In this document: one piece after another, positions 1 to 33,349 of the stretch | Numbering within the stretch: the stretch's first letter is position 1 | Layout: the number at the start of each line of letters is the position of its first letter | Source: Akkermansiaceae bacterium | GTDB taxonomy: Bacteria; Verrucomicrobiota; Verrucomicrobiia; Verrucomicrobiales; Akkermansiaceae | Reading direction: 5' to 3' | Length of the DNA: 33,349 bases | NCBI GenBank assembly: GCA_017857425.1 | Contig: JAFMDE010000006.1 | Coordinates: 1-33,349 of the forward strand | The notes under the pieces: model-generated | Told to the model about the DNA's origin: nothing | The model's input: only the letters and a program-made list of their open reading frames with translations | Database searches by the model: none | Made by a program: the position numbers and the translations under genes

Positions 1-110
1 CTAGGCTTTTCAATATCTAACTCATATTGCTGCGCCATCAATACCGATGAGATGCTCATCAGGGCCAGCAAGACGGACACAACCACTCTCTTACGTAATG
101 TTAAATTCAT
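1..110 (-). CDS. N-terminal fragment of a secreted/exported protein running off the window edge
   Basis: Minus strand from ATG (cat at 108-110) reads MNLTLRKRVVVSVLLALMSISSVLMAQQYELDIEKP, a typical signal peptide; open to the window edge. Confidence 0.6.
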   Translation of the reverse strand, partial: MNLTLRKRVVVSVLLALMSISSVLMAQQYELDIEKP

Positions 111-300
111 ATTAAATAATTCTTCAAAGATATTAGCTGGCCAAAGCACCACTTGACCAGCAGAAACGAGAAATATTATACTTTTTATCGTTATTTCGCC
201 TAGCTCTATGAAAGGCGTCATAGCGTAATGTCGATGTTTCTTCAGTTCCTGCACATCTCGCTTGTGCATTTCTCGTCAGTATGATTTGTAAAGCTGCAAC

Positions 301-1821
301 ATGGCAAAGCCACAAAAGACAGCGATTCAGCCCTCGCGCGCCGACGATTTCCCAGAATGGTATCAGCAGGTTGTCAAAGCTGCTGACATGGCTGAAAATT
401 CAGAAACCCGCGGTTGCATGGTCATCAAGCCCTGGGGCTATGGCATATGGGAACTTATCCAGCAGCAGCTCGATGTGCGTTTCAAGGAGACAGGACATCA
501 GAACGCTTATTTCCCCTTATTAATACCACTCTCTTATCTCGAAAAAGAGGCTGAACATGCCGAGGGCTTCGCTACGGAGTGCGCCGTTGTCACTCACCAT
601 CGGCTTGAGGCCATCAAAGATGATGAGGGCAAAACAAAAATGATTCCCGCTGGAAAGCTCACCGAGCCCTACGTCATCCGGCCTACCTCTGAAACAATCA
701 TCGGAGCTGCCTTCTCGCGTTGGATTGAATCCTATCGAGATCTGCCACTGCTCATCAATCAGTGGGCTAATGTGATGCGCTGGGAAATGCGTCCCCGCCT
801 CTTTCTGCGCACCGCCGAGTTCCTATGGCAAGAAGGCCACACCGCCCATGAGACCAAAGAGGAGGCCATCGAGGAAACACGCACCATCCACCAACTCTAT
901 GAAGAATTCCTTCGCGATCACCTTGCGATCCCAGTGATCGCTGGTGAAAAAACCGAAGCTGAACGTTTCCCGGGCGCAGATATGACGCTCACCGTAGAGG
1001 CGATGGTTCAGGACAAAAAAGCCATCCAGGCAGGCACCTCCCATTATTTGGGCACTAATTTTTCCAAGGCTCAAAACATCAGCTTCACGGGACGTGATGG
1101 CAACCAACAGCATGCCCACACAACCTCTTGGGGAGTCTCCACACGCCTCATCGGCACCATCATCATGGCTCACTCGGATGATGATGGCCTCGTGCTACCG
1201 CCTCGAGTAGCGCCATCACAAATTGTCATCGTGCCCGTCACACCCAAGGAGGACAGCCGAGATGCCATCATTGATGCCTGTCATGCCCTCGCAGAAATTC
1301 TACGCCGTGATTGTAGATACGCTGATCAGCCCCTGCGTGTTCACGTTGACGGTCGTGATTTGGGCGGTGGTGTTAAAAAGTGGGAATGGGTTAAAAAAGG
1401 TGCTCCGATCAGAATTGAGATAGGCCCACGCGATCTCGAATCAGGAAAAGTGTGCATGCAACGCCGCGACCAAGGGCCCATGGACAAAGACTTTTTACCC
1501 AAAGAGGACTTCATTCGCAACGCCTCGGATATCTTGCAAGATATCCACAATACACTACTTGCTCGCGCCACTGAGCTGCGTGACCAAAACATTACCGAAT
1601 GCGACAACATAGAAAACTTTGATCAACACTGGTCACAAGAATCACCGGGTTGGCTAATGACTCCGTGGAATGGCACGCGCGAGCAAGAGGAGGATCTCTC
1701 CAAGAAACACAAAATATCCATCCGCTGCCTACCACTCAAGCTCCAAGAAGGCGATCCTGCACCGTGTTTTCTTACTTCCGAACCTACCCGCCAGCGCGCT
1801 CTATGGGGGCGTAGCTACTAA
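301..1821 (+). CDS. proS: Prolyl-tRNA synthetase, archaeal/eukaryotic-like (type 3) form
   Basis: 506 aa ORF with class II aaRS motifs (YVIRPTSETIIGAAFSRWI, RWEMRPRLFLRTAEFLWQEGHTAH) and a C-terminal ...GRSY tail typical of type 3 ProRS. Confidence 0.93.
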   Translation: MAKPQKTAIQPSRADDFPEWYQQVVKAADMAENSETRGCMVIKPWGYGIWELIQQQLDVRFKETGHQNAYFPLLIPLSYLEKEAEHAEGFATECAVVTHHRLEAIKDDEGKTKMIPAGKLTEPYVIRPTSETIIGAAFSRWIESYRDLPLLINQWANVMRWEMRPRLFLRTAEFLWQEGHTAHETKEEAIEETRTIHQLYEEFLRDHLAIPVIAGEKTEAERFPGADMTLTVEAMVQDKKAIQAGTSHYLGTNFSKAQNISFTGRDGNQQHAHTTSWGVSTRLIGTIIMAHSDDDGLVLPPRVAPSQIVIVPVTPKEDSRDAIIDACHALAEILRRDCRYADQPLRVHVDGRDLGGGVKKWEWVKKGAPIRIEIGPRDLESGKVCMQRRDQGPMDKDFLPKEDFIRNASDILQDIHNTLLARATELRDQNITECDNIENFDQHWSQESPGWLMTPWNGTREQEEDLSKKHKISIRCLPLKLQEGDPAPCFLTSEPTRQRALWGRSY

Positions 1822-1870
1822 TTATTTTTAGCTTTGGAATTTTTCATTTAGTACATAGAATCTCGAACAA

Positions 1871-2701
1871 ATGGGTATCTTCAACAAACCAAAACTCAGA
1901 GGTGCGGGTAACAAACGTGAGAGCATGCCCGATGACCTGTGGACCAAGTGCACGGATTGCGGCGAACTGATTCACGCACTTGACCTCAAGCAAAACCTCA
2001 ACGTTTGCACGAAATGTGAACATCATTTTCTCATCGGTTCTCACGAACGCATCCAGCTTCTTGCCGACCCTGGAAGTTTTCAGGAAACCAACGCCGGTCT
2101 CTTTTCCAAAAACCCACTTGGGTTTAGCAAGTATGAGGACAAGATTGACATGCTGCGGGAGAAAACCAAACTCAACGATGCCGTTGTGACAGGATCCCTA
2201 ACCATTGAAGGCAAGCCTGCCATGATCGCCGTCATGGACTTCAAGTTTTTTGCTGGCTCAATGGGCTCAGTTGTAGGGGAAAAAATCACCCGCGCCATAG
2301 AGCAGGCCATTGATGAAAAAAAAGCAGTCATCATTGTTTCAGCATCATCAGGTGCCCGCATGCAGGAAGGCATGCTCTCGCTCATGCAGATGGCAAAAAC
2401 CTGTGCTGCCCTAGCTCGCTTGTCAGAAGCCGGTCTGCCCTATATCTCAGTAATGACTCATCCTACCACCGGAGGAGTCACAGCTTCCTTTGCCACCATC
2501 GGTGACATTAACCTTGCCGAGCCTAAATGCATGATCGGATTTGCTGGCCCGCGAGTCGTTAAAGAGACCACTCACCAAGACCTACCGCCAGGCTTTCAGA
2601 CTGCTGAGTTCATGCTCGAACACGGCCTGATTGATGCCATCGTGAAGCGCAGTAAATTGCGTGCCAGACTTGGTGCGCTGCTTGGATACATGCTGCCATA
2701 A
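1871..2701 (+). CDS. accD: Acetyl-CoA carboxylase carboxyltransferase subunit beta
   Basis: N-terminal CTDCGEL...CTKCEHHF zinc ribbon, then carboxyltransferase motifs (SASSGARMQEGMLSLMQMAKT, THPTTGGVTASFATIGDINLAEP, GFAGPRVV). Confidence 0.95.
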   Translation: MGIFNKPKLRGAGNKRESMPDDLWTKCTDCGELIHALDLKQNLNVCTKCEHHFLIGSHERIQLLADPGSFQETNAGLFSKNPLGFSKYEDKIDMLREKTKLNDAVVTGSLTIEGKPAMIAVMDFKFFAGSMGSVVGEKITRAIEQAIDEKKAVIIVSASSGARMQEGMLSLMQMAKTCAALARLSEAGLPYISVMTHPTTGGVTASFATIGDINLAEPKCMIGFAGPRVVKETTHQDLPPGFQTAEFMLEHGLIDAIVKRSKLRARLGALLGYMLP

Positions 2702-2738
2702 CGTAGCTCGTATCGCGTATTTAGTCCACAAACACTGG

Positions 2739-3989
2739 ATGCCCAACCATCCCGTGCAGATGACCTACAAAGAAGCGATCGACTGGCTTTACGGGACTCA
2801 GCAGTTTGGTATCAAACTTGGACTCGAGCAGCCCCGCAGATTACTTCGCGAGCTTCGTGCCTACCCCGCGACTGGAGTGAAGGTCATCCATGTCGCGGGA
2901 ACAAATGGCAAAGGTTCGACCTGTGCAATGATTGACGCCATCGCTCGCTCATGCGGTTTGTGCAGTGGACTTTTCACCTCACCTCACTTGATTAATTTCC
3001 GTGAACGCATCCGTGTCAATGGAGCTGAAATCAGTGAAGAAAAAACAGCTCAATACCTGACTGAGATCAGAGAACTCGTGGCTAGCTGGGAGCACCATCC
3101 TACATTTTTTGAGCTTACCCTTGCCCTTGGCATGATGCATTTTAAGCAGCAAGGTTGCGAGGTCATCGCCTTAGAAACAGGAATGGGAGGACGGCTTGAT
3201 GCGACTACGGCAGTGCCTGCCGATGTAGCAGTGATCACCCCAGTGGCGATGGACCACTCTCAATGGCTTGGCGAGACATTAGCCAAAATTGCAACAGAGA
3301 AAGCAGGCATCATGATTGCTGGCCAAGCTGTCTTAAGCAGCGCCCAAACTCCTGAAGCCAGAGATGTTCTTAAGAAACACGCTAATGACATCGGCTCTCC
3401 CATTCGTTTTATCACTGATCCATACACCGAATCAGAGATTAGTTTGAAGGGCCCCCATCAACTTTACAATGCCTCACTCGCCATTGCTGCCGCTGAGCAT
3501 GCACAGCTTCCAGTGAACACCAAAATCATCAGTGATGCACTGGCAAGCGTCAACTGGCCGGGACGCTTTGAGCGATGCTCGGCACCTGACTTGCCATCTG
3601 AAATCATCCTTGATGCTGCGCACAACGCACAAGCTGCTGAAGCTCTAACAAAAACATGGCAGGAGCAATACCCCCATTGCAAGGCAACCATGATCTTTGG
3701 AGCCGTGGAGGGTAAAAATACAGAGCTGGTGATCTCTATTCTATCTCGTATCGCTGCTCATATTCACCTTACCCCCATCGACTCACCTCGCTCGCTGAGC
3801 TCTGATGAGCTTGCCCGCTCGATCCATGCAGATACCCCGCACACAATCCACGCCAATATCGTTGATGCCATTGACAGTGCATGCCATCAGGCCTCAAACT
3901 CACCTGTTCTCATCTGCGGCTCGATTTTTCTCATCGGCCACGTCAAGGCGATGTTATCCCAAGAAAGCGCTCGCCCAAGCAGCCAGTAA
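2739..3989 (+). CDS. folC: Bifunctional folylpolyglutamate synthase/dihydrofolate synthase
   Basis: VIHVAGTNGKGSTCAMI P-loop, LFTSPHLINFRERI, ETGMGGRLDATT. The ORF track starts at 2661 inside accD; in-frame ATGs at 2739 or 2760 are more plausible starts. Confidence 0.93.
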   Translation: MPNHPVQMTYKEAIDWLYGTQQFGIKLGLEQPRRLLRELRAYPATGVKVIHVAGTNGKGSTCAMIDAIARSCGLCSGLFTSPHLINFRERIRVNGAEISEEKTAQYLTEIRELVASWEHHPTFFELTLALGMMHFKQQGCEVIALETGMGGRLDATTAVPADVAVITPVAMDHSQWLGETLAKIATEKAGIMIAGQAVLSSAQTPEARDVLKKHANDIGSPIRFITDPYTESEISLKGPHQLYNASLAIAAAEHAQLPVNTKIISDALASVNWPGRFERCSAPDLPSEIILDAAHNAQAAEALTKTWQEQYPHCKATMIFGAVEGKNTELVISILSRIAAHIHLTPIDSPRSLSSDELARSIHADTPHTIHANIVDAIDSACHQASNSPVLICGSIFLIGHVKAMLSQESARPSSQ

Positions 3990-4024
3990 CTAGTAGCTAG
4001 TGGCCAGTCGCCAGTGGCTAACGC
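3983..4024. repeat. Degenerate heptamer tandem repeat (CYAGTRG-like), about 5-6 units
   Basis: Direct reading in 7-nt steps: CCAGTAA CTAGTAG CTAGTGG CCAGTCG CCAGTGG CTAACGC; the first unit contains the folC stop. Confidence 0.7.
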
Positions 4025-4075
4025 AGCATTTCGCCTCTCTTCCCCGCACCAACAAGCAATTATACTCTACCCACA

Positions 4076-5428
4076 ATGTTTTTTCAATCACTCCTCCGCC
4101 GAAACGAGATTGGCGCCAATTCTTACCTCGTTGAGCTCGACGGCCATCGCATCGTACTTGATTCCGGCATGCACCCTAAGGAGGAAGGAATCGAATCCCT
4201 CCCTGCTCATCACGAGCTTGAATCTAGCAGCGTTGACTCCATTTTTGTCTCCCACTCCCACTTGGATCATTCCGGATCGCTCCCTGTGCTAATGAATGGC
4301 CAGCCAGATGCCGAGGTTTACATGACTCCTGCCACCTCCAAGCTTGTGGATGCCCTGCTGCACAATTCAGTCAATGTCATGGAGAGCAAACGCGTTGAAT
4401 TGGGAATTACGGATTACCCTTTCTACACGCATCGCGAGCTCGACCGGCTAGAAAAGCGCTGGCGCACCTTCAAATATGATCGCCCATTCCAGCTTAATGA
4501 AAATGTCCGCGCTAGCTTTCATGACGCAGGGCATATCCTTGGCTCTGCGGGCGTCATGTTAGAAACTATGGACAAACGCATTTTCTACACGGGTGATGTA
4601 CAGTTCGAAGATCAAACCCTCATTCCAGGTGCTAAACTTCCTGAGGAGGATATTGATATCCTTATCATCGAGACAACCCGTGGTGCCTCTCCTCGTGACG
4701 AGTCCTACAACCGCCAACAGGAGGAAAATAACTTTGCTGAGTCCATTAACCGCTGCCTGCGTGATGGTGGATCTGTCCTCGTCCCTGTATTTGCCATGGG
4801 TAAAACTCAGGAAGTTCTGAGCATGATTAACCGCTTCAAAACTGAGGGCATGATTCCCGATGCGCCCGTCTACATCGGCGGTCTCAGCACGAAAATGTCA
4901 CTCATCTTCGATGAGTTTGCAGACTCAACCCCGCGCAATCAACCCGGCTTTCGAGTCCTCAAGGACATGGAAGTCAAGACAGGTGGTCGCCGCCGTAAGC
5001 GCGCCCCTATCGTCTACCAGCCTGGAGCTATCTACGCCCTTTCCAGCGGTATGATGACTGAAAAGACAGTATCGAATAGTTTTGCACGCGGCTTTCTGGA
5101 TAACCCTAAAAACGCACTGCTCTTTGTCGGTTATGCAGACCCCGACTCCCCAGCAGGTCATATCCGCGCGGGCAAGCAAGGAGACCTCATCAACCTTGAT
5201 CCTGAACAGCCTCCCGTCCAGTTTAACTGCCCGATGAAGGTCTTCGATTTCTCAGGACACGCCACAAGAGACGACTTACTCGACTATATTTTGCGGGTAA
5301 AACCGAGCAAAACCATTCTCGTTCATGGCGATATTCAGGCAACCGAATGGTTCGCGGATCAGCTTCGCGAGAAACTCCCAACTACTGAGACGATCATTCC
5401 GAAGCCCGGAGCCAAATACTATTTCTAA
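4076..5428 (+). CDS. MBL-fold metallo-hydrolase with beta-CASP domain (RNA exonuclease/CPSF-like family)
   Basis: SHSHLDHSG metal-binding motif, SFHDAGHILGSAG, FDFSGHATRDDLL and ILVHGD motifs of beta-CASP nucleases. Confidence 0.88.
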   Translation: MFFQSLLRRNEIGANSYLVELDGHRIVLDSGMHPKEEGIESLPAHHELESSSVDSIFVSHSHLDHSGSLPVLMNGQPDAEVYMTPATSKLVDALLHNSVNVMESKRVELGITDYPFYTHRELDRLEKRWRTFKYDRPFQLNENVRASFHDAGHILGSAGVMLETMDKRIFYTGDVQFEDQTLIPGAKLPEEDIDILIIETTRGASPRDESYNRQQEENNFAESINRCLRDGGSVLVPVFAMGKTQEVLSMINRFKTEGMIPDAPVYIGGLSTKMSLIFDEFADSTPRNQPGFRVLKDMEVKTGGRRRKRAPIVYQPGAIYALSSGMMTEKTVSNSFARGFLDNPKNALLFVGYADPDSPAGHIRAGKQGDLINLDPEQPPVQFNCPMKVFDFSGHATRDDLLDYILRVKPSKTILVHGDIQATEWFADQLREKLPTTETIIPKPGAKYYF

Positions 5429-5523
5429 TTCACCGGAAAATTCTCTGAACACTATAAAAGCAGGTGCAAAGCTCAGCTCGGGCATGCTGGACATAGTGTG
5501 ATCATCTTGTTAAAAGATATCCT

Positions 5524-6111
5524 ATGAATGGCACATCAACCATGCTCAGCAAGCGGTTCCTACACCTCATTGCATTCGCTTTGTTATTATCTTGGGTGCC
5601 CTTCACTGCGGCAGCTGACACACGCTGTGCCACGGTAAATACTGATAAAATTCTCAAGAACTACAAGAAGGCGAACGATCAAAGAAAAGACCTTCTTGCC
5701 AAACGAGATCAACATGATCAGAGGCTTGCGACCCTCGTTGCACGTCGCACCAAGGTCAGCAAAGCGATGGCGAGCTTGCGCGATGAGATCCTCAAGCAAG
5801 CCGAAACCACAGAAGCCAGAGAAATCTACCGTGGCCGGGCTGACAAACTAGTCAATCAGTATCAATCCCTGGAACGAGCAATCAACGAAATAGAAAATCT
5901 ACACCTGAAGCAGGCGAAGATAGATCTATCTATTTTCATACAAACGTCACTGGGCGAAATCCATGCAATGATTCATCAGTATGCACGCGATCACCAGTAT
6001 GATTGGATCATCGATACATCTGGACGATCCAGCAGCACCATATCCCCCCTCATCTACGCAAGAGATGCTGAGGATATCACCGATAAAATATTACAACACA
6101 TCAACCAATAA
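5524..6111 (+). CDS. OmpH/Skp-family periplasmic chaperone-like protein
   Basis: Signal peptide (HLIAFALLLSWVPFTAAA), then a coiled-coil region with the OmpH-like pattern (CATVNTDKIL...YDWIIDTSGRSSSTISPLIYARDAEDITDKIL). The start may be the internal ATG at 5542. Confidence 0.75.
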   Translation: MNGTSTMLSKRFLHLIAFALLLSWVPFTAAADTRCATVNTDKILKNYKKANDQRKDLLAKRDQHDQRLATLVARRTKVSKAMASLRDEILKQAETTEAREIYRGRADKLVNQYQSLERAINEIENLHLKQAKIDLSIFIQTSLGEIHAMIHQYARDHQYDWIIDTSGRSSSTISPLIYARDAEDITDKILQHINQ

Positions 6112-6164
6112 GCCTCTTCGATTGAGGCTATTAAGTTGAAGTGAAAATACTAATTTTACTCAGT

Positions 6165-7451
6165 CTAGCTTAGAGTAGCTAGAGCCTGGTCGAGGTCAGC
6201 GATGATATCATCACTGTGTTCAATACCAACGCTGAGACGTATCAGGCCTGGGGTGATACCACCGGCAAGCTGTTGTTCAGCATTCAACTGACTATGTGTG
6301 GTCGTTGCTGGGTGAATCGCTAGGCTTTTTGCATCCCCTACATTGGCAAGGTGCAGAAACAGCTTTAGTGACTCGATCAACTTCTGGCCAGCATCGCTAC
6401 CATCTTTAAGTTCGAAGACAACCATGCCGCCGCCTTTACCCTTGAGGTATTTTTGGCAACGATCGTATTCAGGGTCATCTGCTAATCCAGGGAAACGCAC
6501 CCACTCCACAGCATCGTGCCCTTTTAGATACTCGGCTACTTTGAGCGCATTCTCTGAGTGCTTCTCCATCCTGAGCGGCAAGGTTTCAATACCCTGCAAG
6601 AATTGCCATGAGTTATCAGGGCTGATACAGGCACCGAGGTTACGCAAGGGCACTGTGCGCAAACGAAGGATGTAGGCTAATGGCGCCAATGGATCGGGCA
6701 GATCATGCCCCCAACGCAACCCGTGGTATGAGTTATCAGGCTCATCAAAAAGCGGATGCTTGCCACCCGCCCAGTTAAATTTTCCCGAATCCACCACAAT
6801 ACCTCCAAGTCCGATACCATGGCCGCCAAACCATTTGGTCAGTGAGTGAATGACAATATCGGCACCGTGGTCGAGTGGCTTGGTCAGATACGGGGTGGAG
6901 AAGGTAGCATCCACGATCAAAGGCAAGCCATGAGCGTGTGCAATCTTGGCAATCGCTTCGAGGTCGGCTACTTCGAGTGCTGGGTTGGATACCGTTTCAC
7001 AAAATAGGGCACGGGTGTTCTCATTAATTGCCTCTTCAAAATGAGCAGGGTCAGTGGAGTCCACAAGGCTGACATCAATGCCCATCTTCGGAAGGATATC
7101 GTTAAACATGGTGTAGCTACCACCATACAGATTGCGGGCAGAAACAATATTATCACCGGATTGAGCGAGGTTGATGATGCTGTTAAATATGGCCGCTGTT
7201 CCCGAAGCAAATCCCAAGCCTGCCATTTCATGGGCTCCTTCCAGCAGGCATACTCGCTTCTCCAACACGTCGGTTGTTGGGTTCATCAGGCGCGTGTAGA
7301 TATTACCGAGCTCTTTAAGAGCAAATAAATTTGCCGCATGCTCGGTGGAGTTGAAAACAAAAGAACTGGTGCGGTACAATGGCACCGCGCAAGCATTGGT
7401 GGTGGGATCTGGTTGTTGGCCTCCGTGGAGGCAAATCGTTTCTAGTTTCAT
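6165..7451 (-). CDS. metY: O-acetylhomoserine aminocarboxypropyltransferase/sulfhydrylase (PLP-dependent Cys/Met metabolism family)
   Basis: ETICLHGGQQPDPTTNACAVPLYRTSSFVF, YTRLMNPTTDVLEKRV, PLP-lysine region VIHSLTKWFGGHGIGLGG. Confidence 0.92.
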   Translation of the reverse strand: MKLETICLHGGQQPDPTTNACAVPLYRTSSFVFNSTEHAANLFALKELGNIYTRLMNPTTDVLEKRVCLLEGAHEMAGLGFASGTAAIFNSIINLAQSGDNIVSARNLYGGSYTMFNDILPKMGIDVSLVDSTDPAHFEEAINENTRALFCETVSNPALEVADLEAIAKIAHAHGLPLIVDATFSTPYLTKPLDHGADIVIHSLTKWFGGHGIGLGGIVVDSGKFNWAGGKHPLFDEPDNSYHGLRWGHDLPDPLAPLAYILRLRTVPLRNLGACISPDNSWQFLQGIETLPLRMEKHSENALKVAEYLKGHDAVEWVRFPGLADDPEYDRCQKYLKGKGGGMVVFELKDGSDAGQKLIESLKLFLHLANVGDAKSLAIHPATTTHSQLNAEQQLAGGITPGLIRLSVGIEHSDDIIADLDQALATLS

Positions 7452-7475
7452 ATTGGTTATCGTTATGGATCTTGG

Positions 7476-7507
7476 TTTAGCTCTTAGTTTAGCTCTTAGT
7501 TTAGCTC
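7476..7507. repeat. 12-bp tandem repeat TTTAGCTCTTAG, about 2.7 copies, in the metY leader
   Basis: Direct reading: TTTAGCTCTTAG TTTAGCTCTTAG TTTAGCTC. Confidence 0.85.
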
Positions 7508-7571
7508 ATCGCTGCAAATCGTTGAAAAGTAAATTTTTCTAGGCTAGATCTATGAGAAGGAAATGCAGTTG

Positions 7572-7591
7572 AAATGCTCATAAATGCTCAT
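7572..7591. repeat. 10-bp perfect tandem repeat AAATGCTCAT x2 in the metY/lysC divergent spacer
   Basis: Direct reading: AAATGCTCATAAATGCTCAT. Confidence 0.85.
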
Positions 7592-7697
7592 GCTTACCGC
7601 TCGAAATAGCAGGAACACCGGATATCAAAAGTAAAAAGAGCCTATCCAATCCTTAGTCTTGCCATCATAAAAAGAAATCTCTTGGCATTCCCCAGAC

Positions 7698-7725
7698 TTG
7701 ACGTAAAGCCTCGGCTGATTATGCT
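7698..7725 (+). promoter_or_regulatory. Candidate sigma70-type promoter for lysC
   Basis: TTGACG, 16-nt spacer, TATGCT; 37 bp upstream of the lysC start. Confidence 0.4.
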
Positions 7726-7761
7726 GCGCCCCCCTCCGAATCAAGAAACGGACTGGCAAGC

Positions 7762-8991
7762 ATGGCACTCATTGTTCAAAAATATGGCGGATCATCCGTT
7801 GGGACCCTAGATCGCATCCGCAATGTAGCGGCAAGGATCAAGCGTGTCCTGGATGAGGGCAACCAAGTCGTCGCGGTGGTTTCGGCTATGGGGGGTGTCA
7901 CCGATAGACTCCTTAGCATGGCTAATGAGCTCAACGCCAACGCTCCAGAACGTGAGCTTGATGTGCTCTTATCTAGCGGAGAACAACAATCCATCGCCCT
8001 CGTTGCCATGGCTCTTCAAAGCTTGGGAGTCGATGCCGTTTCTGCCACAGGCGGCCAAGCTGGCATCCAAACGGTTGGCAGTCACACCCGCGGTAGAATT
8101 GATGAAATCGAGCCTTCACTAATCAAAGGTTATCTTGCCGAGGGAAAAGTAGTGATTGTTGCTGGTTTTCAGGGTGTGACCAAAGAGGGCCTGATTCATA
8201 CACTCGGGCGCGGCGGATCTGATCTCAGTGCCATCGCCGTTGCGGCATCACTGGATGCTGATGTCTGTCAAATCCTAACCGATGTTGATGGTGTTTATAC
8301 TTGTGACCCACGCATCGTGCTAAATGCACGCAAGCTCCCCGAAATATCATACGACGAAATGCTGGAAATGGCCTCATCTGGAACAAAGGTGATGCAGTCC
8401 CGCTCTGTCGAATTCGCCAAAAAATATGGTGTTGTATTTGAAGTCTGTTCAAGCCTCAACGACAACCCAGGAACCCTAGTTACCGAAGAACACCCAGCCA
8501 TGGAAGCAGTAGTCATTCGAGGAGTCTCTATCGAGCGCTCCCAAGCCCGCGTCACCATCACAGATATACCAGACACTCCTGGACAATCGGGGAAAATCCT
8601 TGGTTGTTTAGCCGATGCTGAGATCAATGTTGATATGATTGTCTCGAACATCTCCAGCGATGGCATGGCGCGCCACTCATTTACGATGCACACCAACGAC
8701 CTAGGTCGCGCCCAAGCCGCACTTAAGCCTGTTCTTAGTGAGCTCTCCAGCGATGCTAAAATTGAATCCGAAGCCGCCCTCGCCAAGCTCAGCACAGTAG
8801 GCATAGGCATGCGCTCTCACGCGGGTGTTGCAGCCAAGATGTTCCAGGCACTAGGTAAAGCTGGCATTAACATTGGCATGATTACCACTTCGGAAATCAA
8901 GATATCGGTGACTGTCAGTGAAAGCCAAATCGAGGACGCCGCCCGCGTTGTTCATGAAGCTTTTGAACTCGACAAAAAACCATTAGCCTAA
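7762..8991 (+). CDS. lysC: Aspartate kinase
   Basis: MALIVQKYGGSSVGTLDRI start, FQGVTKEGLIHTLGRGGSDLSAIA, TDVDGVYTCDPRIV, C-terminal tandem ACT domains. Confidence 0.96.
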   Translation: MALIVQKYGGSSVGTLDRIRNVAARIKRVLDEGNQVVAVVSAMGGVTDRLLSMANELNANAPERELDVLLSSGEQQSIALVAMALQSLGVDAVSATGGQAGIQTVGSHTRGRIDEIEPSLIKGYLAEGKVVIVAGFQGVTKEGLIHTLGRGGSDLSAIAVAASLDADVCQILTDVDGVYTCDPRIVLNARKLPEISYDEMLEMASSGTKVMQSRSVEFAKKYGVVFEVCSSLNDNPGTLVTEEHPAMEAVVIRGVSIERSQARVTITDIPDTPGQSGKILGCLADAEINVDMIVSNISSDGMARHSFTMHTNDLGRAQAALKPVLSELSSDAKIESEAALAKLSTVGIGMRSHAGVAAKMFQALGKAGINIGMITTSEIKISVTVSESQIEDAARVVHEAFELDKKPLA

Positions 8992-9038
8992 GCTCGCACA
9001 AACGCCTCTTTTATGAGCCGATGCACCCATAAGGCTAC

Positions 9039-9704
9039 GTGAACGCCAGCTCCTATATTCAGCCACAGACTACTGAAAAAAAAGTCTTATCTGGCACCTA
9101 CGGACCCTTCAGGAACAATGATCCACTCAAGGCAATCATCTTCATGGGGCTTATTGTTGCGGTCATGCTGACTCTTTTTTCTCTGCTAGCACGCCAAGTT
9201 ATCCCAGCAACCATTTTAGCTGAACCCGATCACCATATCTCCATCACGCTTCGTGTGATTTATATGGCTGGAATTACCATCCATATTCTCTGCGTGCCAT
9301 TTTACTGCCTGTGGGTCAACCGTAGCTGCAAGAACGCATGGTTACTCAACCCCCCCAAAATGAAAGCGACTCCAGCATGGGCAGTTGCTTATTACTTCAT
9401 CCCCATCGTTTCGCTCTGGAAACCCTACAGCAGCATGTTGGAAATACGTAACGCAAGCTTTGGCATGCGCGCTAATCTGACGCGCCTACTACCCCTGTGG
9501 TGGTTCTCATGGCTAGCATTCATTATACTCACGGCAGGCCAACTGACCGGCCACCTATCCATCAACGTCGAAATCATCGCTATCCTCGACAAACTTGGCA
9601 GCGTTGCCGACATCGCAAGTATCACTCTCAATTATCTTTCTATCACCGTGGTAGTATCCATTACCAACGCACAAAACAAAAGAGCGTCAGAGCTGCGCAC
9701 ATAA
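9039..9704 (+). CDS. Integral membrane protein, DUF4328-like
   Basis: 221 aa, GTG start; several hydrophobic segments; motif PAWAVAYYFIPIVSLWKPYSSMLEI resembles the DUF4328 signature. Confidence 0.65.
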   Translation: MNASSYIQPQTTEKKVLSGTYGPFRNNDPLKAIIFMGLIVAVMLTLFSLLARQVIPATILAEPDHHISITLRVIYMAGITIHILCVPFYCLWVNRSCKNAWLLNPPKMKATPAWAVAYYFIPIVSLWKPYSSMLEIRNASFGMRANLTRLLPLWWFSWLAFIILTAGQLTGHLSINVEIIAILDKLGSVADIASITLNYLSITVVVSITNAQNKRASELRT

Positions 9705-9760
9705 TCATTTTTTTCAAAGCAACGTCTTTACAAGGCGTGCTTAACTGCCAACTTTAGAGC

Positions 9761-10276
9761 ATGCATTTGTTTGTGCGATTTATTGGAGTCCCTTGGGCCA
9801 TCATAGGTGTTAGTGTATTGTTGCTGCGCGCCATCATTGGCCTTTCTAAGCATGCCGCAAATGCCATCGAGGGTGGACTAAGTGCATGGCAGTGGACCGC
9901 CCTTGTCGCCTTTGCTCTTTTTATGTTGGTGGCGGAGGGTTACCGCGGCTTCCAGAAAAAATTCTCCCCGCGCACGGCAGCTCGAGTCAAGTATCTGCGT
10001 GATCACCCCACACTGCTACGTATTGTTTTGGCGCCTCTTTTCTCAATGGGTTTTTTCCATGCTAACAGGAAAACAAAAACGATCGCGTATTGCCTGACAT
10101 TTGGAATCATCTGCCTGGTCCTCCTCGTTCACCAGTGTGATCAACCTTGGCGCGGCATCATCGACTTCGGAGTCGTGCTCGGTCTCACATGGGGTTTGAT
10201 CTCATTCTGGATCTTTACCATCCAAGCTCTGACCAATAAAGACTTCTCCCAATCACCAGAGATGCCCTCTGCCTGA
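9761..10276 (+). CDS. Hypothetical integral membrane protein
   Basis: 171 aa ORF with several hydrophobic segments; convergent with ftsW (2 bp gap). No family recognised. Confidence 0.6.
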   Translation: MHLFVRFIGVPWAIIGVSVLLLRAIIGLSKHAANAIEGGLSAWQWTALVAFALFMLVAEGYRGFQKKFSPRTAARVKYLRDHPTLLRIVLAPLFSMGFFHANRKTKTIAYCLTFGIICLVLLVHQCDQPWRGIIDFGVVLGLTWGLISFWIFTIQALTNKDFSQSPEMPSA

Positions 10277-10278
10277 GG

Positions 10279-11424
10279 TCAAATTCTCAGACACTGCTTT
10301 TTCTGAGTAATCACAGGGACCTCAGCGCGACTTGTGAAAGCAGCTTGCCGGTGGATGGATAATAGCACCCCGACTGCAAATAGTGTAAAGAGGATGTTAG
10401 TGCCTCCATAGCTGATAAAGGGCAATGGCAGACCTGTGTTTGGCAGCACCGCTGTGCACACCCCAATGTTCACCATGGCTGGCACCACAATAACACCGGT
10501 CAGGCCAACTGCTAACAACCTGCCGAAAATATCTTTTGCATGCATGGCAATGGCCATTCCATAAACCATGATAACGACAAAGCAGAATACACTTCCCAGT
10601 GTAGCCCAAAGACCTAATTCCTCACCGATGGTAGGGAAAATAAAATCAGTATGCGCCATCGGCAGCTTACCCATCTTACCAAGACCATTACCTAAGCCAG
10701 TGCCATTCACTCCACCATCGATAAAAGCGTTTAACCCCATAAGTTGCTGGTAGCCATCCCCTTGGCTATGCTCTTTGGAATCAAGATCAAACAATGCGTT
10801 GATCCTTCCCATTCGTTCTGGGTTTTTCAGAATAACCAACCAAGCTCCACCAACCGTAGCAGTAAATGCAGCAATGATATAGGGCATGCGCACGCCAGCA
10901 GCAAACATGACCATTCCCCCAGAGCACCCGAGAGCCATTGCTGTGCCCATGTCCTTTTCGAAAAAGATAAGAGCAACCGGTATTCCCAAAAGAATAGATG
11001 GGGAAATAAAGCCCTTGAAGAACTTGCGACCCTCGGCCTGGTAATGGGCATACCAAGCGGCAAGGGCCATGATCACAAAAATTTTAGCCAGTTCTGAAGG
11101 CTGAAACTGTAGCACGCCTGGGATCTTAATCCAACGTGTCGCGCCATTGACCTTGTGACCAATGCCCGGCACGTAACACAACACCAGAAGCGTCGTTGAA
11201 ATCACCAGCGCCGGAATCCAAAAAGCACGAAGTTTCCTGTAATCAATATTCGATATCACCACCGCTCCAAGCAAACCCATCGCAATAAAGACGGTCTGCT
11301 TTTTCACTAAAGAATAACCATCCACATCCTTATTCCAAACACTCGTACTTGCGAGCATCACAAGCCCAAGGGTCACCAACGCCATTACAGCGAGGCAGAG
11401 AAATATGGCATTTTTTCGACCCAT
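10279..11424 (-). CDS. ftsW: SEDS-family peptidoglycan polymerase FtsW
   Basis: ATRWIKIPGVLQFQPSELAKI, EKDMGTAMALG, AHTDFIFPTIGEELG, LPLPFISYGGTNI motifs; last gene of the dcw run. Confidence 0.92.
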   Translation of the reverse strand: MGRKNAIFLCLAVMALVTLGLVMLASTSVWNKDVDGYSLVKKQTVFIAMGLLGAVVISNIDYRKLRAFWIPALVISTTLLVLCYVPGIGHKVNGATRWIKIPGVLQFQPSELAKIFVIMALAAWYAHYQAEGRKFFKGFISPSILLGIPVALIFFEKDMGTAMALGCSGGMVMFAAGVRMPYIIAAFTATVGGAWLVILKNPERMGRINALFDLDSKEHSQGDGYQQLMGLNAFIDGGVNGTGLGNGLGKMGKLPMAHTDFIFPTIGEELGLWATLGSVFCFVVIMVYGMAIAMHAKDIFGRLLAVGLTGVIVVPAMVNIGVCTAVLPNTGLPLPFISYGGTNILFTLFAVGVLLSIHRQAAFTSRAEVPVITQKKQCLRI

Positions 11425-11474
11425 GGGAAATGATTTAGAAGGACATGGCGATCACCGTCAAAGTATCAGGCGAC

Positions 11475-12392
11475 TTAATTCGCTGGTATCTTAATACTGC
11501 GACCTGCGTAAAGCTTGTTTGCGTCCTTGATGCCATTAAGCGCGAGCAGATCATCACGGGATACTTTGAAACGGCTTGAAATTCCCCACAAGGTATCACC
11601 AGGCTTGATGGTGTATGTCTTACCACTGTCCTGAATCGCAGGAGTGGCATCGGGCTCCTCGACAAGCGCTTTAGGCGCATTGCTAACATCGTATGCCGGT
11701 GTCACCTTCACCGTTTGAGCTGGCTTGGCATCGGGTGCTTTGGCTGCTATTGCAGATTGCTTCTTTTTAGCTGCTGAGGCTTTTGGTGCCGAGGCTTTCA
11801 GTTCAGCCGCTTTCGATGCAGACTTTTTAGGAGCCGCTGCAGTTTTAGGATCGACGGGACGGGCAGAGAGCTCTGCCGGAAGATCAAGCACGATACCTGC
11901 GCGTAATGCCTGACCACCGTTGAGTGCACGCAAGGCTGTTTCTGATACATTACATGTCCTTGCGATACGCGGGTAAGTATCACCCGTTACAACGATATGA
12001 CGTCCTGTGTGAGCTGGCTGCTGGGCAACTCGTTTCGCAGGAGCCTTCTTTTTCACGACAGCTTTTTTAGCAACCGGCGCAACGGGCACAACTAAGGCCG
12101 CTGCAGGCTCCGACAAAGCATGCTGACCTTCGTTTGCGGTAAGCACCTTGGCATCAGCAAAAAATGCGCTGTGAATGTAGATGGCGGCGACGGCCAGCAC
12201 ATGCAGGATGAGGATCACAAAGAGCGCTCTGCCGACACCAATACCAGGCACATCGGCACCCATTCCGGCGTGCTGATCTACCGTAGCAGTGGTCGCGGCA
12301 TGCAATCTACGTTTGCGTCCCGTTTTGGCATAGAGCACTCGATAATGAGAGCTGGCTGGCTTGTTTCTTTTAATTTGGATTGGCTTATTCAT
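11475..12392 (-). CDS. Membrane-anchored protein with two LysM domains
   Basis: One hydrophobic segment (ALFVILILHVLAVAAIYI), an Ala/Lys/Pro-rich linker, LysM-like repeats RHIVVTGDTYPRIARTCNVSETALRALN and KTYTIKPGDTLWGISSRFKVSRDDLLALNGI. Confidence 0.85.
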   Translation of the reverse strand: MNKPIQIKRNKPASSHYRVLYAKTGRKRRLHAATTATVDQHAGMGADVPGIGVGRALFVILILHVLAVAAIYIHSAFFADAKVLTANEGQHALSEPAAALVVPVAPVAKKAVVKKKAPAKRVAQQPAHTGRHIVVTGDTYPRIARTCNVSETALRALNGGQALRAGIVLDLPAELSARPVDPKTAAAPKKSASKAAELKASAPKASAAKKKQSAIAAKAPDAKPAQTVKVTPAYDVSNAPKALVEEPDATPAIQDSGKTYTIKPGDTLWGISSRFKVSRDDLLALNGIKDANKLYAGRSIKIPAN

Positions 12393-12431
12393 AATAACGA
12401 TGTGTTGGTTGTTTTTTGTTAGTTAGGAAAA

Positions 12432-13739
12432 TTACTTCAGATTGTTGGTAATACGGCGGAAGCAGTCGCCGCGTTCCTCATATCCGGAAAACATATCGAA
12501 TGATGATGTTCCGGGGGAGAAAAGGATGGTGTCACCGTGTTCCGCCATATCGCGCGCTTGGCCAAGTGCCTCTTCAAGGCTGGTGGCCACAGTGGTGGGA
12601 ACGGTGTCAGAAATAGCTTCAAGGGTAGCGGCTAGCTGCTGGGCAATTTCGCCAAAGACGACCACACCTTTTGTCGTCGTCTGCAAACGAGGTAAGAGCT
12701 CGGTGTAGTCGAGACCTTTCTGCTTGCCGCCAGCAATGAGCACAACACGACGGCTCTGCGAACGAAGTGCACTATCAAGAGCATGCAGGTTTGTCGCCTT
12801 TGAGTCGTTGATGTATTCGACTCCATCAAGAGTGCGCACTAACTCACAACGGTGAAGTGGCGGTGCAAATCCACGAAGTGCCTCGTTCACATCCTCCGCT
12901 TTAACACCCAAAACTGAGCAAGCCGCATAAGCCGCCATTGCATTCTCAGCATTATGCAAGCCACGGAGCTGGGTTACGGACAGGTCGATCACTTTTTCCC
13001 CACCCTCACATATCCAGCCATCTTGAAAGGTGTAATCTGCATTCGTCTCGGTAGAAAAAGTCGCTACACTCGCCTTAAAGTCACCTACATCTTCACCCGC
13101 GCGGACAACTACATGGTCGTCAGCATCAAGGTTTTCGAAGACACGTAATTTGGCATCCTTGTACGCTTGCAACGTAGGGTATCGATCCATGTGATCTGCG
13201 GAAAAATTAAGCCAAATCACAACATTGGGATGAAAATCGACGACGGTCTCCAGCTGAAACGAGCTCACCTCCAAAGCCGCCACTGCCGGAGGCTCGCCCA
13301 TCAGGGGCAATTCAGAAAAAGGCATACCGTAGTTACCGCAGGGCACACAGCTCACACCGCAGTGATTCAGAATACGATCTACAATCTCGGTAGTGGTCGT
13401 CTTTCCATTGGTGCCGGTAATGGCAATAATTCGGCCTTTATAAAAGCGGTATGCCAGCTCAACTTCACCAATCATCTCACCCGCGTGCTGCTGGTAAGAT
13501 TGCACAAAGTCGCTGTTGCCATCAATCCCTGGGGAAACAACCAACAGATCACAGCTACTCGCATTTCCGGTAGCCGTTGTCGCATTGGCAACGGCCTTAA
13601 CACCCTTAGGCAAATCACTGATCGTGTCACGTGAATCATGAATAGTAACGTCAGCCCCAGCCGAAACGGCAAGCGCAGCAGCAGCACGGCCACTTGAGCC
13701 GGCTCCTAGGGTAATGACATTTTTGTTTTCCAAATTCAT
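12432..13739 (-). CDS. murD: UDP-N-acetylmuramoyl-L-alanine--D-glutamate ligase
   Basis: IIAITGTNGKTTTTEIVDRIL, EVSSFQLE, YINDSKATNLHALDSALRS, LFSPGTSSFDMFSGYEERGDCFR. Start MNLENKN (13739) preferred over the track's MSNMNLENKN. Confidence 0.95.
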   Translation of the reverse strand: MNLENKNVITLGAGSSGRAAAALAVSAGADVTIHDSRDTISDLPKGVKAVANATTATGNASSCDLLVVSPGIDGNSDFVQSYQQHAGEMIGEVELAYRFYKGRIIAITGTNGKTTTTEIVDRILNHCGVSCVPCGNYGMPFSELPLMGEPPAVAALEVSSFQLETVVDFHPNVVIWLNFSADHMDRYPTLQAYKDAKLRVFENLDADDHVVVRAGEDVGDFKASVATFSTETNADYTFQDGWICEGGEKVIDLSVTQLRGLHNAENAMAAYAACSVLGVKAEDVNEALRGFAPPLHRCELVRTLDGVEYINDSKATNLHALDSALRSQSRRVVLIAGGKQKGLDYTELLPRLQTTTKGVVVFGEIAQQLAATLEAISDTVPTTVATSLEEALGQARDMAEHGDTILFSPGTSSFDMFSGYEERGDCFRRITNNLK

Positions 13740-13740
13740 A

Positions 13741-14904
13741 TTAGACAATTTTCAACAAGGCGATTCCCACCAATCCACTGAATGCAGAGATGATCCAAAA
13801 GCGAATGATCACCTGGCTTTCATGCCAGCCTCGAAGCTCGAAGTGATGGTGAATAGGCGACATCGCAAAAATACGTTTTCCGGTAAGCTTAAAGCTGCCG
13901 ACTTGGAGAATCACCGACAAAGCCTCCATAACAAAAACCCAGCCAATAATAACCAAGAGCAGCTCCTGCTTGGCGCAAATAGCTGCGGTGGCAAGACCGC
14001 CACCAATGGCAAGCGAACCCGTGTCTCCCATAAACACTTTAGCTGGGTGGCAGTTATGCCAGAGGAAACCAAAGCCAGCTCCCACCAGAGCTAATAAAAA
14101 CACAGAAAGCTCAACCACATGGGTATTATAGGGAATGAACAGGTATTCTTTGGCCATATAGGCATGACCGGCCAGATACGTGATCACCGCATAGGCGAGC
14201 GAGACAGTAATGGTGCATCCTGTAGCCAAGCCATCAAGACCATCTGTCAGATTCACCGCATTAGAGCAGCCTACAACAATCAGCGCAAAAAATGGGATAT
14301 ACAAATAACCCATATCGAACAAAGGCTGCTTAGAAAGCGGAAAGGTAATTTCACTAATCTGCATTGGTGCATCAACCATGGTATAACCCATGCCCAGCTC
14401 TTTGGTTTTAAAGAACAGAAATGCAGCAGCAATACAGCTGATTGCCACTTGCCAGAAGAGCTTGACCCTACCTCTGATACCATCAGAGCTCTTTAGCTTC
14501 ACCTTGGTGTAATCATCCACGAAACCCAACAAACCGAGCCCGAGCATGACGCAAGTTGTAACAGCCACAAAGGGATTCAAAGGGCGCCCGCACACAAGCA
14601 CTGCCATAAGCACCGTGCCCAAAATCAAAACACCACCCATGGTCGGTGTTCCCGCCTTGCCGCCGTGCAGCTCATTGAGTTTGTGAACTTCCTCCGCACT
14701 GCGTATCGGCTGACCTACTTTCAGTGAAACTAATTTACGAATCACCCACGGACCAAAGGCAACACTGATTAAAAAGGTGAGCATACAAGCCACACCTGCA
14801 CGCACCGTCACATAACCAAGCAACCTCAGGAAACTCATGGTGTCGGCCCATTGATCGCCGGCCTTGAATGCCTCTAACCAATACTCGTAAATCCAATATA
14901 ACAT
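13741..14904 (-). CDS. mraY: Phospho-N-acetylmuramoyl-pentapeptide-transferase
   Basis: GGKAGTPTMGG, GFVDDYTKV, NAVNLTDGLDGLATG, FMGDTGSLAIGG, SPIHHHFELRGW motifs. Confidence 0.97.
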   Translation of the reverse strand: MLYWIYEYWLEAFKAGDQWADTMSFLRLLGYVTVRAGVACMLTFLISVAFGPWVIRKLVSLKVGQPIRSAEEVHKLNELHGGKAGTPTMGGVLILGTVLMAVLVCGRPLNPFVAVTTCVMLGLGLLGFVDDYTKVKLKSSDGIRGRVKLFWQVAISCIAAAFLFFKTKELGMGYTMVDAPMQISEITFPLSKQPLFDMGYLYIPFFALIVVGCSNAVNLTDGLDGLATGCTITVSLAYAVITYLAGHAYMAKEYLFIPYNTHVVELSVFLLALVGAGFGFLWHNCHPAKVFMGDTGSLAIGGGLATAAICAKQELLLVIIGWVFVMEALSVILQVGSFKLTGKRIFAMSPIHHHFELRGWHESQVIIRFWIISAFSGLVGIALLKIV

Positions 14905-14919
14905 ATTTTGATCAATGAG

Positions 14920-16305
14920 TTAGTTTTGAGGAAACGCAAGATGCATGACGTTTTCCATTCCAGCCATACGACTGCCTTTGAACAGCGCGCTGTCCCCTTC
15001 TTTACAAAAATTCTTAATCCATGTGGCTGCTGAATCGGCATCATCAAATTGATGAGCATCATCACTGCACTCGCTCGCCCCTTGGTAGATCTCCCGAGCG
15101 TCAACGCCTACGCTAACAACGGTAAGATTCTTCTCAGCTGCGATTTTACCTACACGCCTGTGCTCAGCATCGGAGTGAGGACCAAGCTCCGCCATCTTGC
15201 CCAAGACAACTAAACGGCGTGCTCCATTATGAACTGGCAACTCGGCGAGTGTATCGATCGCCGCTATCACCGAGTCTGGATTGGCATTGTATGTATCATC
15301 AAACACCGTGACCCCGTGAGATACGAACTTTTGCAGGCGTCCACCGGTCAACTGCGCAGCACTTAACCCCGCCGCTATCTCGGCAGAATTCATACCCAGG
15401 GCATAGCCTGCAGCGGCGGCCAGCAGCGCATTATTGACCATATGCTTGCCACTCACGCTTAGCTCAACCGCTATTTCATCCTGGTTATCAATGCATAACT
15501 TGAAAGCGGAACCAGCATCTGTTATTCGCATATCTTCTGCGCGAACAGCACCACGACAATTACCGGCAACAATCACTTTAGCCCGGGTGCGTTTGATTAA
15601 ATAATCTACAAAATCACAGCTTGCAGGCACAATCAGTGTGCCCCGCTCAGGCAAGGCCCGCGCCAATGCGCTTTTTTCTTCTGCAATGCCTTCACGCGTT
15701 TTGAGAAATTCAATATGGGCCGTTCCAATATTAGTAATGATACCGATGTCTGGCGCAGCGATATCGCACAGAGGAGCAATCTCCCCCGCATGGCTCATAC
15801 CCATTTCCCATACGCAAACCTCATCGCTCTCCTCTGTGGACAGAACGCTTAGAGGCAAACCAATATGATTATTCAGATTACCCTTGGTCGCATTCACCTT
15901 AAACTTCTGAGCAATGACCGATGCGGTGAAATCCTTGGTCGAGGTCTTACCATTCGAGCCCGTTATGCCGATCACACGGATATTGAGCTGCTGACGATAC
16001 CACTTAGCTAGCCTCTGTAATGCCAACAATGTGTCTTGGACGAGCACCACCGGAACACCGAGCTCAGCTACAGCTTCAGGAAGCTCATCAAGCACTAGGC
16101 AGGCAGCACCAGCTTCGGCCGCTTTGAGCGCAAAGGCATTACCATCAAAGTTTTCCCCTCTCAATGCGATGAATAGCGAGCCTTCCGATAATTCGCGTGT
16201 ATCGGTAGAAACTGAACTCACCAACGCTTCGCCATTCACCGCCGTAGACGCGACAAGCTCACCGCCTGTGGCGCTTGCTATCTCGTTTACGGTGATCGGT
16301 TTCAT
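14920..16305 (-). CDS. murF: UDP-N-acetylmuramoyl-tripeptide--D-alanyl-D-alanine ligase
   Basis: VIGITGSNGKTSTKDFTASVI, GNLNNHIGLPLSVL, VFDDTYNANPDSVIAAI. Confidence 0.95.
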   Translation of the reverse strand: MKPITVNEIASATGGELVASTAVNGEALVSSVSTDTRELSEGSLFIALRGENFDGNAFALKAAEAGAACLVLDELPEAVAELGVPVVLVQDTLLALQRLAKWYRQQLNIRVIGITGSNGKTSTKDFTASVIAQKFKVNATKGNLNNHIGLPLSVLSTEESDEVCVWEMGMSHAGEIAPLCDIAAPDIGIITNIGTAHIEFLKTREGIAEEKSALARALPERGTLIVPASCDFVDYLIKRTRAKVIVAGNCRGAVRAEDMRITDAGSAFKLCIDNQDEIAVELSVSGKHMVNNALLAAAAGYALGMNSAEIAAGLSAAQLTGGRLQKFVSHGVTVFDDTYNANPDSVIAAIDTLAELPVHNGARRLVVLGKMAELGPHSDAEHRRVGKIAAEKNLTVVSVGVDAREIYQGASECSDDAHQFDDADSAATWIKNFCKEGDSALFKGSRMAGMENVMHLAFPQN

Positions 16306-16315
16306 GGGTAAAATG

Positions 16316-17803
16316 TTAAACGGTGGTCTTTTTAAGGTTTAAGGCTTTGTAAGCCGCCCTGCGGTCATCAAAATCAATGCGCTTGCCGGCTATTTCCTGG
16401 TAGGTCTCGTGGCCCTTACCTGCCACCAAAACAATATCCCCCTCTTGTGATAAATTCACCGCTGTCTGAATGGCCTCCATCCTGTCCTCGATACGTTGAT
16501 ACCTCTCACCCGCCATGCCCTTCTCAATTTCTGCCAGAATGGCTTCAGGCTTTTCAGACCGTGGGTTATCGGAAGTGGTGATGCAGAAATCACTCCCTTT
16601 GGATGCCGCTGCTCCCATCAATGCACGCTTGGAGCTGTCGCGATCACCACCACAGCCAAACACAGTAATCAAACGATTAGGTTTGAGTTCCTGTAGTGCT
16701 GCACAGGCATTGACCAAGGCGTCTGGAGTGTGCGCATAATCAACAAATACAGACGCACCTTCACGCGAACCGATATTTTCCATCCTGCCGGGCACCTGAG
16801 GTGCTTCAGCCAATGCAACTACCGCGTCACGCACCTTGATACCGACAGCAGCGGAAGCGGCAATGGCCGCCACGCAGTTATAAACATTAAATCTTCCGAT
16901 GTAAGGAGTGCGGACAAGATAATCACGATCCTTGAACTTGATATCAAATTCAGTGCCCCGAACGGTCTGCTGTTCACGACCGATGCGCATGTCAGCGTGC
17001 ACACCGTAGCCATAAGTGATAAAGTGCAATCTACCTTCAAATTCTTCAACCAAGCGCTGTCCGTATGGATCATCGAGATTAATAACCGCTGTGGTTTTTT
17101 TGTTTCCAGACTGTGTTTCCAGCAATTCGAACAAGCGACATTTGGCAGCAAAATAGCCTCCCATGTTACCGTGGTAATCTAAATGGTCTTGGCTCAAGTT
17201 AGTAAACACCGCAGCATCCATTTGAAGGCCATCTGTGCGTTTTTGTTCGAGTGCGTGAGACGAAATCTCCATGGCGACACCACGGCAATCATTGTGTAAC
17301 ATCTTTGCTAAGCTTGCCTGTAGCTCGACCGGTCCAGGCGTGGTATGAGTGGCTGGAGTGACTTCTTCGCCATCATTGATTTGAACCGTTCCCAATAAAC
17401 CCGCACGGCTCCATGCCCGCTCCATGATCGCATGAATAATGAATGCGGTAGTGGTTTTACCATTCGTGCCTGTGACCGCTACCACCTTCATAGCTGCAGA
17501 TGGATGTTTATACCATGTGCAGGCCAGAGCCGCGGCAGCAGCACGAGCGTCGGCAACGTGCACCCAACATACTTGATCCTCACTCCCTGCCGGCTTTGCG
17601 ACTTCAGAGATAATGGCAGAAGCTCCATTCAATATGGCCTGAGGCACAAATTGCTGACCATCTAGGTCATTACCGCTCACCGCCACAAAAACGCCACCAG
17701 TACTAAGCTCACGCGAGTCTAAGGAAATACTTGTCACCTCACTATCCAGATCCCCAGTAACGGAGATAACATCTAGAGAGCTGATTATTTGTTCTAAATT
17801 CAT
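16316..17803 (-). CDS. murE: UDP-N-acetylmuramoyl-L-alanyl-D-glutamate--2,6-diaminopimelate ligase
   Basis: VVAVTGTNGKTTTAFIIHAIM, EISSHALEQKRTDGL, VDYAHTPDALVNAC, and the TSDNPRSE motif typical of meso-DAP-specific MurE. Confidence 0.95.
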   Translation of the reverse strand: MNLEQIISSLDVISVTGDLDSEVTSISLDSRELSTGGVFVAVSGNDLDGQQFVPQAILNGASAIISEVAKPAGSEDQVCWVHVADARAAAAALACTWYKHPSAAMKVVAVTGTNGKTTTAFIIHAIMERAWSRAGLLGTVQINDGEEVTPATHTTPGPVELQASLAKMLHNDCRGVAMEISSHALEQKRTDGLQMDAAVFTNLSQDHLDYHGNMGGYFAAKCRLFELLETQSGNKKTTAVINLDDPYGQRLVEEFEGRLHFITYGYGVHADMRIGREQQTVRGTEFDIKFKDRDYLVRTPYIGRFNVYNCVAAIAASAAVGIKVRDAVVALAEAPQVPGRMENIGSREGASVFVDYAHTPDALVNACAALQELKPNRLITVFGCGGDRDSSKRALMGAAASKGSDFCITTSDNPRSEKPEAILAEIEKGMAGERYQRIEDRMEAIQTAVNLSQEGDIVLVAGKGHETYQEIAGKRIDFDDRRAAYKALNLKKTTV

Positions 17804-17807
17804 TAAT

Positions 17808-19781
17808 TTATTGATCTGACTTTTCCGCTAGCTGCGCCTCATCATTTTCAGGGGTGGGCATCTTTTGAGGGCTAGGTTTCATGCCCATAAGATTCGCTAT
17901 ACGAGATGCGACCTTAGAAAAAATAGGAGCGGCAACACTTCCGCCTCCAGGATTTGCTGTTGGCGTACCCTCCTCGGCGTCTGGCATTTTCGGGTCATCG
18001 ATCACCACCACACAAACAAACTCCGGATTTTCCGCAGACATCATTCCTGCAAAGGAAACGGTGTAGCGTTTGTCGCGACCGTTCTGGCCGTCGTAATACC
18101 CCCCCTTAGGATGAATCTTAATCGTCGTGCCTGTTTTGCCTGCCACGCTGAAGCCTTCGACTTTTGCAAGTCTAGCGGTGCCCTTAACATCGACAACCGT
18201 GGCCAGTGCCTCACGCATTTTAAGTGCCGTCTCTGCTTTGATCACCCTTCGGACTTTCTTCTGTTTGAAGGTATGAGTTTTCGTCCCATCATTTGCTGTT
18301 ACCGACTTCAACAGCTGTGGCTCCATCAGCAATCCGCCATTGGCAATGGCAGAATAAGCACAGGCAACCTGCAAGGGCGTCACACTAACGTGATAGCCAT
18401 ATGAGATCCGTGAGAAGTCGGTTGGGTTTCCTGTATTGCTGACCACCCCAGCACTTTCTCCTGCCATGAGGATGTTGGTCTTCGCTCCGAAACCGAAAGC
18501 TCTCAGATAGTTGAAAAATAGATCTGTTCCGAGCTCTAGGGCTATCTTGTATGACCCAACATTACTCGATTTGGCGAGGATCTGCTGCACTGACAAATCA
18601 CCAAATGTTTTATAGTCTTTCACTAGCTTGACTGAGCCATTTCGATAAGGGCGGCAATCAAAAACAGTATCAGGCTCAATCAGCCCCTGATCCATCGCAC
18701 CAGCGGTAGAGATGATTTTAAAAGTAGACCCAGGTTCGTAAATCGCCTGGGTCGCGTAATCTAAACCATTTTTGGTAATATTTTCCCGAGTATTCAGGTT
18801 GTAGGTCGGCCGACTTGCCATTGCCATAATGGCCCCACTCTTAGGATTCATCAGAATGATAGTTCCCTTCGTTGCCGAGAACTCTTTGAGGCCCGCATCA
18901 AGCTCTTCTTCCACGACTCTCTGCATTCCCATATCAAGCGTAAGCTGGACATTGAGTCCATGTCTTGGTGGCGTCACCTTGCCTGGTTTTGCCAAATCGA
19001 GCGGTCTGTACTTGTTTTTGTGGGTGATGATCTGGCCGTTCTTACCAGACAGCTCGTCATTCATTTTATTTTCAATGCCTGCACGCCCTTTAACGATTCT
19101 CTCTGGGTCATTTTCATCTTCGCCAACATACCCCATTATAGCCGCAGCCATGTTAGGCATCTTATACCAGCGCTTTTGCCACTCTTCTAATACGACGGAT
19201 GGAGAGATTGAATAATCACGCGCAAGCTGCAAGAGGTTTTCTGCATCATCCTCGGACAAGTCAGGCTTGATTACTACATAATCTTGGCCCTCCCGATCGA
19301 GCTTCATGCGCTGACGAAGCTCTGCCGTTGTCATGCCCAGTGGCCGAGCAAAGGTGTAGATAACGTGCTCAATATTTTGAGTAATGATGTCATCAGCGTA
19401 TAACTCGTTTTTCAACTGAGCTGCTCGCGCCTCGACTTTGCGGTTGCGCTCGTCTTGATCCCATAAATACCACTCTGGCGTTTCGCGCAGCTCCTTGTTT
19501 GCTAGCGAGAGGGCCGCAATCCCCGTATTACGCAGCATCAACTTGTCGAAAGCCATGCGTGCACGTGGAATGTTACGTGCGATGAGTTGATTGTTACAAT
19601 CAACGATACAACCTCGGTTTGCCAGCAACACCACTGACTTGCTTGATTTTATTGACTGTTTAGCTACCTCATCTGCCTTAACGACATGCAAATAAATAAG
19701 CCTAACCGACAAAGCACTCAGCCCGGCCACAAAGACCAGGCAGAGAAAGATACATCGGCGATAGAAAACGGCTGAATTCAC
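17808..19781 (-). CDS. ftsI: Class B penicillin-binding protein (division transpeptidase)
   Basis: One N-terminal TM segment; catalytic motifs STFK (EPGSTFKIIS), SSN (AKSSNVG), KTG (VAGKTGTT); position next to murE. Confidence 0.92.
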   Translation of the reverse strand: MNSAVFYRRCIFLCLVFVAGLSALSVRLIYLHVVKADEVAKQSIKSSKSVVLLANRGCIVDCNNQLIARNIPRARMAFDKLMLRNTGIAALSLANKELRETPEWYLWDQDERNRKVEARAAQLKNELYADDIITQNIEHVIYTFARPLGMTTAELRQRMKLDREGQDYVVIKPDLSEDDAENLLQLARDYSISPSVVLEEWQKRWYKMPNMAAAIMGYVGEDENDPERIVKGRAGIENKMNDELSGKNGQIITHKNKYRPLDLAKPGKVTPPRHGLNVQLTLDMGMQRVVEEELDAGLKEFSATKGTIILMNPKSGAIMAMASRPTYNLNTRENITKNGLDYATQAIYEPGSTFKIISTAGAMDQGLIEPDTVFDCRPYRNGSVKLVKDYKTFGDLSVQQILAKSSNVGSYKIALELGTDLFFNYLRAFGFGAKTNILMAGESAGVVSNTGNPTDFSRISYGYHVSVTPLQVACAYSAIANGGLLMEPQLLKSVTANDGTKTHTFKQKKVRRVIKAETALKMREALATVVDVKGTARLAKVEGFSVAGKTGTTIKIHPKGGYYDGQNGRDKRYTVSFAGMMSAENPEFVCVVVIDDPKMPDAEEGTPTANPGGGSVAAPIFSKVASRIANLMGMKPSPQKMPTPENDEAQLAEKSDQ

Positions 19782-19794
19782 GGATAGTTGGTCA

Positions 19795-20160
19795 TCATGG
19801 TCGGACTTGAGCTAGGTCAGGGGTCCTGGGGGTTTCGTTCATTCCTCGTGAAGAGAAGGGGGGGATTTTTTTTATGGAGCTTGCTGGAGTTAATACTAGC
19901 TGTGATTGCTCACGGGCTAAGCCCTCGATAATAAAATCCCAAGTAGTAATCTGGGCGAACTTGGCCTCCAAACTGTTAATCGAGCCCTCGTGTTCACTAA
20001 TACGCTGCTCGGCTTTGCGGATATCTTTCACCACCTCAACCTGGCTATTTTTTAACCATATGTGCATAAAACTACCCCCCATCAATGCTGGCGCCGCAAA
20101 GCCAAGCAACACCATCTCAACGACGGAAAATCTTCGATCTTTATTACGGTGTTTATTCAT
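19795..20160 (-). CDS. FtsL-like bitopic division protein (assignment mainly by synteny)
   Basis: Short protein between rsmH and ftsI: basic N-terminus, one TM (VVEMVLLGFAAPALMGGSFMHIWL), coiled-coil-like segment. ATG at 20160 (MNKHRNKDRRFS) avoids overlap with rsmH. Confidence 0.6.
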   Translation of the reverse strand: MNKHRNKDRRFSVVEMVLLGFAAPALMGGSFMHIWLKNSQVEVVKDIRKAEQRISEHEGSINSLEAKFAQITTWDFIIEGLAREQSQLVLTPASSIKKIPPFSSRGMNETPRTPDLAQVRP

Positions 20161-20173
20161 AGATTGACGGCTT

Positions 20174-21124
20174 TTATCTTTTTTCGACCACTCGCAGTTT
20201 TGCACTGCGGGATCTTTTATTACCTTGAACCTCCTCCTCACTTGCCGTGATAGGGCGACGGGTAATCATCTGGTATTGATAATCTGGATTCTCCCTAGGC
20301 TCAGGCCATTCTTTGCGATCGATGTGAGACTCTGAGGCATGCCTGAAAAACTGCTTCACGATGCGATCTTCAAGGCTATGGAAAGTGATCACCAGCAAAC
20401 GCCCGCCTGGGTTAAGCAGCTTGGGTGCGTTATCTAAAAAGGTGCGTAGCGCTCCGAGCTCATCATTGACAGCAATGCGAAGCGCCTGAAAAACACGTGT
20501 CGCTGGGTGTATTTTACCAGTGGGTCCCTTGGGACGCGGTTTGATCACAGAGATGAAATCAGCAAGATCAGTGGTGGTCGTAAATGGCTTGTCTTGGCGT
20601 CGTTCCACAATACGGCGAGCTATTTTGCTGCCGGCGCGTTCTTCACCATATTCGTAAAAAATAGTTCTTAGCTCTTCCTCCGGCAAATGATTCACCAAGT
20701 CAGCAGCGGTATCACCTTGAGATCGATCCATCCTCATGTCCAAAGGACCTTCCTTGCCGAAGGAGAATCCACGATCAGCCTCATCAAGCTGCCAAGAAGA
20801 AACCCCGATATCGATGAGAATTCCATCCACCTTATCGACTCCAATGCTCGCTAAAAGTTCGGGCAAATGTGAAAAATTACCTTTGAGAGGAGTGAAGCTC
20901 GATGGGTATTGCCCCAGCCGCTTTCCTGCAAACTCGTGCGCCTGTTCGTCCTGGTCCACTCCTATCACACGAGCTCCGGCATTGAGCATCGCCTCCGTGT
21001 GACCGCCACCTCCAAGTGTTGCATCGACAATGAGCTTCCCCTCGTTGGGAATCATATATTTCATCACCTCATTCAGAAGAACGGGTTGATGGTAAGGGGT
21101 ATTAGTCGAGTTTTCTGATTCCAT
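20174..21124 (-). CDS. rsmH: 16S rRNA (cytosine1402-N4)-methyltransferase
   Basis: YHQPVLLNEVMKYM, VDATLGGGGHTEAML, DGILIDIGVSSWQLDEADRGFSF, GGRLLVITFHSLEDRIVKQFF. Start MESENSTNTPYHQP (21124) preferred, with an AGGGAG-type RBS upstream; the track's extension to 21232 runs through the structured leader. Confidence 0.94.
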   Translation of the reverse strand: MESENSTNTPYHQPVLLNEVMKYMIPNEGKLIVDATLGGGGHTEAMLNAGARVIGVDQDEQAHEFAGKRLGQYPSSFTPLKGNFSHLPELLASIGVDKVDGILIDIGVSSWQLDEADRGFSFGKEGPLDMRMDRSQGDTAADLVNHLPEEELRTIFYEYGEERAGSKIARRIVERRQDKPFTTTTDLADFISVIKPRPKGPTGKIHPATRVFQALRIAVNDELGALRTFLDNAPKLLNPGGRLLVITFHSLEDRIVKQFFRHASESHIDRKEWPEPRENPDYQYQMITRRPITASEEEVQGNKRSRSAKLRVVEKR

Positions 21125-21126
21125 AC

Positions 21127-21165
21127 ACTGCTCCCTGTATTCGTGAGGAAGCGAAGCCGAGCAGT
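21127..21165 (-). promoter_or_regulatory. Candidate helix sequestering the rsmH ribosome-binding region
   Basis: 7-bp perfect complement ACTGCTC (21127-21133) / GAGCAGT (21159-21165). On the minus-strand transcript the 3' arm overlaps the AGGGAG RBS just before the AUG at 21124. Confidence 0.45.
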
Positions 21166-21220
21166 CGGGGTGGGACTCCCTCCAAGTTGTCCCATTCCCG
21201 ACCGCTACAAACTTTGCTTC
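21148..21220 (-). ncRNA. Structured leader element copy 1 (hairpin with shared loop)
   Basis: Plus strand GTCGGG-G-TGGGAC [TCCCTCCAAGTT] GTCCCA-TT-CCCGAC (21164-21202); near-perfect outer arms GAAGCGAAG (21148-21156) / CTTTGCTTC (21212-21220). Confidence 0.55.
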
Positions 21221-21316
21221 ATTAAACAACATGAATTCGTAAGGGTAGACTGCATGCTATCATCGACGTGTATTCCAAGAAAAAATGTGGCTGTGACAAG
21301 ACGCGCCTGAGAGAAA

Positions 21317-21378
21317 CTGCACCGAGTAAGAGACGGTGCAGAGGTGAGGCTCCCTCCAAGTTACCTCAACCTCTGCAC
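21317..21378 (-). ncRNA. Structured leader element copy 2 with overlapping alternative terminator-like hairpin
   Basis: Plus strand GTGCAGAGG-TGAGG [C TCCCTCCAAGTT A] CCTCA-A-CCTCTGCAC (21336-21378). Overlapping perfect 8-bp dyad CTGCACCG (21317-21324) / CGGTGCAG (21334-21341), followed on the minus strand by TTTCTCTC. Confidence 0.55.
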
Positions 21379-21460
21379 GCGTGTCTCCATGCTGGGGGAA
21401 CAGCATTGTTGTCATTTCTGTATCAGCGTATTGCACAGGAAAAATTGTTGTCTGTATGGT

Positions 21461-21925
21461 TTAGAAGAATCCGAACTCATCGTTTGCATCAGCGATGATG
21501 CTAGCCTCATGGGCTGCGCGGAGTTTGCGGTGGTTTTCCTCATTTAAAATTTCGATAAAGTCGCCACGACCGACGAGGACAAGACCCTCTCCGGCCTCCA
21601 ACCCTGGATGATCAAGTAGTGCCTTAGGGATGCTGAGCTTGCCCTGCTCATTCACATGGGCCTTGGTGCAGCGTTCAAAAATGATACCGATGATGCTTCG
21701 CTTCTGAGCTGGTGAACGCTCACTGTCGTTAACCTCCTGTTGCATTTTCTCGAACTCGGTCTCTGTAAGAACACGCAATGTCGGAAAACCCTCGTTGGAA
21801 GAAACCATCAGCCGAAGCACGGTGTTGACTACCTCTGGACGCCAATCACTAGGGATGGACACACGACATTTCGTGTCCATCTTGTAGGGGAAGTAACCCC
21901 CCATGCTGTGATTCGTAGTGCTCAT
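21461..21925 (-). CDS. mraZ: Transcriptional regulator MraZ
   Basis: Duplicated MraZ/SpoVT-AbrB-like half-domains (YFPYKMDTKCRVSIPSDWRPE; THVNEQGKLSIPKALLDHPGL-like segment KAHVNEQGKLSIPKALLDH), first gene of the dcw run. ATG at 21925 (MSTTNHSMGG) preferred. Confidence 0.9.
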   Translation of the reverse strand: MSTTNHSMGGYFPYKMDTKCRVSIPSDWRPEVVNTVLRLMVSSNEGFPTLRVLTETEFEKMQQEVNDSERSPAQKRSIIGIIFERCTKAHVNEQGKLSIPKALLDHPGLEAGEGLVLVGRGDFIEILNEENHRKLRAAHEASIIADANDEFGFF

Positions 21926-21939
21926 AAATACACGCGATG

Positions 21940-21954
21940 TCCCTCGCGGACCCA
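21940..21954 (-). promoter_or_regulatory. Possible MraZ-binding repeat
   Basis: Minus strand TGGGT-CCGCG-AGGGA: two (T/A)GGGN pentamers spaced by 5 nt, just downstream of the candidate -10. Confidence 0.35.
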
Positions 21955-21955
21955 T

Positions 21956-21984
21956 TTAGTACACTTCAGTGCACTTAAGGTCAA
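21956..21984 (-). promoter_or_regulatory. Candidate sigma70-type promoter for the mraZ/dcw operon
   Basis: Minus strand TTGACC, 17-nt spacer, TACTAA. Confidence 0.45.
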
Positions 21985-22261
21985 TAGTTAATGTAACTAT
22001 TTTTTCATCTTTTCCTACTTTTCATGGCTTCTGAATAATTAAGTCTTCTTAATGAGTCGTCCGCTAAGCTATTATTTACAATAAACAGAAGATACAAGCA
22101 TCAGAACTAAATCATCGATTGTGGGGGCCTGGAGCGGCTGAAAAATTTTTGTGCAATCGCCTTTTAGCGATGCAATAGCCAACAAAAAGCTCAAATATTA
22201 CTCAAAACCAATGAATAGGGTCTATCCCCTCCTGGCCAAAAAACAGCGATCTATTCGCAAG

Positions 22262-22614
22262 TTATCAACAATGAACGGCTGCAAGTGCTAGAAGTGCGTC
22301 ATTATGGCTCAATCCATCTCATTCTTTCACCACAATTGGCCTTAGCCCGCTCCGATCTTCTGTGAATAACTTGTGGGTATTTATATTACCTTTGTGAAAA
22401 ACAAAGCTCGCACCCCTTTTGTTTGCATCATCACGGCGCTTCTCAGGCAACATGAAACCATGTTAGGGAATCTAATCTGAAAGACCAAAACACAGCCACT
22501 CATCTCTGCTAGAAAGTATTTACGAATACTTGTCTGTCAGTCACTTAGAGCTAAGTTCATAAAAAAAAGCGCCACAAGCTAACCATTCGCCATCGATTGC
22601 CTATCTTATTCACA
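22262..22614. promoter_or_regulatory. Cluster of DnaA-box-like sites (candidate oriC or DnaA-controlled region)
   Basis: TTATTCACA at 22361-22369 (-) and 22606-22614 (+), TTTTTCACA at 22393-22401 (-), near-match TTATCAACA at 22262-22270 (+), in a non-coding interval. Confidence 0.4.
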
Positions 22615-22712
22615 TTTCCGTCTGTGTAAGCCCAATAGAGAAGTACTTGGCCGACAGACTACTGAGGCAGCCCCTCTTTTCCCCCCTATCGTAGAATCGG
22701 CAAATGGATGAG

Positions 22713-23306
22713 CTATCTATTAATCTGGCTCTCCACTAGCCGGAATTTCTTGTGATAATAACCTCCATTATGCTGCTTGCAGCATTGATAACAGCCCGCA
22801 TAGCGTTTCATTTTCCTCACACGTTCGATTGCCTCTTCGCATGCTGGACACGAGTAGCGCCATTTGCGTGTGATCTCTCTAGTCGGAAGGGGCAGGTTGT
22901 GGGTAGCACGTTCATTGGGAATACCAAGGTCATGGCAGGCTTGGCGCCACTCACTACCGTGAGCCTTGATTCTTTTTCGCCCCACTCTGGCATAAGCTAC
23001 CAAATGAGCCAGCTCATGCAGCATGGTACTGCGCACCTCGTCTGAAGAGAACTCGATAAGCCTTGGGTTGAGCTCTATTCTTCCCTCAGGCCAAAAGGCG
23101 CGCCCAGCCGTGCTGCGCATTCTTTGATTCCATACGACGCTCAGCTTGCCAGCTAAATCCTTCAGTCCTAAATCTCGGGCAAGCCCTGCGCATGCCAGCG
23201 TCAACTCGGCATCAATGCCACTTTGGGTGAGAGCTACAGGTTTATCCACCGGATGGTTTGTTTCCACTGATGGAAAGCGAAGCTCCAACTGTCCTCCCGA
23301 ATGCAT
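22713..23306 (-). CDS. SprT-like zinc metallopeptidase-domain protein
   Basis: LHELAHLVAY (HExxH), KAHGSEWRQAC, C-terminal zinc-ribbon Cys pairs (CPAC ... CYQC). Confidence 0.85.
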   Translation of the reverse strand: MHSGGQLELRFPSVETNHPVDKPVALTQSGIDAELTLACAGLARDLGLKDLAGKLSVVWNQRMRSTAGRAFWPEGRIELNPRLIEFSSDEVRSTMLHELAHLVAYARVGRKRIKAHGSEWRQACHDLGIPNERATHNLPLPTREITRKWRYSCPACEEAIERVRKMKRYAGCYQCCKQHNGGYYHKKFRLVESQINR

Positions 23307-23330
23307 GTGAAAAACCTTAACTGACGATAC

Positions 23331-24260
23331 TCATGCCACCAAGAAAATTGGTATCGGAACCAACAGAGCAACATCAGCAAGCACCCTTAGCGAGTTCATC
23401 GAAAAATGTTCCCGATAATGATTGATCGCTTGCAAAACCGCGGCGGAAACCATCACCGAATAAAAAAACGGCTTCGTGTATTGATCCGCAAACATCGAGG
23501 CAAACAACAGCGAGCCGCCCGCTAAAATGATCAACCCTAATGTTAAGTTCTGCTCGTGTGCGCTTGCCACCTCCTCATCCTGTGTGGCACTCGCCCTCTC
23601 CCATAAGTCAATAGCGGTAATATTGAGCATGCACAAAAGCCCAAACACCCATATTTCACGGCTTTCGTAAAAAATAACAATGATCGTGCTGATCACCATC
23701 TTCAAAAAATTCCACCCCGCATCCAACGCCCCCGTATGATTAAAGGCGTAAACAATGTCATTCAAGTCCGTCACCAATAACGAGGCATTTGCGGCATTGA
23801 CGGGAATCGCTATCCCCATGGCAAAAACCATCCCCGCCAGCAGATTTTTAACATAGGGGATCTTTCCTGTCTGAAAGGATGCCAACAAAAAATAAAACAC
23901 ACACAGCACTGCTGCCACCAGACCCGCAGACAACATCGAGCGGGACAAAACAAACAAGGATTCATAGATGCAAACGGCAGCGACAATAACTACCCCCAGA
24001 AGCATTGGCCAGCGCCAGCGCCAGTGGAAAATGTGACGGGGCGAAGATTGACGTTGTTCAGGCCGAAGCCAGCTATCAATCAGCCGGTCTAATACATAAA
24101 CACACCAAATAGCACCCGGCAGCACAAACCATGCTGCGGTTTGCATGTAATCTACTCTCAATGACCGAACCAGCATCCACATCCAGGCCAAACCAACAAG
24201 CGGAGCATCCAAGCTCAGCAAATTGGGCAGCAGCCATAGTGGGTTACGGCGGTTATTCAT
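23331..24260 (-). CDS. Polytopic membrane protein, possibly UbiA-prenyltransferase-like
   Basis: 309 aa with many TM segments; Asp-containing motifs YVLDRLIDSW and NITAIDLWERASATQDEE loosely resemble UbiA-superfamily Asp motifs. Confidence 0.5.
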   Translation of the reverse strand: MNNRRNPLWLLPNLLSLDAPLVGLAWMWMLVRSLRVDYMQTAAWFVLPGAIWCVYVLDRLIDSWLRPEQRQSSPRHIFHWRWRWPMLLGVVIVAAVCIYESLFVLSRSMLSAGLVAAVLCVFYFLLASFQTGKIPYVKNLLAGMVFAMGIAIPVNAANASLLVTDLNDIVYAFNHTGALDAGWNFLKMVISTIIVIFYESREIWVFGLLCMLNITAIDLWERASATQDEEVASAHEQNLTLGLIILAGGSLLFASMFADQYTKPFFYSVMVSAAVLQAINHYREHFSMNSLRVLADVALLVPIPIFLVA

Positions 24261-24315
24261 GAGATCATCAGCCTTTGGCAGGTTTTCGCCCTATATAAAA
24301 TTGAGTGAACACCCA

Positions 24316-24341
24316 CAAAAGAAAAACGCCACAGAGGCGTT
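24316..24341 (-). terminator. Rho-independent terminator of the small lipoprotein gene
   Basis: Minus strand AACGCC-TCTGT-GGCGTT followed by TTTCTTTTGT, immediately after the stop of 24348..24533. Confidence 0.75.
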
Positions 24342-24347
24342 GTAATC

Positions 24348-24533
24348 TCAGTGATCGTGCCCCTCATGCGAGGAATCATGATCTTCATGATCATCCTTTT
24401 TTTCTGGCTTAGGGAAGAGGTTTTTTGTGCCGTCTTTGGCACCCTCTGAGCTGTCCTCCCAGCTGTGACGTTCACAGGAAACAAAGGAGAATACACTGGC
24501 TGCGACGAGCATACTAAAAATGAACTGTTTCAT
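24348..24533 (-). CDS. Small His/Asp-rich lipoprotein
   Basis: MKQFIFSMLVAASVFSFVSC lipoprotein signal with lipobox-like VSC; tail HEDHDSSHEGHDH. The track's start at 24560 is probably too far upstream. Confidence 0.65.
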   Translation of the reverse strand: MKQFIFSMLVAASVFSFVSCERHSWEDSSEGAKDGTKNLFPKPEKKDDHEDHDSSHEGHDH

Positions 24534-24668
24534 AACAGGGAGGTGAATAACGTATCCCACAGGGAAAGCAAGACGTCATTATGAGGTAATTTTCTCTCTT
24601 GCGTCTTGCAACCCAGCCATCCCTAGAACACTTTAGAGACCAACAACCACTTAACCACTTCCAAAACC

Positions 24669-25718
24669 ATGTTCATTCCCTCTTTTCCATCCGTATTAGC
24701 CCTTTTTGAAAAAGGTCCCTTTGCCGTCATCTTTGGTGCAGCAGCAATCATTGCTTTCCTTATATTCTTCACCATCCTGATCAAATTCTTCGGCATCTGG
24801 CTTCAAGCGCGCACAGCCGGCGCTCCCGTAAGCTTGCTCAACCTCGTCTTCATGCGCTTCCGCAAGGTTCCCCCTGCGCTCATCGTTAACAGCCGCATCA
24901 CCGCCGTAAAAGCCGGGCTCCCTTTCACCACTGACCAGCTCGAGGCCCACTACCTCTCTGGAGGAGACATCACCCATGTAGTACTCGCCATGATTGCCGC
25001 TGACAAAGCGGGCATCTCACTGAGCTACGATCGCGCTTGCGCCATCGACCTCGCCACCAAGGACACTGGCAAAACAGTACTGGAAGCGGTGCGCACCTCG
25101 ATTAACCCGAAAGTCATCGACTGCCCCAACCCCGCTATGGGAACTACCAAGATCACCGCCGTCGCCAAAGACGGTATCGCCGTTAACGCCCGCGCCCGGG
25201 TCACCGTAAGAACCAACCTAGACCGCTTTGTCGGTGGTGCTACTGAGGAAACCATCATCGCCCGCGTCGGCGAGGGTATCGTCACCTCCGTTGGCTCCGC
25301 AAGCTCCTACAAACACGTTCTAGAAAATCCCGATAACATCTCCAAACTCGTTTTGGAAAAAGGCGTCGACGCCTCCACCGCTTTTGAGATTCTCTCCATC
25401 GATATTGCCGATGTAGATGTTGCCGACAACATCGGTGCTCGCCTCCAGGCAGAGCAGGCTGAGGCGGACAAACAAGTTGCCCAGGCCAAGGCCGAGATGC
25501 GCCGTGCAGCCGCCGTCGCCGTCGAGCAAGAGATGAGCGCCAGAACCCAAGAGATGCGCGCCAAGGTTGTCGAAGCCGAGTCGGAAATCCCACTCGCCAT
25601 CGCCGAAGCCTTCCGCAGTGGCAACCTCGGCATCATGGACTTTGTCAAATATCAGAACGTCAACGCAGACACCAAGATGCGTGACTCGATTGCAGGCAAC
25701 GATGACGAAGGTCATTGA
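24669..25718 (+). CDS. floA: Flotillin-like protein FloA (UPF0365)
   Basis: [66 protein letters not shown], Ala/Glu-rich C-terminal coiled coil. Confidence 0.93.
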
Positions 25719-25769
25719 TAAGTAGCCCTGCGCACGGATCCACATCCTCAATCTCCTCATTACCAAGTC

Positions 25770-26345
25770 ATGCCTGATATCGACGGCCGCGTCATCCTCC
25801 TGATTCTCTTTGTAGTAATCAGTGCGGTCAAATGGCTGATTGAAAAAATTCAGACTAAGGATCAGGCGGCCGAGCAAGAGGAACCACCGGACAACCTCGA
25901 AACACTCTATGATGAATATAGAGATGAGATTCGACAACGTCAAACCGAGCTACAGAGAAGACAAGCCGCCCAGACGCCACCGCCAATTCCAGTTCAAACT
26001 CCGGCTCAAGCTCCAGCTCGTGCCCCCGCCCGACCCCCTGCCAGCCCCCCCATGGCGGCCCCTGCTCCTCCTGCCTATGCTCAGCGCCAAAGCACTCCTA
26101 TCAGCGCCCCTATTAGCACTCCTGCCAGCAAGGCCCAACCAGCCCCCTCCTTCAAACCGAGGATGACCACGGTCTCCGCAGAGCAAAAAGCAGCAGCCTC
26201 ACGTTTCGAACAACTGTCCTCTGGCAAGAGCAAGCCGAGCCCACAAAGTTACGTGCGCACCTTACTCTCTAACCCACAGTCCACTCGTCAGGCGATCATC
26301 CTTACTGAAATCCTCGGCAAGCCGAAGTCACTTCAGAGCAGGTAA
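25770..26345 (+). CDS. Hypothetical membrane-anchored protein with Pro/Ala-rich linker
   Basis: One N-terminal TM, acidic/charged helix, Pro/Ala-rich spacer, C-terminal segment SYVRTLLSNPQSTRQAIILTEILGKPKSL. Confidence 0.7.
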   Translation: MPDIDGRVILLILFVVISAVKWLIEKIQTKDQAAEQEEPPDNLETLYDEYRDEIRQRQTELQRRQAAQTPPPIPVQTPAQAPARAPARPPASPPMAAPAPPAYAQRQSTPISAPISTPASKAQPAPSFKPRMTTVSAEQKAAASRFEQLSSGKSKPSPQSYVRTLLSNPQSTRQAIILTEILGKPKSLQSR

Positions 26346-26403
26346 TTTTATAGTGGCATAATACTCGCCTGATAACAGTCGATTCTGGACAGTCTTCGTT
26401 TTT

Positions 26404-27525
26404 GTGGACAAAATGTTTTCCATGTTACGCCTCATGGATCGCTACATCGGCAAGCAAATTGCTGCCGCTACGGTCTTTGGTGTCATCGTCCTCAGCGTCT
26501 TGCTGGTGATGGGCAACCTGTTTAAAGAACTGCGCCCATTACTCGTCGAGGAACACGCATCGCCAGCACTCGTGCTTCGCTTCATTTTTAGCGTGCTGCC
26601 ATTCTCACTCATTTACACCATCCCGTGGGGGTTCTTAGTTGCCGTCCTCTTGGTATTTGGCCGGCTATCTGCGGAAAATGAGCTCGTAAGCATGCGCATG
26701 GCAGGTCTTAGCCTACTGAGAGTCGCCATGCCCGTCTACGCCATTGCAGCCATGCTGTGCGGTCTCTGCTTGTGGCTCAATATCAGCATGGCACCGAAGG
26801 CGAAGGACGAGATGAAATTCGTCCTGTATGAAGCCGTCAAAGCAAACCCGAATGCCATGCTTGACCCAGGCGTTGTGCAAACTCGATTTCAGGACCAAAA
26901 AATCTTTGTTGAAGGACGTCAGGGCAACGTGCTCCAGGGCATGCATCTCTACGCACTCGACCAAGAAAATGAAACCGGATTTCCAACAGCGAGTGTCTAC
27001 GCCCGAGAAGCCAAGCTGAAAATCATTGAGGAATCCAAGCAAATCCGGCTTCACCTGACAGACGCCTACATGGAAGTACGTAGCCCTAGTGGCAAACGTG
27101 AGCTTGCCTTCATCGGCGAGCAGGAGCCACTACTTTTTGATTTCGCCGCCGACCGCAAGAAAAAGCAAAAAGCCAGTATCATGACAAATGTTCAGATACG
27201 TCAGGCACTTGCAGAAACGTCCGACATGGATGACTCGAAGCGTTATGGATTCAATAATGAGATTCATCGCCGCTACGCATTCTCAATGGCATGCCTAGCC
27301 CTTTCCATGGTCGCTGTTCCTCTCGGCATTCAGGCTAGACGAAAAGAGACTTCCACAGGGCTTGCCATCAGCATCCTCGTTGGACTTTGCTACTTTCTCT
27401 TTTTTATGGTCGCTGATTCATTTGAGAAAAAACCAGGCAACACCGCACTGCTACTCTATTGGTTGCCTAATGTTACATGCCTCGCACTTGGCATTATCTT
27501 ATTCATCAAAGCCCGCAGAAAATAA
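26404..27525 (+). CDS. LptF/LptG (YjgP/YjgQ) family LPS export permease
   Basis: LMDRYIGKQIAAATVFGVIVLSVLL, PFSLIYTIPWGFLVAVLLVFGRLSAENELVSMRMAGLS, EIHRRYAFSMACLALSMVAVPLGIQARRKETSTG. Confidence 0.88.
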   Translation: MDKMFSMLRLMDRYIGKQIAAATVFGVIVLSVLLVMGNLFKELRPLLVEEHASPALVLRFIFSVLPFSLIYTIPWGFLVAVLLVFGRLSAENELVSMRMAGLSLLRVAMPVYAIAAMLCGLCLWLNISMAPKAKDEMKFVLYEAVKANPNAMLDPGVVQTRFQDQKIFVEGRQGNVLQGMHLYALDQENETGFPTASVYAREAKLKIIEESKQIRLHLTDAYMEVRSPSGKRELAFIGEQEPLLFDFAADRKKKQKASIMTNVQIRQALAETSDMDDSKRYGFNNEIHRRYAFSMACLALSMVAVPLGIQARRKETSTGLAISILVGLCYFLFFMVADSFEKKPGNTALLLYWLPNVTCLALGIILFIKARRK

Positions 27526-27531
27526 CCAAGC

Positions 27532-29388
27532 ATGATACGTTTTTTCAAAGTGACACTGCGTAAGGTCAAACGCGAAACACTCAGAATTGCTCGCGGCAAT
27601 GGACTTGACTGGTTTCCGATTCGGAAAACCCTATCAGCATACAACAGCGATAAATTCAGCTACGACATCAAGGCTGCGCTCAATGTCGCACTACTCGCCC
27701 TCCCCCAAGGTATGGCTTATGCTGCAATCGCAGACCTGCCCATCTACTATGGCATTATCTGCTCCTCCTTAGCAGCCATCGTCGCCCCCATCTTCTCAAG
27801 CTCGCGACACACCATCCTCGGCCCCACCAATGCCACCTCCTTCATGGTGTTCAGTTTCTTTGCCGTGTCAGCGGGAACCCTCGAGAAATCCCCTGAGGCA
27901 TACATGCCTCTACTCGTCATCATGGTTGGCATCATGTCCGTTCTCGGTGCCCTTTTTAAAGTTGCCGACCTACTCCAATACGTCAGCCGCAGCGTGCTCG
28001 TTGGCTACATTACAGGAGCCGCCCTGCTCATCCTTACCAATCAGCTCAAGCACCTGCTAGGCATTGCAGAGGCCATGAACGACGGCTATGCCGCCAGCAC
28101 CTTCTTTAGCATTGCTGAGAAGATGGCTGGCCTCTGGCAAAGTTACCAACTCCAGCCCGTCATCCTCGGTGGAGCCACCCTGCTTCTTTACCTCATCCTT
28201 CAGAAAAAAATACCCGCACTGCCCAACTTCGCCATCAGCCTAACCATCTCGGCCCTCGCCGGCTGGATGCTGCGTATGTGGGTTCCTGGCTTTGAATCCC
28301 TAGAGACCTTCAGCGCCTTTGAGCTTGATGCCCTCTCCCCCGCCATACCTAACTTTAACTGGAATGATATTTCCGCGCTCATGGCCGTCGCCTTTGCCAT
28401 CGCATTCCTCGCCTCCTTAGAGAACACCGTCATGTCGAAATCACTCGCCAGTCGCTCAGGAGGCCAGACCGACGTCAACCAAGACATGTTATCGGTAGGC
28501 ATGGCCAACATTGCCACCTCACTCGTTGCAGCCATGCCCGCCTCGGGTTCACTGACCCGCTCAGCGCTCAACTACGAGTCACACTCTAAGTCCCGTCTCT
28601 CATCGATATTTTGCGGCATCCTCTGCCTCTTGGGATTCTTCGCCCTGGTGAAGCTTCCCATTGTTGAGAACATCCCCAAAACCTCTCTGGCGGCACTCGT
28701 CATCGGCATCGCCATCTCACTCTTCAACTGGAAAAATATCCGCATCTGCCTGCGTTCAACCCCCGATGACGCACTCGTTATCATCACCACCTTTGCGGCT
28801 ACCTTACTGACACGTCTTGATTACGCCATTTTTATAGGTGTTGGCCTCTCTATCTCCCTCTTCCTGCGCAAAGCCTCCAAACCTCACCTCGTCGAATATG
28901 AAATGAGTGACGACGGTGACTTACGCGAGCTCAACAAAAAAGATAAACGCCAAATCCCCTCCATCTCAATCGTGCACGTTGAGGGTGACCTCTTCTTTGG
29001 TGCCGCCGACCTCTTCCGCACACAGGTTCAGCAAACCATCGCAAACGAAAACCTCAAGGTCATTATTCTCCGGCTCAAGAACGCGCGTCACCTTGATGCT
29101 ACCAGCGTGTTAGCACTCGACGACCTGATCAAGCATACCCGCAAAAAAGGAGTTCACGTACTGATTTCAGGTGCCACCCGTGAGGTCTATGAAGTGCTGA
29201 AAAAATCCGGCGTCTTAGAAACCCTACAAAAAGGCTGTGACCGCACCCAGGGCGAGACAAACCTGTTCATGTACTTCAGTGAAAACCCAAACATCTCCAC
29301 CCGAGATGCTCTGATTAGAGCCCAAGAACTTCTTGGCACTAAAGAAGCCGACATCAAAATCTTCTTTGATAAAAACAAAGAGAAATAA
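27532..29388 (+). CDS. SulP-family anion transporter with C-terminal STAS domain
   Basis: ALLALPQGMAYAAIADLPIYYGI, GPTNATSFMVFSFFA, MPASGSLTRSALNYESHSKSRLSSIF; STAS-like VILRLKNARHLDATSVLALDDLIKHTRKKGVHVLISG. Confidence 0.92.
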   Translation: MIRFFKVTLRKVKRETLRIARGNGLDWFPIRKTLSAYNSDKFSYDIKAALNVALLALPQGMAYAAIADLPIYYGIICSSLAAIVAPIFSSSRHTILGPTNATSFMVFSFFAVSAGTLEKSPEAYMPLLVIMVGIMSVLGALFKVADLLQYVSRSVLVGYITGAALLILTNQLKHLLGIAEAMNDGYAASTFFSIAEKMAGLWQSYQLQPVILGGATLLLYLILQKKIPALPNFAISLTISALAGWMLRMWVPGFESLETFSAFELDALSPAIPNFNWNDISALMAVAFAIAFLASLENTVMSKSLASRSGGQTDVNQDMLSVGMANIATSLVAAMPASGSLTRSALNYESHSKSRLSSIFCGILCLLGFFALVKLPIVENIPKTSLAALVIGIAISLFNWKNIRICLRSTPDDALVIITTFAATLLTRLDYAIFIGVGLSISLFLRKASKPHLVEYEMSDDGDLRELNKKDKRQIPSISIVHVEGDLFFGAADLFRTQVQQTIANENLKVIILRLKNARHLDATSVLALDDLIKHTRKKGVHVLISGATREVYEVLKKSGVLETLQKGCDRTQGETNLFMYFSENPNISTRDALIRAQELLGTKEADIKIFFDKNKEK

Positions 29389-29426
29389 GCAGGGACTGGA
29401 CATGCCGCCGCCCACGCCTGCACAGG

Positions 29427-30776
29427 CTACTTACCAATACAAAAGCTGCTGAAGATCTCACCGAGTAACTCCTCAGTATCGATCCTTCCGGCAATCTCCC
29501 CGATCGCCTCCATCGCATCGCGCAGCTCGATAGAGACAAACTCTGCCCCCATGCCCTCCTGCAATGTTGCTTGAGCGGAAGCAAGAGCCGCCTGAGCACG
29601 TTTCAGGCATGCCTGGTGCCGAGCATTAATCGCCACCGCGTGGCCACCCCACTCACCCGTGCCCATCGATAGCTCAGCCGCAATCACATTGCTGAGTTCA
29701 TCAAGACCTTCTCCCGCCATGCAAGAGATGCGCACACCTTGCTGCTCCGCCCAGTCTGCATGCTCCCTCAGGTCTGATTTATTAATCACTAAAAGATGGT
29801 GCCTGCCTCTTAGCTCATCATCACCTAAGCGATGTACTAGCGGCTGCGTTCCATCAACCACCTCCAAAATAAGATCTGCCGTTTCAACTTGATCACGTGT
29901 CCTTTGCACCCCTTGAGCCTCCACCACATCCTCAGACTCACGCATACCCGCAGTATCGATCAGACGCACCGGGATGCCCTGCAGATTAACCACCTCCTCG
30001 ACGGTATCGCGAGTCGTACCCTCAATATCACTGACAATGGCACGCTCGTATCCCAGTAGCTTATTGAGCAAGCTCGACTTGCCTGCATTGGGTGCGCCAA
30101 AAATCACCGTCCTGACCCCTTCCCGTAAAATTCTCCCCTGCTCCGCAGTTTGCAATAACCTGCTAATGCTATCAGCCACCGCACCCAAGCGCCCGAGCAA
30201 AGCCGCGCCGGTATCCGTATCGATATCCTCCTCTGGAAAATCAATGTATGCCTCCACATGGGCCGCTATACCGAGGATCTCCTCACGTATCGCTTCCGAT
30301 TCATCGCCCAGAGTGCCCTGCAGCTGTTCGTGTGCAGCGCGCAGCGCCAGATCTGTCTGAGCAGAGATCAAATCCATCACCGCCTCCGCCTGTGTCAGAT
30401 CCATCTTGCCATTCATGAATGCCCGCTGACTAAACTCGCCGGCACCAGCTGGCTCAATGCCTACATCAAGCAAGCCCTGTAGCACACGCCGCATCACCAG
30501 CACGCCACCATGACACGCTATCTCCACCGTATCTTCACCTGTATAACTCCTCGGACCGTGAAAGCAGGTGATCAACACCTCATCAACAGTCTCGCCAGCA
30601 GCATCCACAATCCTCGTGAGCTTAGCGTAGCGCTCCGCAAATTGACCGGCATCCTGGCCCTTGGGAAGACAATCACTAACACGTGAAAAAGCCTCCGGTC
30701 CACTGACACGAATCATGCCTACCGCACCCATACCAGGGGGGGATGCAATGGCCGCCACCGTTGTTTCCACCACCAT
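29427..30776 (-). CDS. mnmE: tRNA uridine-5-carboxymethylaminomethyl(34) synthesis GTPase MnmE
   Basis: TVAAIASPPGMGAVGMIRVSGPEA, FSQRAFMNGKMDLTQAEAVMDLI, GAPNAGKSSLLN, DIEGTTRDTVEE, DTAGMRES, C-terminal CIGK. Confidence 0.97.
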   Translation of the reverse strand: MVVETTVAAIASPPGMGAVGMIRVSGPEAFSRVSDCLPKGQDAGQFAERYAKLTRIVDAAGETVDEVLITCFHGPRSYTGEDTVEIACHGGVLVMRRVLQGLLDVGIEPAGAGEFSQRAFMNGKMDLTQAEAVMDLISAQTDLALRAAHEQLQGTLGDESEAIREEILGIAAHVEAYIDFPEEDIDTDTGAALLGRLGAVADSISRLLQTAEQGRILREGVRTVIFGAPNAGKSSLLNKLLGYERAIVSDIEGTTRDTVEEVVNLQGIPVRLIDTAGMRESEDVVEAQGVQRTRDQVETADLILEVVDGTQPLVHRLGDDELRGRHHLLVINKSDLREHADWAEQQGVRISCMAGEGLDELSNVIAAELSMGTGEWGGHAVAINARHQACLKRAQAALASAQATLQEGMGAEFVSIELRDAMEAIGEIAGRIDTEELLGEIFSSFCIGK

Positions 30777-32146
30777 TACTTGTCAATTGTTAGCGGCACC
30801 TCAGTAAGCTCATCGGAATCAGCATCCTCTGCCGTATTACCAATCTCACCACCCACACCCAGAAACTCCCAGCATATCAAGCGCTCCACCTGTAAACTCA
30901 ACGGCTTTGACTTGCTCCACCCTAGCTCGAGGGTAGCGGTGCGCGCTTGGTAGCCCCTGTCCGTTCCTCTCCAATTGAGGGCAGATAGAATCTTACCCAC
31001 CTCAGAATCAACCTTCACAGAGACATTCACATGCTCTTCTGGATAGGCAAAATCTTCGATTCGGTAGGTGCGGTACTGCTTATTATCTCGAAGCTCATGA
31101 TCGATAGATTCACTGATCGTGACACGAAATATTTTTTTATCCCCCAGCTTCGGATAATTGACAAAAGAGCGGAACGTTCGGAACTTACCCTGGATAAAAA
31201 CAGAGGCATCAAGCTTTAAGCCTGCTTCTGTATCTTTGAAAAATGCCATGATACTAATCGGCGCAGACACATTACTTTTATTGATCGCATACGCCATATC
31301 AATGAGCGTTGCCTCTTTCATTCCCATTATTTTATCCAAGGACCCAATCGGTGCAAAATAATCTTTGATTTCAACCTGCCCAGGCTGGTGGTAATGCATC
31401 CTGAAAATACCGCGCTCGTGATCTTGTTCAGAGCCAGAGCGATGCGCAAAAAACTCAGCTGGCGTATCCGAGTCATCACTACCTGCTGGATAAAATTGCT
31501 GAAGCTCTTCCTGCACCCCGTCATTGGGAATCACATACTTCATTTTCTCCTCAGCTGACTTTGCACTCATGAAGCCGATGAGCACATTACTTGCATCCTG
31601 CTTCCAGCCCCCTGCTCGCCACTCTTTTTTCAGTTCCTCGGCTGAGGGACCCGCATCTTCATCGGCCTGCGCTTGAGCAACAGCAGCTTGATTCCCCCCC
31701 GAGCTAGTCAACCAAATCGCAAGCCCACCAATCACCAATAAAAGCACCAGCAACACCATCCAAATCAACCGCGCCTCCTTGCTCTTTTCTGAAACCCCTT
31801 CATCCTCACCAAGCTTCTCGTTGACCTCCTTGTTAGGATCGGGAAGATCACTGGTCTTCTTGATGGAAGCAGCCGCACTCGTCACTAGAACTGGTGCTTT
31901 GACAGTAGACCCTGTGCTTGTCTGCACCGGCTCCACCTTATCAGCCTCATTAGTCCCATCCGTTTTCCTGGCCGCCGAAGCCTCGGGCTCAGCGGCTCCC
32001 ACTTTACCAAAATCAGGGGAAGTGACCTCCTTACCACAATAAGGGCAAGGAGCCGTAATAACGGAGAGCCCATAAGGAATTTGGATATTCTTCTGGCAGT
32101 ATTTGCAGGAGAATGATGCCTTGGTTGGCTTTGTTGAATCACTCAT
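30776..32146 (-). CDS. Hypothetical zinc-ribbon plus single-TM protein
   Basis: FSCKYCQKNIQIPYGLSVITAPCPYCGKEV zinc ribbon, Ala/Thr-rich linker, TM (LIWMVLLVLLLVIGGLAIWL), large C-terminal domain. Stop overlaps the mnmE start (TAATG). Start MSDSTKP (32146) preferred. Confidence 0.75.
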   Translation of the reverse strand: MSDSTKPTKASFSCKYCQKNIQIPYGLSVITAPCPYCGKEVTSPDFGKVGAAEPEASAARKTDGTNEADKVEPVQTSTGSTVKAPVLVTSAAASIKKTSDLPDPNKEVNEKLGEDEGVSEKSKEARLIWMVLLVLLLVIGGLAIWLTSSGGNQAAVAQAQADEDAGPSAEELKKEWRAGGWKQDASNVLIGFMSAKSAEEKMKYVIPNDGVQEELQQFYPAGSDDSDTPAEFFAHRSGSEQDHERGIFRMHYHQPGQVEIKDYFAPIGSLDKIMGMKEATLIDMAYAINKSNVSAPISIMAFFKDTEAGLKLDASVFIQGKFRTFRSFVNYPKLGDKKIFRVTISESIDHELRDNKQYRTYRIEDFAYPEEHVNVSVKVDSEVGKILSALNWRGTDRGYQARTATLELGWSKSKPLSLQVERLICWEFLGVGGEIGNTAEDADSDELTEVPLTIDK

Positions 32147-32244
32147 GATCAGGCTCGATAAACAGCGACATAAACATAAACACAGCCACTCTTGTGTCAA
32201 TCATGCATACCCACCTATCAGTATGATTACCCACCCGCTGCGAC

Positions 32245-33345
32245 TTATCCGCGCAGAGCCAGCACCTCATCGAGCACCTCGATACAGCGCTCATTTTCCG
32301 GCATCGTGCCGATCGAAATACGCACCCACTCCGGCAGCTTATAGCCACTCATGGCACGCACAATCACACCCTTGCGCAGCATCTTGGCAAACAGATCATC
32401 ACCGTCACCCACCTTCACCAGAACAAAGTTCGCCGCACTCGGCACATACTCAAGATCACGCGCCGCAAACGCCTGCTCATAAAAAGCCAAACCCGTGCGG
32501 TTGACCTCCATCGTCTTCGCCACGTGCTCGGTATCATTCATCGCAGCCAGAGCCGCAGCTTGCGCCATCGAGTTAGCGTTAAACGGCTGTCGTGCCTTTT
32601 GTAAAATCGCCGCCACCTGGGGCGAGGCCAAGCCATAACCAATCCTCAAGCCCGCCAAACCATAGGCCTTAGAGAACGTGCGCAGCACACAGACATTACG
32701 CCCTTCACGGACATACTTCACCGTATCGGGAGCATCATCTAGAAATTCATAATACGCCTCATCAAGAACAGCTACTACATGATCTGGCAGACGATCCATG
32801 AAACGATCCAACGCCTCCTGGTTCACCATCGTGCCCGTAGGATTATTCGGATTGGCGATGAAAACCAAACGTGTGTCCTCGTTAATGGCATCAGCCATAC
32901 CCTCAAGATCGTGAATGAAATCAGGATCCGCCACCTTCACATACTTGGCACCAAACAAAGTCGCCATCAGCTTATACACCACAAAGGCGTGCTCTGCAGC
33001 GATCAGCTCCGCCTTGGGATTGAGAAAACAATGGCACAGCAGCTCAATGATCTCATTAGAGCCATTGCCCAGCACCACATTTTCCAGACCAAGATCATGA
33101 TGGTCCGCCAAGGCTTGCCTCAGCTTATAGCCGCCGCCATCAGGATAGATGTGCACCCCTGCTGCCTCGCTCTTCATCGCCTCGATCGCCGCTGGCGCTG
33201 GCCCTAGCGGGTTCTCGTTAGACGCCAGCTTGACAATCGTCTCAGGATCCAGACCCAGCTCACGGGCGGTTTCTTCGATAGGTTTCCCCGGCTCATAGGC
33301 CACAAGGTCACAGACAAACTGATTGGCAAACTGCTGAATCGACAT
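32245..33345 (-). CDS. hisC: Histidinol-phosphate aminotransferase
   Basis: KLASNENPLGPAPAAIEAM, YPDGGGYKLRQALADHH, FIANPNNPTGT, VLDEAYYEF, RTFSKAYGLAGLRIGYG. Confidence 0.94.
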   Translation of the reverse strand: MSIQQFANQFVCDLVAYEPGKPIEETARELGLDPETIVKLASNENPLGPAPAAIEAMKSEAAGVHIYPDGGGYKLRQALADHHDLGLENVVLGNGSNEIIELLCHCFLNPKAELIAAEHAFVVYKLMATLFGAKYVKVADPDFIHDLEGMADAINEDTRLVFIANPNNPTGTMVNQEALDRFMDRLPDHVVAVLDEAYYEFLDDAPDTVKYVREGRNVCVLRTFSKAYGLAGLRIGYGLASPQVAAILQKARQPFNANSMAQAAALAAMNDTEHVAKTMEVNRTGLAFYEQAFAARDLEYVPSAANFVLVKVGDGDDLFAKMLRKGVIVRAMSGYKLPEWVRISIGTMPENERCIEVLDEVLALRG

Positions 33346-33349
33346 GCGG

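Follow-up and report, generated by a model that had tools for sequence, protein, structure and literature searches.

A covarying, duplicated hairpin element between mraZ and rsmH in an Akkermansiaceae genus as a candidate control element of the dcw operon

Cell-division and wall enzymes are supplied at a level set by the dcw operon, whose control in Verrucomicrobiota has, to our knowledge, been little studied. In leaders regulated by CsrA/RsmA, two hairpins with GGA loops lie near the start codon, an arrangement that fits a binder with two sites. The mraW RNA motif (RF01746) is a structured RNA with a predicted action in cis, listed for Actinomycetales (Weinberg et al. 2010, PMC2864571). UpsM, a long RNA leader of the Rhodobacter dcw cluster for which a regulatory role has been proposed, is located ahead of mraZ and includes a Rho-independent terminator (PMC5089854). 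Palindromic sequences of another kind are the Rickettsia palindromic elements, which occur as in-frame palindromes inside a conserved protein gene and have been fused into many different genes (PMC2229807), and the REPs with their RAYT transposases, short high-copy bacterial palindromes that are sometimes intragenic (PMC3733652).

The window considered here is a whole stretch of 33,349 nucleotides of an Akkermansiaceae bacterium (assembly GCA_017857425.1, contig JAFMDE010000006.1). The gene order on its minus strand is mraZ, spacer, rsmH, and the mraZ-rsmH region contains two hairpins on the sense strand with an identical 12-nt loop, AACUUGGAGGGA. The open-licence papers searched contain no description of this hairpin element, and none of them links Akkermansia to mraZ and rsmH. 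An element that covaries, is confined to one locus and sits where rsmH starts offers a concrete point of entry into dcw control.

Layout of the mraZ-rsmH region

The features of the region are listed below.

21461..21955, minus strand: mraZ, first gene of the dcw cluster, 5' of the element in the transcript (Pfam MraZ, 4.5e-09)
21420..21439, minus strand: short conserved element CCTGTGCAATACGCTGATAC, which opens the upstream unit (unit alignment)
21407..21413, minus strand: GACAACA, predicted partner of the rsmH start codon region (RNAalifold, columns 86-92 with 275-281)
21389..21406, minus strand: small hairpin AUGCUG-UUCCCC-CAGCAU preceding hairpin 2 (consensus fold, columns 93-110; compensatory changes across species)
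21260..21436, minus strand: predicted ORF of 58 codons with a GTG start, containing hairpin 2 (conserved in all six two-hairpin genomes)
21334..21379, minus strand: hairpin 2, upstream unit, loop at 21351-21362 (covariance model, 64.4 bits, and covariation)
21260..21276, minus strand: second copy of the short element, GGAATACACGTCGATGA, which opens the rsmH-proximal unit (unit alignment)
21225..21232, minus strand: probable rsmH start AUGUUGUU, predicted partner of GACAACA (frame analysis and consensus fold)
21160..21205, minus strand: hairpin 1, rsmH-proximal unit, in the extended rsmH frame, loop at 21177-21188 (covariance model, 61.1 bits)
20174..21232, minus strand: rsmH with a probable N-terminal extension (Pfam Methyltransf_5, 4e-112; core from 21124, extension frame open)

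Two ORFs near the dcw genes, 19795-20241 and 23331-24260, are without a Pfam match; the former occupies the position expected for ftsL, between rsmH and a penicillin-binding protein.

An initial annotation, made from the sequence alone, had described a pair of hairpins with the same loop in this spacer, and both were recovered where it had placed them, in transcript sense on the minus strand. Its suggestion that the spacer folds stably was borne out: the 336 nt fold at -117 kcal/mol (z = -3.9), a stability that none of 100 shuffles equalled. Both stems are long and nearly perfect with small bulges, and their lengths by themselves are not exceptional against 300 dinucleotide shuffles. The hairpin pair has 13 loop bases in common, and eight or more were found in none of those 300 shuffles. 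Only three exact copies of the loop exist in the genome, two in the hairpins described here and one without a comparable hairpin, apparently within a coding gene. REPs are marked at one end by a GTAG or CGTC tag; in most species GTAG precedes hairpin 1, and it is absent before hairpin 2.

The spacer is probably not a simple leader. The 336-nt gap reported between mraZ and rsmH holds if rsmH starts at 21124, but the rsmH frame is open upstream as far as the ATG at 21232, and the 58-codon ORF fills much of the remainder. Since the frame is open from this ATG, hairpin 1 is most likely within the rsmH coding sequence. What stands of the proposed leader is a structured spacer, probably not a purely untranslated one. 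The extended frame opens with ATG and a leucine codon in nine of the 11 members of the genus (g1) with data, and similar rsmH starts are found in most other Akkermansiaceae genera; in this family the annotated rsmH starts may be placed downstream of the true ones. The rsmH-proximal hairpin keeps its phase with rsmH in all six two-hairpin genomes, whereas the upstream hairpin has phases of 0, 0, 1, 0, 2 and 1. The ORF around the latter retains its GTG and is open across the hairpin in each of the six. Between G000 and G005, synonymous divergence is 0.16 in the rsmH extension versus 0.76 in the core, and nonsynonymous divergence is the same in both (0.087 and 0.089), so that the nucleotide sequence is held more than the peptide. 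G004 (L019), another member of the genus, has its sole intact hairpin within a short ORF whose frame differs from that of the rsmH core; this frame break is either a genuine split or an assembly error.

Covariation, locus restriction and joint decay in genus g1

The region upstream of rsmH was compared in about 90 related genomes. Genus g1 is represented here by 14 genomes; at least four carry a metagenome-assembled label, and three have an absent or broken rsmH region. Two hairpins, spaced by 149-178 nt, are present in six genomes (G000, G005, G006, G010, G012 and G013) and one intact hairpin in G004. For four of these seven, public records contain an identical locus under the label Akkermansiaceae. 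An alignment of 12 hairpins from seven species has no internal gaps. Within it ACTTGGAGGGAG is invariant and the stems are variable, with changes on both sides in 10 of 18 pairs and 95% of cells paired. The covariation score is 0.51; shuffled controls score 0.26 and slid ones no higher than 0.13. The initial annotation had argued for covariation from the two copies within this locus. The covariation is real, but the copies appear to represent a tandem duplication, so that its demonstration comes from the 12 hairpins of seven species and not from these two by themselves.

A covariance model search of 260 Akkermansiaceae genomes gave 13 matches, all in sense orientation and all in the mraZ-rsmH region of g1; 12 of these had served to build the model, so that the informative part is the absence of any other match, no hit being obtained outside this locus in the 260 genomes. 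In the window's own genome both matches are at the mraZ-rsmH locus. The alternative originally offered, a dispersed hairpin-repeat family, is ruled out by these own-genome and 260-genome searches. Two further candidates were discarded: the search pattern, not the hairpin, was matched by chance in one Thorarchaeota contig (L124), and a TTGGAGGGAG site pair in G031, away from rsmH, seems coincidental.

Between G000 and G005, the closest two-hairpin species, the spacer is 93.4% identical, compared with 84.2% for mraZ and 75.9% for rsmH. In two pairs of genomes in which one member has lost a unit, spacer identity is 79-82%, roughly the level of the genes. A spacer kept more strictly than the flanking genes suggests that the element is probably involved in control of the cell-division operon. 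On the sense strand, base-paired positions of the 12 hairpins include 24 G-U cells versus three A-C, an excess partly due to the loop-closing pair (U-G in eight of the 12). This bias favours a structure acting in the transcript. The element may instead act as single-stranded sense DNA. The covariation characteristic of structured cis-regulatory RNA is found together with a fixed gene association. Taken with the spacer identity, these sequence comparisons uphold the earlier proposal of a selected structure, one peculiar to this position in the dcw operon; it has no match among the Rfam families.

Both units begin with a short element of ACACGCTGATA type and end with the hairpin. Moreover, the upstream unit of G000 and G005 retains ATGCTGTT, which is the form of the rsmH start in two other genera, g7 and g13. 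This repeated layout, together with ATGCTGTT in the upstream unit, can be read as the trace of an old tandem duplication that copied the region where rsmH starts. In an rsmH tree whose backbone is not resolved, three sister pairs are recovered: G008/G010 (94/92), G011/G013 (92/88) and G001+G002/G006 (94/92). In each of them one side has the hairpin pair and the other a shorter spacer with a leftover hairpin that has lost the loop. Loss of one unit and decay of the leftover hairpin in three sister lineages suggests that the hairpins function together as a pair. Failure of the entire element would produce the same pattern. G004, whose single hairpin is still intact, is an exception to this joint decay.

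Hairpin arrays in other Akkermansiaceae genera

Arrays at the same place in other genera are real at the level of sequence; they were examined less deeply than g1. In g7 (L078, L082, L083 and L086) and g13 (L038, L084, L087 and L096), the mraZ-rsmH spacer contains about 7 to 17 hairpins. Two hairpins alternate with a period of about 105 nt, with the loop CUCGGGACAG and one of UGGCUGGUU type; the two alternating invariant loops are CTCGGGACAG and TGGCTGGTT. Spacings are of many lengths, nearly all multiples of three, and the copies share a single phase with rsmH in 34 of 35 and 40 of 40 cases. The first hairpin type, with the CUCGGGACAG loop, shows covariation, and clusters of this loop occur at this locus alone.

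The arrangement differs in other genera. In g11 (L093, L101, L102 and L103), two copies of another hairpin (GAGCAAGGGACGGCTC) are separated by 135-159 nt, with the second copy placed where rsmH starts, and exact matches to GAGCAAGGGACGGCUC are restricted to this locus in the two genomes checked. In g12 (L060 and L073), repeated units opened by GGATAACTGGAA end at the rsmH start; their hairpins, up to four in L060, have a different loop holding CTGCCTTGC. The g3 spacer (L056:913-1650; also L063 and L072) codes for about 210 residues in frame with rsmH. This product has a weak, below-cutoff match to an IS200-like transposase family (PF01797, E 0.004), including NHVHV.

It is possible, although we regard it as rather doubtful, that the rsmH start hosts locus-restricted hairpin arrays throughout the Akkermansiaceae. 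These arrays, of two to about 17 hairpins and mostly in-frame N-terminal extensions of RsmH, would have lineage-fixed loops co-evolving with a trans-acting factor and stems that covary freely. If true, the coding sequence of an rRNA methyltransferase gene would house a rapidly evolving system of control by RNA. RNA structure overlapping with coding sequence, the joint decay and the exchange of loops between genera provide a natural experiment in the co-evolution of an RNA element and its partner.

Possible function and comparison with known systems

We tentatively propose, as a reading that may quite possibly be correct, that the hairpins form a cis-acting mRNA element controlling translation of rsmH through a trans-acting factor that recognises the paired loops. 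The structured region of the mRNA would act in cis on rsmH, possibly also on the following dcw genes. Each duplicated unit would present the identical 12-nt loop on one long hairpin, and both loops would constitute a paired binding site for one putative factor, for which a two-site RNA-binding protein is the likeliest candidate. The probable rsmH start codon is positioned between the two hairpins, and binding would be expected to alter ribosome access to it. The protein that first comes to mind for paired GGA loops is CsrA, but PF02599 is absent from 24 genomes (this one and 23 relatives) and was detected in control genomes. Draft genomes may miss one gene, but this is hardly likely to explain the absence in all 24. 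In the consensus fold, GACAACA (21407-21413) is paired to UGUUGUU, located at what is probably the start codon of rsmH. Both sides are nearly invariant, so that this pairing has no support from covariation, and by our own estimate a 7-bp match is not rare in a spacer of this length. A long-range pairing across the start codon may be hypothesised to act as a switch.

The long structured spacer ahead of biosynthetic genes had initially suggested a metabolite riboswitch or transcription attenuator of the dcw operon, an explanation that now appears barely credible. No match to any Rfam family was obtained in the window at gathering score and only chance-level matches in 21100-21490 at E up to 10, riboswitch families being among those without a match. 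Moreover, no terminator hairpin with a U run is found on the minus strand, the transcribed strand of the spacer, the two simple hairpins are separate with no conserved junction, and the rsmH frame crosses hairpin 1. No sigma-70 promoter was found between the units. It has also to be considered that the GGAGG of the loop could serve as a Shine-Dalgarno-like standby site for the 30S subunit beside the rsmH start codon, requiring no protein factor. The loop is invariant, and GGAGG complements the CCUCC at the 16S rRNA 3' end of order-level relatives (L126 and L127). However, the single 16S sequence found in g1 has CATCTCC there and the hairpin loops of g7, g13 and g11 at the same locus are without GGAGG, which makes this reading very unlikely. 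Mimicry of 16S rRNA by the loop was rejected, with matches of at most 8-mers for g1; a single 11-mer that the g11 loop shares with 16S rRNA near position 488 is probably due to chance.

The long, near-perfect stems with small bulges, located between two genes of the same operon, could alternatively be mRNA processing or stability sites, such as RNase III substrates, which split mraZ off from the remainder of the operon transcript and sense no signal. This seems distinctly unlikely: a stem-cutting enzyme needs no invariant 12-nt loop, losing the first hairpin would not be expected to entail decay of the second, and hairpin 1 is within the rsmH frame, where cleavage would harm the message. Unlikely, in our judgement, is a selfish or inert palindromic repeat, of the kind of the Rickettsia elements or a REP, trapped at the locus, its copies homogenised by mutual recombination. 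Tandem copies with identical loops, the frame shared with rsmH, the large arrays at the same site in other genera and the weak transposase-like match in the g3 spacer are all consistent with such an origin, but there are no copies elsewhere in 260 genomes, the stems differ between units yet remain paired, and conservation of the spacer exceeds that of the genes.

For the paired-loop control element that we favour, the described systems offer partial likenesses. The mraW motif is named for the same gene (mraW = rsmH), but RF01746 has no match in the window at gathering score or in 21100-21490 at E up to 10. In contrast to UpsM, the element is located behind mraZ and no terminator was found. Paired GGA-loop hairpins near a start codon are shared with CsrA/RsmA leaders, although the loop here does not contain the A(N)GGA core and CsrA was not found. 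Unlike the high-copy REPs, it is present in two copies at one locus. The resemblance to Rickettsia palindromic elements lies in the phase of hairpin 1 with rsmH in all six two-hairpin genomes, according to the predicted reading; the element described here differs from them in that it occurs only at the mraZ-rsmH region and in that its stems covary.
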